A stretch of 64,000 bases of DNA from Verrucomicrobiota bacterium (GTDB taxonomy: Bacteria; Verrucomicrobiota; Verrucomicrobiia; Opitutales; UBA953). A model generated the notes under the pieces. It had not been told where the DNA came from and did no database searches. It saw nothing but the letters and a program-made list of their open reading frames with translations. Location of the stretch: assembly GCA_016871725.1 (NCBI GenBank), contig VHCL01000003.1, positions 59,714-123,713 on the forward strand. The letters run 5' to 3'. Made by a program: the position numbers and the translations under genes. Numbering within the stretch: the first letter of the stretch is position 1; every line of letters starts with the position of its first letter. Positions 1-64,000 of the stretch are shown here, in pieces.

Positions 1-2
1 CG

Positions 3-1565
3 ATGGCCGGCGGCTCTTCCAAGGGCTTCGGCGGCGGCTCCGGCGGCGGCATCGGCACCGGCCGCGGCATGGGCTCCGGCGGCGGCAAGAACTTCGTCGC
101 GAAGCCGGTCATGGGCGCGAACATCTTCTCGCAGCGCCTCGCGGTCTACTTCGACGCCTCGGCTTCCATGCTGCCCTACCTCGAGCGCGTCGAGGCCGAG
201 ATCCGCGACAAGTTCCCCGACGCGGACGTCTTCCTCAGCAACGGCGTCTTCATCGACGTGCATGACAACGAGATCGTCGGCGGCGAGAAGTTCAAGGGCA
301 CGCCTTACCTCAACCGTCCCACCGGCACGGGCGCCAAGAAGAACGCCAAGGGCGAACTCGTCCCGACCGAGACCAACGTCAACAAGCTCACCACCCAGGG
401 CCGGGCCATCTATAAGAAGTACGCCCAGAACTTCAAGGTCGGCTCCGTCGGCGGCTGGGTCGACATCCTCAAGGACGACCGCACCTACGACGCGCTCATC
501 ATCTTCTCCGACTTCCAGGACGGCGTCCGCCAGATCCGCACCAAGGCGATCGGCAACGTGCCCGCTTACAAACCCGACAAGGGCATGCGTCCCGACCCGC
601 CTGTGGTCTTCTCCGACCGCACCAACCAAGGCGGCGGTTTCGCCCGCTCGGTGACGCTCATCGCCAGCGGCGGCGGCTCCGGCCAGAACGTGGTGCAGTG
701 CAAGGACACCTCCGGCCTCATCGTCGGCATGGTCGCCCTCGGGGCCGGCATCCCGCCCGGCACGACGGTCACCGAGATCAAGGAGAACGTCAGCTTCACC
801 CTCAGCAAGCCCCTCACGGCCCTCGCCAGCGGCCGCATCACCTGCAACAACGGCGGCGACAAGCGTTTCCCCGAAGAGCGTAAGTGGGAAGACGAGTGGG
901 AGAAGGCCTTCGCCGGCGCCCGCGAGAACAAGGGTCCCCGCCTCTATCTGATCAGCACCTCGCGCGCCTACGGCAACAAGCCCGGGACGATCTTCCAGCG
1001 CTGCGTCTCCGCTTCCGAAGGCAGCGCCATCATGGTGAAGTTCGGCAACGGCAAGAAGGGCGCGAACACCCTCGACGACCTGCACAATTACGACGACCTC
1101 TACGTCGGCATGCCGGTCAGCGGCCGCGGTGTCCCCGACGGCGCCGTCCTCACGGCCATGCCGACCTTCAAGAACATCGTCGACCCCGAGGATCCCGAGA
1201 AGAAGCGCATGAAACGCGTCATCGACAAGCAGCTGACGATCTCCGCGCCGCTGACCGAGGATTCCCTCAACGCCGTCTTCGCCTTCATCCCGCTCATCCA
1301 GGCCGTCGGCACCCTGGCCAAGGACTCCAAGACCATCGAGGACGTCTCCGGCTCGATCGACCTCCGTTCCGGCATGCTGATCCAGGACAACCGTTTCCCG
1401 GCCGGCACGAAGATCGTCTCCGTGGCCCCGAACAAGACCTCGCCCGGCTTCTACACGGTCGAGATGTCCGCCCCGGCCACGGCCGCCGGCGCCAACAGCG
1501 TCCTGCGTTTCCGTCCGGCGGGTTCCGGCGCGGGCAGCAACCGTTCCGGCGCGCCCGCCCGCTGA
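3..1565 (+). CDS. VWA-like (MIDAS DxSxS) protein with Gly-rich N-terminal part and three internal/C-terminal beta-type modules; probably 5'-truncated by the window edge
   Basis: AVYFDASASM motif, DALIIFSDFQDG; closely similar to the downstream protein at 1747-2826, which has a further N-terminal anchor. Confidence 0.75.
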   Translation: MAGGSSKGFGGGSGGGIGTGRGMGSGGGKNFVAKPVMGANIFSQRLAVYFDASASMLPYLERVEAEIRDKFPDADVFLSNGVFIDVHDNEIVGGEKFKGTPYLNRPTGTGAKKNAKGELVPTETNVNKLTTQGRAIYKKYAQNFKVGSVGGWVDILKDDRTYDALIIFSDFQDGVRQIRTKAIGNVPAYKPDKGMRPDPPVVFSDRTNQGGGFARSVTLIASGGGSGQNVVQCKDTSGLIVGMVALGAGIPPGTTVTEIKENVSFTLSKPLTALASGRITCNNGGDKRFPEERKWEDEWEKAFAGARENKGPRLYLISTSRAYGNKPGTIFQRCVSASEGSAIMVKFGNGKKGANTLDDLHNYDDLYVGMPVSGRGVPDGAVLTAMPTFKNIVDPEDPEKKRMKRVIDKQLTISAPLTEDSLNAVFAFIPLIQAVGTLAKDSKTIEDVSGSIDLRSGMLIQDNRFPAGTKIVSVAPNKTSPGFYTVEMSAPATAAGANSVLRFRPAGSGAGSNRSGAPAR

Positions 1566-1584
1566 CCCTCATCCGGTCGGTTTC

Positions 1585-1626
1585 CGCCCCTCGCGTCCTC
1601 CGGGCCGGCGAGGGGCGTTCGTTTTC
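1585..1626 (+). terminator. Rho-independent terminator after the VWA-like gene
   Basis: CGCCCCTCGC ... GCGAGGGGCG 10-bp stem followed by TTCGTTTTCG. Confidence 0.7.
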
Positions 1627-1746
1627 GTGGATCCGTGGCCCGGTCTCACTGAGGTTCGCCCCTGGGGATTTCCTCGGAGCGACGCCTCGGGGATGGTTGA
1701 CGGGCCCTGGCGTTGAGTCTGGCGCCCGTCCGCTAACCTGCGGGCG

Positions 1747-2826
1747 ATGTCTTCGGCGGATCCTTTCGTGGCCGCGCGCCCGCGCTCTCCTGCCTGGCGC
1801 AGCCTGGCCTCGTCGCTGCTCTTCCATGGCGTGCTCGTGGTGCTGGCCTGCTGGGTCGTCCTGCGCACGCCGACCCGGCCGCCGGCGGCGAAGGAATTCG
1901 TCGCCCATGCCGTCGCCGGGGGCAGGTCCGGCGCACCGGCTTCCGTCCACCCTGTGCAGCGTAAGCCCAAGGTCACCGTGCCTGCGAAGCGTCTCGTCTC
2001 TAAGTCCGCGACCGCGACCTTGGCGTTGCCGCCGATGAAGGCCATGACCCCTGAGGTGGGGCTGGCCGGGCTGACCGCGGGGCAAGGGAAGGGCGGCTTC
2101 GGCCGAGGTCGCGGAAGCTTCGGTGGCGCTGGCCTCGGGGCAGGCTTGGGCCATCGCGCCGGCTTCGTCGGCCGTCCGGTGATGGGCGCGTTCATCCGGG
2201 CGCAACGCGTGGCGGTCTATCTCGATTGCTCGGGCTCGATGCGCAGCTATCTCCCCCGCGTCGAGGCCGAGATCCGGAAGCAGTTTCCCGATGCCGACGT
2301 CTTCCGCTTCGACGGGGCCCGCGTGGTCGGACTGGGCGACAAGGTCGTCCACGGCCGCGGTTTCCAAGGTCCGGCGCCGCGCCTGCGCGAAGGGCCGACG
2401 CAGACCGTCGTCGAGACCCTGACGCCGAACGGCCGCTTGGTGCAGGCGAAGGTCCGGACGGCCTGCGAGAAGGGTTCGCTGGGCGCGTGGATGGATCGGC
2501 TCTTGGCCGAGCCCTACGACGCCTTGGTGGTATTCTCGGATTTCCAGGACGGGGTCCGCCTCTACGAGACGAAGAAGGGTGAGCCGAAGATGGTCTACTC
2601 GGACAGCTCCTATCATAAGTTCGGAGGGCCGCCGAAAGCCCCGACCCGCTGGCAGCGCGAATGGCTGGAGGCCTTCGGCAAGGGCGCGCAAGGCCGTGGG
2701 CCGAGGCTGTACCTCTTCAGCGTCCAACAGGAGCCACAGGCTTTCCTACGCGCCTGCGTGACGGCCTCCGGCGGGTCCTGGACTTCGGTGTCCTGGCTCC
2801 GCAAAGGCGGCCGGAAAGCGCCTTGA
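1747..2826 (+). CDS. Membrane-anchored VWA-like protein (paralogue of the preceding gene)
   Basis: N-terminal TM SSLLFHGVLVVLACWVV; Gly-rich linker; VAVYLDCSGSM MIDAS; DALVVFSDFQDG. Confidence 0.8.
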   Translation: MSSADPFVAARPRSPAWRSLASSLLFHGVLVVLACWVVLRTPTRPPAAKEFVAHAVAGGRSGAPASVHPVQRKPKVTVPAKRLVSKSATATLALPPMKAMTPEVGLAGLTAGQGKGGFGRGRGSFGGAGLGAGLGHRAGFVGRPVMGAFIRAQRVAVYLDCSGSMRSYLPRVEAEIRKQFPDADVFRFDGARVVGLGDKVVHGRGFQGPAPRLREGPTQTVVETLTPNGRLVQAKVRTACEKGSLGAWMDRLLAEPYDALVVFSDFQDGVRLYETKKGEPKMVYSDSSYHKFGGPPKAPTRWQREWLEAFGKGAQGRGPRLYLFSVQQEPQAFLRACVTASGGSWTSVSWLRKGGRKAP

Positions 2827-2863
2827 CGGTTGCGCCGGCGGGCCGGACGGCTTGCATAGGCGC

Positions 2864-3283
2864 ATGGCCCCTTTCACGGCGGATTACCGCGCGAATTTCT
2901 CCGACACCGACGCCGCGGGCATCGTGCATTTCTCGACGGTGTTCTTCTGGGTCGAGGCGACCGAAGAGGCCCTCTTCCGTCATCTCAAGCTACCTTTCCT
3001 TCGGACCGAGGGCGCCAAGCTCACGGGCTTCCCCCGGGTGCGCGTGGAGTGTGACTTCCTTTCCCCGATCTACCGTGAGGACGTCGTGACCGTCGCGCTG
3101 ACGCCGATCGAGATCGGCGACAAGAAGCTCGTCTGGGGCTTCACCGCCGCCGTGGGAGAACGCTCCGTCGCGAAGGGCGCCCTGACCACCGTCTACGCCT
3201 GGCGCGAAGCCCAAGGCCCCATGTCGGCCGCCCTCGTGCCGCTCGAGGTCAAGACGGCGCTCCAGAAGCATTTCGGCGTCTGA
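2864..3283 (+). CDS. Acyl-CoA thioesterase, 4HBT/YbgC-like
   Basis: Hotdog pattern YRANFSDTDAAGIVHFSTVFFWVEATEEALF; ATG at 2864 chosen over upstream TTG. Confidence 0.8.
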   Translation: MAPFTADYRANFSDTDAAGIVHFSTVFFWVEATEEALFRHLKLPFLRTEGAKLTGFPRVRVECDFLSPIYREDVVTVALTPIEIGDKKLVWGFTAAVGERSVAKGALTTVYAWREAQGPMSAALVPLEVKTALQKHFGV

Positions 3284-4686
3284 TGGCGGAAGCGACGAAC
3301 CAGTCGGGCACGGTCTCGCGGTTCGGCCTCGCCCTCGTCGTCACCATCGCCCTGTTCTGGTCGGCGATCGCCTTCGTGCCCCCCGGCCTCCTGCACGCGG
3401 ACGAAGCCGTCCAGTGGTCCTTGGCCAAGGAACTCTCGGAGGGGACTCCCTACAGCACGCACCAGGACAAGTTCCATGGGCCGACGCTGGCGACGGCGCT
3501 GCTCATCTCCGCCAAGGCGACGGGCACGGCGCCGATGGACATGAGCGAGGATTACCTGCGCAGCGTCGTCTCGGTCTTCCTCGGGCTCATGGCGGCGTCG
3601 GTCTTGATCCTGCCGGGCGTCGACAAAGGGCCGCGGTACGTGACGGCGGCCTTCATCGTGCTCACCGGCGGCTGCACGCCTTTCGGCTACTACTACGTCC
3701 AGGAGATGCTGCTGGTGACGGGCTTCGTCTGGGGCGTCGCCCTGTGGATGCGCGCCGAAGGATCGCCGCCGACTTCCCGCTGGTGGCTGCTCTCCGGCGC
3801 GGCGTTCGGCTTCGCCTTGGCCTGCAAGGTCACCGCGGCGGCTTACCTCGTCTTCTTCCTTTTGGCCTTGGTGCTCCTGCGTCAATTCGTGCCCGACCGC
3901 CGTTGGCTGCGTTTCGGCTTCGGCCTGGTCGCTTCCTGGGCGTTGTTTCAGTCGGTCGGCTTCACCGATGCGCCGGGCCTGAAGACCTGGTGGGTGCAGT
4001 TGGCGCGTTCGCTCGGCGTCGCCAGCGGCCGATCCGAGGACACCCTCTACGCCGAGAGCCTGGCGCCGTGGGGTTGGGCCGCCGTCTGGCTGGCGGTCTT
4101 CGCGCTGGCTCGCTCCGGTCTCGCGCGCGCCGGCTGGCGTACCCGGCACGCCGCCGACCTGCCCTGTCTGGTCGCCGGCCTCGTCTTCCTTTTCCACCTG
4201 GCTTTGCCTTACAAGACGCCGTGGCTCCTGCTGGCGGTCTTCTCACTGCCGCTGACGCTTGCCTTGCCGTATCTCCTCGTCGGAGGCGCCGGGCGCATGG
4301 CCGCGCTGGCGTTCGGACTCATCGTTGTCACCGGAATGGCCAAAGGGCCGTTGTCCTCCCATTCGCGGACCGAAGGCCTGGGTTTCTTCAATCAAAGCGT
4401 CGAGGCGGTGGCAAAGGCCTACGGACCCAAGTTCTATGTCGCGGTGGAGGGTGGTCACTACTGGCCGCTGCCCTATTACCTGCGGCGTTACCCCGTCGGT
4501 TACGGCGACTTCCCCCAGGCGGCCAAGGCGCCCCTTCGACTCATTCCGGCGCATGACGACAGCCGGCCTTTCGTGCCTGGCTATGTGGCGTTGGGGCCCT
4601 TGTCTTTGCGGGCCGACCATGAGATTGACCGTTATTGGGTGCTGGTTGCCAAAGGCTACGAAAGCGGTTTCCTTGTCCAGAAGTAA
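3283..4686 (+). CDS. Polytopic membrane protein, GT39/TIGR03663 (Agl23-like) type
   Basis: HADEAVQWSLAKELSEGTPY...FHGPTLATALL followed by multiple TM segments. Confidence 0.6.
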   Translation: MAEATNQSGTVSRFGLALVVTIALFWSAIAFVPPGLLHADEAVQWSLAKELSEGTPYSTHQDKFHGPTLATALLISAKATGTAPMDMSEDYLRSVVSVFLGLMAASVLILPGVDKGPRYVTAAFIVLTGGCTPFGYYYVQEMLLVTGFVWGVALWMRAEGSPPTSRWWLLSGAAFGFALACKVTAAAYLVFFLLALVLLRQFVPDRRWLRFGFGLVASWALFQSVGFTDAPGLKTWWVQLARSLGVASGRSEDTLYAESLAPWGWAAVWLAVFALARSGLARAGWRTRHAADLPCLVAGLVFLFHLALPYKTPWLLLAVFSLPLTLALPYLLVGGAGRMAALAFGLIVVTGMAKGPLSSHSRTEGLGFFNQSVEAVAKAYGPKFYVAVEGGHYWPLPYYLRRYPVGYGDFPQAAKAPLRLIPAHDDSRPFVPGYVALGPLSLRADHEIDRYWVLVAKGYESGFLVQK

Positions 4687-4689
4687 GCC

Positions 4690-5625
4690 ATGGAAGACAC
4701 CCCGATCATCCACAACTTCTCCCACGAGGCCTTCGGCTCCCGTTTCTGGGTGCGCATCGCCGCGGAAGACGGCGTCTACGCCCGCAACGCGGCCGAGAGC
4801 CTGTTCCAGCTGCTCGATGACCTGGATTTCCAGACCGACCTCCGTCATGACAGCGGTCCGGTGACCGCGATCAACCAGATGCCCGAAGGCGCGATGGTCG
4901 CCGTCTCCGAGCATGTCCAGGCGCTGTGGAATTTCTCGAAGGACGTCAGCGCCGACTCAGGCAAGGCCTTCGACGCCACCGCCGGCGCCCTGTTCAGTTA
5001 TTGGCAGAAGCGCGGCGACCTCGGTTTCAATCCTGACGACGCCGCCTGGACTCAGGTCATGTCCGCCTACCGCGAAGGTGCTTTCCGATTCGAGGGCTGT
5101 GAGCTGCACTGCGACAAATTCGGCGGCGCCGTCGACTTCGGTGCGATCGTCCGTGGTTACGCCCTCGACCGCATGGCGGACATGCTGGAGAGCAGCTGGG
5201 GCATCCATCGCGCCCTGCTCATGGCCTCCGGCAGCGTCACCCTCGCGCTCGATCCGCCCGGCGAATCCGCCGGCTGGCGCATCGGCGTCGGTCCCCGTTC
5301 CGAGCTCAAACTCTGCCGGTTCGCGATGGCCAGCAAGACCGCGGATCCCGCGCGTAATAATCTCGTCGATCCGCGTACCGGCCAGGCCGTCACGCTCGCC
5401 GGACCGGTGCGCGCGATCGCGACTTCCGCCCTCGAAGCCGAAGGGCTCGCCATGGTCGGGGCGGTCCTGTCCCCGGCGGAGGCCGAGGAGTTCGTCAACC
5501 GCGGCTGCAGCCGCGGGCTCTGGCTGCCGGACGGCACCAAGCTCGGGTCCGTGACCTACTTCGAGGTCACCGAACGCCCGGAGCCTGCGGCCAATCCGGC
5601 TTCCTCCGAAGGGGCGGCTACCTGA
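4690..5625 (+). CDS. ApbE-family (FAD:protein FMN transferase-like) protein
   Basis: HEAFGSRFWV, DATAGALFSYW, VDFGAIVRGYALDRM, NLVDPRTGQAV. Confidence 0.75.
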   Translation: MEDTPIIHNFSHEAFGSRFWVRIAAEDGVYARNAAESLFQLLDDLDFQTDLRHDSGPVTAINQMPEGAMVAVSEHVQALWNFSKDVSADSGKAFDATAGALFSYWQKRGDLGFNPDDAAWTQVMSAYREGAFRFEGCELHCDKFGGAVDFGAIVRGYALDRMADMLESSWGIHRALLMASGSVTLALDPPGESAGWRIGVGPRSELKLCRFAMASKTADPARNNLVDPRTGQAVTLAGPVRAIATSALEAEGLAMVGAVLSPAEAEEFVNRGCSRGLWLPDGTKLGSVTYFEVTERPEPAANPASSEGAAT

Positions 5626-7363
5626 GCTTCGCCTCGACGTCGCGCAGCAGCGTCTCGCGGTCGCTCGAGAAGAGGTAGGTGTCCGAACCGAGCCGGCGCA
5701 AGGCGGCCCGGAGGACTTCCGGCGATGGACGACGGTTGAGCATCAGCCGGCGCAGGTAGGTCTCGAGGTCGGCGGCGATGCGCGGGTGGTCGAGCTTGAG
5801 CTGCACGATCTGCATCAGGATCGCCTGGTTGGTCTCGTTCTGCAGGTGGGCCTGGATGAGCACGTCGTTGGCCTCGTCGTAACGTTTCGCCGTGATCAGC
5901 TTGCGGCTGGCGGCGACCAGCACCTGCGGCGGCACCTTCCGGTGCTGCATCAGCTTCTGCAGGTTGATGGAGCCGATCTCCGTCTGCCCGTCGGCGAAGT
6001 AGGCGATGGTCCGGAGGGCGTCGAACGCGATGCGTGTCTCGGCCACCCATTGGTCGCGCTCGGCCTGCTTGTACAGCGCGTCAACGAGTAGGATGGTCTC
6101 GCGGGCGCGGCCGGCATTGAGCAGGCATTCCACGTGCACGAGGTCGAAGCGGACGCGGTTGCCGAACTTACGCTCGAGCGCCAGCTTGGCCAGCCGGGCC
6201 GTGAGCGCGACGTCCGCGGTGTCGTTGCCGAACCGCGCGAGGTCGAGCATCGGCTGCTCCTGGTTGCCGTAGGTCGCGATGATCTTCTCGACCAAGGCCG
6301 CCCGCCGGGGCCGGTCGGCTTCACCGGGCAGGAGGTAGAGCGACTGGATGAGCGGGCCGGGCCGGCCGGGCTGGCTGATGCTCAGCAGATCAAGGGTGTC
6401 CTGGGCCCGGCGGAGCTCGCCGCTCTCCTTCAGCCAGCGCGCCTTCATCTCGAGCAGGCGGACGCCGGCGGGGAAGACGGCCAGCGCCGCGTCGAGTTCG
6501 GCGAGCGCGCCCTCGCGGTCGCCGCTTTCCCAGAGCAGCTGGCAGTTGAGCAGGTAGCCGTCGGCGGTCTGGTCCAGCCGGTGCTCCTTGATCAGCCGCG
6601 CCGTATCGGCGAAGTCCCCTCGGAGGAAGTGGGCCTGCGCGGCGGCCAGGCGGAGGTCCGCGCGGATGTCCTCGGCGACCGCCGGGTCCGCCAGATGCTT
6701 CGTCGCCGTGGCGATGAGGCGGGCGTCCTGGTCCAGCATGAAGCACCGCTGGACGTAGTAGCGGAAGTATTCGCGGTCCTGCTTGGCGAAGACGAGCGAC
6801 TCCTCGAGCAGCTGGTAGGCGTCCAGCGGACGCTGGAACACGAAGAAGAGGTCGGCGCACAGGCGCTGGGCCTCGAGGTTCGCCGGACTGAGCTGCGCGC
6901 CGGTGCCGATGTAGCGGGCGAACTCGGCGTAATCCTGCCGGGCGAGGGCCTCCTTCGCGACGCTCACGTAGTATTCGCCCTTGCGGTAGAGGTGCGCCGA
7001 CCTTCCGTAGGAATCCTTCGCCGACAGCAGCTTCGCCCGCTCGCGGAGACGGATGTTTTCTTTGTTCAGGAAGAGGTTCGCGGCGGAGTTGCCCACGGTG
7101 TCCGGCAGGTAGAGGTACATGTCGGCCCGGCGCGTCGACGGGATGCCGTTCATGAACCGTTCCTTGAAGTAGTTCGCCTCCGACAGCGCGACCCAGAGGA
7201 GCAGCAGGGCGAACGGGGTCAGCAGGCCGATCCGCCGCCAGTTCGGTCGGTAGCGGCGTTCCTTGTAGCCGATGACCTCGACCGTCACCGTGCCCAGCAG
7301 GATGGGGTGGCTCGAGCGCGAGCTCTGCCCTTGGCCGTAGACGTAATGGGGGTCGGCTGACAT
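5618..7363 (-). CDS. Membrane-anchored TPR protein
   Basis: N-terminal TM LLTPFALLLLWVALSEA followed by many TPR-like helical pairs. Confidence 0.65.
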   Translation of the reverse strand: MSADPHYVYGQGQSSRSSHPILLGTVTVEVIGYKERRYRPNWRRIGLLTPFALLLLWVALSEANYFKERFMNGIPSTRRADMYLYLPDTVGNSAANLFLNKENIRLRERAKLLSAKDSYGRSAHLYRKGEYYVSVAKEALARQDYAEFARYIGTGAQLSPANLEAQRLCADLFFVFQRPLDAYQLLEESLVFAKQDREYFRYYVQRCFMLDQDARLIATATKHLADPAVAEDIRADLRLAAAQAHFLRGDFADTARLIKEHRLDQTADGYLLNCQLLWESGDREGALAELDAALAVFPAGVRLLEMKARWLKESGELRRAQDTLDLLSISQPGRPGPLIQSLYLLPGEADRPRRAALVEKIIATYGNQEQPMLDLARFGNDTADVALTARLAKLALERKFGNRVRFDLVHVECLLNAGRARETILLVDALYKQAERDQWVAETRIAFDALRTIAYFADGQTEIGSINLQKLMQHRKVPPQVLVAASRKLITAKRYDEANDVLIQAHLQNETNQAILMQIVQLKLDHPRIAADLETYLRRLMLNRRPSPEVLRAALRRLGSDTYLFSSDRETLLRDVEAKLR

Positions 7364-7416
7364 GCCTGCGGGGATGTTCCCGCTCCCCTTCGGGGCGGGC
7401 AAGAGCGGATTACCCG

Positions 7417-9420
7417 TCAGAGGCTCGCGGCGGCCTCCTGGGCGGTCCGGACGGGCGCGAGGCAGGTCTGGGCTACGCAGACGGCGAAACCAGCCTCTCC
7501 GGGCGACGGGAGCAGGAAGACGGGCCGGTAGGGGCGGGCGTGCGGCGCGGTCCCGGCGTCGCCGTTGAGCGCGGCCCGCAGGTCGTCCCAGCCGCCTGGG
7601 GCCTTAACGGTCGCGTGACCGAGCGCGAAGCGCGCGATGCCGTCCAAGGCGTGGGCGACGCCGTTCGGGACGTTCTTGCAGAGGCCGCCGTAGGCCTTGG
7701 TCAGCTCCGCGAACTCCCGGGCCCAGCGGGGGTCGGCCGACAGCATCTGCAACTGGCCGAAACCGTGGAGCAGGGAGGAGTTGCCGGCGGGGACGGCGTT
7801 ATCGAACCAGTCCTTCTGGCGGACGGAGAGGTCCTCGCGGTCGGCCGGCACGACGAAGGCGCCGATCGCGTGCGGGTCGCCGAAGCGCTCCACGGTGGCG
7901 GATAGGAGGCGTTCGGCGCGCGTGGCGTAAGGGTGCGCGGCGCCCGGGCGCGCCCAAGGGGCGTAGGCGGCGAGGCTCAGCTCGGCTTCGTCGCCCGTGG
8001 CGAAGTCGCTCAGGTTGCCGTCGAGGGTCGTCTTGTCGCCGTGCGCGACCGACCGGAGGCGGGCGCCGCCCTCGCGGGCGAAGCGCGCCCAGAGGTTCGC
8101 CTCGGTCTCGAGGGCGAGTTCGATCCAGTCCCGCCGGCCGAGGATCCAGCCTGCCTTGGCGAGGTTGCCGACGAGCAGGGCGTTCCAGCTGAGCAGGTTC
8201 TTGTCGTCGCGGGCGGGCTGCGGGCGGCGGTCGCGGAGCGCGCGGAGCTTGGCGCGGGCGCCGGCGAAGCGTCGGCGCGCCGCGTGGTCGCCTCTGAGCT
8301 TGGGGATGTTCTTGCCTTCGAAGTTGCCCTGGTCCGAAAGGCCGTAGGCCTGCGCGAACGCGAAGGCTTCGTCGCCGAGGGCGGCGGCCACTTCCGGGGC
8401 CGTCCAGACGTACGTCGTGCCTTCGTGGTGATCCGTGTCCGCGTCCAGCGAGGCCGCGAACAGTCCGTTGGCCGTGCGCATCTCGCGGAGGAGCCAGTCG
8501 ACCGTCTCTTCGCAGATGTCGACGTAGAGCGGGTCGCGGTAACGGGCCCAGGCCTCGGCGTAGGTGCCGAGCAGCTGGGCGTTGTCGTAGAGCATCTTCT
8601 CGAAGTGCGGCACCGTCCAGTCGCGGTCGACGCAGTAGCGATGGAAGCCACCGCCGAACTGGTCGAAGAGGCCGCCGCGCGCCATGGCGCCGAGGGTGAC
8701 GGTCAGGACGGCGTCGACGCGCGTGGCGAGGGCGCGGTCGGCTTCGACCGCGGCGGCGCCGCGCAGGCCGAGCAGGAGGTTGAGCGTGTGCGGGGCGGGG
8801 AATTTCGGCGCGCCGCCGAAGCCGCCGAAGGTGTCGTCATGCTGCTCGCAGATGCGACGGGCGGCGGCGACGAGGTCTTCCGGCGTCGGCGCGGTGCCGT
8901 CCGCGTCGGGCGCCCGGGTGAGGTGGGTCAGGTTCTGCGCGATGGCGTCGGCGTTCGCGGCGAGTTCGGACTTGTTGCGATGGTAGAAGTCCGCGACGCG
9001 CATCAGCAGCTGCGGCCAAGGGACCTGGCCGTGGCCGCGGTCCTCGGGCGGGAAATACGTGCCGCCGAAGAACGGCCGGCCGTCCGGGAGGCAGAAGCAG
9101 TTGAGCGGCCAGCCGCCGTGGCCTTGGATCATCTGCACGGCGTCCATCATCAGCTTGTCGACCTCGGGGCGTTCCTCGCGGTCGACCTTGATGCAGACGA
9201 AATGCTGGTTCATCAGGTCGGCGACCCAGGGCTGTTCGAAGGACTCTCGGGCCATGACGTGGCACCAGTGGCAGGAAGAGTAGCCGACGGACACCAGGAC
9301 GGGCTTGTCCTTGGCCTTGGCCTCCGCGAAGGCCTCGGCGCACCAGGGCCACCAGTGCACGGGGTTGGCCTCGTGCTGGCGGAGGTAGAGCGAGCTTTCT
9401 TGGGCCAGGCGGTTCGACAC
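7417..9420 (-). CDS. Thioredoxin domain-containing protein, DUF255/YyaL family
   Basis: [57 protein letters not shown]. Confidence 0.9.
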
Positions 9421-9586
9421 GCCAGCAAGGTTGGCATCCGCCGGCCGGGTGCAACAAAGACCGTTTCCGAGCCGTTCGTCTTGCAGGGGAGGGGGTCAGG
9501 GTCAAAGGTCTCCGGGTGCCTTCCGTCCGCCCCAGCCGCGTCCTTGGCCGTCCCTCCGGACGGTCCGTCGCCGGGCCTGCCTGACC

Positions 9587-11317
9587 ATGTCGACCATCCG
9601 TATCCTTGAGCCGACCGTGGCCAACCAGATCGCCGCCGGCGAGGTGGTGGAGCGCCCGGCCGCGGTCATCAAGGAGCTGCTCGAGAACTCCCTCGACGCC
9701 GGCGCCCGCCGCGTGACGGTCGACTTCTCCCGCGGGGGCAAGGCCCGCATGATCGTCGAGGACGACGGCAAGGGCATGACGGGCGACGAAGCCCTGCTGA
9801 GCCTCGAGCGCCACGCGACCAGCAAGATCCGGCTGGCCGCCGACCTCGATCGCATCGCGACCTTCGGCTTCCGCGGCGAGGCGCTCCCTTCCATCGCCAG
9901 CGTGGCGCGCTTCACGCTGCAGACGCGTCCGGCCGCGGCCCCCGCGGGCACGGAGATCGCGGTCAACGGCGGCAAGCTCATCCATCGGCGCGAACACGGG
10001 ATGGCCCCGGGCACGCGCATCGAGGTCGCCAACCTTTTCCATCCCGTCCCGGCCCGGCTCAAGTTCCTGAAGTCCGACGAGACCGAGGCCGCGCACATCG
10101 TGCGCCTCGTCCGTCTTTACGCGGTCGCCCATCCGGAGGTGGGTTTCCTGCTCCGCGAAGACGGCCGGGAGATCTTCCGTTCGCCGGGCGACGCGCCATT
10201 GCTGGACCGCGTCCGTGAGATCTGGGGCCGGCAGGTGGCCGAAGAGGTCACGCTGATGCCGGTCTTCGAGCGCCCGGGCATGCGTCTCAGCGGGCTGCTG
10301 GGCAAGCCGGGCGTCAGCCGCGGCACCCGCCAGGACCTCGTCACGGTGGTCAACGGCCGGCCGGTCGACAGCCGCACGATGGCCTTCGCGCTCACCGAGA
10401 GCTACCATACGCTGATCCCGAAGGGCCGCTACCCGCTGGCGTTCGTCTTCCTCGAGATGGATCCGGCGTGGGTCGACGTGAACGTCCACCCCTCCAAGCG
10501 CGAGGTGCGTTTCCGCGACGAGGCCAAGGTCCGCAATTTCCTCATCGAGTCCGTCCTCGCGGTCCTGCGCGCCCGGGGCGACGAAGGTCTGCCCGCCGAG
10601 ACCGTCCCGGCCGTCATGCCCGCCGCGCCTATGGCCGTCGACGCCCCGAGCGTCAGCGCGCCGGTCTCCGTCGGTTCCGCGCCGCCGGCCTACGTGCCGC
10701 CGTCCGCGCCCGCCCCGGTCTCGCCGGCCCATGCGCCCGCCGTCCGCCTCGGCTGGCGCCTGCTCTCGCGCCTGCGCGAAGAGCGCGCCGTCTTCGAGAC
10801 TCCGGCCGGACTGGCCGTGCTCGATCTCGGCGCCGCGCACCAGCGCGTGCTTTACGAATCCATCCTCGCGCAATTCACCGCGCAGAAGCCCGTCAGCCAG
10901 CCGCTCCTGGTCCCGCTGAGCATCGAGCTCGAGCCGTTGCCCGCCGCGGTGCTCAAGGAGCGCCTGCCGCTGCTGGCCTCCGCCGGCTTCGACTTCGAGG
11001 AATACGGCCGGAACTTCTGGCGGATCCAGGCGCTGCCCGCGTGGCTCGAGCCGGAGCAGGCCCTGGCCTTCGTGCGCGACCTCCTGGCCGAGATGGCCCG
11101 CCGCGAGGGCGATTTCGGCCGGCCCTCGCTGGCCTACGACGCCCTGGCCAAGCTCGCCGTCAACAAGGCCCGTCGCAAGGGCGACAGCCTGTCGGACGCC
11201 GAACTGATGGAGCTCGTACAGGCCTTGTTCCGCACCGCCCAGCCGGGCACGTGCCCGCGGGGCCGGCGGACGTACGTCGAGTGGACGGACGCGGACCTGA
11301 CCCGCCGTTTCGGCTGA
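9587..11317 (+). CDS. mutL: DNA mismatch repair protein MutL
   Basis: IRILEPTVANQIAAGEVVERPAAVIKELLENSLDAGA, FGFRGEALPSIASVARF; ATG at 9587. Confidence 0.93.
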   Translation: MSTIRILEPTVANQIAAGEVVERPAAVIKELLENSLDAGARRVTVDFSRGGKARMIVEDDGKGMTGDEALLSLERHATSKIRLAADLDRIATFGFRGEALPSIASVARFTLQTRPAAAPAGTEIAVNGGKLIHRREHGMAPGTRIEVANLFHPVPARLKFLKSDETEAAHIVRLVRLYAVAHPEVGFLLREDGREIFRSPGDAPLLDRVREIWGRQVAEEVTLMPVFERPGMRLSGLLGKPGVSRGTRQDLVTVVNGRPVDSRTMAFALTESYHTLIPKGRYPLAFVFLEMDPAWVDVNVHPSKREVRFRDEAKVRNFLIESVLAVLRARGDEGLPAETVPAVMPAAPMAVDAPSVSAPVSVGSAPPAYVPPSAPAPVSPAHAPAVRLGWRLLSRLREERAVFETPAGLAVLDLGAAHQRVLYESILAQFTAQKPVSQPLLVPLSIELEPLPAAVLKERLPLLASAGFDFEEYGRNFWRIQALPAWLEPEQALAFVRDLLAEMARREGDFGRPSLAYDALAKLAVNKARRKGDSLSDAELMELVQALFRTAQPGTCPRGRRTYVEWTDADLTRRFG

Positions 11318-13303
11318 TCAGCGGCGGCCCTTGGGGCGCTTGGGCGCGGCCGGCTTGCCTGTCCGCAGCGCCTCGATCTGGTCGCGCAGGGTGGCCGCGC
11401 GTTCGAACTGCAGTTCGTCCGCCGCCGCGAGCATCTCGGCTTCCATGTCGGCCAGCACGCGCGCGATGTCCCGGTCGTCGGTGCCTTCGGCCACCGCCAG
11501 CGCCGCGTCGGCCTCCAGCTCGACCAGGCTCTCCTCGATCCTGCGCTGCGTGCTCTTGGGCGTGATGCCGTGCTTCGTGTTGTAGGCCTCCTGGCGCTTG
11601 CGGCGGTCGCCGCAGATCGTCAGGGCGCGCGTGAGCGACTTCGTCATCACGTCGGCGTAGAGCAGGACCTTGCCTTCGAGGTGACGCGCGGCGCGGCCGG
11701 CGGTCTGGATGAGGCTCGTCTCGCTGCGGAGGAAGCCTTCCTTGTCGGCGTCGAGGATGCCGACGAGGGCGACTTCGGGGAGGTCGAGGCCTTCGCGGAG
11801 CAGGTTGACGCCCACGAGGACGTCGAAGTGGCCCGCGCGCAGGCGGCGGAGGATCTCGACGCGCTCGATGGCGTCGATGTCGGAGTGGAGGTATTCGACC
11901 TTCAGGCCGCTCTCCCGCATGAAGTTCGCGAGGTCCTCGGACATCCGCTTCGTGAGGGTCGTGACGAGCGTGCGGTGACCGCGGGCGGCGGAAGCCTTGG
12001 CTTCGCCGATGATGTCCTCGACCTGGCCGGCGATGGGGCGGACTTCCATGACCGGGTCGAGCAGGCCGGTCGGGCGGATGACCTGTTCGGCGATGACCGA
12101 CGAGACCTTGTATTCGTGGGGCGCCGGCGTGGCGGAGACGTAGACCGCCTGATCGACGAGCGCGTCGAACTCCTCCGGACGCAGCGGACGGTTCTCGAGG
12201 GCGGAGGGCAGGCGGAAGCCGAATTCGACGAGGCGTTCCTTGCGGGCGCGGTCGCCGTGGTACATTCCGCCGATCTGCGAGACCGAGACGTGGCTCTCGT
12301 CGATGAAGACCAGCTTGTCCTTCGGGAAGAAGTCCAGGAGGCAGTGCGGGCGCTCGCCAGGGCGGCGGCCGGACATGTGCATCGAGTAGTTCTCGATGCC
12401 CGGGCAGAAGCCCGTCTCGCGGAGCATCTCGAGGTCATGCTCGACGCGCAGGCGGATGCGCTGGGCCTCCACGAGGCGGTTCTGCTTCTCGAAATAAGCC
12501 ACGCGTTCCTCTAGCTCGGCGCGGATGGCGTCGCCGGCGGCCTTCACGCGGCCGGGGGCCATCACGTACTGGTTGGCCGGGTAGAGGTCGAACTTCTGGA
12601 GCTGCTTGCCCGGTTTGACGCTCACCGGGTCGAGCTCGCGGATGGCCTCGAGCGTGTCGCCCCAGAATTCCAGGCGGACGGCCGATTCCATGTAGGCCGG
12701 CCAGACGTCGATCGTCTCCCCGCGCGCGCGGAAGTTGCAGCGCTCGAGGATGGCGTCGTTGCGCACGTACTGGTTGGCCACGAGCTTGGCCAGCAGCTCG
12801 TCGCGGCGGAGGGTCATCCCCGCCTTTAGCGCGATCATCGCGGCCAGGAAGTCCTCGGGCGAGCCGAGGCCATAGATGCAGGAGACCGAGGCGATCACCA
12901 CGACGTCGCGGCGGGAGAGCAGGGCGCTGCTGGCGCTGATGCGCAGGCGTTCGATGTCCTCGTTGATGGCCGAGTCCTTCTCGATGAAGGTGTCCGTCGC
13001 CGGCACGTAGGCCTCGGGCTGGTAGTAGTCGTAGTAGCTGACGAAATATTCGACCGCGTTCTCGGGGAAGAAGTTCTTGAATTCCGAGTACAGCTGGGCG
13101 GCCAGCGTCTTGTTGTGCGAGATGATGAGCGCGGGGCGCTGCTGCTGCGCGATCAGGTTCGCCATCGTGAACGTCTTGCCCGAGCCCGTCACGCCGAGGA
13201 GCGTCTGGCGGCCGTTACCCGCGCGGAGGGAGGCGTCGAGCGCGGCGATCGCGGCCGGCTGGTCGCCCATCGGGCGGTAGTCGGATTTGAGGCGGAATTC
13301 CAT
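11318..13303 (-). CDS. uvrB: UvrABC system protein B
   Basis: [53 protein letters not shown]-terminal UVR domain. Confidence 0.96.
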
Positions 13304-13304
13304 C

Positions 13305-13970
13305 TCAGCCCAGGCGCCCGCGGGCGAGCCACCGCGGGTCGACTTCGGAGAGGTCCTGCACGATGCGGTGGGCGCCGACGGGCGCCAGCTGTTCGCGGGT
13401 GTTGGTCGTCGCGAGCGCGATCGTGATGAAGCCGCCGGCCAGGCCGGCCTGCAGGCCCGAGAAGGAATCCTCGAAGACAAAGGACGTCGCCGGGTCGCCG
13501 CCGCCGAGGGCGCAGGCCTTCAGGAAGACTTCCGGGTCGGGCTTGCCCTTCGTGACGTCCTCGCTGGCGACCGCGCCGGCGAAGAAATGGCCGATGCCGA
13601 AGAGTTCGAACGAGAGGGCGAGGTTCTCCTTATGCGTCGACGTGCCGATCACGCAGGGGATGCCGAGGTCGTTGAGCGCGCCGCAGAGCTCGCGGACGCC
13701 GGGGAGCAGGCGGACGTGGCCGGTGCGGGCGATGTCGCGGTAGAGGGCTTCCTTGCGGTTCGAAAGGCGCCTCACCTCGGCGGGGTCACGCGTCCAGTTC
13801 AGGATGTCCGGGATGATCAGCTCGTTTCGCTTGCCGAAGCCGCGCTTGAAGTGGTCGGCCGGCAACGGGAGATTCTCCTCCTTGGCGAGGGCTTCCCAGG
13901 AGCGTTCATGGGCGACGGAGGAGTCGATGACGACTCCGTCCCAGTCGAAGACGGCGACGGTGCGGGGCAT
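13305..13970 (-). CDS. HAD-family hydrolase (phosphoglucomutase/Gph-like)
   Basis: VFDWDGVVIDSS, GTSTHKENL, KGKPDPEVFLKA, VFEDSFSGLQAG. Confidence 0.85.
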   Translation of the reverse strand: MPRTVAVFDWDGVVIDSSVAHERSWEALAKEENLPLPADHFKRGFGKRNELIIPDILNWTRDPAEVRRLSNRKEALYRDIARTGHVRLLPGVRELCGALNDLGIPCVIGTSTHKENLALSFELFGIGHFFAGAVASEDVTKGKPDPEVFLKACALGGGDPATSFVFEDSFSGLQAGLAGGFITIALATTNTREQLAPVGAHRIVQDLSEVDPRWLARGRLG

Positions 13971-13973
13971 GGT

Positions 13974-15452
13974 TCAATGCTTGTCCCAGGGCAGCGTGAC
14001 CTTGATCGGGCGATGCTCCCAGACGTTGAAGGGTTCGAACATCTGGCCCGGCGCGAGGATGCCGTTCGGGTCGAGGGCCTGTTTGACGGCGCGCATGGCG
14101 GCGATCTCCTCCGGCGTGTGCTGCAGCGAGAGGAAAGGGGACTTCGCCAGGCCGATGCCGTGCTCGCCCGTGATGGCGCCGCCGAGTTCGACGACCTTCT
14201 CCATGACCTCGCGGATGGCCTGCTCGGCCTTCCGGCAGTGCTCCGGATCGAACCGGTCGTACATGATGTGCACGTGGAAGTTGCCGTCGGCGGCGTGGCC
14301 GAAGGTCGGGGTCGCCAGGCCGATGCGGTCGCGGACCTCGCGGGTGAAGCGGAGCAGGGCGACGTAACTGCGGATCGGCACCACCACGTCTTCGTTCAGC
14401 TTGGCGTCGCCCAGGGCGAACATCGCCTGGGAGCAGGTGCGGCGGAGCTCCCAGAGGGCTTCGGCTTCGGCGGGGTCTTCGGGCGCGCGGAAGGCGACCG
14501 CGTGACGTCTCGCCCAGGCGACGACCTGGGCCGCATCGTCGGCGAGCGCGGCGGGGTGTCCGTCGAGCTCGACGAGCAGGGCCGCGTGCGTCTCGGCGGA
14601 GCCGCCCAGTTCGGCGTCGCTGAAGACGCGCTTCCCGCGGCGCTTCTCGGTCGCGGCGACCGTCTGGACGTCGAGGAATTCGAGCACCGACGGATTCACG
14701 CGCCGGGAGATGAGCTCGATGGCGGCCTCGAGCGCGGCTTCGTCCGTGCGGAAGGCCAGGAGGAAGGTGCGGCGGGCGGCGGGCAGGGCGGAGAGCTTCA
14801 GCGTCGCCTGCGTGATCACGCCGAGCGTGCCTTCGGAGCCGATCCACAGGTCGCGCAGGTTGAGGCCGCTGACGAACTTCCGGAGCGGGGCGCCCCAGCG
14901 GACCTTCTCGCCGGTGGGCAGGAAGCCCTCGAGGGCGTAGACGTGGTCGCGGACCACGCCGTACTTGGCCGCGCGCAGGCCGCCCGCGTTGGTGGCGAGG
15001 TTGCCGCCGATGCTGCAGTGCTTCACCGACGACGGGTCGGGCGGGAAGAAGAGGCCGTGCGGCGCGGCGAGGTCGTTGATGTGCGCGGTGATCGCCCCGG
15101 GCTGGACGGTCGCCATCGCCGAGACCGGATCGACCTCGATCTTGTCCCAGTGGTCCAGGTGGATGACCCAGCCGCCTTGGACGGGGGCGCAGGCGCCGGT
15201 CGTGCCGGTGCCGCGGCCGCGGACCGTCACGGGCACACGATGCGCGTTGGCGAGCCGCAGCGTGACGCCGATGTCGTCCTCCGTGGCCGGGCGGACGACC
15301 GCCTCGGGCATGAAGGACAGCCGCAGGTTGTCGAAGGACGCCGCGAAGCAGGCCGCCTCGTCGGTCCGGACGACATCCGGACCCAGCTTCGCCAGGAGGG
15401 CCTGGGTGGCGGCGGGATGCGTCTGGGCGGGAAGGCTCACGCCTCCCATCAA
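13974..15452 (-). CDS. FAD-linked oxidase, glycolate oxidase/D-lactate dehydrogenase (GlcD-like)
   Basis: VTVRGRGTGTTGACAPVQGGWVIHLD, CSIGGNLATNAGGLRAAKYG, GEHGIGLAKSPFL. Confidence 0.88.
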   Translation of the reverse strand: MMGGVSLPAQTHPAATQALLAKLGPDVVRTDEAACFAASFDNLRLSFMPEAVVRPATEDDIGVTLRLANAHRVPVTVRGRGTGTTGACAPVQGGWVIHLDHWDKIEVDPVSAMATVQPGAITAHINDLAAPHGLFFPPDPSSVKHCSIGGNLATNAGGLRAAKYGVVRDHVYALEGFLPTGEKVRWGAPLRKFVSGLNLRDLWIGSEGTLGVITQATLKLSALPAARRTFLLAFRTDEAALEAAIELISRRVNPSVLEFLDVQTVAATEKRRGKRVFSDAELGGSAETHAALLVELDGHPAALADDAAQVVAWARRHAVAFRAPEDPAEAEALWELRRTCSQAMFALGDAKLNEDVVVPIRSYVALLRFTREVRDRIGLATPTFGHAADGNFHVHIMYDRFDPEHCRKAEQAIREVMEKVVELGGAITGEHGIGLAKSPFLSLQHTPEEIAAMRAVKQALDPNGILAPGQMFEPFNVWEHRPIKVTLPWDKH

Positions 15453-15458
15453 GCAGGG

Positions 15459-17423
15459 TTAGCCCAGTTCGGCAAGCCACGCCGTCGCCTCGGCGTCGGA
15501 AGGCATGCGCCAGTCGCCGCGGGGGGACAGGGCCAGCGAGCCCACCTTGGGCCCGTCGGGCATCACGGAGCGCTTGAACTGCTGGCTGAAGAAGCGGTTC
15601 AGGAAGGTGCGCAGCCAGTGGCGGATCTCCGTCTGGTCGTATTTGCCGGCGAACGCGTGCTCGGCGATCCAGAGGACCTTCGAAGGGCGGAAGCCGTTGC
15701 GGATGACGTGATACAGGAAGAAGTCGTGGAGCTCGTAGGGGCCGACCAGCATCTCCGTCTGCTGGGCGATCTCCCCGTCGGCGCCGGGCGGGAGCAGCTC
15801 CGGGCTGACCGGGGTGGCCACGATGTCCTCGAGGATGGCGCGTTCGGTGCCGACGTGGCGGGCGTGGGCGGCCCAGGCGACGAGGTGCTTCACCAAGGTC
15901 TTCGGCACGCCGATGTTCACGTGGTACATCGACATGTGGTCGGCGTTGAACGTGCACCAGCCGAGCGCGGCTTCGGAGAGGTCGCCCGTGCCGACGACGA
16001 AGCCGTGGCTCTGGTTGGCGACGTCCATCAGGATCTGCGTGCGCTCGCGGGCCTGGGCGTTCTCGAAGGTGACGTCGTGCTTGCCGGCGGGGTGCTGGAT
16101 GTCGCGCAGGTGGCGTTCGACCGCCTCGCCGATCGGGATCTCCCGGGCGGTGATGCCGAGCGCCTCCATGAGGCGCATGGCGTTGACCCGCGTACGGGCC
16201 GACGTGCCGGGGCCCGGCATGGTGAGCCCGATGATGCCCTTGCGGTCGAGGCCGAGGCGGTGGAAGGCCTCGAGCGTGACGAGCAGGGCGAGGGTCGAAT
16301 CCAGGCCGCCGGAGACGCCGATGACGACGTGTTTCTGGCCCGTGTGGCGGAGCCGGCGGGCGAGGCCGGTGGACTGGATGGCGAAGATCTCCTGGCAGTT
16401 CTCGTCTCGACGGTGCGGGTCCGCCGGGACGAACGGGTGCTGGCTGAACCGCCGGCGCAGCTTCGGCGTCTGGCCGGCCGGGACGCCGAGGGTGAAGCCG
16501 ACCATGCGCGGGCGGACGGCGACGGGCGCGCCGAAGAAGGTGCTGTTGCGACGACGTTCGGCCGCGAGGCGGTCGAGGTCGATCTGCGAGACGATCAGGG
16601 CCAGGTCGAAGCGGAAGCGTTCGGATTCGCCGAGGACGACGCCGTTCTCGGCGATCAGGCCGTGGCCGCTGTAGACGATGTCTGTGCTCGATTCGCCGGC
16701 GCCGGCGGCGGCGTAGACGTACGCCGCGAGGCAGCGGGCGGACTGCGACTTCACCAGGTCGCGCCGGTAGGCGGCCTTGGTCAGGAGCTCGTCGCTGGCC
16801 GAAAGGTTGCAGAGCAGGGTGGCGCCGGCGAGGGCCTGGGCGCCGCTGGGGGGCTCGACGGCCCAGAGGTCTTCGCAGATCTCGACGCCGAGCACGCAGT
16901 CCGGCATGTCGGTCGCCTGGAAGAGCAGGTCGGTGCCGAACGGGACCTTCTGGCCGAGGAGTTCGATCTCGGCGACCGGGGCGACCCGGGCGGAGGCGAA
17001 CCAGCGCTGCTCGTAGAATTCCCCGGTGTTGGGCAGGTGGGTCTTCGGGACGACCCCGAGGACCTTGCCGCGGGAGAGCACCACGGCCACGTTGAAGAGG
17101 CGTCCGTTGACCTCCAGGGGGGCGCCGACGAGGGCGGTCAGGCCCAGCTTCGCGGTGGCCTCGCCGACGTGTCCTAGGGCCTTCAGGGCGCCGTTGAGGA
17201 GGGTCCGCTGGCCGAAGAGGTCGCCGCAGCTGTAGCCGGTAAGGCAGAGTTCAGGCAGGACCACGATTTCCACCCCCTCTTGGGCCGCTTTTTCCAGGGC
17301 TTGGATAATCAGGGCGGCGTTGGCCGCAGGGTCCCCCAGACGGAGGGCCGGCGAGGCGGCCGCCACGGTCACGAAACCGTGCTGGTGGATGCGGTTGGAC
17401 ATCAAAGGACTGGTATCCGTCAT
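15459..17423 (-). CDS. nadE: NAD+ synthase, glutamine-dependent (nitrilase domain + NadE)
   Basis: E/K/C triad (VVLPELCLTGY, VPKTHLPN, GVEICEDLW) and GVSGGLDSTLALLV. Confidence 0.9.
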   Translation of the reverse strand: MTDTSPLMSNRIHQHGFVTVAAASPALRLGDPAANAALIIQALEKAAQEGVEIVVLPELCLTGYSCGDLFGQRTLLNGALKALGHVGEATAKLGLTALVGAPLEVNGRLFNVAVVLSRGKVLGVVPKTHLPNTGEFYEQRWFASARVAPVAEIELLGQKVPFGTDLLFQATDMPDCVLGVEICEDLWAVEPPSGAQALAGATLLCNLSASDELLTKAAYRRDLVKSQSARCLAAYVYAAAGAGESSTDIVYSGHGLIAENGVVLGESERFRFDLALIVSQIDLDRLAAERRRNSTFFGAPVAVRPRMVGFTLGVPAGQTPKLRRRFSQHPFVPADPHRRDENCQEIFAIQSTGLARRLRHTGQKHVVIGVSGGLDSTLALLVTLEAFHRLGLDRKGIIGLTMPGPGTSARTRVNAMRLMEALGITAREIPIGEAVERHLRDIQHPAGKHDVTFENAQARERTQILMDVANQSHGFVVGTGDLSEAALGWCTFNADHMSMYHVNIGVPKTLVKHLVAWAAHARHVGTERAILEDIVATPVSPELLPPGADGEIAQQTEMLVGPYELHDFFLYHVIRNGFRPSKVLWIAEHAFAGKYDQTEIRHWLRTFLNRFFSQQFKRSVMPDGPKVGSLALSPRGDWRMPSDAEATAWLAELG

Positions 17424-17487
17424 GTTCACCGTTGACCGAAGGGGAGGCAACCCGAAAGGTCTGCCCAACCCTGTCAAAGGGGGCCTT

Positions 17488-18441
17488 ATGTCCGCTCAGC
17501 CGCTCAAAGAAGTCCGTATCTTTTCGCCTGCCACCGTGGCCAACGTGGCCTGCGGTTTCGACGTCCTTGGCTTCTGCATCGACGCCCCCGGCGACGAGAT
17601 CGTGGCCCGCTTCTCGCCGACCCCCGGACTGCGCATCACCAGGATCACCGGCGACGACGGCCGCCTGCCGCTCGACTCCAAGAAGAACACCGCCGGCGTC
17701 TCCGCCCACGCGCTCCTCCGCCACCTCGGCAAGAGCGACGTCGGCATCGAGATGGAGATCCACAAGAAGATGCCCTTCGGCAGCGGCCTCGGCTCCAGCG
17801 CCGCGAGCGCGGTCGGCGGCGCCTTCGTGGTCAACCGCCTGCTCGGCGAGCCGCTGACGCGTCGTCAGCTCCTGCCTTTCGTGGTCGCCGGCGAAGCCGC
17901 GGCCGACGGCGCCTGGCATGCCGACAACGTCGGCCCGTGCCTCCTCGGCGGCATCACCCTCATCCGCTCCAACGCCGAGCTCGACGTCATGGACGTGACG
18001 ATCCCCGAGCGTCTCTGGGCCGCGGTCGTGCACCCGGACATCGTCGTGCTGACCAAGGTCGCCCGCGAGATCATGCCGCGCCAGGTCCAGCTCGAGACCT
18101 CGACGCAGCAGAGCGGCAACCTCGGCGGCCTGCTGTGCGGCTTCTTCAAGAGCGACTACGCGCTCATCGGCCGTTCGCTCCACGACCTCATCGCCGAGCC
18201 CCATCGCCATCGCCTGATCCCCGAATTCTATCGCGCCAAGGCCGCCGCCATGGCCGCCGGCGCGCTCGGTTTCTCGATCTCCGGCGCCGGCCCCAGCGTG
18301 TTCGCGCTCTGCGAAGGCGAGGAGACCGCCCGGAAGGTCGCCGCCGCCGTCGCCGCCGTGTTCTCCTCGGTGCCGATCAAGGCCACGCCTTACGTCTCGC
18401 GCATCAATCCCAAGGGTGTCCATGTCCTCTCCGAGTCCTAA
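17488..18441 (+). CDS. thrB: Homoserine kinase
   Basis: FSPATVANVACGFDVLGFC, KMPFGSGLGSSAASAVGGA. Confidence 0.92.
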   Translation: MSAQPLKEVRIFSPATVANVACGFDVLGFCIDAPGDEIVARFSPTPGLRITRITGDDGRLPLDSKKNTAGVSAHALLRHLGKSDVGIEMEIHKKMPFGSGLGSSAASAVGGAFVVNRLLGEPLTRRQLLPFVVAGEAAADGAWHADNVGPCLLGGITLIRSNAELDVMDVTIPERLWAAVVHPDIVVLTKVAREIMPRQVQLETSTQQSGNLGGLLCGFFKSDYALIGRSLHDLIAEPHRHRLIPEFYRAKAAAMAAGALGFSISGAGPSVFALCEGEETARKVAAAVAAVFSSVPIKATPYVSRINPKGVHVLSES

Positions 18442-19756
18442 GCTGGAATTCGTCTCCACCGCCGACGCGTCCTGCCGCGGTTCCCTCCGCGACGTGCTGC
18501 TTTCGGCCATGCCGGCCAAGGGCGGCCTCTGGGTGCCGACGCGGATCCCGCAGATCGCCTCCGACTTCGTGGAGCGTCACCGCGACGCCTCCTACGCCGA
18601 CCTCGCCGAGGCCGTCGTGGCCCCGTATTTCGGCGAGGTGCTCGGGCCGGCGGCGCTGCGCGAGCTCTGCCAGGAAGCCTTCAATTTCCCGGTGCCGCTC
18701 GTGCGCCCGGAGAAGCTCAAGGGCACCCCGGCCGAACGCATCGCCGTCCTCGAACTCTTCCAGGGGCCTTCCGCCGCCTTCAAGGACTTCGCCGTCCGCA
18801 CGCTCGTGCGCGTCACCGCGCGCGTCCTCGGCGATGAGTTCCCGCAGCTGACCGTCCTCGCCGCGACCTCCGGCGACACCGGCGCCGCCGTGACCGAAGC
18901 CTGCGCCGGCGTCCCCGGCGTGCGCGCCGTGGTCCTCTATCCCCGCGTCGGCGTCAGCGGCGTGCAGGAATCCCAGATCGCGCGTCCCCGCCCCGGCGTG
19001 GTCGCCCTTTCCGTCGACGGCACGTTCGACGACTGCCAGGCGATGGTGAAGCGCGCGCTGGCCGACGAGTCCCTGCGCCGGCGCCGCCCGTTGCTGACCG
19101 CCAATTCCATCAACCCGGTGCGCCTGATCGCGCAGGTCCCGTTCGCCTTCCATGCCAAGCGCCTGCTGGCTCCCGGCCGGCGCATGGGCATCGTGGTGCC
19201 TTCCGGCAACCTCGGCAACGTCGGCGCCGTGCAGCTCGCCCGCCGCATGGGCCTGGACGTCGCCGCGCTCGTCGCCGCGACGAACACCAACTCCCCGTTG
19301 CCCGACCTCTTCGCCACCGGCGAGTACCGTCCGCGGCGCGCCGTGCCCACGGCGTCCAACGCCATGGACATCGGCGACCCGAACAACCTCAGCCGCCTGC
19401 TCGCCTGGCGCGAGGGCGGTCCCGCCGTGGAGGCCGTCACCGTGGACGACCGGGCCACGCTTGACGCCATGCGTCGCGTCCGCGACGCCAGCGGCTACGT
19501 CCTCTGTCCGCACTCCGCCGTCGGCTGGAAGGCCGCGGAGGACCTCCTGGCCCGGGACGGCGCCAAGCTCGACGACGTCATCGTCTTCGGCACCGCGCAC
19601 CCCGCCAAGTTCCCCGACGTCCTGGAGCAGGCCTTCGGCGACGCCCATGCCTCCCGTTTCCCGGGCGAGCTGCCGGCGCCGGCGCCGCTCCGGATCGGCA
19701 ACGACTTCGCGGCCGTCCGCCAGGTCCTCGAATCCGAGGCCGGCTTCGGCCGCTGA
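18422..19756 (+). CDS. thrC: Threonine synthase
   Basis: LELFQGPSAAFKDFAVR, LAATSGDTGAAV, PSGNLGNVGAVQLARRMG; overlaps thrB end. Confidence 0.92.
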   Translation: MSSPSPKLEFVSTADASCRGSLRDVLLSAMPAKGGLWVPTRIPQIASDFVERHRDASYADLAEAVVAPYFGEVLGPAALRELCQEAFNFPVPLVRPEKLKGTPAERIAVLELFQGPSAAFKDFAVRTLVRVTARVLGDEFPQLTVLAATSGDTGAAVTEACAGVPGVRAVVLYPRVGVSGVQESQIARPRPGVVALSVDGTFDDCQAMVKRALADESLRRRRPLLTANSINPVRLIAQVPFAFHAKRLLAPGRRMGIVVPSGNLGNVGAVQLARRMGLDVAALVAATNTNSPLPDLFATGEYRPRRAVPTASNAMDIGDPNNLSRLLAWREGGPAVEAVTVDDRATLDAMRRVRDASGYVLCPHSAVGWKAAEDLLARDGAKLDDVIVFGTAHPAKFPDVLEQAFGDAHASRFPGELPAPAPLRIGNDFAAVRQVLESEAGFGR

Positions 19757-19767
19757 GTCCGGGCACG

Positions 19768-19790
19768 AAAAAGCCGCCTTGCGGCGGCGG
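19768..19790 (-). terminator. Rho-independent terminator for the ExbD operon
   Basis: GCCGCC-TTGC-GGCGGC stem with an A-run on the plus strand (U-run on minus). Confidence 0.55.
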
Positions 19791-19813
19791 TCTTCGGCGG
19801 CTGTCCGGCCGGC

Positions 19814-20257
19814 TTATTCGGTGTCGGACACCGCGAACGTCACGTTCGTGATGTTCGCCTTGGCCAGGATATCGAGGACGTTGATGACGCGCTCGTAGCG
19901 GGCGTTCTCTTCGGCCTGCACCGTGATGAGGAGCTTGGTCTTGGACTGCTCGGCGGCCTGGCCCATCAGCTTCATCTGGTTGTAGAGGTTCTCGAGGAGC
20001 TTGTCGCCGGGCGGGCCGACCGGGTCTTCGTTGAGGGTGACTTCGCCGGTCTCGCTGACGCCGATGGTGACCTCGTCGGGGAGTTCGGTCTCCTTGGCGG
20101 TCTCGGCGTTGCCGGGCAGGGTGGTCTTGAGCTCATGCTCCACCTTGACGGCGCCGGCCATGACCATGAAGAAGAGCATGATCACGAAGACCACGTCGAT
20201 CATCGGCGCGATCTGGAAGCCCGGGGCGGCGTCGGCCGGCTGTTCTTTCTGCTTCAT
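19814..20257 (-). CDS. ExbD/TolR-family protein
   Basis: FQIAPMIDVVFVIMLFFMVMAGAV TM helix with conserved Asp. Confidence 0.9.
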   Translation of the reverse strand: MKQKEQPADAAPGFQIAPMIDVVFVIMLFFMVMAGAVKVEHELKTTLPGNAETAKETELPDEVTIGVSETGEVTLNEDPVGPPGDKLLENLYNQMKLMGQAAEQSKTKLLITVQAEENARYERVINVLDILAKANITNVTFAVSDTE

Positions 20258-20260
20258 GGC

Positions 20261-20701
20261 TTATTCTTCGTGGTTGAGGCCCGAGAAGGCGATGTTGTCG
20301 ATGCCCGCCTCGGCGCCCCATTCGAGGGCCTTGGAGACGTACTTGGCGTGGCACTCCTTGTCGGCGCGGACCAGCAGGCGGTACTTCTCGTTGGAGCCCT
20401 TGCGGTCGGCGAGCTCCTTGGCGATGCCCTCCTTGTCGTTCGGGTCGAGCTCGCGGTCGTCGAGCTTGTACTTCGCCTGGCCCGTGGTCTTGTCCCACGA
20501 GATGTTGATCAGGCCGGCCGCGGCCTTGTCGTCGCGCTTGACGCCGTTGGAGGCGACCGGGAGCGAGATGTTCTTGTCGACCTTGAGCACCTGGGAGGAG
20601 GTGATCGACATGAAGAAGATCAGCAGCACCAGGAGCACGTCGATCATCGGCGCGACCTGGAACTCCGGTTCGCCTTCTCCGCCTCCGCCTCCGCCTGCCA
20701 T
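20261..20701 (-). CDS. ExbD/TolR-family protein
   Basis: FQVAPMIDVLLVLLIFFMSIT TM helix with conserved Asp. Confidence 0.9.
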   Translation of the reverse strand: MAGGGGGGEGEPEFQVAPMIDVLLVLLIFFMSITSSQVLKVDKNISLPVASNGVKRDDKAAAGLINISWDKTTGQAKYKLDDRELDPNDKEGIAKELADRKGSNEKYRLLVRADKECHAKYVSKALEWGAEAGIDNIAFSGLNHEE

Positions 20702-20733
20702 GGGTGTGCCGTGGGATTAGGGGTGGGAGGGGC

Positions 20734-21525
20734 TCAGCCCTGGACGTTGGAGGACGCGCTCCAATCGGGCTTGGCGGCGTAGATCTCTTCGTCGCCGACC
20801 TTGCGGCCTTCGACTTCCTCGTAGGGGAAGGCGCGGAAGAGGCCGGTCACGATCTCGGTGATGTCGTGGATGCCCTTGTTGATGCGGTTGGCCAGGAGGT
20901 AGTAGGCGATGAACGCCGGGATCGCGATGAAGAGGCCGGAGGCGGTCGCCACGAGCACTTCGCCGATCGCGCCGGAGAGCTTGGAGGGGTCGCCCACGCC
21001 GGACGTGCCGAGGGTCTCGAACGCGCTCATCATGCCGGTCACGGTGCCGGTGAGGCCGATCATCGGGGTGCAGACCCCGATCACGGAGAGGTATGAGGAG
21101 CGGCCCTTGAGTTCGCCCTGGATGCGGACGATCTCGGAGAGGATGGCCTCTTCGGTCATGGTCTTGCCATCCGGGGTGAAGGCGACGCCGGCGCGCACGA
21201 CATCGGCTACGGGGGAGCCGGCGGTCTTGGCGAAGGCGTAGGCGCCGACGTAGTCGCCCTTCTTGAAGAGCTCGCGGAGCTGGGTGACATGCTCGGCGGG
21301 GTACATCTTGCCGGCGCTGGTCTTGATGAAGCCGTCGACCATGAACCACATCATGGCCACGGAGCAGAGGGTGATCGGGTACATGACCCAGCCGCCTTCG
21401 ATGAAGAGGTCGGCGAGGGTCTTGTGGTGCACGGCGGCCGGCGCGGCCTCCTGGGCGGAGCCGGTGAGGGTCAGCAGGCCCAGGAGGGCGGTGCTGAGGA
21501 GGGCGGAACGTAGGTTCATCTTCAT
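20734..21525 (-). CDS. MotA/TolQ/ExbB proton channel family protein
   Basis: Signal peptide plus IGVCTPMIGLTGTVTGMMSAF, ATASGLFIAIPAFIAYYLL. Confidence 0.9.
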   Translation of the reverse strand: MKMNLRSALLSTALLGLLTLTGSAQEAAPAAVHHKTLADLFIEGGWVMYPITLCSVAMMWFMVDGFIKTSAGKMYPAEHVTQLRELFKKGDYVGAYAFAKTAGSPVADVVRAGVAFTPDGKTMTEEAILSEIVRIQGELKGRSSYLSVIGVCTPMIGLTGTVTGMMSAFETLGTSGVGDPSKLSGAIGEVLVATASGLFIAIPAFIAYYLLANRINKGIHDITEIVTGLFRAFPYEEVEGRKVGDEEIYAAKPDWSASSNVQG

Positions 21526-21578
21526 GATGATGGGGTGTAGGTTGGTATCTAGGTTAGGTTTTGGAAAGGGGCAAGGAC

Positions 21579-22595
21579 TCACTTGTTGCCTTCGACCTTC
21601 TCTTCGGCGGCCAGCTTGGGCTTGGCCAGCATGACGCCTTCGGGGAGGGGACCGCCGGCGGCGATCTTCTTCTGGTCGGCTTCGGCCTTGGCGCGCTCCT
21701 CGGGGGGCAGCAGCTTCTTGGCCTCCTCGGCCTCCTTGGAGACCGGGAAGGAGACGATGATGTCGTACAGGTAGCGGTTGGAGACCGCCTCGAGCTTCTG
21801 GTCCCGGAGGGCCGGGCTGTCCATGCCGCGGAAGGCGCGGGCGGCGCCGAGCAGGGCCTTGGGGATCATCTCGGTCTCGGAGCCGAAGAAGACCGGCACG
21901 CGCAGGTAGGTGGTCATCGCCGCCTCGTACTTCTTGGCCGCGAGGAGGGAATTGCCCTTGGTCAGGTGGAGGCGGGCCTGGAGTTCGGAGCTGTCGACCT
22001 TCGTGAGCAGCTCGGTGGCCTCGCGGATGACGGCGTCATGCTCGCCTTTGCGGGCGCGCAGCATGAGGCGGGCGAGCTGGATCTGGGTCGCGACTTCCGG
22101 CTTCTTGGCGGCTTCCTCCTTCTCGAGGGTCGCGAGGAAGCCGTTGGTGGCGGCGTCGTTCTCGAGGCGGTCGAGCGCGTCGAGTTTGATCAGGGCGGCC
22201 TTGGTCCACCAGGACCCGGCCACGTTCTTGAGGGGCTCGAAGAACTTCAGCACGGCCTCCGCGTTGTCGAGGGCCTTGGCCGGCTCGCCGCGGTTGACGT
22301 TGTTCTGCGCCTCCTGGAGGCGGGCCGGCATCGGCCAGATGATCTCGGTGACTTCGGAGAGCTTCCGGGTGTCGGTCGACACGAAGCCGCCGCGGTTCGA
22401 GGTGCGGTCGACGGTTCCCTTGATGACGTTGATGACGCCCTTCTTCTCGTCGACGACTGGCTTCGGCGGGATCGAGTTGTCCAGCTTGAAGGGATCGTTG
22501 ACCTCCCAGCGTTCGCCTTTGAAGACGAAGGTCTGGGCCGGCGACGAGGCGGCGGCGAGGAGCGCGAGGGCGGTGAGGAGGAGGGGGCGGCGCAT
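21579..22595 (-). CDS. Secreted TPR-like protein of the ExbB/ExbD operon
   Basis: Signal peptide MRRPLLLTALALLAAASSPAQ; TPR-like repeats; contiguous same-strand genes. Confidence 0.7.
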   Translation of the reverse strand: MRRPLLLTALALLAAASSPAQTFVFKGERWEVNDPFKLDNSIPPKPVVDEKKGVINVIKGTVDRTSNRGGFVSTDTRKLSEVTEIIWPMPARLQEAQNNVNRGEPAKALDNAEAVLKFFEPLKNVAGSWWTKAALIKLDALDRLENDAATNGFLATLEKEEAAKKPEVATQIQLARLMLRARKGEHDAVIREATELLTKVDSSELQARLHLTKGNSLLAAKKYEAAMTTYLRVPVFFGSETEMIPKALLGAARAFRGMDSPALRDQKLEAVSNRYLYDIIVSFPVSKEAEEAKKLLPPEERAKAEADQKKIAAGGPLPEGVMLAKPKLAAEEKVEGNK

Positions 22596-22600
22596 GGCGT

Positions 22601-25600
22601 TCAGAGTCCGAGGAGGTAGGCTTTGGCTTCTTCCGCCTCGCGCGTGTCCTTGATGCGTTCCTTCTGGAGCATCTCCTGGAGGAGGCGCTTGGCGCCGTCC
22701 TTCTGGTCGAGCTTGGTCGCGAGGATCTTGGCTTCGGCGAAGTAGGATTTCGCGGCCCAGACCTCGTATTTCTTCCAGGTCATGTAGCAGCGGCGGTAGT
22801 AGGCGACGGCGCGGGCGTAGCCGTCCTTGTCGGCCGCCTGGCGTTCTTCCATGAGGCCGAGCCAGTAGAGCGAGGCGGCGGTCTTCTCGCCGCGCCATTC
22901 CTTGGTCTTGGCGATCTCCTCGAACTCCTCCTTGGCTTCCTTGTACTTGGCGAGCTCGGCGAGCGAGCGGGCGCGGGTGAAGCGGAGGTCGAGCTCCTTC
23001 GACATCAGGATGTTGTTGTCGATGGCCTCGTTGCAGAGCGAGAGGGCCTCGGCGTACTTCTTCTCGCCGAAACGGATGTCGGCGAGCCCGGCGAAGCCGT
23101 AGTCGGCGTATTCGGAGGAGCGGGCGAATTCGAGGATGTAGCGGAAGAACTCCTCGGCCTTCTTCAGGTCGCCCTTGGCGAGGAGGCTGTCGCCGACGAG
23201 GGCGAGGATGGTCGGGTTGAGCTCCTCGGCCTTGAAGTTGGCGGCGATCTTGGCGAAGTTCGCGGCGGTCTTCTCGGGTTCGCGGGTGAACACGGCGAGC
23301 TGGCCGAGGGCGAAGAAGCCGCGGGCCTGGGCGACGAGCGAGGCGCGGTTCTCGTCGAGGCGGAGCAGCTTGGTGAGCTCCTTCTCGGCGTCGGCGCTGG
23401 TGTAGGCGCCGGGCTCGGGCTTGGCTCCGGCCTTCACGCGCTTGATCTTCCGGGCCAGCTTCTCGGCGAGGAAGACGATGAGCTTCTCGGTGCCTTCCTG
23501 CTTCCGGTCGTTGATGGATTCGGCGACGGCGTCGGAGAGGATCTTGAGGGCGCGCTTCTTCTGCTCGGCGATGGAGGCCTGGCGCTTGGCCTCGACCTTG
23601 GCGAGCTCGGCCTCGAGCTCGGCGGAGAGCTTCTTGACGGCCTCCTTGGCGGCGTCGATCTCGGGGCGGGTGACGCCCTGCTTGCGCTCGGTCTGGTCGA
23701 CGGCCTTGCGGGCGTCGGCGAGCTTGGCGCTGAACTCCTTGCGGACCTTCTCGGCCTGCTGGGCGAACTCGGGCATGTCGCCCATGCGCTCGGTCGAGCG
23801 GATGACCTCGTAGAGGTAGGTCATCGCCTTGGGGTCGTTGTGGTCCCAGTCGAAGATCTCCTTGAACAGGTCGCGCATGCGCTTGTGCTCGCCGCGGCCG
23901 GGGAGGAGCTTGCGCAGCTCGCCGAGGACGAACTCCAGGGCCTGCGGGTTGGTGCGGGCGCTCTTGGCGGCGGCCTCGTAGGCGTCGATCGCCTTGCCGG
24001 TGGCGGCCTCCTTCTCCTTCTCGAGCTTGTCCTTGATGGCGGCGAACTTCGCGCGGTCAGGGGTCTTGAGGTTGACGCGCAGGTCGATGTCGGCGGCTTT
24101 GACCTTCTTGTCGAGCTCGTCGGCCATGCGGATGTAGGCGTCGCCGATCAGCGTGTGGACCTCGGGGGTCTGGGCGATGACCTCGTCGGTGCGGTCCTTG
24201 GCGTAGTCCTTCAGCCAGTCCTCGCAGAGCTTGATCGTGCCGGCGATGTCGGGCGGGTTGACGCCGAACTTGACGATGGCCTGGCGGTAGCGGACGTCGG
24301 GGATGAACTGGCCCTTCGGGTATTCCGACTCGTACTTGTCGAAGTCGACCTTGGTCTCCTTGTACTTGCCCTGGAAGAACGAGCAGAGCGCGTTCATGTA
24401 GAGCACCTGCTGGCGGACGGACGAACGCTCGTACTTCTTGAGGAAGGCCTCGAAGGCCTTCTGCGCCGGCGCCCAGTCGACCTGCGAGAAGAGGCAGGCG
24501 GCGATGCGGAAGTCGATCTCCTCGGCGACCTCGGGGGTGAGGTTCGTCACGTTGGCCTGGACCCACTTGTAATGCTCGATGGCCTCGGGGAACTCCTCGC
24601 GCTCCTGCGAGATGTCGCCGAGGATGAGGGCGATGGACGAGACCATCTCGTCCTTCGGGAACTTCTGGATGAACTCCTTGCACTTCGCCTGGGCCTCGTT
24701 GTTGCGGCCGATCCGGCGCAGCGCGACGATGTGGTAGTAGTAGGCTCCGGCGATGCGGCTGAATTCCGGGCTGTTCTCGAAGATGTCGAGGAAGGCGACG
24801 TGGGCCTCCCACGGGCGCTTCAGTTCGAGCAGGCAGAGGCCGATGCGGTAGGAGATGAACGCGTCGTAGTCCTTGTTGGCCTTGAACTCGGCTTCGATCT
24901 TCTTGAACTGCTCGAGGTCGAGCTGGGCGCGGCGGATGGCGTCGGCCTGCTCGGGGTTCGGCTTCGGGGCGGCCTTGATCATGCCCTCCAGCTCGGTCTG
25001 CTTGGTCTCGATGGCGCGGGCGAAGGAGCGGGTCAGGTTCGCGCGGCGGAGCGTGCCCTGGTAGTTGTTGAGCGCCTGGCGGTAGAAGTCGCCGCGGAAG
25101 GCCTCGTCGGCCGCGGATTCGGCGGCCGCGAAGCGGGCGTCGCCGATCTCGAGGCGCTGGAAGTTGGAACGGACCACCTCGACGGGGGAGCCGTTGCTGC
25201 GGGCGTCGATCTCGCTCTTGAGCTGGGACGCCTCCTTGGTGAGGCCCAGCTTGGTGTACATCTCCACGAGCTTGTAGGCCGCTTCCCGGCGTTCCGGGGT
25301 GTTGATGCCTTCGGCGGTCGCCTGCTTGAGGAGGCTGATGGCCTGGGCGTAGGCGGCTTTCTTGAGGTCGTCGGTCGAGCTCTTGGCGCGGTCGACGACG
25401 ATCTGGGCCGAAAGCGTGAAGGCGTTCACGCGCTCCTCAGGCCGGGCGAGCGTGTTGGTGCGGAGCTTCTCCAGCCGGGCGAGGGCCTGGTCCCACTTGC
25501 CCTGCTTGGAGAAGGCCTCGATGAGCAGGAGCTCGGCGGTGCCGCGGCGGTTGTCGTTGTCGAAGAAGTCCTCGGTGCCCTTCGGGTATTTGTCCAGGAA

Positions 25601-25933
25601 GCCGGTGAGCTCGACCTGGGCCTTCGGCCAGTCCTTCATGAAGAAGAGGCAGGTGGCCTTGCGGAAGGAGAGGACCGCCTTCATGCTGGCGGCGACGTCG
25701 CCGGCCTTCTCCTCGAGTTCCTCGAAAAGGGCGAGGGCCTCCTTGTACTTCTTCTCCTCGAAGGCCTTGTCGGCGGCTTTGTAGAGGACGTTCAGGGGGT
25801 CCTCCTTGACTTCCGCGGTGGGCAGGGGCTTGGACTGCGCGCGCAGGACGCCGGAGACCGGGGTCACGGCGAGGAGGACGGCGAGCAAGGCGGCCTTGGC
25901 CAGTTGGTAGGTGCGGGACTCTTGGATAAGCAT
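22601..25933 (-). CDS. Large secreted TPR-repeat protein (~1110 aa)
   Basis: N-terminal LAKAALLAVLLAVTPVSGVLRAQ signal; many TPR-like pairs; ATG at 25933. Confidence 0.75.
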   Translation of the reverse strand: MLIQESRTYQLAKAALLAVLLAVTPVSGVLRAQSKPLPTAEVKEDPLNVLYKAADKAFEEKKYKEALALFEELEEKAGDVAASMKAVLSFRKATCLFFMKDWPKAQVELTGFLDKYPKGTEDFFDNDNRRGTAELLLIEAFSKQGKWDQALARLEKLRTNTLARPEERVNAFTLSAQIVVDRAKSSTDDLKKAAYAQAISLLKQATAEGINTPERREAAYKLVEMYTKLGLTKEASQLKSEIDARSNGSPVEVVRSNFQRLEIGDARFAAAESAADEAFRGDFYRQALNNYQGTLRRANLTRSFARAIETKQTELEGMIKAAPKPNPEQADAIRRAQLDLEQFKKIEAEFKANKDYDAFISYRIGLCLLELKRPWEAHVAFLDIFENSPEFSRIAGAYYYHIVALRRIGRNNEAQAKCKEFIQKFPKDEMVSSIALILGDISQEREEFPEAIEHYKWVQANVTNLTPEVAEEIDFRIAACLFSQVDWAPAQKAFEAFLKKYERSSVRQQVLYMNALCSFFQGKYKETKVDFDKYESEYPKGQFIPDVRYRQAIVKFGVNPPDIAGTIKLCEDWLKDYAKDRTDEVIAQTPEVHTLIGDAYIRMADELDKKVKAADIDLRVNLKTPDRAKFAAIKDKLEKEKEAATGKAIDAYEAAAKSARTNPQALEFVLGELRKLLPGRGEHKRMRDLFKEIFDWDHNDPKAMTYLYEVIRSTERMGDMPEFAQQAEKVRKEFSAKLADARKAVDQTERKQGVTRPEIDAAKEAVKKLSAELEAELAKVEAKRQASIAEQKKRALKILSDAVAESINDRKQEGTEKLIVFLAEKLARKIKRVKAGAKPEPGAYTSADAEKELTKLLRLDENRASLVAQARGFFALGQLAVFTREPEKTAANFAKIAANFKAEELNPTILALVGDSLLAKGDLKKAEEFFRYILEFARSSEYADYGFAGLADIRFGEKKYAEALSLCNEAIDNNILMSKELDLRFTRARSLAELAKYKEAKEEFEEIAKTKEWRGEKTAASLYWLGLMEERQAADKDGYARAVAYYRRCYMTWKKYEVWAAKSYFAEAKILATKLDQKDGAKRLLQEMLQKERIKDTREAEEAKAYLLGL

Positions 25934-26063
25934 CGGGTGAGGGGAGCGTATTGCTCCGCGTCGGGGGTGCGTAGGAATAGCCCAAGCGTCCGAGGGATGC
26001 CAAGCAATAAGCCCCCTCCGAGGGGCGAATGTCCGCCGCCGGAGGGCCCGGCTGTGAATAAGT

Positions 26064-27002
26064 TCAGGCGCCGGGGCGGAGACCGGTCGCCAGGATGGTC
26101 TCAAATCCGGGCTCCTTGGGCTCCTTGGCCACCACGCGGACCTCCGATTGGGCGAAGCCAGCCTCCTCGATCCAGTCGTGGAGCTCGTTCTCCTTGAAAC
26201 CGAGCCAGCGGTCGGCGTACAGCTCGCGGGCTTTCTCGAAGCGGTGGGCGCGCAGGTCGAGGACGATGAGCCGCCCGCCCGGCTTGAGGATGCGGAAAGC
26301 CTCGGCGAGGGCCGTGCGGGGGTTTTCGGCGTGGTGCAGCGCCTGGCTCAGCAAGGCGAGGTCGATGCTCCGGTCCGGCAGCGGCACCTTCTCGATGTTG
26401 CCGAGGACGTAGGTCAGGTTGCGCAGCTGCTCCTTCTTGGCCAGCGTCCGGCCGACCTGGACCATGCGCGGGGAGCTGTCCACGCAGTGGACGCTTTCGG
26501 CCTGGCGGGCGAGGAGGCGGGAAAGGGTGCCGTCGCCGGCCCCGAGGTCGGCGATCCGGATGCGGGGCGTGAGCAGGAAGAGCATCTGGCCGATGGCCTC
26601 CCAGGAGCGGCCGGGGCAGTAGTTCCGCCCCAGGCGGTCGGCCACGTGGTTGAAGTGCTGTTCGGCCTTCTGGCGGCGCTTCTCCACGATGCGCTGCCAG
26701 GCGCGTTGGTCGGCGGCCGCCTTGGGCTCGCGGGCGCAGGCGGCCAGGGCCGCGTCGATGACGCCGCCGACGCCGGGCGGGAGGTCGCGGGCCACGGCAT
26801 AGAAGGATTTCTTGCCGTCGCGGCGGTCGACCACCAGGCCGGCCTTGCGGAGCAGGGCGAGGTGGGTCGAGATGCGCGACTGCGGGAGCCCGAGGATCTC
26901 CTGCAGCTCGCCGACGGCCAGCTCGCCGCGGTGCAGCAGATGCAGCATGCGGGAGCGCGTGGGGTCGGCCAGCAGGCGCAGGGATTCCCAAGGGTCGGGC
27001 AT
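26064..27002 (-). CDS. ArsR-type HTH fused to class I SAM methyltransferase
   Basis: LLADPTRSRMLHLLHRGELAVGELQEILGLPQSRISTHLALLRKAGLV; IADLGAGDGTLSRLLA. Confidence 0.88.
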   Translation of the reverse strand: MPDPWESLRLLADPTRSRMLHLLHRGELAVGELQEILGLPQSRISTHLALLRKAGLVVDRRDGKKSFYAVARDLPPGVGGVIDAALAACAREPKAAADQRAWQRIVEKRRQKAEQHFNHVADRLGRNYCPGRSWEAIGQMLFLLTPRIRIADLGAGDGTLSRLLARQAESVHCVDSSPRMVQVGRTLAKKEQLRNLTYVLGNIEKVPLPDRSIDLALLSQALHHAENPRTALAEAFRILKPGGRLIVLDLRAHRFEKARELYADRWLGFKENELHDWIEEAGFAQSEVRVVAKEPKEPGFETILATGLRPGA

Positions 27003-27042
27003 GCGGGCAGGATGGGCGGCGGGCGCGGGCTTGTCAAAAGAG

Positions 27043-27064
27043 GAAGCCCCGTCGCCGGGGCTTC
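27043..27064 (-). terminator. Rho-independent terminator downstream of the greA-like gene
   Basis: GAAGCCCCG-TCGC-CGGGGCTTC; T-rich on minus strand after the stem. Confidence 0.7.
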
Positions 27065-27087
27065 GTCGGGGCGGGACCGCGGTCCGT

Positions 27088-29055
27088 TCAGCGCTTGTCG
27101 ACCCAGCGGCCGATCTTCACGACGGTCCAGCTCTCGGCCTTGCCGTTGATGTTGGTCGTGAACGTCTCGCCCGCCTTGTGGTTGAGGAACTGCTTCGCGA
27201 GCGGCGAGATGTAGGAGAGGATGTTCTTCTCCGGCTGGCCGTCCCAGGCGCCGAGGATGTCGTAAGGCACCTCGGCCTGGTCGGAGCCGCGGCGCAGCAC
27301 GATGCTCGAGCCGACGCTGATGGCGTCGGCCTTGGCCTCGCTGAAGTCGGTCACGCGGGCCTTCTTGAGCAGGCCGTCGAGCTCGGCGCGACGGGCGGAG
27401 AGGGTGTCGTGGTCCTGACGGGCCATCTTGTACTCGGAGTTCTCGCGGAGGTCGCCGTGTTCCTTGGCGACCTGGATGGCCTCCTTCACGGCGGGCAGGC
27501 GCACCTTCACGATGTCCTCGAGCTCGCGTTCCTTCTCCTCCTTGGAGGCCTTGGACACGAGGAGCTCCTTCTCCTCGGCTTCGGAGCCGGCGTGCTTGGA
27601 CTTGGCGAGGCGCTGGACGTGCGGCTCGATCTTCGCGAGGCGCGAGAGGAGGGCCTTCTTCGTCATCTCGTCGAAGCCCTGGCTGCTCATCATCGTGCGG
27701 GTGAGGTCGAAGATCGTCTCGCTGTCGGCCTTCTTGCCTTCGGCCGGCGTGAGGATGTTCGCGATCAGTTCCTTGTCCTTGATGAGCTCGTTGGCCAGCG
27801 GGATGCGGGCGGTGGAGTTGGACTCGAGGGACTCGGTGTCGATGGACGCGAGGATGGCGCCGAGGAGGGCGGGGTTGATCAGGCGGCCGACGATCGGGGC
27901 GTACTTCTTGGAGTCGCGGTTCTTGATGATCCAGATGATCACCGGCGCGCGCAGTTCGCGGGTCTCGAGCCACTGGGCGAAGCGTTCGGCGACGGCCTCG
28001 GCGAGGTCCTGGTCGCAGAGGTAGGCGATGGATTCCGAGACGAGCTTGGCGGAGCCGCTCTTGGTGCCGCCGATGTCGCGGTTGCGGAGGAGGTCGAAGG
28101 CGCGGTCGGCCCAGCGGTCGCCGTGGTGGGCGCGGACGAGGTCGAGCAGGCTGCGGATCTTCTCCGTGGTGTGCGGGATGTTGAGGGCGACGAACGCGAG
28201 GTCGGCCTCGGTGCAGAGCGCGATGATCTCCGAGGCCGTCGGGCTGACGGTCTCGACGTTCTCGACGGCGGAGCGGAAGAACTTGTCGCGGTTCCAGATG
28301 CCGCCGAGGATGGCCGGCAGGTTGTCGCGCTTGCGGGCGGTCTCGAGCTTCTTGATCTCCTTGAGGAGGTCGGCGGAGACCTTGTCGAGGTTGGCGGCCG
28401 TGGCGGCCGAGCGGGTCTCGGCGGCGGCGGCGCCGGCGAGTTCCTCGAGCAGCAGCAGCTTACGCTCGAAATTGGGGGCGCTTTCGTACTGCGCGAACAG
28501 GTCTTCGCCGAGATCCTTGGGGGCTTCGAGCAGGGCGTAGAGGCCGCCCTTGCGCTCCGGGACGAGGATCGCGCGGTCCTTGCGGACGGCGGCGCGGCCC
28601 TTGGTCCACCAGGCCTTGAAGGCGGCGGCGCGGTCCTTGCCGGCGGCGAGGGAGGCGAAATGGACACGGTCGAGGTTGGCCTCGAGGGCGTAGGAGGTGC
28701 ACTCGCCGGTCGGGTATTCGGCCAGGAGGGCCTTGACGAGCCCGGCGGGGTCGTTGGCGACGAGGTTGGCGATCTCGGCTTTGGTGCCTTCGGCGTAGGC
28801 TTTGGCGACGACGCCGTTGGGGTTGATGAACTCGATCTTACCGAGGAAGAAGGCGGCGTCCATGGCGTGCCCCTTCTTGTTCTGCTCGGGGAAATCGATG
28901 ACCAGGCGCTTGGTGGACTCGTCGTAGGAACGGATGACACCGATGCCCCAGGCTTGGTGGAGGCAGAAGGCCGGCTGACCGGTGGCCACCAGGTCGATGG
29001 CGGCCTGGAGGGAGTTCATTTTACCACCTTGTGGGGTCAGGGCCTTGTTGCTCAT
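27088..29055 (-). CDS. greA: GreA/GreB-family transcription elongation factor with very long N-terminal extension
   Basis: C-terminal LPAVKEAIQVAKEHGDLRENSEYKMARQDHDTLSARRAELDGLL; ~480-aa N-terminal extension. Confidence 0.85.
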   Translation of the reverse strand: MSNKALTPQGGKMNSLQAAIDLVATGQPAFCLHQAWGIGVIRSYDESTKRLVIDFPEQNKKGHAMDAAFFLGKIEFINPNGVVAKAYAEGTKAEIANLVANDPAGLVKALLAEYPTGECTSYALEANLDRVHFASLAAGKDRAAAFKAWWTKGRAAVRKDRAILVPERKGGLYALLEAPKDLGEDLFAQYESAPNFERKLLLLEELAGAAAAETRSAATAANLDKVSADLLKEIKKLETARKRDNLPAILGGIWNRDKFFRSAVENVETVSPTASEIIALCTEADLAFVALNIPHTTEKIRSLLDLVRAHHGDRWADRAFDLLRNRDIGGTKSGSAKLVSESIAYLCDQDLAEAVAERFAQWLETRELRAPVIIWIIKNRDSKKYAPIVGRLINPALLGAILASIDTESLESNSTARIPLANELIKDKELIANILTPAEGKKADSETIFDLTRTMMSSQGFDEMTKKALLSRLAKIEPHVQRLAKSKHAGSEAEEKELLVSKASKEEKERELEDIVKVRLPAVKEAIQVAKEHGDLRENSEYKMARQDHDTLSARRAELDGLLKKARVTDFSEAKADAISVGSSIVLRRGSDQAEVPYDILGAWDGQPEKNILSYISPLAKQFLNHKAGETFTTNINGKAESWTVVKIGRWVDKR

Positions 29056-29154
29056 TGCAAAAGTGGGTTTTGGGGATAACAATTCTCACTTGCAAGCAGG
29101 AAGGCGGGGGTTTCGGGCTCCTGAGCCTCCGAGCCCGCTGGTCCTGCCCCTCCC

Positions 29155-30285
29155 ATGGCCTTTAAGCCCGAAAAACCCTCAATCCACGGCGAAACTCCCG
29201 ACACCCTCGGCGAGCGTCTGGTCGCGGCCGGGCACCCCCGCTACCGGTCCGGTCAGATCTTCGAGTGGCTCTACCCGCGACGGTCCGAATCGGCCGAGGC
29301 CATGACCAACCTCCCGGCCGGCCTGCGGGCCTGGCTGGCCGAGCATTACGACTTCGAGGCCACCGCCCTGGTCCAGCGCAAGGCCTCCTCCGACGTCACC
29401 CAGAAGATCCTGCAGCGGCTCCGGGACGGCTCCCTCATCGAGACGGTCATCATCCGCGCCCCGATGGAGGGGGTCGGCCAGGAGAAGTCCCGGCGGACGA
29501 TCTGCATCTCGACCCAGGTCGGTTGCGCCTACGGGTGCAAGTTCTGCGCCTCCGGACTGGAGGGCTGGAAGCGCGACCTCTCGGTCGGCGAGATCGTCTC
29601 CCAGCTGGTGCAGGTCTGCCGGATCGAGGACAAGGCCGACCCGGCCCGCGCCGCCGAAGGGCTGGCTTCCTTCGACAACATCGTGGTCATGGGCATGGGC
29701 GAGCCCCTGGCCAATTACGACAACCTCCTGGCCGCCCTGCGCACGGTCAACGCGGCCTGGGGCTTCGGTTTCGGGGCCCGCCGCGTGACCATCTCGACCT
29801 CCGGCGTGGTGCCCAAGATCCTCAGGCTCGCCGACGAGCCGCTGGGGTTCCGCCTGGCGATCAGCCTGCATGGCGCCACCAACGAGGTCCGCAACCAGAT
29901 CATGCCGGTGAACAGGAAGTTCCCGCTCGAGGAGCTCATCCCCGCGGCCAAGGCCTTCGCCCGCAAGCACGGCCGCATGCTGACGCTCGAGTTCATCCTG
30001 ATCGAGGACATCAACGACTCGCTCGACCAGGCCAAGCGGCTCGCCGCGATCGCCCGCGAGCTCCATGCGCACGTCAACCTGATCCCGTACAACAAGGTCG
30101 AAGGCCTGCCGTGGGTCCGGCCTTCGCTGACCCGTCAGGACCGCTTCGTGAAGGAGCTCCGCGCGCTCGGCGTCACCGCCACGCTCCGCCGCGAGAAGGG
30201 GCACGACATCGACGCCGCCTGCGGCCAGCTGCGCCTGCAGAAGGAGAAGGAACTGCGCCTCGATCCGCCGCCCGCCGCCGCCTAG
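29155..30285 (+). CDS. rlmN: 23S rRNA (adenine2503-C2)-methyltransferase RlmN
   Basis: QVGCAYGCKFCASG radical SAM motif, GMGEPLANYDNLLAALR, HDIDAACGQL. Confidence 0.94.
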   Translation: MAFKPEKPSIHGETPDTLGERLVAAGHPRYRSGQIFEWLYPRRSESAEAMTNLPAGLRAWLAEHYDFEATALVQRKASSDVTQKILQRLRDGSLIETVIIRAPMEGVGQEKSRRTICISTQVGCAYGCKFCASGLEGWKRDLSVGEIVSQLVQVCRIEDKADPARAAEGLASFDNIVVMGMGEPLANYDNLLAALRTVNAAWGFGFGARRVTISTSGVVPKILRLADEPLGFRLAISLHGATNEVRNQIMPVNRKFPLEELIPAAKAFARKHGRMLTLEFILIEDINDSLDQAKRLAAIARELHAHVNLIPYNKVEGLPWVRPSLTRQDRFVKELRALGVTATLRREKGHDIDAACGQLRLQKEKELRLDPPPAAA

Positions 30286-30932
30286 GCGGTGAGCGCGGCC
30301 GCGAAGGCCTTGCGGTCCGGGGCCTTGAAGAAGGCCGTGCCGGCCACGAAGGTGTCGGCGCCGGCCGCGCGGCAGAGCCGGCCGGTCTCGACGTTGATGC
30401 CGCCGTCGACCTCGAGGCGGAAGTCCGCGCCGCGCCGGGCGCGTTCGGCGGCGACGAAGCGGATGCTGTCGAGCACGGAAGGCATGAAGGCCTGGCCGCC
30501 GAAGCCCGGGAAGACGGTCATGCAGAGCACGAGGTCGACGTCACCGAGGTAGGGCAGCACGCGCCGAGGATCGGCGTCCGGGTTCATCGCGATGCCGGCG
30601 GAGAGGCCGGCGGCCCTGATGGCGGCGAGCGTCTTCGCCATGTCGTGGTCGGCCTCGACGTGCACGGTGAGGCGTTCGGCGCCGGCCTTGGCGAACGCGG
30701 CCACGTAGCGGTCGGGATGGCTGAGCATCAGGTGCACGTCGAAGTGCAGCTTGGTCAGCGGCCGGAGGTCGGCGACGACCTGCGGGCCGAAGCTGATGTT
30801 GGGCACGAAGTGCCCGTCCATGATGTCGACGTGCAGCCAGCCGAGGCCGGCCGCCTCGACCGCGCGGACGCCCTGCGCGAACGCGCCGTGGTCGGCGGCG
30901 AGGAGGGACGGAGCGACGACGGCTTGGTTCAT
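30282..30932 (-). CDS. rpe: Ribulose-phosphate 3-epimerase
   Basis: APSLLAADHGAF, WLHVDIMDGHFVPNISFGP, DVHLMLSHPDRY. Confidence 0.93.
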   Translation of the reverse strand: MNQAVVAPSLLAADHGAFAQGVRAVEAAGLGWLHVDIMDGHFVPNISFGPQVVADLRPLTKLHFDVHLMLSHPDRYVAAFAKAGAERLTVHVEADHDMAKTLAAIRAAGLSAGIAMNPDADPRRVLPYLGDVDLVLCMTVFPGFGGQAFMPSVLDSIRFVAAERARRGADFRLEVDGGINVETGRLCRAAGADTFVAGTAFFKAPDRKAFAAALTA

Positions 30933-30933
30933 G

Positions 30934-31419
30934 TCACCAGGCCGTGGTGGCGGCTTGCCGGATCTGCGACGCGATGTCGGCGAAGAGCGTCGGCGCGACG
31001 CTGAGCTCCTCGGCCACGGGATCGCCGGCGTTCTGGAGCGTGGTGGTGGCGCGGAAGACGCGGTCCTTGAAGAGCGTGCGCGCGCCGCCCTGGGCGGTCA
31101 GCGTGGCGCGGACCACGAACGTCACGCGGAAGCTGTTGAAGGCGAAGGCGTCGCCGGGCTTGGTGGTGAAGCCGGTGCGCTGGTAATCCGTGACTTCCGT
31201 CGCGAGCACGGCGTCGCCCGGGGCCAGCCGCACGCGGGGGTCGCCGGCGAACGCGTCGACCAGTTTGCCGTGCAGGACGGCGTGCGTGCCGGTGCGCGGG
31301 GTGGCGTTGCGGACCGGGGCGATCTCCAGCGAGCGGAAGGCGGGCTTGGGGCCGCCGGCCTGGTAGGCGGAGCAGCCGGCGAGCAACGCGGCCGAGGCGA
31401 GGAGCAGCCAGGTCTTCAT
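30934..31419 (-). CDS. LptE-like lipoprotein
   Basis: Lipobox LLAGC; IAPVRNATPRTGTHAVLHGKLVDAFAGDPRVRL pattern. Confidence 0.6.
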   Translation of the reverse strand: MKTWLLLASAALLAGCSAYQAGGPKPAFRSLEIAPVRNATPRTGTHAVLHGKLVDAFAGDPRVRLAPGDAVLATEVTDYQRTGFTTKPGDAFAFNSFRVTFVVRATLTAQGGARTLFKDRVFRATTTLQNAGDPVAEELSVAPTLFADIASQIRQAATTAW

Positions 31420-32537
31420 CGGTTGTCCGGGCCCACGGGGGCCTTGGCGCCTTCCTTCTTGAAGCCGAGCGCGTCGAGGTCCTCGCCGACGACCTGCGGC
31501 TTGGCCTCCGTGACGCCGCGCGGGCGGGGCATGGCGCCGAGGAGCCGGTCGGCGAGGGTCTTCGGCGGATTCGGGTCCTTCTCGATCGCGGCGAGCAGGG
31601 TCTCGGCCTCCTTGGCCGCGGCCGACTCGGGCGCGATGTTACGGCACGCGTTGGCCATCAGCTTCGCCGCCTCGGGGTTGTTGCGGTTGAAGAAGTAGAA
31701 ACGGGCGAGGCTCAGCCGGGCCCGCGCGGCGCGATCCCGGAGGACGGCGATCTGCTCGATGGCGACCTTGGCCCGGGGGTCGTCAGGGAACTGGTCCGCC
31801 AGCGTCCGCCAATGGTCCGCGGCTTCGAGCGTCGTGGCCTGATCCCAGGCGGGTCCGAGGGATTCCTTCGCGCGGAGGGTGGCCAGCATCTCCAGCGCCT
31901 CCGGCGCGAACTTCGAGGTCGGGTAGTCGCTGACGAGGCGTTCGAGGGCGTCGTTCGTCTTCGCCGTCAGGTCGCGCTCCATGCCGAGCCGCGCGATGCG
32001 GATCAGGCATTCGTCCGCGCGCGGGCCGTTGGGCGCGAGACGGATGGCCTTCTCCCAGGCGCCGACGGCGCCGTCACGGTCGCTGAACCAGGGGAACCAG
32101 CCGCCGAGCCGCCGGCGTTCGCCTTCGGCCAGGCGGTTCGCGATCTCGATCTGGAGCTCGACCGCGGCGGCGAAGCCGGGGAAGCCGGAGTGGCGGGCGA
32201 AGAGGCCGTCGATGAGTTCGGTGGCTTTCTCGAATTCTCCCCGCCCGACGAAGAGGCGCGCGCGCGTCAGCATCGCGATGGCCTCGGCTTCGGCGCCGAC
32301 GTTGGCTTCGCCGATGATCTCCCATTCCTTGAGGGCGCCGCCCACGTCGCCGGCCTCGAGGCGGGCGGAGGCGTGGTCCATGGCGAGCAGGAGGACGGGC
32401 AGGCGCGCCGGCGGGGTGACGTCGGCGGGCGTGCCGGGCTTGACCTGCCAGGCGCCGTCCACGCGGACGAACTCGGCATGGGCGTGGGCGCCGAGCAGGA
32501 GCGCCGCGGCGAGGAGGAGTTTAGCGGGAGGGTTCAT
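31416..32537 (-). CDS. TPR / BamD-like outer-membrane-assembly type protein
   Basis: Signal peptide; repeated TPR pairs (ERLVSDYPTSKFAPEALEMLATLR). Confidence 0.55.
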   Translation of the reverse strand: MNPPAKLLLAAALLLGAHAHAEFVRVDGAWQVKPGTPADVTPPARLPVLLLAMDHASARLEAGDVGGALKEWEIIGEANVGAEAEAIAMLTRARLFVGRGEFEKATELIDGLFARHSGFPGFAAAVELQIEIANRLAEGERRRLGGWFPWFSDRDGAVGAWEKAIRLAPNGPRADECLIRIARLGMERDLTAKTNDALERLVSDYPTSKFAPEALEMLATLRAKESLGPAWDQATTLEAADHWRTLADQFPDDPRAKVAIEQIAVLRDRAARARLSLARFYFFNRNNPEAAKLMANACRNIAPESAAAKEAETLLAAIEKDPNPPKTLADRLLGAMPRPRGVTEAKPQVVGEDLDALGFKKEGAKAPVGPDNR

Positions 32538-33534
32538 GCCAGCGAAGGAGGGTCGCGCCCCAGGTCAGGCCGGCGCCGAAGGCGACGATCAGGATGAGGT
32601 CGCCGTGCTTGATCTTGCCGTCTTTCCAGGCCTCTTCAAGCGCGAGCGGGATGGAGGCCGCCGAGGTGTTGCCGTAGCGGCTCAGGTTCGAGGGGAAGCG
32701 CTCCATGCCGACGTTGAGCTGGCTGGCGACGGCCTCGAGGATGCGGATGTTGGCCTGGTGCGGGATGAACCAGGCGACTTCCGCGGAAGTGACGCCGCAC
32801 TGCGCGAGCACGCGTTCGCACGACTCGGCCATCACGCGGACGGCGTGGCGGAAGACCTCCTTGCCGTTCATGCGCAGGTAATGGCGGCCTTCGCGGAGCG
32901 AATCGGCCGTGGCGGGGGCGGCGGAGCCGCCGGCCGCGCAATGCAGGAGCTCGGCGTTGTTGCCGTCGGCCCCGAGCAGGTTGCCCAGCAGGCCGACGCC
33001 TCGTTCCGCGGTGGTCTCGAGGACCGCCGCGCCGGCGCCGTCGCCGAACAGGACGCAGGTGGTGCGGTCCGACCAGTCGACGACGCTGGAGAGTTTCTCG
33101 GCGCCGACGACGAGGGCCCGCCGGTAGGCGCCGGAGCGCATCATGTCGCGGGCGACCTGAAGCGCGTACACGAAGCCGGAGCAGGCGGCGGAGACGTCGA
33201 AGCAGGGGATGTCGCGCCGCAGGCCGAGCTTGGCCTGCAGGAGGCAGGCGGTCGAAGGGAAGGGGACGTCCGGCGTCATCGTGGCGACGATGAGCAGGTC
33301 GACGTCGGCCGGCGTCAGCCCGGCGCGCTCCAGGGCCTGGGCGGCGGCGTGGGCGCCGAGGTCCGAGGGGTTCTCGCCCGGACCGGCGATCCGGCGTTCG
33401 CGGATGCCCGAGCGGGTCTGGATCCATTCGTCCGAGGTATCCACCATCTTGGAGAGCTCGGCGTTCGTGAGCTTGCGTTCCGGCGTGCGGACCCCGACGG
33501 CCCGAATGAAGACTGAAAGCTCAGCGCTGCTCAT
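32521..33534 (-). CDS. fabH: 3-oxoacyl-ACP synthase III
   Basis: Cys/His/Asn triad: DVSAACSGFVYAL, FIPHQANIRI, YGNTSAASIPLAL. Confidence 0.95.
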   Translation of the reverse strand: MSSAELSVFIRAVGVRTPERKLTNAELSKMVDTSDEWIQTRSGIRERRIAGPGENPSDLGAHAAAQALERAGLTPADVDLLIVATMTPDVPFPSTACLLQAKLGLRRDIPCFDVSAACSGFVYALQVARDMMRSGAYRRALVVGAEKLSSVVDWSDRTTCVLFGDGAGAAVLETTAERGVGLLGNLLGADGNNAELLHCAAGGSAAPATADSLREGRHYLRMNGKEVFRHAVRVMAESCERVLAQCGVTSAEVAWFIPHQANIRILEAVASQLNVGMERFPSNLSRYGNTSAASIPLALEEAWKDGKIKHGDLILIVAFGAGLTWGATLLRWHEPSR

Positions 33535-33582
33535 CGATGCGTGAGAAAAGACCCCTTGGGCGGGGAAGGGAACACTAAAACC

Positions 33583-34653
33583 TCAGGCCTCCTCGGGGGT
33601 GGCGGCGATGACGGCGTTCGCCTCGGCCAGCGAGGTCAGCATGCGGTGGCCGGCGCCATGGCCGAGGGCCTCGAGGCCCAGGCGGATGGCGCTGGCGATG
33701 CCTTGGCGGTTGCTGGAACCGTGGGCCTTCATGACCAGTCCGGTCAGGCCGAGCAAGGGCGCTCCGCCGTAACGTTCCGGCTTCAGTTTCCCTTTGAGGT
33801 CGCGCAGCAGCGGGAACATGGCGATGCCGCCGGCCAGGTAGACCGGGTTGCTCTTCACCTTGCTGCCGACCATGTCGCGGACCATGTAGACCAGGCCCTC
33901 GAGCGTCTTGAGGATGATGTTGCCCGTGAAACCGTCGGTGACGACCACGTCACAGGCGTCGCCGAAGACGTCGAAGCCTTCGACGGGCCCGACGTAATGG
34001 ATCCGGTCGCCCATGGCCTTGAGCAGGGCGTGCGTGCGGTTGATGCGCGGGCCGCCTTTGCCCTCCTCGGTGCCGACGGTCAGGAGGCCGACGCGCGGCC
34101 GGGCGATGCCGAGGGCGCTCTGCGCGTAGATCGAGCCGAGGACGGCGTTGTGCAAGAGCTGCGCGGGCGTGGCTTCGGGGTTCGCTCCCACGTCCAGCAT
34201 GATGAAATGGCCTTCCCGGCGCGGCATGATGGCGGCGAGGGCGGGGCGTTCGGCGCCTTCCATCGGGCGCACCTTGATGGTGCCGGCCGCCACGAGGGCC
34301 TTGGTGTTGCCGGTGGAGACGACGGCGTCGACTTCGCCGGCTTTGAGCATCTCGAGCGCGATCACCATGGAGGAATCGCGCTTGGACTTGAGGACGGCCA
34401 TCGGGGCGTCGTCGGGCGCCACGATGCTGGCGGCCTGACGGAACGTGACCCGGGAATTCCGCAGCGCCCGATGCTCTGAGGCCAGCATGCGGAGGTTGTC
34501 CTCATGGCCGACGAGCACCAGGATGTCCTCGGGGCCGATGATTCCTTCCTTGAAGGCGAGGGCTGCGGCGGCCACGGCTTCCGAAGGGCCCATGTCACCG
34601 CCCATGCAATCCAGGGCGATACGGTGGCCTTTCTTCGGAGTGGCTTCGGTCAT
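33583..34653 (-). CDS. plsX: Phosphate acyltransferase PlsX
   Basis: IALDCMGGDMGPSEAV, VVSTGNTKALVAAG, DGFTGNIILKTLEG. Confidence 0.95.
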   Translation of the reverse strand: MTEATPKKGHRIALDCMGGDMGPSEAVAAAALAFKEGIIGPEDILVLVGHEDNLRMLASEHRALRNSRVTFRQAASIVAPDDAPMAVLKSKRDSSMVIALEMLKAGEVDAVVSTGNTKALVAAGTIKVRPMEGAERPALAAIMPRREGHFIMLDVGANPEATPAQLLHNAVLGSIYAQSALGIARPRVGLLTVGTEEGKGGPRINRTHALLKAMGDRIHYVGPVEGFDVFGDACDVVVTDGFTGNIILKTLEGLVYMVRDMVGSKVKSNPVYLAGGIAMFPLLRDLKGKLKPERYGGAPLLGLTGLVMKAHGSSNRQGIASAIRLGLEALGHGAGHRMLTSLAEANAVIAATPEEA

Positions 34654-34680
34654 GAGGTCGGGCTGAGCCCGGGGTGGAGC

Positions 34681-34860
34681 TTAGGCTCCGGTGTCCAAGA
34701 CCTGACGACCGCGATACTTACCCGTGGTCGGGTCGACGCGGTGGGAGCGACGAAGGGCGCCGGATTCGGCGTCCTTGACGAGTTTCGGGGCGCGGAACTG
34801 GTTGGCGCCACGGCGGAGTCGGCTGCGGCGTTTGGACTGTTTACGTTTCGGATTGGCCAT
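34681..34860 (-). CDS. rpmF: 50S ribosomal protein L32
   Basis: Hand translation MANPKRKQSKRRSRLRRGANQFRAPKLVKDAESGALRRSHRVDPTTGKYRGRQVLDTGA (59 aa); not in the supplied ORF track. Confidence 0.93.
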   Translation of the reverse strand: MANPKRKQSKRRSRLRRGANQFRAPKLVKDAESGALRRSHRVDPTTGKYRGRQVLDTGA

Positions 34861-34963
34861 GGTTCTACGCTTGGATGAGGGTCGGTTCTACCCCTCCCGC
34901 CCCCTCGGTCAAGCCCCCTTTCCATTCCCTTGCGATTGTGGCCCGGTTTGATTGGCTGGGCCG

Positions 34964-35512
34964 ATGCCCGGCCATCCCGCCCTCTTCCTGGACCGCGACG
35001 GTAACCTGATCCGCGACCATCACCACACCTGCCGGGAGGAGCAGATCGAGCTGATTCCGGGCGTCAAACCCGCCTTGGAAGCCTGTCTCCAGGTCGGTTA
35101 TCGCCTTTTCATCCTCACCAATCAGAGCGGTATCAACCGCGGCATCTTCACATGGGAGCAGTATCATGCCTGCAACCGCCGCATGCTGGAACTCCTCGCC
35201 TTGCCGGCCCCAGGCATCCTCGAGATCAAGGCCGCGCCGGAACGTCCCGACGAGCCCTCTCTTTATCGCAAGCCTAGCCCTCGTTTCATCCTCGAGAAGA
35301 TCGCGGAGCACGGACTCGATCCGGCCCGCTGCTGGATGACCGGCGACCGGGTCACGGACTGGGAGGCGGGCTTCAACGCCGGCATCCGCTCCTGCGCGAT
35401 GCGCAGCGGCGCGGCCAAGCCTGAGGAGCTGGTCCAGGCCGCGGCGCGGGGCTTCGCGGTGCACGACGACTTCCCGGCTTTCGTTCGCGTGGAGCTTAAG
35501 CTGGCTTTCTGA
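34964..35512 (+). CDS. HAD-IIIA phosphatase, GmhB-like
   Basis: LFLDRDGNLIRDHHH, LFILTNQSGINRGIF, MTGDRVTDWEAGFNAG. Confidence 0.8.
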   Translation: MPGHPALFLDRDGNLIRDHHHTCREEQIELIPGVKPALEACLQVGYRLFILTNQSGINRGIFTWEQYHACNRRMLELLALPAPGILEIKAAPERPDEPSLYRKPSPRFILEKIAEHGLDPARCWMTGDRVTDWEAGFNAGIRSCAMRSGAAKPEELVQAAARGFAVHDDFPAFVRVELKLAF

Positions 35513-35520
35513 GCCAACAA

Positions 35521-35548
35521 AAAGGACGAACCCGGAGGTTCGTCCTTT
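35521..35548. terminator. Bidirectional terminator between convergent genes
   Basis: AAAGGACGAACC-CGGA-GGTTCGTCCTTT perfect 12-bp stem. Confidence 0.85.
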
Positions 35549-35567
35549 GTTCGCCTGAGCGGGTAGG

Positions 35568-35822
35568 TTAGGCCTTCGGCTTTTCCTTCTCGCAGGGGCA
35601 CTTGCCGTCCTTCTTCTCTTCGCCGGCGACAGCCTTGGGCTTTTCCTTTTCGCAAGGGCACTTGTCTTCCTTCTTTTCTTCGGCGACGACGGAGGCCTTG
35701 GGCTTTTCCTTTTCGCAGGGGCACTTGCCATCCTTCTTCTCTTCTTCGGCGCTGACGAAGGAAGCGGTGACGGCGAGGAGACCGACGGTGAGAGCGAGGA
35801 GCTTGAGGAACTTGGAGTTCAT
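35568..35822 (-). CDS. Small secreted Lys/Glu-rich protein with three CPC-containing repeats
   Basis: Signal peptide MNSKFLKLLALTVGLLAVTASFVSA then 3x EEKKxxKCPCEKEKPKA. Confidence 0.75.
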   Translation of the reverse strand: MNSKFLKLLALTVGLLAVTASFVSAEEEKKDGKCPCEKEKPKASVVAEEKKEDKCPCEKEKPKAVAGEEKKDGKCPCEKEKPKA

Positions 35823-35896
35823 GGTGTGGAACCCTACTTTCGCTTAAATCGATCCGCTGTCAATCGACGGCCGCCCAAACTTGGCTCGGGATTCCC

Positions 35897-36694
35897 TCAG
35901 GGGCCCACCCTGTCGCGCAGGGTGCGGAGGTCCGGGATGCTTTTTGTTAAACCGCTGCCAGGCAACCAGTTGCTGTGGTTATCTACCCGGTAAATCCGTT
36001 CTTTGACCACACAGTACAGGCCTTGGATTGCGGGAAGCCGCCTCATTTCGGCCAGCTTCTCGGGATATGGACCGACCGTGCCGTCTTTGGGGCCGTTCTG
36101 AATCCATAGCACGGCCGCCGGCTTGGTGCTGGCGACCAATTCCCAGTCGAACTTCGGCCAAGCTCCCTTGGTCAAGGCGGATTTCCAGCCCGCCGCCGCC
36201 AAGGGGCCGGCGAGGTAGCTTTCCGGTCCCGCCATCACGCCGTCCCACACGATCAGGATAGGCCGCGGCGTCTTGTCCGGAAGCCGCGTCAGTTCGCCGC
36301 CGAGGCTCCGCGCCTGGTCTTCCCGGCCGATGGCTTGGCCGAGCAGCCGGAGGTCGCGGCTGACGGAATCGGCCGACTCCCGATGCAGGAGCAAGGTGCG
36401 TAAGCCGGCCCCGGCGCACTTCTCCGCCCAGAGCGGATTCGCCATGCGCGGCAGGATGACGAGGTCGGGCTTGGTCTGCAGCAGTCTTTCGAGGTCAGGC
36501 AGGAAGACGTCGGCGTCCCGCGCGGCCGGATGCTCCTTCGGCAACGGACACCAGCGGGTGGCCATGACGATCTCGGCGCCGCCGCCGAGGTCGAGCAAGG
36601 TCTGCGTCGCGCCCGGGCTGTAGCTGGCGATGCGTCGTTCGCCCGCTCCCAGCGACAGCCAGGCGACGAGCCAAGGCAGCAACGCGCGCATCAT
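35897..36694 (-). CDS. Periplasmic substrate-binding protein, BtuF/TroA-like
   Basis: RRIASYSPGATQTLLDLGGGAEIVMATRWCPLP, LERLLQTKPDLVILP; signal peptide. Confidence 0.8.
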   Translation of the reverse strand: MMRALLPWLVAWLSLGAGERRIASYSPGATQTLLDLGGGAEIVMATRWCPLPKEHPAARDADVFLPDLERLLQTKPDLVILPRMANPLWAEKCAGAGLRTLLLHRESADSVSRDLRLLGQAIGREDQARSLGGELTRLPDKTPRPILIVWDGVMAGPESYLAGPLAAAGWKSALTKGAWPKFDWELVASTKPAAVLWIQNGPKDGTVGPYPEKLAEMRRLPAIQGLYCVVKERIYRVDNHSNWLPGSGLTKSIPDLRTLRDRVGP

Positions 36695-37593
36695 GCGGAG
36701 AGCAGGCGCGCGAGGCGCATGGCCGCGTCGAAACTGCCGCGGTCCGCCTTGCCTTTGCCGGCGAGCTCGTAGGCGGTGCCATGGTCGGGGCTCGTACGGA
36801 CGTGCCGCAGGCCGAGGCTCAGATTGGCCGACGTCGCGAAGTCCACCGCCTTCAACGGCGCGAGGCCTTGGTCATGGTAGATCGCGGCGACCGCGTCGAA
36901 CTCGCCCTGCAGATGGCGATGGAAGACCGTGTCGCCGGGCAGCGGGCCGGTGACGTCATGACCGGCGGCGCGCAAGGCGTCGACGGCGGGACGGATGACT
37001 CGGTCATCTTCCCGGCCGAGCAGGCCGCCTTCGCCGGCGTGCGGGTTGAGGCCGCAGACGGCGATCCGCGGACGCGCGTCGCCCAGCTTCGCGCGCAGGG
37101 CGATCAGCGCGAGCACGGTGCGCCGGACGTCCGCCCCGGTCACGGCGCGCGGGACCTCGGCGAGCGGGACGTGCCAGGTGACGAGTCCGACGGTCATCCT
37201 GCCGCCGGCGAAGGCCATGACGGGCTCGCCGTGCCAGCGCGACGCGAAGAATTCGGTCTGGCCGGGGAAATCATAGCCCACGCCGGCGAGCCCCTTCTTG
37301 TTCACCGGGCCGGTGACCACGGCGGCGAAACGGCCGCCGGTCGTGCCGCGGGCGGCGAGCTCCATCGCTTCGATCGCGATGAGCTGGCCGGCTTCGTCAG
37401 GCTGGCCGGGGCGCGTCCGGTAGTCGGCCGGCCCGACGGCGAGCCCGCGGCCGAGCGAGGCGATCCAGTCGGCCGGACCGATCGGCGTCACCGCATCCGC
37501 CTGCTCCGGGTGGGCCTTCAGCCAGGACGCGAACAGTTCCGGTCCGACGCCGGCCGGATCCCCGCAGGTGACGGCGATGGGCAAGGCGCTCAT
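36691..37593 (-). CDS. pdxA: 4-hydroxythreonine-4-phosphate dehydrogenase
   Basis: VTCGDPAGVGPEL, VTGPVNKKGLAGVGYDFPGQTEFFA, GLNPHAGEGGLLGREDD, YHDQGLAPLK. Confidence 0.95.
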   Translation of the reverse strand: MSALPIAVTCGDPAGVGPELFASWLKAHPEQADAVTPIGPADWIASLGRGLAVGPADYRTRPGQPDEAGQLIAIEAMELAARGTTGGRFAAVVTGPVNKKGLAGVGYDFPGQTEFFASRWHGEPVMAFAGGRMTVGLVTWHVPLAEVPRAVTGADVRRTVLALIALRAKLGDARPRIAVCGLNPHAGEGGLLGREDDRVIRPAVDALRAAGHDVTGPLPGDTVFHRHLQGEFDAVAAIYHDQGLAPLKAVDFATSANLSLGLRHVRTSPDHGTAYELAGKGKADRGSFDAAMRLARLLSA

Positions 37594-38369
37594 GCGGGCG
37601 AGACGAAGCGGCCGCGCTTGCCGCCGAGGAAGAAGTTCAGGAAATCGCGCGCTTCCGCGGTCTGGTAGGCGCCGGACGCGAGGGCCGACTGGGCGAGCGC
37701 GGCGCAGGCGCCGTGGGTGGCGTAGACGGCGTGATAGGCGCGCTTGATCTCGGCCACGGCCGCGGCCGGCACCGCGCGGCGGCGCAGTCCGACGAGGTTG
37801 AGGCCGGCGACCAGGTTGCGACCGTGGGCGAGCGCGTTCGGCGGCACGTCCTCGGTGATGACGGCGTTGCCGGAGACGAGGGCGCCGCCGCCGATGCGGC
37901 AGAACTGGTGGACCGCGACGCCGCCGCTGACGAACGCCCGGTCGCCGACGTGCACGTGGCCGCCGAGCATGCAGCCGTTCGCGAGGATGACGTGGTCGCC
38001 GAGCGCGCAGTCGTGGGCGACGTGGCTGCCGGCCATGAGCAGGCCGTCCGCGCCGACGACCGTATCCGCGCCGGCCTTCGTCGCCCGGTGGACCGTGGCA
38101 TGCTCACGGATGACCGTGCGGTCGCCGATGACGACGCCGGAGGCCGTCGCCGGATCGAAGGAGAGGTCCTGCGGGTCGCCGCCGACGACCGCGAAGTGGT
38201 CGACGCGCACGCCGGCGCCGAGGCGGGCGCGGGCCTTCACGATCGCCTGGGCCGCGACGCGGCACCCGGCCCCGAGCGTCGCGCCGGCCTCGATGATCGC
38301 GAACGCGCCGACCTCGACGTCGGGCGCGAGGCGGGCGGAAGGGTGGACCTGGGCGGAAGGATGGATCAC
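37590..38369 (-). CDS. lpxA: UDP-N-acetylglucosamine acyltransferase
   Basis: Left-handed beta-helix hexapeptides; IHPSAQVHPSARLAPDVEVGAFAII; HDCALGDHVILANGCMLGGHV. Confidence 0.93.
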   Translation of the reverse strand: MIHPSAQVHPSARLAPDVEVGAFAIIEAGATLGAGCRVAAQAIVKARARLGAGVRVDHFAVVGGDPQDLSFDPATASGVVIGDRTVIREHATVHRATKAGADTVVGADGLLMAGSHVAHDCALGDHVILANGCMLGGHVHVGDRAFVSGGVAVHQFCRIGGGALVSGNAVITEDVPPNALAHGRNLVAGLNLVGLRRRAVPAAAVAEIKRAYHAVYATHGACAALAQSALASGAYQTAEARDFLNFFLGGKRGRFVSPA

Positions 38370-38977
38370 TTCGGTGGGAGGGCGGAGCCGAACAGCTCGA
38401 GCTGGGCGGCCTTGACCATATCGTAGACCCGGAGCAGGCGGAGCAACTGCAAGGTGTCGGATTTCGCGTAGCTCTGGTTCGATTCGACCGCCTGGACGAG
38501 GTTCTCGAGGATGGTCCGGAAGGTGAGCACGTGGTCGACGCCGCTTTCCCGCAGCAACGTGATGCTCTCGGAGCGCTGCGGCTCGGTCGCCGGGATGCCC
38601 GGCAGCACGAGGACCTTGGCGAGGGGCTGTCCCTCGGTCGGCGTGAGGTCGGCGAAGGCTTCCTTGGCCGCTTCGACCGCCTCCTTGCGGACGAATTCCA
38701 GCAGGTCGCCCTTCTTGATCATCGTCGGCGTGATGGCCTTCGTCGTGTGCCAGGCCTTCACCGCCACGACGGCCGCGGACAGGCCAGGCAGGTCGGAACT
38801 GAACAGCTGGAAAGGGGTCTCGCCGCCGCGGCGGGGCGAGGGATTGATCACCAGCAGGTCGCCTTCTTCGTCGGCGCGTTTCCGGCGGGATTGGACGGCG
38901 TACTTGCGCGATTGGCGCACGAAGAAACCGTTCATCTCGAAGTACTCGCGGACCAGACTGTCGTCGAAACCCGCCAT
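38366..38977 (-). CDS. Conserved-looking hypothetical protein, possible PD-(D/E)XK-like fold
   Basis: ORF overlaps lpxA start by 4 nt (operonic); no motif recognised with certainty. Confidence 0.6.
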   Translation of the reverse strand: MAGFDDSLVREYFEMNGFFVRQSRKYAVQSRRKRADEEGDLLVINPSPRRGGETPFQLFSSDLPGLSAAVVAVKAWHTTKAITPTMIKKGDLLEFVRKEAVEAAKEAFADLTPTEGQPLAKVLVLPGIPATEPQRSESITLLRESGVDHVLTFRTILENLVQAVESNQSYAKSDTLQLLRLLRVYDMVKAAQLELFGSALPPK

Positions 38978-39028
38978 TGGCCGACAGGATGCGGTCGGAC
39001 CGCCCTCCTGGTCAACCCGCGATAAGGG

Positions 39029-39748
39029 TCAGAGGACGAAGTCGGCCGGCGCGATCGCCACCGTGAATTCGCCCTTCAGCGAGCCGCTCTTCAGCGCCGG
39101 GACGAGCTCGGCCAGCGGCGCGGTCCGGATCGTCTCATGGAGCTTGGTGAGTTCGCGGCCGACGCAGACGACCCGGGCCGGCCCGAGGATCTCCAGCATC
39201 TCATCGAGGAAGTCGCCGATCCGATGGCAGGATTCGTGCAGCACGACGGTCTCGTCCGCGGATGTGAGGCCCTCGAGGAAGCGCCGCCGGGCGGCGGATT
39301 TGGGCGCCAGGAAGCCGACGAACCGGAAGGCGTTGGTCGGCAGGCCCGACGCGGAGAGCAAGGCCACGATGGCGCATGGACCGGGCAGGGGGGTGACGGT
39401 GAGGCCGCGCCGCCGGCATTCGCGCGTAACGCGGAAACCGGGGTCGCTGATCCCCGGCGTGCCGGCGTCGGTGATCAGGGCGACGCGCGCCCCGCCCGCC
39501 ACCTTGTCGGCGATGATCACCGCGGCGTCCTTCTCGTTGTGCTCGTGGTAGGCGAGCATCGGCTTCGAGAGGCCCAGGTGACGGAGCAGTCCGCCGGTCA
39601 CGCGCGTGTCCTCGCAAGCCACCAGGTCGCAATCAGCGATGGCTTCGCGGGCCCGGGCGGTGATGTCGCCCAGGTTGCCCAGCGGGGTGGCCACGACCCA
39701 GAGCCGGCCGGCCGTTCGGCCGTCGGCGCCTGCGTCGGGGGCGGTCAT
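39029..39748 (-). CDS. rsmI: 16S rRNA (cytidine1402-2'-O)-methyltransferase
   Basis: LWVVATPLGNLGDITARA, DAGTPGISDPGF, PLPGPCAIVALLSASGLP. Confidence 0.94.
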   Translation of the reverse strand: MTAPDAGADGRTAGRLWVVATPLGNLGDITARAREAIADCDLVACEDTRVTGGLLRHLGLSKPMLAYHEHNEKDAAVIIADKVAGGARVALITDAGTPGISDPGFRVTRECRRRGLTVTPLPGPCAIVALLSASGLPTNAFRFVGFLAPKSAARRRFLEGLTSADETVVLHESCHRIGDFLDEMLEILGPARVVCVGRELTKLHETIRTAPLAELVPALKSGSLKGEFTVAIAPADFVL

Positions 39749-39918
39749 CAGCGGCGGTAGCCGGAGCCGGGCGTGGAGACGCCCGGGAGGCCGCCCTGCC
39801 AGTTGGCGGGCTGAGACTGGGGCAGCATGGAGTCGGCCGGCTTCTCGACGGTCTCGCAGCCGACCAGGCCCGAGAGGCAGGCGAGGAGGGCGAGCGCGAT
39901 GGTGAGACGGGAAGACAT
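39748..39918 (-). CDS. Small lipoprotein (56 aa)
   Basis: Hand translation MSSRLTIALALLACLSGLVGCETVEKPADSMLPQSQPANWQGGLPGVSTPGSGYRR; lipobox LVGC; ATGA overlap with rsmI; not in ORF track. Confidence 0.65.
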   Translation of the reverse strand: MSSRLTIALALLACLSGLVGCETVEKPADSMLPQSQPANWQGGLPGVSTPGSGYRR

Positions 39919-39919
39919 C

Positions 39920-40861
39920 TTACTTGCTGGCGAGCTTCGTGGAGGGCACCAGGGAGACCGCGGCGGCCTTGGCGATGGCGCCGAGGTCGAGATCCTTGTC
40001 CGCCTGGAGCTGACCGTAGGAGATGGTTCCCTTCACGGAGGTGATGCGGACGCGGCCGATCTTCTTGCCGTCGGCCTTCACGTCGAAGTCGGCCTTTTCC
40101 TTGATGCCGTTGGCTTCGCCGACGGAGAAGGCGACGATGCCGGACTTGGCGTCGAGCGCGAGGACGTTGGTGAGCACGGCGTCGGTGGCGGCTTCGACGG
40201 TCACGGCGACGGCGGTCGGAGCTTCGCCTTCCTTGGCGGGCTCACCGAAGGGGTCGCGCTGGAAACCGCCGGGCGCGTTGTTGTCGGCGGCGCGGGAGGC
40301 CCAGGCGTGCAGGGCGGTGTACTTGCCGCGGAGGGCGGCGGCGAGCTCTTCGGCCTTGGTGGCCTTGGCTTCGATCTCAGCGAGCTGTTCCTTGGTGAAC
40401 ATGCCGGCGGCCTTCTCGGTGGCGCGGACGAGGTCTTCCTTGACGGTGGTCAGTTCGGCGATGGCGCCGTCCTTCTTGCTGTTGGCGTCGGTGAGCTGGG
40501 CGGCCAGTTCGTCACGCTTGCGGGTGAGCTCGGCACGCTCGCCCTCGAGGGTGGTGTTGGCGGCGGTGAGGCCTTCGATCTTGGTCTTCTTGTCGGCGAC
40601 ATCAGCCAGCAGGTCCTTCTTGGTCAGTTCGAGGTCGGCGATGGACTTGCGCTTGGCGTCCAGGATGACCGGCAGGCCGGCGAGCGAGGTCATGCGGGCG
40701 TCGAATTCCTTGCCGGCCTTCACTTCTTCGTCCTTCATGGCCCAAGCCGTTTGGGTGAGGGCGGTGTCCATCTTGCCTTTAAGAAGGTAAGCGAAGACGA
40801 CGGCGGCGAGGGCGGCGACGACGGTCAGGATGCGCAGGAAGGCGTTGAGCTTCGGTTTCAT
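39920..40861 (-). CDS. Membrane-anchored coiled-coil protein with C-terminal beta domain
   Basis: N-terminal TM VVAALAAVVFAYLLKGK; long coiled coil; C-terminal VLALDAKSGIVAFSVGEANGIKEKADFDV. Confidence 0.65.
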   Translation of the reverse strand: MKPKLNAFLRILTVVAALAAVVFAYLLKGKMDTALTQTAWAMKDEEVKAGKEFDARMTSLAGLPVILDAKRKSIADLELTKKDLLADVADKKTKIEGLTAANTTLEGERAELTRKRDELAAQLTDANSKKDGAIAELTTVKEDLVRATEKAAGMFTKEQLAEIEAKATKAEELAAALRGKYTALHAWASRAADNNAPGGFQRDPFGEPAKEGEAPTAVAVTVEAATDAVLTNVLALDAKSGIVAFSVGEANGIKEKADFDVKADGKKIGRVRITSVKGTISYGQLQADKDLDLGAIAKAAAVSLVPSTKLASK

Positions 40862-40882
40862 GGGGTAGGGGTAGGAAGGAGG

Positions 40883-42484
40883 TTAGGAATGACGATAGAG
40901 AGTGAGCCCGGGATCAGGAGAATCCTGTCGAGTGATCGGCCCGGGGTTGGCGGAAACGTGCAGAAGGACTTTGAACACCAATTCCTCCCGCCCCTCAAGA
41001 GCAATTTCCTCGCAAACCTGCTGGGCGGACAGCCACTTGCCCTTGGATTTAGCCAGGGCGGCCAGGGCGGCCGCGCGGATCTTGAGGGTCTCGGAAGCGG
41101 CCTTCTTGCCGGCTTCCACGCCGGGCTGATGGTAGGCGTTGATGCCGAGGAGGTTGGCGTACAGTCCGACGGCCCTTTCGAAGAGCGCGATCAGCATGCC
41201 GATGGCATGGGCGTCGACCTGTCGGAGCGTGATGGTGATGCTGTCCCGTCCGCTGCCCGAGAGGGCTTCCCGGGTGCCCAGCAGGAAGGCCTGCAGGTAG
41301 TCGCCGGAGGTGACGCCGGGTTCGACGTCGGGCGAGGCGCCTTCGCGGTCCTTGAGGACCTCGATGAACACGGCGAAAAAGTTATTCACACCGTCGCGGA
41401 GCTGTTGCACGTAGGCATGCTGGTCGGTCGAACCTTTGTTACCGTAGACGGTCAGGCCTTGGAAGACCTGGCGGCCTTGGAGATCGTGCTCTTTGCCGAG
41501 GGATTCCATGACGAGCTGCTGGAGGTAGCGGGAGAAGAGCAGCAGGCGGTCCTTGTAAGGCAGGACGACCATCGCTTTGGAGCCGCGGCCTTCGGTGAGG
41601 TGATGCCAGGCGAGGGCCATCGCCGCGGCCGGATTGCGGCCGGCGTCCGGGACGCGCGTGAGGGCGTCCATCTCGCGGGCGCCGGCGAGCAGGCCGCGGA
41701 TGTCCAGCCCTTGGAGGGCGGCCGGCAGGAGCCCGACCGGTCCGATCTCGCTCGTGCGGCCGCCGACCCAATCCCACATGGGGAAACGCGCCAGCCACTT
41801 CTCGGTGACGGCGACCTGGTCGAGCTGGCTGCCTTCGCCGGTGACGGCGACGGCGTGGGCGGCGAAAGAGAGCCCGGCCTGCTTCCAGCGGAGCGCGGCT
41901 TCGACTTGACCGTTGCGAGGCTCCGGCGTGCTGCCGGACTTGGAAGTCACGATCGCCAGCGTGGTGCCGAGCCGGCCGCCGAGACCGTCGAAGACTCGGT
42001 CGATGCCGTCGGGGTCGGTGTTGTCGATGAAGTGGACGCGGAGCTTGTCCGCTTTGCCTCCCAGGGCGTCGGCCACGAACTGCGGGCCGAGGGCCGAGCC
42101 GCCGATGCCGATGCAGAGGAGGTCGGTGAAATTGCCGGCCGCGCCTTTGACCTGGCCGGCGTGCACCTGCGCGGCGAAGCCGGCGATGGCTCCGACGGTC
42201 GCTTTCACGTCGGCCGCGATCTTCGCGTCGGGGGCCAGTTCCGGCGACCGCAGCCAGTAATGGCCGACCATGCGCTTCTCGTCGGGGTTCGCGACCGCCC
42301 CTTTTTCCAGGGCGGCCATGTCGGCGAAGGCCCGGACCATGGCCGGGGCCATCTTCTCGGCGAAACCCGCCGGCGCGGGCGCCCGGCTCAAGTCGAGGGA
42401 AATCCCGAGCTCAGGGAAATTGAGGAGCTGGCGGCGGTAGAGGTCGAAGGAAGAGGCCACGGTGTCCGGATACTTCCACGCCAC
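40883..42484 (-). CDS. pgi: Glucose-6-phosphate isomerase
   Basis: [73 protein letters not shown] start at 42484 proposed. Confidence 0.9.
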
Positions 42485-42497
42485 GGGAGGCTTGCAA

Positions 42498-42529
42498 CAA
42501 AAAGGGCGGTCCGCCGCGGCGGCCGCCCT
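42498..42529 (-). terminator. Rho-independent terminator downstream of ilvD
   Basis: GGGCGG-T-CCGCCGCGGCGG-CCGCCC hairpin, followed on minus by CTTTTTGTTG. Confidence 0.6.
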
Positions 42530-42552
42530 GTCATTTCCGCTCAGGAAAAGCC

Positions 42553-44241
42553 TCAGTCGCCGTCGGTGATGGCGCCTTCCGAGGCCGACTTCACCTGCTT
42601 GGCGTACTTGGCCAGGACGCCGCGCTTCTCCTTGCAGGGGGCGGGCTTCCATTCCTTGAGACGGCGGGCGATCTCTTCGTCCGACAGGTCGAGGTTGAGT
42701 TCGTTCTTCACCGCGTCGATGCGGATGCGGTCGCCGTTCTTGACGATGGCGAGCGGACCGCCGGAGGCGGCTTCCGGGGAGACGTGGCCGACGACGAAGC
42801 CGTGGCTGCCGCCGGAGAAGCGGCCGTCGGTGATCAGGGCCACCGTCTTGCCCATGCCCTTGCCCATGACGGCGCTGGTGGGCCCGAGCATCTCGCGCAT
42901 GCCGGGGCCGCCCTTGGGGCCTTCGTTGCGGATGACGATCACGTGGCCGTCCTTCACCTCGCCGTCGAGGATGCCGCGGAGCGAGGCCTCCTCGGATTCG
43001 TAGACGATGGCGTGGCCGGTGAAGGAGCTGCCCTCCTTGCCCGTGATCTTGGCGAGCGCGCCGTCCGGGGCGAGGTTGCCGCGGAGCACGCGCAGGTGGC
43101 TGTCGGCCTTGATGGGGTTGCTCATCGGGCGCACCACGTCCTGGTCGGCGGAGTAGGCGCCGACGTGCGCGAGGTTCTCCGCCACGGTCCTGCCGGTGAC
43201 GGTCAGGCAGTCGCCGTGGAGCAGGCCGGCGTCGAGCAGCATCTTGAGGAGCGGCTGGAGGCCGCCGATGCGCACGAAGTGGGCCATGTTGTACTTGCCG
43301 CTGGGCTTGAGGTCCGCGAGCACGGGGACCTTGCGGCCGATGCGCTCGAAGTCCTCGAGGGTGATCCGGATGCCCGCGGAGTGGCCGATGGCGATGAGGT
43401 GCAGTACCGCGTTGGTCGAGCCGCCGAGGGCGATGACCGTGACGATGGCGTTCTCGATCGCCTTCTTGGTGATGATGTCCAGCGGGCGGATGTTCTTCTT
43501 GAGCAGCTGGAGCACGGCCTGGCCGGCGCGCTCGCAGTCGACGAGCTTGTCCTTGGAGTTCGCCAGCTGCGCGGAGCTGTCCGGCAGGCTCAGGCCCATG
43601 GCTTCGATGGCCGAGGCCATGGTGTTCGCCGTGTACATGCCGCCGCACGAGCCTTCGCCCGGGATCGAGCACTTCTCGATCTCCTTGAGCTCGGCGTCGT
43701 CGATCTGCTTGGCGGCGTGCTGGCCGACGGCCTCGAAGACGGTGACGATGTCGGCCGCCTTGCCCTTATGCAGGCCGGGGACGATGGTGCCGCCGTAGAC
43801 GAACACGGACGGACGGTTGAGGCGGGCCATCGCCATCACGCAGCCGGGCATGTTCTTGTCGCAGCCGCCGATGGTGACGAGGCCGTCGAAGCCTTCGGCG
43901 CCGGTCACGGCTTCGATGGAGTCCGCGATGATCTCGCGGGAGACCAGCGAGTAGCGCATGCCGGGGGTGCCCATCGAGATGCCGTCGGAGACGGTGATCG
44001 TGCCGAAGATCACCGCTTTCCCGCCGGCCGCGTCGGCGCCCTTGGCGGCCTCGGTGGCCAGGCGGTCGATGTGCATGTTGCACGGGGTGACCATGGACCA
44101 GGTGGAGGCGACGCCCACGACGGGTTTCTGGAAGTCGGCGTCACCGAAGCCCACCGCCCGGAGCATCGCTCGGCTGGGGGCGCGGTCGGGACCGTCGACG
44201 ACGGCGGCGGAATGTTGGCGGGCGTGCTCGGGAGTGCTCAT
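42553..44241 (-). CDS. ilvD: Dihydroxy-acid dehydratase
   Basis: [76 protein letters not shown]. Confidence 0.96.
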
Positions 44242-44361
44242 GGGATGTGAAAAGTCTGCGGTTGTCAGGGGATGGTCGCCCCTTAGACATGAAGGGAAGG
44301 GAGCCGGACACTGAACCGCCCGGACGCTCCCTTACAATCCGATTTAAGACTCCCTCGTCCC

Positions 44362-45147
44362 GTGGAATTCAATCTCAAGAAAATCATCAAGGCCCTCCTG
44401 TTCTCGACCTCCGAGGCGGTGTCCATCAAGGACATCCAGAAGGTCGTGCAGCGCTACCACGCCCAGGCCGCCGCCGAGAAGCAGCCGGACCTGCTGGAGG
44501 CCGCCGGCGAGCCCACGGTCCTGCCGGCCGGCCCGCCCGTCCAGGAAGTGATCCAGGACATCATCGACCAGGTGCCGACCCTGCTGACGGCCACCCAGAT
44601 CCGCGAGGCCGTCGACGCCCTCGAGGCCGAGATGCGCGACGCCAACGACGCCTGCCGCATCCTGCAGGGGCCGGAAGGCTTCCGGCTCGTGATCTCCCCG
44701 GCCTACGCCGACTGGGTCCGCCTGCTCCGCGGCGAACCTCGCCCGCAGCGCCTCAGCCCGGCGTCGCTCGAGACGCTCTCCATCGTCGCTTACCGCCAGC
44801 CGGTCACCCGCTCCGAGATGGAAGCCATCCGCGGCGTCTCCGTCGACAGCGCGCTGACCCGCCTGCTCGAGCTCGAGCTGGTCGCCGTGACCGGCCGCGC
44901 CGACCTGCCGGGCCGCCCGCTCCAGTACGGCACCACCGACAAGTTCCTCGACTTCACCGGCCTGCGCTCCCTCGGCGAACTCCCGGCTTCCGACGTCCTG
45001 TCGCCGGCGCAGATCTCGGAGTGGATCGCGCGCGCCACGACCCCGGTCGAAGTCGGCGACGCCGAGGTCGGCCTGCCGCTCGAAGACCAGTCCGCCGCCG
45101 CGGTCGCGACCGAACCGCCGCCCGCCCCCGAGACCCCCGGCGCATGA
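44362..45147 (+). CDS. scpB: Segregation and condensation protein B
   Basis: IIKALLFSTSEAVSIKDI, LSPASLETLSIVAYRQPVTRSEMEAIRGVSVDSALTRLLELELV. Confidence 0.88.
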   Translation: MEFNLKKIIKALLFSTSEAVSIKDIQKVVQRYHAQAAAEKQPDLLEAAGEPTVLPAGPPVQEVIQDIIDQVPTLLTATQIREAVDALEAEMRDANDACRILQGPEGFRLVISPAYADWVRLLRGEPRPQRLSPASLETLSIVAYRQPVTRSEMEAIRGVSVDSALTRLLELELVAVTGRADLPGRPLQYGTTDKFLDFTGLRSLGELPASDVLSPAQISEWIARATTPVEVGDAEVGLPLEDQSAAAVATEPPPAPETPGA

Positions 45148-46211
45148 GCCTCGAAGACCATCGTCGCGAAGTCGACCGCATCGACCGGGAGATCCTCCGC
45201 CTGCTCGGCGAGCGCCTGCAGGTGGCCCGCGCCATCGGGGAGGCCAAGCTCAAGTCCGGCGCACCGGTCTACGCCCCGCAGCGCGAGGAGCAGCTCCTGC
45301 GCTCCATCACCGAGGCCGCCCCCTCCATCCCCGCTTCGGGGTTGCGCGCCGTCTACCGCGAGATCATCTCGCTCTCCATCGGCGCCCAGATGGCCAAGCC
45401 GGTCGCCTACCTCGGGCCGGAAGGCTCCTTCACCCAGCAGGCCCAGGTCCGCGCCTTCGGGACCAGCGTGCCCTCGCTGCCGTTGCGTGCCATCGGCGAC
45501 GTCTTCGCCGCCGTCGAGTCCGGCGAGGCCTCCTACGGCGTCGTCCCCGTCGAGAACTCCACCGAAGGCGTCGTCAGCCATTCGCTCGACCTCCTCGCGG
45601 AATCCGAACTCAAGGTCGTCGCGCAGGTCACGCTCTCGGTCGAACAGTGTCTCGTCGGCCAAGGTCCCCTCGATCAGGTGACCAAGGTGCTTTCGAAGGA
45701 CATCGCCCTCGCTCAGTGCCGCGGCTGGCTCTCCCGCCATCTTCCCGCGGCCGCGCTGGTCGAGACCGACAGCACCGCGGCCGCCGTCGAGCAGGTCGCG
45801 CGTTCGCCGCAGGGCCAGGCCGCCGTCGCTTCCGCCACCGCGGCCGAATCGCGCGGCGTCCCCGTCCTCGCCCGCGGCATCCAGGACCGGCGCGACAACG
45901 CCACCCGTTTCTTCGTCATCGCCAAGTCCGCCAACGCGGTCGGCGCCCCCGACGAGGTCACGAGCGTCGTACTCACGCTCAAGCACGAGCCCGGCGCCCT
46001 GCAAGGGGCCCTCGCGGCCTTCTCCGACCGCGGCATCAACCTCATCCGTATCGAGTCCCGCCCGAGCCACCGGCGCGCGTGGGAGTACCTGTTCTTCATC
46101 GATTTCCCGGGCCACTGGGAGACGCCGGCCGTCCAGGCGGCCGTCGGTGACCTCCGCCGCCGCTGCGAGGTCGTGAAATGGCTGGGGAGCTACCCGCAGA
46201 CCGCCGGATGA
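45144..46211 (+). CDS. pheA: Chorismate mutase / prephenate dehydratase
   Basis: N-terminal CM domain; YLGPEGSFTQQA, YGVVPVENSTEGVV, NATRFFVIA, ACT domain. Confidence 0.93.
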   Translation: MSLEDHRREVDRIDREILRLLGERLQVARAIGEAKLKSGAPVYAPQREEQLLRSITEAAPSIPASGLRAVYREIISLSIGAQMAKPVAYLGPEGSFTQQAQVRAFGTSVPSLPLRAIGDVFAAVESGEASYGVVPVENSTEGVVSHSLDLLAESELKVVAQVTLSVEQCLVGQGPLDQVTKVLSKDIALAQCRGWLSRHLPAAALVETDSTAAAVEQVARSPQGQAAVASATAAESRGVPVLARGIQDRRDNATRFFVIAKSANAVGAPDEVTSVVLTLKHEPGALQGALAAFSDRGINLIRIESRPSHRRAWEYLFFIDFPGHWETPAVQAAVGDLRRRCEVVKWLGSYPQTAG

Positions 46212-47146
46212 CCCGACGCGCGCTCGGCGGCCTGATGCTGACCGTGCTGCTCGCGGGAGTCCTGTGGTCCGCCTTCGCGTGGTGGCGGGCGTGGTCCGCC
46301 CCGCTCGTGCCTCTCGTCTTCCGTCCGCCTTATTCCGTCGAAGGCGTCGCCACCGGCACGCCCGTGCGCGTCAAGGGCGTCGTGGTGGGCCAGGTGGCCT
46401 CCGTCGGCCTCGACGTAGACGCGTCCGGCCGCCTGCGTCCGCTCTTGAACCTAAGCATCGATCCGGCCGCGCTCGAAGACCGGGGCTTCGCCGATCGCCT
46501 CCGGGGCGACCGGCTCGGCGAGGAAGTCGCCCGCGGGCTTCGCGCCCGGCTCATCACGGTCAACCCCGCCTCCGGCCTCCTGCAGGTCGAACTGGTCTGG
46601 GATCCCGCCGCGGCGCCGCCGCCGGCCGGCCTGCGGCGCGACGAGCTGCCCTCCGTGGCCGGCGCGGACGGTCGCCGGCTCGAGGGCTTCGTCGAACAGC
46701 TCGAGCGTCTGGCGCAGGCCGACCTCGTGGGCCTGGCCGCCGAACTCGACCGTGACCTCGACCGTTGGCTGACCGCGGCCGATCCGGCCCGCGCCGCCCG
46801 CTTCTCCGCCGACCTCGTCGCGCGCACCGCCGCCGTCCGCGACGCCACCGCCGCCGAGGTCCTCGGCGAACGCGCCCGGCGTTTCGCCGCCGCCTCCGAC
46901 CGGCTCCGCGCGACCGTCGAACAGGCGGAACGCGGACTCGAAGACGAGACGCTCGCCCTCCTGCAGGTCCGTCTCGCCGACGCGGCCGCCGCCCTCGCTT
47001 CCTTCGGCGCGGCCCTCGAAGGGTCGCAGACTGCCATGACCGCGGCCGCCGGCGATGTCACCGGCGTCCTCCGGGCGGTCTCCGCCGGCGCCCGGACCTG
47101 GAAGAAGAAGGCGGAAGGACTCACGACCGAGCCCCGTCCCCGCTGA
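46208..47146 (+). CDS. MCE-domain (MlaD/PqiB-like) membrane-anchored protein
   Basis: N-terminal [28 protein letters not shown]-terminal helical region. Confidence 0.7.
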
Positions 47147-47204
47147 GGGAACAGGCTTGCGGCGGACCCCCGGAGCGGGGATAGGTGAGGGGCTTTTACC
47201 CGCC

Positions 47205-48707
47205 ATGGCCGACCCGACCGACAAGATGGAGTCCATCATCAACCTGTGCAAACGCCGCGGGTTCGTCTTCCCGTCCTCCGACATCTACGGCGGCTTCAAC
47301 GGCTTCTTCGATTACGGTCCCCTCGGCGTCGAACTGAAGAACAACATCAAGCAGGCCTGGTGGCAGGACTTCGTCCACCGCCGCGACGACATCGTCGGCC
47401 TCGATTCCTCGATCATCCACCATCCGACCACCTGGAAGGCCTCGGGCCATATCGACAACTTCACCGACCCGCTCGTGGACTGCAAGGAGTCCAAGATGCG
47501 CTACCGCGCCGACCAGCTCTTCTTCGCCCCGGTGCGCGTCGGCGGCGAGACCATCGGGTACGTCTCCGTCCTCGAAGACGACGGCATGCAGGCCAAGGCC
47601 GACGAGATGGCCAACGACCTGAAGCGCAAGCTCGCCAAGCAGGGCGCGCTCGAGCCCGTCGTGCTCAAGGACTACACCGAAGCCAGGCCCGAGGAGCATG
47701 CGCTCATCCCTTCGCCCGCCACGGGCAAGCCGGGTTCGCTCACGCCGCCTCGCTCGTTCAACATGATGTTCCAGACCTACGTCGGAGCCATGCAGGACGC
47801 CTCGGCCACCGCCTACCTCCGCCCGGAGACCGCGCAGGGCATCTTCATCAATTTCAAGAACGTCGTCGACACGGGCCGCGTGAAGCTGCCCTTCGGCATC
47901 GCCCAGGTCGGCAAGGCGTTCCGCAACGAGATCAACCCGCGCAACTTCATCTTCCGCTCCCGCGAGTTCGAGCAGATGGAGATCGAGTACTTCATCGCCC
48001 CGACCGCGGACTGGGCGGCCGCGCACAAGGACTGGATCGAGGGCTGCCTCGCCTGGTTCGAATCCATCGGCATCCCGCGCGCGAAGCTCTCCCTCTACCC
48101 GCACCCGACCGAGAAGCTCGCCCACTACTCGAAGGGCACCACGGACATCATGTTCGAATTCCCCTTCGGCGTGCAGGAGCTCCAGGGCGTCGCCGCCCGC
48201 GGCGACTTCGACCTCACCCAGCACAGCGAGGTCTCCGGCCAGAAGCTCGACTGGTTCGACGAGGCCGCCAAGGCCCGCTACATCCCCCACGTGATCGAGC
48301 CGTCCGTCGGCGTCGACCGCGTCTTCCTCGCGCTCCTCGCCACGGCCTACCATGAGGACGAGGTCGAGGGCGAGAAGCGCGTCGTGCTCCGCCTGCCGGC
48401 CCGCGTCGCCCCCTTCAAGGCCGCCGTCTTCCCGCTGGTGAAGAACAAGCCCGAGCTCGTCGCCCGCGCCGAGGCGCTCTACCGCCGCCTCAAGAAGCGC
48501 CACAACGTCTTCTACGACGCGGCCGGCGCCATCGGCCGCCGCTACCGCCGCCAGGACGAGATCGGCACGCCGTACGGCATCACCATCGACTTCGACACCG
48601 TCGAGAAGGGCGCCGGCGTCACGGTCCGCGACCGCGACACGCTGGAGCAGGTGCGCATGACCGAGGACGAGGTCGTCCGCTTCCTCGACGACAAGGTCAA
48701 CGGCTGA
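47205..48707 (+). CDS. glyQS: Glycyl-tRNA synthetase (class II, homodimeric type)
   Basis: [62 protein letters not shown]. Confidence 0.95.
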
Positions 48708-50388
48708 CCTTCGCGGGCGCGGCCGCGAGCTCTTCCGCCAGCCTGGCGAGCCGTCGCTTCCCGCAGAGGGAGGCGGCGACCGTCAGGTTGCGCAGGCCCT
48801 GCGGCAGGTGCGCGAGGTATTCCGGGCGGCCCTTCTTGTGGCCGAGGAAGCCGTAGGCGCCGCACGCCTGCAGGAGGCGCTGCGTCGCGGCGACGTGGAA
48901 GAGGTGCGAGAACTCGTCGCCGGAGCCTTTCCAGGCGGAGACTTCGCGCGCGTGGTCCTCGATCTCGATGCGCCAGAGGTCCATGTCCGTCCGCGTGAGG
49001 TAAGGGTCGAAGGCGAGCGCGGCGTAGTCGTAGAACATGCAGCCGTGGCGCAGGCCCTGGAGGTCGACGAGCCAGGCGGAGCCGTCGCGGACCATGATGT
49101 TCTGGGACTGGAAGTCGCGGTGGATCGTGACCACGGGCTGCCCCATGAGCTCCTTGGCCAGCGAGGCCATCTCGTCGGTGACGGCGCGGTCCGGCTTGCG
49201 GCCGCCGAGCGCGTTGTCCAGGAAGTACTGCCGCTCCCACTGGTAGAGGTTCGGGCCGAAGGCTTCCATGAGCGGCACGCCCGCGGTCGCGAAGGCGTCG
49301 ACGCCGTGGCGATGGATGGCCGCGACCTGTTCGAGCGCGGAGGCGACCGGCGCCCAGGGGAAGGCGCCCGCCTGGGCGAGGGACCAGAGGTCGGTGTCGC
49401 CGAGGTCTTCGAGCACGAGCACGCCCGCGTCCTTGTCCGCGGCCAGCACCTGCGGGACCTGCGCGCCGACCTGGTCGCGCAGCACCCGGGCGATGTCGCC
49501 GTAGAGCTGGTTCTCGGCGCGCGAATCGTCGTAGACGCAGAGCACGGCGGTCTCGCCGGTGGGCTTGCGCAGACGATGGAACCTGCGGCCCGAGCCGCCC
49601 TTGAGGACTTCGCCGCCGGCGGCGAGCTCGTAGCCGTGCGCCCGGGCCGCGTCGGCCGGCGCGATGGCGCCGCGCACGGGTCTCTCCAGCCGGGCCTTCA
49701 CGGACTGGTACTCCTCGACGGTGCCGAGGTCATGCCAGGTAGCCGAGCCGTCGAGGAAGCCTTGGATGCTGCCGGGGCGGGCCTGCGTGCGGCGGAGGAA
49801 ATGCTCGACGAGCGATTCGATCGTCGCGGGCACGCCCTGGGCGAAGGCCTTCGTGACGACGCAGATGCCGGTGTACTGGTAGGCCGGCTCCGAAGCGCCG
49901 AGGCGGTCGCGCAGGTCGGTCACGGCGCCTTCGTCGGTGACGCGGACGTTGCGGTTCGGCCCTTCCTCGCGGACCACCAGCGTGGCTTCGCCGCCGTTGG
50001 CGCGATGGTGGGCGACGGCTCCGGCGATGTCGCAGTCGGAGAGGATGTCGCCGTTCCAGACGACGAGGTCGAGGTCGTCCGGGCCGAGCAGGCCGGCGAC
50101 GTTGGCCAGCCCGCCGCCGGTCTCGAGCAGGACGGGCTCATGGACGAACCTCACTTCGGCCTCGCCGAAACGGCCGTCCGGGAAGGCCTGCGCCCACGCT
50201 TCCGGGCAGTGATGCGTGTTGATGAGGAACCGACGCGTGCCGGCGGCGCGGAGCTTCTCCATCGCCTGCAGGACCATCGGGCGGCCCGCGATCGGGAGCA
50301 GGGGCTTGGGCCGGTTTTCGGTGAGCGGCCGCAGACGCGTGCCGAGGCCGGCTCCGAGGAGGAAGGCGGTGCGGGGGAAATCAGGCAT
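48697..50388 (-). CDS. Bifunctional MurU-like nucleotidyltransferase / AmgK-like aminoglycoside-phosphotransferase-fold kinase
   Basis: N-term [30 protein letters not shown]-term [37 protein letters not shown]. Confidence 0.8.
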
Positions 50389-50857
50389 GGGAAGAGGCGG
50401 CGCAGCCGGGGCAGATGCCGTAGACTTCCATCACGTGCGTCAGCTCGCCGAAGCCCTTGGCCTTGGCGGCCGCCTCGAGGCGGGAGGAATCGCAGCCGGG
50501 CAGGCGCTCGATGCGTCCGCAGCGGCGGCAGATGACGTGATGGTGATGGTGACCCGGGGTGACGAGGGCGTAGAGGCTGCGGCCCCGCTCGAGGGGATGG
50601 CGTTGGACGATGCCGGCGTCGTCCATGGCGACGAGGCTCCGGTAGACGGTCACGAGGTCCAGCTTGTCGTCGCCGGCGGCCTCGTGGATCTGCTCGGCGC
50701 TGAGCGGGTGCTTCGCGGCCGCGAGGATCCGCAGCATCGTGAGGCGGGGAGAGGTGATCCGCATGGCCTTCTCCTTCATCCGCTGAAGGGCGGTCTCGAC
50801 GCGGTCGCCGGAGCCCGCCCCGCAGCAATCTTCGTCGTGGCGGTGGCCGGGGGACAT
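50381..50857 (-). CDS. Fur-family metalloregulator
   Basis: [42 protein letters not shown], two CxxC motifs. Confidence 0.88.
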
Positions 50858-50945
50858 GACCGCCAAGGTTTGGGCTCGTTTATGACGAGGCAACAACGAA
50901 TGGCCACTTGCCTCCCGCCCGGGTCTGGCTTGGCTGGATGCGTCC

Positions 50946-52070
50946 ATGTCCGACTGTCCGGCCCAACCGACCTCACCCCGCGAGCTCTGCCCAGTCGCCT
51001 GGCGGGATCTCGTGTCCGCGGAGCCTTTCCCGCTGGAGCTCGGCGGCGAGCTGCCCGGCCTGACCTTGCGCTACGAGACCTATGGCACGCTGCTGCCGGA
51101 CAAGTCCAACGCGATCCTCGTCCCGCACGCCCTGAGCGGCGACCATCACGTCGCCGGCCGCTACGCGCCCTCCGACCGCAAGCCGGGCTGGTGGGACTGC
51201 TTCGTCGGCCCGGGCAAGGCCATCGACACCGACCGTTTCTTCGTCATCGGGGTGAACTGCGTCGGCGGATGCCAAGGTTCGACCGGCCCGCTGTCGACCG
51301 ACCCCCGCACGGGCCGCCCCTACGGCGGTTTCTTCCCCGAGATCACCTTGGGCGACATCGTCCGGGCCCAGCGCCTCGTGGTCCGTCACCTCGGCATCAG
51401 CCGCCTCCACGCGGTCGTCGGCGGTTCGATGGGCGGCATGCAGGCGCTCCTCTGGTGCGCCGATTATCCCTCCGAGGTCGGGCGGATCGCCGTCCTGGCC
51501 GCCGGCCTGAGCCAGTCGCCGATGGCGATCGCCCTCAACGCCGTCTCGCGCGCCTGCGTGGAGCGCGACCCGCATTTCCGCGGCGGACATTACGCGCCCG
51601 GCGAAGGGCCCGACTCGGGCCTGGCCGTGGGCCGCATGCTCGCGCACATCAGCTACCTCTCGCCCGCTTCCTTCGAGCAGAAGTTCGGCCGCGCCAAGGT
51701 GCCCGGCGCCGCCGCGGGTGACCCCGTCCACTGGCAGGTGGAGAGCTACCTCGAGCACCAAGGCGCCTCCTTCGTGCGGCGTTTCGACGCCAACAGCTGG
51801 CTGCGCATCACCCGCGCGGTGGACCGCTTCGACCTGACCGCCCGCGCCGCGGCCGGCAAGCTCTTCGCGCCCGACAGTCCCGAGGTCCTCGCCGTCGGCT
51901 TCTCGAGCGACTGGCTGTACCCGACGAGCGAGCTGCGCATGCTCCTCGCCGCCGCCACGGCGGTCGGCGTCAACGCCGCCTACCATGAGGTCGTCACGGA
52001 CGCCGGTCACGACGGCTTCCTGCTGCCCGACACCGGGCTCGCGGTCCGCCTCCACGCCTTCCTGGGCTGA
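50946..52070 (+). CDS. metX: Homoserine O-acetyltransferase
   Basis: LRYETYGTL, NAILVPHALSGDHHVAG, AVVGGSMGGMQAL, DAGHDGFLL. Confidence 0.92.
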   Translation: MSDCPAQPTSPRELCPVAWRDLVSAEPFPLELGGELPGLTLRYETYGTLLPDKSNAILVPHALSGDHHVAGRYAPSDRKPGWWDCFVGPGKAIDTDRFFVIGVNCVGGCQGSTGPLSTDPRTGRPYGGFFPEITLGDIVRAQRLVVRHLGISRLHAVVGGSMGGMQALLWCADYPSEVGRIAVLAAGLSQSPMAIALNAVSRACVERDPHFRGGHYAPGEGPDSGLAVGRMLAHISYLSPASFEQKFGRAKVPGAAAGDPVHWQVESYLEHQGASFVRRFDANSWLRITRAVDRFDLTARAAAGKLFAPDSPEVLAVGFSSDWLYPTSELRMLLAAATAVGVNAAYHEVVTDAGHDGFLLPDTGLAVRLHAFLG

Positions 52071-53516
52071 TCAGAGCAGCGGCGCGATCACGTGCGAGAC
52101 CGTCTCGACGGTCCGGCCGAGCCATGTCCGGCTGCGGCGGTAAAGGTCCTCGGTATAGCGCGTGGATTCCTGCTCCCAGCCGGCGATGAGGGCGCCGACC
52201 TCGGCGATCGTCCCCGGGTCGCGCACCACCGCCCCGATCTCGTAGTTCAGGAACAGCGAGCGCATGTCGAGGTTGGCCGAGCCGACCACGAGGTGCTCGC
52301 CGTCGACCACCACCAGCTTGGCGTGGAGGACGTCGGGCTTGAAGAAGAGGATCTCGGCGCCGGCCTCCTTCAGCTCGCGCAGGTACCAGCGGCGGGCGAA
52401 GTCCAGGAGGCGATGGTCGGAGCGGCGCGGCACCAGGATCTTCACGTGGCGGCCGGCGCGGGCGGCGGTGGCCAGCAGGGTGAACAGGGTCTGGTCCGGG
52501 ACGAAGTAGGGCGTGACGACCGTGATGGATTCCCGGCATTCGGAGAACAGCTTCACGTAGGCGTCCCAGAGCGGGTCTTCCTCGCAGTCGGGGCCCGAGG
52601 CGATGACCTCGACCCGGGCCGCGCCGACGTGCGGCGAGCGTTCGCGCAGGGCGGTCGCGAACGTCATCGGATTCTCGTCGGTGGCCTGGCACCAGTCGGC
52701 GATGAAGACGCTTTCGAGCGCCGCCGCGGTCGGGCCTTCGATCAGGAAGGAGCAGTCGCGGAAACGGCGGTTCGACGGCGTCCCGCCCATGTAGCGCAGG
52801 CCGAGGTTCTGGCCGCCGATGATGGCCGCGCGTCCGTCGAAGACGGCGAGTTTGCGGTGGTTGCGCCAGTTGGCCGAACCTTTGCCGCGCATGGGCAGGG
52901 CGGGGTTGAAGCGCGCGATCTCGCCGCCGGCCCGGCGGAGCGGCCGGCACAGGCGGAGCGGGATGCCGAAGCTGCCGATGGCGTCGACGAGGAGCCGCAC
53001 CTCGACGCCCGCCCGCGCGCGCTCGGCCAGCAGCCGGATCAGTTCCCGGCCGATCGCGTCGTCGCTCAGGATGTAGGTCGCGACGCTGATCCGGCGCTGC
53101 GCCCCGCGGATCTGCGCGCGCAGGGCCTCGAGCGTGTCGCGGCCGTGCCGGTCGCCGAGCAGCCGCACGCGGTTGCCGCCGAAGTCGGGCGCGTCGCACA
53201 GGCGCCAGGCCACGCGGTTGACCTCCTTCTTGGCGGCCGCGAGGGCGACGTGCTTGCGCCCCCCGAAGACGAAGAGCAGCAAGGCCGTCGGCACGGGGAA
53301 GAACCAGGCGAGCGGGCCCCAGAGGAGGAGGTAGGCGGGCGAGATCCGGGCGCGCAGGACGCGCAGCAGCACGTACACCTTGCACCCGACCGCGATGGCC
53401 AGCATCAGGTCCGGCGGGAGGAGGCCCGCCGCCTCCGCGCCGAGGACGACGGCCGCGGCCGCCAGCGCGAGCGTCGTGCTGCGGGTCAGCCGGCCGTATC
53501 CTTTGAACGGGACCAT
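52071..53516 (-). CDS. cls: Cardiolipin synthase (PLD family)
   Basis: Two HKD motifs (NHRKLAVFDG, LHAKLVVVDGEHLVVGSANLDMRS); N-terminal TM segments. Confidence 0.92.
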   Translation of the reverse strand: MVPFKGYGRLTRSTTLALAAAAVVLGAEAAGLLPPDLMLAIAVGCKVYVLLRVLRARISPAYLLLWGPLAWFFPVPTALLLFVFGGRKHVALAAAKKEVNRVAWRLCDAPDFGGNRVRLLGDRHGRDTLEALRAQIRGAQRRISVATYILSDDAIGRELIRLLAERARAGVEVRLLVDAIGSFGIPLRLCRPLRRAGGEIARFNPALPMRGKGSANWRNHRKLAVFDGRAAIIGGQNLGLRYMGGTPSNRRFRDCSFLIEGPTAAALESVFIADWCQATDENPMTFATALRERSPHVGAARVEVIASGPDCEEDPLWDAYVKLFSECRESITVVTPYFVPDQTLFTLLATAARAGRHVKILVPRRSDHRLLDFARRWYLRELKEAGAEILFFKPDVLHAKLVVVDGEHLVVGSANLDMRSLFLNYEIGAVVRDPGTIAEVGALIAGWEQESTRYTEDLYRRSRTWLGRTVETVSHVIAPLL

Positions 53517-53550
53517 GCCCCGAACCTAGCCGCTCGCCGGCCTATGGGCA

Positions 53551-53579
53551 CAAAAAAAGACCCCGGTCGCCCGGGGTCT
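53551..53579 (-). terminator. Rho-independent terminator for rpsA
   Basis: AGACCCCGG-TCGC-CCGGGGTCT with TTTTTTT on minus strand. Confidence 0.85.
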
Positions 53580-53603
53580 GTTCTGGGTCCTGGCGGACGA
53601 GGC

Positions 53604-55328
53604 TCAGTTGCCGGCCTTGTCGAGGAGGTCGCCGAGACTGTTGAAGTCTCCGCTGCCCGACGACGAGGAGGACGAGGACGAGCCGCCGGCCGAGGGGGCC
53701 GGGGCGCCGCCGGTCGACGGACCCTTGATGCGGTCGTAGCTGGTGATCTCGGCCTGCAGGCGCTCGGCGTCGTAGTTCGCGGCCTTGATCGAGAGACCGA
53801 TGCGGCGGTCTTCCTTGTCGATCTTGATGACGCGGGCGGTGACTTCCTGGCCGACCTTGACGACGTCCTTGACGTTCTCGACGCGCTGTTCGGCGAGCTG
53901 GGAGACGTGGACGAGGCCGTCGATCTCATCGGAGAGCTCGATGAAGGCGCCGAAGTTCGCGATCTTGGAGACCTTGCCGTTGACGAGGTCGCCGATGCGG
54001 TACTTGCGGTCGATCTCGGACCACGGGTCGGTCTGGGTCTGCTTGACGCCCAGGGAGATGCGCTGCTGGTCGACGTCGACGTCGAGCACGATGGCTTCCA
54101 CGTCGTCGCCCTTCTTCATGACTTCGGCCGGGTTGTTGATGCGGCGCGTCCAGCTCATGTCGGACACGTGCACCATGCCGTCGATGCCGTCTTCCAGCTC
54201 GACGAAGGCGCCGTAGTTGGTGAGGTTGCGCACCTTGCCGCGGACGCGGGCGCCCACCGGGTAGTTGTGGCGGACCTTCTCCCACGGATTGGTCTCCAGC
54301 TGGCGGATGCCGAGGGAGATCTTCTGCTCCTCCTTGTTGAAGTTGAGGATGACCGCGTCGACTTCCTGGCCGACCTTGAGGATGTCGGACGGCTTCTGGA
54401 CACGCTTGGTCCAGGAGAGCTCGGAGACGTGGACGAGGCCTTCGACGCCGCCTTCGATCTCGATGAAAGCTCCGTAGGCGACGAGGTTGACGACCTTGCC
54501 GTGGACCTTCTGGCCGACGGGGTAGCGCTTCTCGATGCCTTCCCACGGGTTGGGCTGGGTCTGCTTGAGGCCGAGGGAGACGCGCTCGCGCTCGCGGTCG
54601 ACTTCGACGACCATGACGGAGATCTCCTCGCCGACCTTGACGACCTCGCTCGGGTGGCCGATGCGGCCCCAGGACATGTCGGTCACGTGCAGCAGGCCGT
54701 CCAGACCGTCGAGGTCCACGAACGCGCCGTAGTCGGTGATGTTCTTGACGACGCCGCGGCGGATGACGCCCGGCTTGACCTCCTCGAGGAGCTTGCGACG
54801 GCTTTCGCCGCGCTGTTCTTCGATGAGCTCGCGACGGGAGACCACGAGGTTCTTCTTCTCCTTGTTGATCTTGATGATCTTGAAGTCGAAGGTCTGGCCC
54901 ACGAACTGCTCGAGGTTCTTGGGCGGGTTGACGTCGATCTGGGAGGAAGGCATGAACGCGTCGACGCCGACGGAGACGATGAGGCCGCCCTTCACGATGG
55001 ACTTGACGCGGCCCTGGACGATGGAGCCTTCCTGGCAGTTGGCTTCGATGCTCTCCCACTTGCGGATCTGCTGGGCGCGGTCGTAGGAGACGGTCGGGGT
55101 GCCGTCCTTGTTCTCAAGCTTCTCGAGGTAGACCTCGAGCTGCATGCCGACCTGGATTTCGGCCATGTCGGGGAATTCGGTCTGGGGGATGAATCCCTCG
55201 GACTTGCCGCTGATGTCCACGACGACGAACTTGTCTTCGCGGATCTCGGTGACCGTGGCGGTGATCACGGAGTGTTGCTTGAGCGCGCCGAAATTGGATT
55301 CGGCGAGCAGTTTTTCCATTAGGCTCAT
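53604..55328 (-). CDS. rpsA: 30S ribosomal protein S1 (multiple S1 domains)
   Basis: Repeated GxVxxIxxxGAFVxLxxxxxGLxHVSxxSW motifs; start at MSLMEKLLAE (upstream in-frame starts possible). Confidence 0.93.
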   Translation of the reverse strand: MSLMEKLLAESNFGALKQHSVITATVTEIREDKFVVVDISGKSEGFIPQTEFPDMAEIQVGMQLEVYLEKLENKDGTPTVSYDRAQQIRKWESIEANCQEGSIVQGRVKSIVKGGLIVSVGVDAFMPSSQIDVNPPKNLEQFVGQTFDFKIIKINKEKKNLVVSRRELIEEQRGESRRKLLEEVKPGVIRRGVVKNITDYGAFVDLDGLDGLLHVTDMSWGRIGHPSEVVKVGEEISVMVVEVDRERERVSLGLKQTQPNPWEGIEKRYPVGQKVHGKVVNLVAYGAFIEIEGGVEGLVHVSELSWTKRVQKPSDILKVGQEVDAVILNFNKEEQKISLGIRQLETNPWEKVRHNYPVGARVRGKVRNLTNYGAFVELEDGIDGMVHVSDMSWTRRINNPAEVMKKGDDVEAIVLDVDVDQQRISLGVKQTQTDPWSEIDRKYRIGDLVNGKVSKIANFGAFIELSDEIDGLVHVSQLAEQRVENVKDVVKVGQEVTARVIKIDKEDRRIGLSIKAANYDAERLQAEITSYDRIKGPSTGGAPAPSAGGSSSSSSSSGSGDFNSLGDLLDKAGN

Positions 55329-55512
55329 GTTGTTTTCGGACTGTTTGTCCTGGCCGTCGCGGAGGACGTTTCCAGGGTTTGGTTGGTTTTTGGGTTTTCC
55401 CTCCGGAGATTCCGCCGACACATGCCGACGGGCCGAAAGGAAGGTCTAACGAACTGTCCGTCCGACCGGTTGGCAAGCGGATTCTGGGCCTCGCGCGGGC
55501 GGAAAAGCGGCC

Positions 55513-56484
55513 TCAGCGGCCCGTTTTGGCCGCCGGCCGGACCCGGCCGGCGTAGTCGCCCACGGCCGCCGCGATGGCCTCGGCGATCTTCTGGCGGTAG
55601 GCGCCGTCGGCGATGAGGGCGCCTTCGCGGCGGCTCGACATGAAGCCGCCTTCGATGAGGACGCCCGGGCAGGAGAGGGTGCGCAGGACCGCGAACCGGG
55701 CGCGGCGGACGCCCCGGTCGTCGGCGCCGGTGGCGCGGATCATCCGTCGCTGGATGCTCCAAGCGAGCAGGGCGTTGGCGGAGTCGAAACGGTTGCCGGG
55801 TTCGGCGGCGGTCGTCGACTTGGCCTTGCCGGCGTTGGTCGAGCGCTGGCCCGCGGGGGTCAGGCAGTAGGTCTCGACGCCGTCGGCGCTGGTGTCGCCG
55901 GCGGGGCCGGCGTTGTAATGGAGGCTGATGAAGAGGTCGGCGCCCAGCTTGCCCGCGAGCGCGGCCCGGTCATCGAGATCGAGGAAGACGTCCTTGGTCC
56001 GGGTGAAGAAGACTTCATAGCCTTGCTTCTCGAGCAGGATCTTGAGTCGCGCGGCGGTGTCGAGCGTGGCCGACTTCTCGGTGTACTTGAGGGGGCCGTT
56101 GACCTTGCCGGTGTCCTTGCCCCCGTGGCCGGGGTCGAGCAGGATGCGCCGCGGCGCGTTCCGCGGGCCGTCCCAGAACAGCGGCACGAAGACCTTGTCG
56201 TAGTCCCGCTTGGAGATCGTGAGGTGGCCGCGCTGCGAGCCGACGGGGTCGTCGAGCATCACCTTGATGCCGTCGACGACGACGTGGTCGCGGCTGTATT
56301 CGGCGTAGAGGCCCAGGCCGCCGCGGGTGGCGTAACGTTCGGAGGACCGCCCGTCGCCGCCCTGACGGGCCGCGTCGCGCAGGCCGAGCTGCCGCACGGA
56401 TTCGCCGAGGAGATAGTCCGTCGAGGCGGCGCGGAGCAGGGCGCCGGCGGCCAGGAGCAGGAGGATCGCCGCGATGCGCCGCAC
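55513..56484 (-). CDS. N-acetylmuramoyl-L-alanine amidase (Amidase_3)
   Basis: RRILLDPGHGGKDTG, LFISLHYNA, CPGVLIEGGFMSSRREG; signal peptide. Confidence 0.92.
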   Translation of the reverse strand: MRRIAAILLLLAAGALLRAASTDYLLGESVRQLGLRDAARQGGDGRSSERYATRGGLGLYAEYSRDHVVVDGIKVMLDDPVGSQRGHLTISKRDYDKVFVPLFWDGPRNAPRRILLDPGHGGKDTGKVNGPLKYTEKSATLDTAARLKILLEKQGYEVFFTRTKDVFLDLDDRAALAGKLGADLFISLHYNAGPAGDTSADGVETYCLTPAGQRSTNAGKAKSTTAAEPGNRFDSANALLAWSIQRRMIRATGADDRGVRRARFAVLRTLSCPGVLIEGGFMSSRREGALIADGAYRQKIAEAIAAAVGDYAGRVRPAAKTGR

Positions 56485-56488
56485 GGGC

Positions 56489-57163
56489 TTATTCGGCGTC
56501 GCCTTCTTCGTTGTCCACCGCCGAATCGTCCTCGCCGTCCTCTTCGCCCGGGGCTTCGTTGTGCACGAGCTTGCGCTTGTTCTGCTGGACGGGGGTGAGG
56601 CCGACGACGATGGCGCGGCCGGAGCGCTTCGGCTCGTTGTCGCGCGTGCTGATGTGCGTCAGGGCCTCGATGGCCTTGGTGATGGTGGCGACGCCGATCT
56701 CCGGGTGCTCGAGCTCGCGGTAGCGGTACTGGAGCAGCAGCTTCACCTTGTGGCCGTGGAAGAGGAAGTTCTCGGCGCGGCGGACCTTGATGAAGAGGTC
56801 GTGGTCGTCGATGCGGGGACGGAGCTTGATCTCCTTCACCTTGGAGGCCGACTTCTGATGCTTGTGCTTCTTGGCCTCCTCGTAGAGGTACTTGCCGTAT
56901 TCCTGCAGCTTGCAGACGGGCGGCACGGCGGACGCGGCGATCTCGATGAGGTCGACGCCGAACTCGCGGGCGAGGTCGAGCGCCTGCTGGGTGGGCATGA
57001 TGCCCATCATCTCGCCCTTGGGGGAGATGACGCGCACCTCGGTCGCGCGGATGCGGTCGTTGCGCTTGGGCCCTTTGTCTTCTTTGCGGAAGTTGCCGCG
57101 GTTCTGACCCCCGTTATTGTTGTTGTTCGGGCGGGGGCTGTTAGGACGATAGGGCGAAGGCAT
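56489..57163 (-). CDS. infC: Translation initiation factor IF-3
   Basis: NDRIRATEVRVISPKGEMMGIMPTQQALDLAREFGVDLIEIAASAVPPVCKLQEYGKYLYE; start uncertain. Confidence 0.95.
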   Translation of the reverse strand: MPSPYRPNSPRPNNNNNGGQNRGNFRKEDKGPKRNDRIRATEVRVISPKGEMMGIMPTQQALDLAREFGVDLIEIAASAVPPVCKLQEYGKYLYEEAKKHKHQKSASKVKEIKLRPRIDDHDLFIKVRRAENFLFHGHKVKLLLQYRYRELEHPEIGVATITKAIEALTHISTRDNEPKRSGRAIVVGLTPVQQNKRKLVHNEAPGEEDGEDDSAVDNEEGDAE

Positions 57164-57256
57164 TAGGTACTGCGGTGGTGTCTCGGCGTTAAACTCCCTG
57201 TTTAACCGCGATGGTTCAAGCACCGATTCACCCCGGCGCCCGCCTCGGCGGCGCGC

Positions 57257-57733
57257 TTACTTCGCCGCGGCGATCGCGGCGAGCAGCTGCTTGCCATGCT
57301 CGGCGGCTTCGACCTTGGGGACGGTGCCGACGAGCTTGCCGTCGCCGTCGAAGAGGTAGGCGGCCCGCAGCGGTCCGAGGTACTTCTTCCCGTACATGGA
57401 CTTCTCGACGATGGCGTCCATGGCCTGGGAGAAGAGGTCCTCCGGGTCCGAGACCAGGGTGAACTTGTAGCCGTGCTTGGCGGCGTACTTGGCATGGGAG
57501 GCGCAGGTGTCCCGGGAGACGGCGATTAACCTAAACCCTTGTCTGACAATGGCTTTCTCGTTCTTGTCCATCTCGGCGGCCTGCTTATCGCAGGCGGAGG
57601 TGTTGTTGCGCATGTAGACCGAGACGATGGTCGGACCGTCCAGCAGGGAGGCGAAGGGCACGTTGACGGCCTTGCCGTCGACGTAGGCGTCCACTTTGAA
57701 GGTCAGTTTGGGCTTTTTTCCGAGGGAAAGCAT
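57257..57733 (-). CDS. Peroxiredoxin (AhpC/TSA, BCP-like)
   Basis: NTSACDKQAAEM, SRDTCASHAKYAAKHGYKFTLVSDPE, YGKKYLGPLRAAYLFDGDGKLV. Confidence 0.8.
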   Translation of the reverse strand: MLSLGKKPKLTFKVDAYVDGKAVNVPFASLLDGPTIVSVYMRNNTSACDKQAAEMDKNEKAIVRQGFRLIAVSRDTCASHAKYAAKHGYKFTLVSDPEDLFSQAMDAIVEKSMYGKKYLGPLRAAYLFDGDGKLVGTVPKVEAAEHGKQLLAAIAAAK

Positions 57734-57895
57734 GGTTTTGAGGGTTGGGTGCAGGGCAGGGGAGCGGGCTTGGCCGGGAATGTCAAACGGCCGGCCCGAT
57801 CCGCCCAGGTCCGGAAAGTGCGGACTTCTCCGCGCGGGCGGCCCTTTCCCCTTTACAAGTCCCCGCCGACACCCTTTGTTCCGACCCTTTCCGCC

Positions 57896-58087
57896 ATGCA
57901 AAAGACCCGCAAGTCCATCTCCAAGCGTTTCAAGGTGACCGGCACCGGCAAAGTGATGCGCCGCTCCCCCAACACCCGCCACTTGCTGAGCTCCAAGTCC
58001 CGCAAGCAGCGCCGTCGCGCCAACAAGGCCAAGCGCGTCGACTCCGGCTTCGAGAAGAAGATGCTGGCCTCGATGCCTTTCGCCTAA
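57896..58087 (+). CDS. rpmI: 50S ribosomal protein L35
   Basis: MQKTRKSISKRFKVTGTGKVMRRSPNTRHLLSSKSRKQRRRANKAKRVD. Confidence 0.95.
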   Translation: MQKTRKSISKRFKVTGTGKVMRRSPNTRHLLSSKSRKQRRRANKAKRVDSGFEKKMLASMPFA

Positions 58088-58169
58088 GCCGGCGACCCAC
58101 TTTTGGCCGAACGGGTGTTCATTAAGGCGACCCCGAGGCCACTAACCCAAACCCAAAACACATACCAAC

Positions 58170-58526
<357 letters not shown>

Positions 58527-58547
58527 GACGACCTCACGTCCCTTCAC

Positions 58548-58580
58548 GAAGCCCCGGCCCTCCGGGGCTTCTTTGTTTTC
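58548..58580 (+). terminator. Rho-independent terminator between rplT and pheS
   Basis: GAAGCCCCGG-CCCT-CCGGGGCTTC followed by TTTGTTTTC. Confidence 0.85.
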
Positions 58581-58628
58581 AGGGTGCTTTCGCTTGCCGA
58601 CTTTCTCCGCCAACGCACAAATCAACCC

Positions 58629-59669
58629 ATGCAGCAGCAGCTCGCCCAACTCGTCGCCGCCGCCACCCAGGAAGCCTCCGCCGTCGCCACCCGCGCCGAG
58701 CTCGAGGCCTTCAAGGCGCGCGTCGTCGGCCCCAACGGCTCCCTGACCCAGGTGATGAAGGGGATGGCCGCCCTCTCGAAGGAAGAACGCCCCGTCGTGG
58801 GCAAGCTCATCAACGAGGCGAAGAAGTCCGTCGAGGAGCTCCTCGCCGCCCTCCTGGTGAAGGTCGAGAACGCCGAGATCGCCGCCGCCCTCGGCGCGCC
58901 CGTCGACCCGACCCTGCCGAGCCCCGACGCTCCGGCCGGCTCGCTCCACCCGCTCTCCCGCACCCGTGAGCGCATCCTGGCTTCCTTCCGCAAGCTGGGC
59001 TTCGTCGTCGCCGAAGGCCCCGAGGTCGAGACGGAGTGGCATTGCTTCGACGCCCTCAACACGCCCGCCGACCACCCGGCCCGCGACATGCAGGACACGC
59101 TCTACATGCCGAAGGCCTTCCGCTCCGCCGACGCCCCGCGCAAGGCCGACGAGGCCATCCTCCTCCGCACGCACACCTCCAGCGTGCAGGTCCGCACGAT
59201 GCTCTCGCGCAAGCCGCCCTTCCGCATCGTCGCCCCGGGCCGCTGCTTCCGACGCGACGCGGTCGACGCGACGCACTCCGCCAACTTCCACCAGGTCGAA
59301 GGGCTCTGGATCGACCGCAACGTGACCCTCGCCGACCTCCGCGGCGTGCTCGACTTCTTCGTGAAGGAGACCTTCGGCGCCGACGCCGAGATCCGCCTGC
59401 GTCCGTCCTTCTTCCCGTTCACGGAACCGTCCTTCGAGATGGACCTCCGCTCGCCCAACCTGGGCCGTCTTTCCGACCGCTGGCTGGAGATCATGGGCTG
59501 CGGCCTCGTCGACCCGAAGGTCCTCGAGCTCTGCGGCCTCGATCCGCAGGAATGGTCGGGACTCGCCTTCGGCCTCGGTCTCGAGCGCATCGCGATGCTG
59601 GTCCACGGCATCGACGACATCCGTCACTTCTACAACAACGACACGCGCTTCCTGCGCCAGTTCGCCTAA
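58629..59669 (+). CDS. pheS: Phenylalanyl-tRNA synthetase alpha subunit
   Basis: FHQVEGLWIDRNVTLADLRGVL, RPSFFPFTEPSFEMDL, GLGLERIAMLVHGIDDIRHFY. Confidence 0.96.
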   Translation: MQQQLAQLVAAATQEASAVATRAELEAFKARVVGPNGSLTQVMKGMAALSKEERPVVGKLINEAKKSVEELLAALLVKVENAEIAAALGAPVDPTLPSPDAPAGSLHPLSRTRERILASFRKLGFVVAEGPEVETEWHCFDALNTPADHPARDMQDTLYMPKAFRSADAPRKADEAILLRTHTSSVQVRTMLSRKPPFRIVAPGRCFRRDAVDATHSANFHQVEGLWIDRNVTLADLRGVLDFFVKETFGADAEIRLRPSFFPFTEPSFEMDLRSPNLGRLSDRWLEIMGCGLVDPKVLELCGLDPQEWSGLAFGLGLERIAMLVHGIDDIRHFYNNDTRFLRQFA

Positions 59670-59672
59670 GCC

Positions 59673-62108
59673 ATGAAAGTCTCCTTCCAAGCCCTCTCCC
59701 GCCACCTCGACCTCGCCGGCGTCACCCCCGAGCGCGTCGCGGAGGTCCTCCCGATGCTCGGCCTCGAGGTGGAGTCGGTCACGACCTTCGGCCTCGCCCC
59801 GCTGCCCCTCGCGGTGGTCGCCGAGATCAAGTCCTTCGAGAAGCACCCGAAGGCCGACCGACTCAGCGTCTGCCAGGTCGACGCGGGCGAAGGCTCGCTC
59901 CGCCAGATCGTCTGCGGCGCCAAGAACTTCAAGGCCGGCGACCGCGTGCCGGTCGCCCTCCCGGGCACGGTCATGCCCGGCGGTTTCGAGATCAAGGTCT
60001 CGAAGCTCCGCGACGTCGATTCGGCGGGCATGATGTGCTCCTCCGAGGAACTCGGCCTCGGCAAGGGCGAGGACGGCCTGCTCATCCTGACGCCGCGCCA
60101 GCCCGCCGTCGGCACGCCGCTCAATTCCCTCTACGGCGCGCCGGACACGGTGCTCGAGATCTCGGTGACCCCGAACCGCGGCGATTGCCTCGGCCTCCGC
60201 GGCGTCGCCCGCGACCTCGCCGCCGCGCTGGGCCTCACGCTCAAGCCGCTCACGGTGAAGACCGCCGCCGGCCTCGCCGCCGCGCCCGCCGCCGCCGACG
60301 CGGTGAAGTTCGTCCGCTCGTCCTCCGAGTTCTGCCCTTATTACACGCTCCGCACGCTGAAGAACGTGAAGGTCGGTCCGAGCCCCGCCTGGCTCCGTCG
60401 CGACCTCGAGGCCGCCGGCCTCCGTCCGATCAACAACGTGGTCGACATCACCAACTGGGTGCTGCTCGAACTCGGCCAGCCGCTCCACGCGTTCGATGCG
60501 CAGAAAGTCTCCGAAGGCATCGAAGCCCGTCCGGCCCGCGAAGGCGAAGAGATCGTCCTGCTCGACGGCAAGAAGGTGAAGCTCGAGCCCGGCGTCTGCG
60601 TCATCGCCGACGCCCGGCGCCCGCTCGTCGTCGCCGGCGTGATGGGCGGCGCCGATTCCGGCGTGACCGAAGCCACGACCGACGTCCTCCTGGAGGCCGC
60701 CTGGTTCCGCCCCGGCGAGATCCGCCGCGTCGCCCGCCGCCTCGGCGTCTCGACCGATTCCTCCCATCGTTTCGCCCGTGACGTGGATCCGGCCGGCGTC
60801 GAGCTCGCCTCCCGCCTCGCCACGGACCTCCTCGTCGAGCTCGCCGGCGCCCAGGTCGTCGGCCTCGCCGTCGCCGTCGGCCAGCCTCCGCGCGCCGACG
60901 TCACCATCGAGCTTCCGGCCGGCTACGTCGCCGCGAAGCTCGGCACGCCGGTCGCCGACGCCGACGTCGACGCGGCCTTCGCCCGCCTGGGCTTCACGGT
61001 GCAGCCTTCCGCCGCCGGCACTTCCGTGCGGGTGCCTTCGTTCCGCTCCGACGTGACCCGTCCGATCGACCTCGTCGAGGAATTCATCCGCATCCACGGC
61101 ACCGACAAGGTGCCCGCCGGCCGCCCGATCGCCCCGCTGCCGGGCGAGGAGGACGCCCTGACGTCCGTCTTCACCCGCGAAGTCTCGGCCCGCCTCGTCG
61201 GCGCCGGTTTCACGGAGTGCTGCCACTACTCGCTCCGCGACGCCGCGGAACTCGAACGCACCCTCGGCGCCGACAAGGCCGCCCTGGTCGCGATGGACAA
61301 TCCGCTGACCGCCGAGCAGACGCACCTGCGCGCTTCGCTCGTCCCCGGCCTCGCCGGCGCCCTCGCGCTCAATCTCTCGGTGCATGCCGACCCGCGCGGC
61401 CTCTTCGAGGTCGGCACGGTCTTCCGCCCGCAGGCCGACGGCACGGTCCGCGAATTCCTCTCGGTCGCCTTCGCGATCGTCGCCGAACCGGTGACGCGTT
61501 CCTGGAAATCCCGCGAGGCCTTCGACGCCCCCCGCGCCAAGCGCCTGCTGCAGGACGCCGCCGCGCTCGCCGGCGTCGCCTCCGTGCGGCTTTCGTTCGC
61601 CGCCGCCACGGGCGGTCTCTGGCAGGCCGGCCACGCCGCCGCCCTCGTCGACCGCGGCCGCGCCGCGGAAGGCGCCTGCGGCGTCCTCGACCTCCGCTGG
61701 ACCCGTTCGCTCGGCCTGAAGAGCTCCGTCATCGCCGGCGAAGTCTGCTTCCCGCGCACGGCCTTCGCCGAAGCCCGCAAGGTGCCGCGCTTCGAGGCCT
61801 TCTCGTCCTTCCCGCCCGTCACCAAGGACGTCGCGGTCATCGTCCCGGTCGGCGTCGCCGCCGCCGAAGTCGAAAGCCGCGTCCGTCAGGGCGCCTCCAA
61901 GGCCGCCGGCAAGGAGTTCGCCCTGGAGTCGGTCAACTGCTTCGACGTCTTCACCGGCCCGGGCCTGCCCGAAGCCCACCGCAGCCTCGCCTTCGAGATC
62001 CGCTGGCGCCATGCGGCCCGCACGCTCACCGACGAGGAGACCAACCAAGCCCTCGGCGTGGTCATCGCGACGCTCGAGAAGGGCGCCGGCTGGACCGTCC
62101 GCCGCTGA
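59673..62108 (+). CDS. pheT: Phenylalanyl-tRNA synthetase beta subunit
   Basis: KADRLSVCQVDAGEG, NNVVDITNWVLLELGQPLHAFDA, FPPVTKDVAVIVP. Confidence 0.95.
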   Translation: MKVSFQALSRHLDLAGVTPERVAEVLPMLGLEVESVTTFGLAPLPLAVVAEIKSFEKHPKADRLSVCQVDAGEGSLRQIVCGAKNFKAGDRVPVALPGTVMPGGFEIKVSKLRDVDSAGMMCSSEELGLGKGEDGLLILTPRQPAVGTPLNSLYGAPDTVLEISVTPNRGDCLGLRGVARDLAAALGLTLKPLTVKTAAGLAAAPAAADAVKFVRSSSEFCPYYTLRTLKNVKVGPSPAWLRRDLEAAGLRPINNVVDITNWVLLELGQPLHAFDAQKVSEGIEARPAREGEEIVLLDGKKVKLEPGVCVIADARRPLVVAGVMGGADSGVTEATTDVLLEAAWFRPGEIRRVARRLGVSTDSSHRFARDVDPAGVELASRLATDLLVELAGAQVVGLAVAVGQPPRADVTIELPAGYVAAKLGTPVADADVDAAFARLGFTVQPSAAGTSVRVPSFRSDVTRPIDLVEEFIRIHGTDKVPAGRPIAPLPGEEDALTSVFTREVSARLVGAGFTECCHYSLRDAAELERTLGADKAALVAMDNPLTAEQTHLRASLVPGLAGALALNLSVHADPRGLFEVGTVFRPQADGTVREFLSVAFAIVAEPVTRSWKSREAFDAPRAKRLLQDAAALAGVASVRLSFAAATGGLWQAGHAAALVDRGRAAEGACGVLDLRWTRSLGLKSSVIAGEVCFPRTAFAEARKVPRFEAFSSFPPVTKDVAVIVPVGVAAAEVESRVRQGASKAAGKEFALESVNCFDVFTGPGLPEAHRSLAFEIRWRHAARTLTDEETNQALGVVIATLEKGAGWTVRR

Positions 62109-62113
62109 TCCCC

Positions 62114-62404
62114 ATGGCCGAAGGTTTCGACATCGACCACCTCGCGAAGCTCGCCCGCCTCAGCCTCACGGCCGAGGAGAAGGCGCTCTACTCCTCGCAG
62201 CTCAGCCAGATCCTGGGCCACTTCCAGGCGCTGGCGCAGGCCGACCTCCCCGCGACGATCGACGACGCCCGCGTCGTCGACGAGGCCGCGCTCCGCTCCG
62301 ACGCGCCGGGTCCGGTCCTCGGCGCCGAAGCCGTCACCCGCATCGCCCCCGCCGCGCGCGACGGGCAGATCTCCGTCCCGCGCGTCGTGGACGACGAATC
62401 CTGA
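62114..62404 (+). CDS. gatC: Asp-tRNA(Asn)/Glu-tRNA(Gln) amidotransferase subunit C
   Basis: IDHLAKLARLSLTAEEKALYSSQLSQIL. Confidence 0.93.
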   Translation: MAEGFDIDHLAKLARLSLTAEEKALYSSQLSQILGHFQALAQADLPATIDDARVVDEAALRSDAPGPVLGAEAVTRIAPAARDGQISVPRVVDDES

Positions 62405-62407
62405 GCC

Positions 62408-63865
62408 ATGGCCGACGCGCTCCATACGCTTTCCGCCGCCGAGCTCGGCCGTCGCCTCGCCGCCGGCACGCTCACCTCCCGCGCCCTCTGCGAAGCCTTC
62501 ATCGCCCGTTACCGCACGGTGAACGACAAGGTCGGCGCCTTCACGCACCTCGACGAGGCCGACGTCCTCGCGCAGGCCGACGCCTCCGATGCCCGCCGCC
62601 AGGCCGGGCAGGGCAGGGGCCCGCTCGAAGGCATCCCGGTCGCGATCAAGGACAACATCGCGGTGAAGGGCCAGCCGCTCACGTGCTCGAGCAAGATGCT
62701 CGCGCCGCTCGTCTCGCCTTACGATTCCCACGTCGCCGAACGCCTCCGCGCGGCCGGCGCGATCCTCTACGGCCGCCTGAACATGGACGAGTTCGCGATG
62801 GGTTCCTCCACCGAGAACTCGGCGCTGCGTAAGACGTTCAACCCCTGGGACCTCGCCCGCATCCCGGGCGGTTCCTCCGGCGGCAGCGCCGCGGCCCTCG
62901 CGGCCGGCCTCGTGCCGCTCTCGCTCGGTTCCGACACCGGCGGTTCCATCCGCCAGCCTGCCTCACATTGCGGCGTGGTCGGCCTGAAGCCCACCTACGG
63001 CCTCATCTCCCGCTTCGGCCTCGTGGCCTTCGCCTCGTCCCTCGACCAGATCGGCCCGATGGCCCGCAGCGTCGAGGACTGCGCGCTGCTGCTCGACGCC
63101 TTGGCTTCGGCCGACGCGCGTGACATGACCTGCTTCGGCCCGTCCGACCGCGCGCTGACGCCGGCCGGCGACGCCAAGCAGCTCCGCATCGGCATCCCGA
63201 AGGGTTTCCTCGGCAAGGGCGTCGCCCCCGAGGTCGCCGCCGCGGTCAACGCCGCCGTCGAATTCTACCGCGCCCAAGGCTGCGCGATCTCCGAGGTCGA
63301 ACTGCCCTCCGCCGACCTTGCCGTGCCGACCTATTACGTCGTCGCGACCGCCGAGGCTTCCTCGAACCTCGGCCGCTACGACGGCGTGCGCTACGGTCAC
63401 CGCTCGTCCGTCGCCGGCACGCCGGTCGAGATGATGACGGCGAGCCGCTCCGAAGGCTTCGGCCCGGAAGTGAAGCGCCGCATCCTGCTCGGCACCTTCG
63501 TGCTCAGCGCCGGTTACGCCGACGCCTATTACGTCCGCGCCCTCCGCGCCCGCGCGAAGATCCGCGCCGAGTACCTCGCGGCCCTCGCCGGCGTCGACGT
63601 GCTCCTCACTCCGACCGTCCCGACGCCCGCCTTCAAGGTCGGCGAGAAGGCTTCGGACCCGCTGCAGCTCTACCTCGAGGACATCTTCACGATTCCCGCC
63701 AACCTCGCCGGCCTCCCGGCGATCTCGGTGCCCTGCGGCAAGTCCGGTCACCTGCCGGTCGGTTTCCATCTCGTCGGAGCGCCGCTCTCCGAAGCCAAGC
63801 TCCTCGCCGCGGGCCGTCTCTTCGAGGCCGCCCACGGTTTCGCCCACCAGCAAGCCGCCCTATGA
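62408..63865 (+). CDS. gatA: Asp-tRNA(Asn)/Glu-tRNA(Gln) amidotransferase subunit A
   Basis: PVAIKDNIAVKGQPLTCSSKML, GGSSGGSAAALAAGLVPLSLGSDTGGSIRQPA. Confidence 0.96.
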   Translation: MADALHTLSAAELGRRLAAGTLTSRALCEAFIARYRTVNDKVGAFTHLDEADVLAQADASDARRQAGQGRGPLEGIPVAIKDNIAVKGQPLTCSSKMLAPLVSPYDSHVAERLRAAGAILYGRLNMDEFAMGSSTENSALRKTFNPWDLARIPGGSSGGSAAALAAGLVPLSLGSDTGGSIRQPASHCGVVGLKPTYGLISRFGLVAFASSLDQIGPMARSVEDCALLLDALASADARDMTCFGPSDRALTPAGDAKQLRIGIPKGFLGKGVAPEVAAAVNAAVEFYRAQGCAISEVELPSADLAVPTYYVVATAEASSNLGRYDGVRYGHRSSVAGTPVEMMTASRSEGFGPEVKRRILLGTFVLSAGYADAYYVRALRARAKIRAEYLAALAGVDVLLTPTVPTPAFKVGEKASDPLQLYLEDIFTIPANLAGLPAISVPCGKSGHLPVGFHLVGAPLSEAKLLAAGRLFEAAHGFAHQQAAL

Positions 63866-64000
63866 GCCACGTATCTTCGGATTGGGAAGTCGTCATCGGC
63901 CTCGAGGTCCACGTGCAGCTGCGCACCCGCGCCAAGGTCTTCGCGTCGTCGCCCTGGGGCTTCGGCCAGGAGCCGAACGAGCAGGTCGACCCCGTCGTCC
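63862..64000 (+). CDS. gatB: Asp-tRNA(Asn)/Glu-tRNA(Gln) amidotransferase subunit B (N-terminal, truncated by window)
   Basis: WEVVIGLEVHVQLRTRAKVFASSP; ATGA overlap with gatA. Confidence 0.93.
   Translation, partial: MSHVSSDWEVVIGLEVHVQLRTRAKVFASSPWGFGQEPNEQVDPVV

Follow-up and report, generated by a model that had tools for sequence, protein, structure and literature searches.

Motor-driven vWA "force transducers" with an N-terminal transmembrane (TM) helix bearing S-x3-H (SHLS), a disordered linker (~100 residues), and a vWA-like end were proposed in 2025 (Williams-Jones, PMC12204202), where adjacency to TPR, tolQ, and tolR genes was described as frequent in the PVC group and not as defining. 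TonB and TolA likewise combine a membrane anchor bearing S-x3-H with a periplasm-spanning linker. On the phage side, small domains of the virion surface can spread, as is known for Ig-like domains (promiscuity described in a 2006 paper cited by PMC10385173). The gene described here, gene A, was analyzed in a window of 64,000 nucleotides (the whole stretch of DNA under analysis; contig VHCL01000003.1, positions 59,714 to 123,713, of the Verrucomicrobiota assembly GCA_016871725.1). Its product shares the three-part layout of the 2025 transducers and, like them, is found in Verrucomicrobiota with a TPR-TolQ-TolR-TolR operon in the same region of the genome. Its vWA-like end carries one nested beta module and a tail of two more. 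Gene A is read here, at a probability of roughly 0.6, as encoding a motor-coupled TonB/TolA-like transducer whose vWA end gained the modules as a binding surface or spacer.

Gene A and its vWA-like domain

Gene A encodes 660 amino acids (L008:9297-11279) and starts 417 bases upstream of window position 1. The window lacks its first 140 codons and contains the 3' 521 codons, at positions 1..1565 (+ strand). The open reading frame placed at 603-1560 in the preliminary description is real and in the frame given there, with the gene start outside the window. In order, the product has a TonB-like anchor, a Gly-rich linker, a vWA-like domain with one inserted module, and a two-module tail. The N-terminal TM segment with S-x3-H (S48, H52) and the linker are encoded outside the window (L008:9297-9800). 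Part 1 of the vWA-like domain (138..614, +) contains the MIDAS motif D-x-S-x-S (DASAS, ~153-167) and the third MIDAS Asp in FSDFQDG (~510-512). Module copy 1 (645..851, +) occupies the loop that connects the beta-hairpin behind this third Asp to the helix WEDEWEKAF. Part 2 of the domain (861..1037, +) comprises the helix KWEDEWEKAF, the strand RLYLIS, the helix FQRCVSA, and the last strand SAIMV. Module copy 2 (1017..1295, +; LYVGMPVSGRGVPDGAVLTAM ... KQLTISAPLT ... AVFAF) has a charged loop in its middle and is followed by the degenerate copy 3 (1284..1520, +; LRSGMLIQDNRFPAGTKIVSV ... YTVEMSAPATAAG ... VLRF).

Gene B (1747..2826, +) is an insert-free paralogue of A with the same type of anchor (S-x3-H) and a vWA-like domain. 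The collinearity of A and B that had been noted by eye was borne out by an alignment of the two with a third paralogue, C (contig C136). In this alignment, the roughly 70 extra residues reported for A correspond to a 68-aa block (SVTL...ITCNN, window ~645-851) between VVFSDRTNQGGG and GGDKRFPEE, and the extra C-terminal segments of A are likewise present as a tail after RCVSASEGS.

The MIDAS residues D22, S24, S26, and D141 (D-x-S-x-S and the third Asp) are invariant in 44/44 homologue rows. Searches of A, B, and C against Pfam, NCBIfam, and PHROGs returned nothing useful and no vWA, TonB, or TolA family match, and no vWA chain was matched when the vWA core was used in a profile search of the PDB. 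A fold search of the PDB with the core placed the vWA domain of CLCA1 at ranks 1-3 (probability 0.85-0.95, E ~0.01-0.03), with moderate TM-scores. The vWA domain of A is thus probably a divergent one, judging from the models. It is called "vWA-like" here, not a vWA family member, because the MIDAS and the fold matches come without a sequence profile match; the earlier wording "VWA-like" was right on the same grounds.

In the AlphaFold models, the insert-free vWA core of B has a pLDDT of 93 (AF2), and vWA part 1 of A is mostly at 84-96. The insert of A forms a unit of its own (strands 185-253 of the modeled part, mostly at pLDDT ~76-87). The flanking strands and helices of the vWA domain are complete, as is the core with or without the insert. 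Structure prediction, proposed earlier as a check that could have shown the insert to be integral strands of the vWA fold, thus gave a separate beta unit and an intact core. The strands of the tail are predicted at pLDDT 56-83, with low-confidence joins. That the insert lies near the metal site is suggested by the topology of the model, in which the third MIDAS Asp is followed by the hairpin and then by the insert.

Module copies in gene A

The module profile used for scoring A was built only from modules of other proteins to avoid circularity, and its chance level was set with 2,000 shuffles of the A protein, the best of which reached 8.9 bits. Copy 1 scored 73.8 bits (E 4e-22), copy 2 scored 18.6 bits (E 7e-5), and copy 3 scored 10.8 bits (E 0.018). 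With the same profile, B, C, D (a gene that shares the N-terminal part of A, below), and the insert-free orthologues of A gave nothing above noise. The motif of copy 3 is degenerate, reading RFPAGT without GIP. Copy-to-copy profile comparisons scored 28.0 (1 v 2), 26.1 (1 v 3), and 24.4 (2 v 3), against column-shuffle maxima (200 shuffles each) of 22.9, 26.6, and 19.9, respectively; copies 1 and 3 taken alone are therefore at the edge of chance. On these sequence comparisons, copy 1 is certain as a module, copy 2 is well supported, and copy 3 is plausible and degenerate, its assignment being marginal. Of the three modules with a shared core claimed in the preliminary description, the first two stand, and the third is weak and has lost its GIP. 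The claim that one module lies inside the vWA-like region agrees with the placement of copy 1 and its absence from B, C, and the insert-free orthologues.

Gain of the insert and probable gain of the tail

Matches of the A type were found in 79/79 genomes of the family, some of them to the shared N-terminus only. The aligned orthologues of A fall into three states, namely no module, copy 1 only (G068, G046, G052, and G054), and copy 1 plus the tail (14 in the tree, the window included). Insert-free relatives occur at the same locus in the genus of the window and in genus g5, and insert-free homologues occur in g2 and g4. In a tree of A built without the module columns, the carriers of copy 1 form one clade within the genus of the window (support 99/98), and the full-length carriers, with copy 1 and the two-module tail, form a sub-clade of it (99/98). 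The forms with copy 1 only are also one clade (97/90), and the other genera sampled in the tree are all insert-free. The distribution supports an insert-free ancestral form, and copy 1 would most simply have been gained once, in one clade of the genus of the window. For the two-module tail, either a gain by the full-length clade or a loss by the sister clade would explain the pattern; a gain is favored because the sister keeps an ancestral-looking C-terminus ending in KPVR. Median dN/dS was 0.16 for copy 1, 0.18 and 0.21 for the tail modules, and 0.12 and 0.07 for the two halves of the vWA-like domain, and the values of the modules indicate that they are maintained by purifying selection.

Distribution and relatives of the module

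Within the family, the module profile matched 48/55 genomes of the genus of the window and 0/24 genomes of the other genera. Outside A, the matching open frames are mostly 1,000 to 17,232 aa long. Three of these giant module proteins carry PATR repeats (PF12951; one below the curated cut-off), and the PATR giants have the modules in tandem, with identities to copy 1 of up to 43% and an N-terminal TGGxxGQxV stretch common to both. In a wider sample of the phylum, the module was found in 25/289 genomes at E 1e-6, mostly in long proteins. Open frames of 11,590 to 17,232 aa that are rich in PATR and beta structure and hold many modules were observed at G049:C2 (L108-L110), G052:C10, G060:C33, G060:C70, and G026:C37; the very large giant module genes sit in Opitutae genomes of only 2-2.7 Mb. 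A correlation of the insert in A with the giant module proteins was weighed and dismissed, as many giant copies are also present in insert-free genomes, G049, G031, and G032 among them.

When the module profile, made mostly from modules of the host genus, was compared with the PDB, it matched the decoration protein of Arthrobacter phage Bridgette (8eci_1, E 1.5e-5). Independently, a fold search with the predicted structure of A hit the same chain (probability 1.00, 2.6 A over 71 columns, 30% identity); apart from 8eci_1, the results of this whole-model search were dominated by noise. Fold matches were also obtained to phage glycine-rich and virion structural proteins (27-28% identity, 2.2-2.4 A) and, at lower identity, to phage tail-collar proteins. 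A viral contig protein adjoining T4-type head genes is 45% identical to copy 1 over 58 aa. In two phage virion proteins (L073:3001-3102 and L074:3001-3159), a relative of the module follows a region matching Pfam Phycobilisome (E 5.7e-6 and 0.003). No Pfam or PHROG model for the module was found on these proteins, a PDB search with the tail alone had no significant match, and a literature search for the motif letters returned nothing. Against named phage genomes, tblastn gave one weak match with copy 1 and none with an idealized consensus, probably owing to divergence. Judged by sequence and models, the module is a member of a promiscuous beta-domain family of phage and surface proteins. The earlier suggestion of a mobile structural beta module colonizing a vWA scaffold is supported by the single gain, the presence of the module in giant and phage proteins, and its separate predicted unit. 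The adhesive role that had been offered as the alternative gained no support.

Three other accounts of the extra segments were weighed. Neutral, fast-evolving, low-complexity additions, resembling one another through convergence of Gly/Pro/Thr-rich loops, would fit the little that copies 2 and 3 have in common outside the core motif and the comparison of copies 1 and 3, no better than its best column shuffle. This account is nevertheless very improbable given the 73.8 bits of copy 1 with an independent profile, the scores of copies 2 and 3 above all 2,000 shuffles, the dN/dS of 0.16-0.21 in the modules, and the fold match to a solved phage protein. More improbable still is an origin of the insert-free form by deletion, with the module as an old part of the vWA family that was lost repeatedly, even though both forms occur in one genus. 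No sampled orthologue of g2, g4, or g5 has the insert, nor do the paralogues B, C, and M. The module was not found in any of the 24 genomes of the other genera, and a single change accounts for the trait on a tree in which the carriers are one clade at 99/98. The deletion derivative that had been named as a possible refutation was thus looked for, and insert-free forms were found throughout the family. The remaining account concerns origin only and is compatible with a motor-driven transducer, namely that the module came straight from a phage virion gene, for instance by prophage recombination, and not from the PATR giants of the host genus. The solved relative is a phage protein and the viral contig protein beside T4-type head genes reaches 45% over 58 aa, yet the giants of the host genus reach 43% identity, share TGGxxGQxV, and hold many copies in the same genomes, which makes them the nearer source; a direct phage origin is possible and rather doubtful.

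Gene order, anchor, and candidate motor

Genes A and B are followed by a hotdog thioesterase gene of the YbgC/FadM type (2852..3283, +; 4HBT 1.7e-5), whose matches to TIGR00051 (2.2e-6) and ybgC (2.4e-6) are both below the cut-off, making it distantly YbgC-like. The order A-B-thioesterase is kept in the genus of the window and in genus g5. A YbgC-like thioesterase beside A and B recalls tol-pal operons, an analogy that proves nothing by itself. In several genomes, a third vWA gene lies between A and B (L018:2348-3115, +; L024:3578-4348, +; L015, -), with a likely signal peptide by eye and without a TonB-like anchor. Two further genes, D and E (contig C1), share the N-terminal part of A and have a different end, one being PA14-like at a sub-threshold E of 0.15. 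Tandem genes with the TonB-like anchor and Gly-rich linker of A and a PA14-like end domain were observed at L010:4134-5429 and 5499-6779 (-), and in genome G049, many of the 19 matches to A fall on the anchor part. The TonB-like anchor of A may therefore be one platform that carries different end domains.

S48 and H52 are invariant in A, B, and C, and S-x3-H was present in 46/47 proteins checked, the exception probably being a mis-extended frame. The linker of A spans about 100 residues (~64-172) and is Gly/Ser/Lys-rich by composition. TonB_C had no Pfam match in A; PF03544 is present elsewhere in the genome, which has ordinary TonB_C proteins. A candidate motor for A and B is encoded on the opposite strand of the window (19814-26104, -) by an operon comprising a large TPR protein (22601..26104, -; TPR families to 4e-10), a small signal-peptide protein that is TPR-like by eye and has no Pfam match at 0.001 (21579..22598, -), a TolQ/ExbB-like motor protein (20734..21582, -; PF01618 2.9e-24, TolQ model best), and two TolR/ExbD-like proteins (protein 1, 20261..20701, -; protein 2, 19814..20257, -). 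No TonB/TolA-like transducer gene adjoins this operon, which lies about 19 kb from A on the same contig. A motor gene is likewise about 20 kb from A in eight further genomes in which the two share a contig; in genus g4, the distance from A is at least 38 kb or the motor is on a different contig. Beside the motors of the same genome on C18, C22, and C27, a simple pattern search found no TonB-like S-x3-H anchor; a TonB_C gene adjoins the C22 motor.

By their TonB-like S-x3-H anchor, A and B may belong to the motor-driven vWA force transducers. The vWA-core profile matched only within this family of genomes and nowhere else in the order, and kinship with the 2025 transducers is thus not demonstrable by sequence; A is likened to the Tichowtungia transducers by its layout. 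Coupling of A or B to the motor operon of the window, a periplasmic location, and a bound partner are inferred. In the proposed mechanism, the N-terminal membrane helix with its motor-binding S-x3-H would tie A to the motor, the glycine-rich linker of about 100 residues would cross the periplasm, and the vWA-like end with its intact metal site would stand in for TonB_C. In one clade of the genus, the vWA-like end acquired a free-standing beta module (~65 residues), placed in a loop that by topology comes behind the metal-site aspartate, and the main branch of that clade probably then added a further two copies ahead of the C-terminal end. The modules would most likely act as a binding surface or spacer beside the vWA ligand site, and A, driven by the motor, would engage an outer-envelope partner that its insert-free relatives do not.

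Two other roles for the modules were compared with this one. The genus of the window has A and B downstream of pilB-pilT-pilB-pilC, which would suit vWA adhesins linked to a type IV pilus and used like PilY1 or RrgA, with the modules as adhesive arms. RrgA and GBS104, too, have a pair of arms inserted into the vWA domain next to the metal site (PMC7893114), and giant surface-type proteins often contain the module. A direct pilus link is weakened, as a strong terminator-like stem (L008:8904-8935) and an opposite-strand tRNA-Met (L008:9083-9160) split pilC from A. The linkage is also looser in genus g5, where the gap between pilC and A is about 3.5 kb, and a search of 4-10 kb around A in g4 and in one g2 genome found no pil genes. 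The TonB-like inner-membrane anchor and Gly-rich linker, with no pilin-type signal seen, count against a pilus adhesin as well; such a role is unlikely, and the anchor and the linker of about 100 residues favor a force transducer in the periplasm over an adhesin at the cell surface. It is also conceivable, and quite improbable, that the modules in A recognize like modules in the giant PATR proteins and that the proton-driven motor pulls on the giants or helps to place them; such a like-with-like link is unsupported because insert-free genomes have giants too.

Gene A and its orthologues offer living intermediates for the insertion of a domain within a folded domain, from no module through one nested module to a nested module with a two-module tail, and a likely source family of the module is present in the same genomes as the intermediates. 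The recently proposed vWA force transducers would thereby be extended by a lineage-specific change near the presumed ligand site. Comparison of the carriers with insert-free sister genomes could show what the vWA end binds.

Comparison with known systems

Beyond the layout shared with the vWA force transducers (PMC12204202), A differs from them in that its gene is not adjacent to the motor, that it forms an A-B pair followed by a YbgC-like thioesterase gene, and that modules are nested in and appended to its vWA-like end. Unlike TonB and TolA, it has no TonB_C or TolA end domain. RrgA and GBS104 resemble A in having extra segments inserted in a vWA domain beside the metal site (PMC7893114), whereas they are sortase pilus tip adhesins of Gram-positive bacteria with different inserts; the insertion in A would thus resemble their arms in kind and not in origin. 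The decoration protein of phage Bridgette (PDB 8ECI chain 1) shares sequence (a GIPAGTTIT core) and fold with the module, but it is a free capsid protein, whereas the module of A is a domain in a bacterial membrane protein. The PATR (PF12951) giants have the same module as A, there in tandem copies, and differ from A in being beta-rich, secreted-type proteins of 2,000-17,000 aa without a TonB-like anchor.
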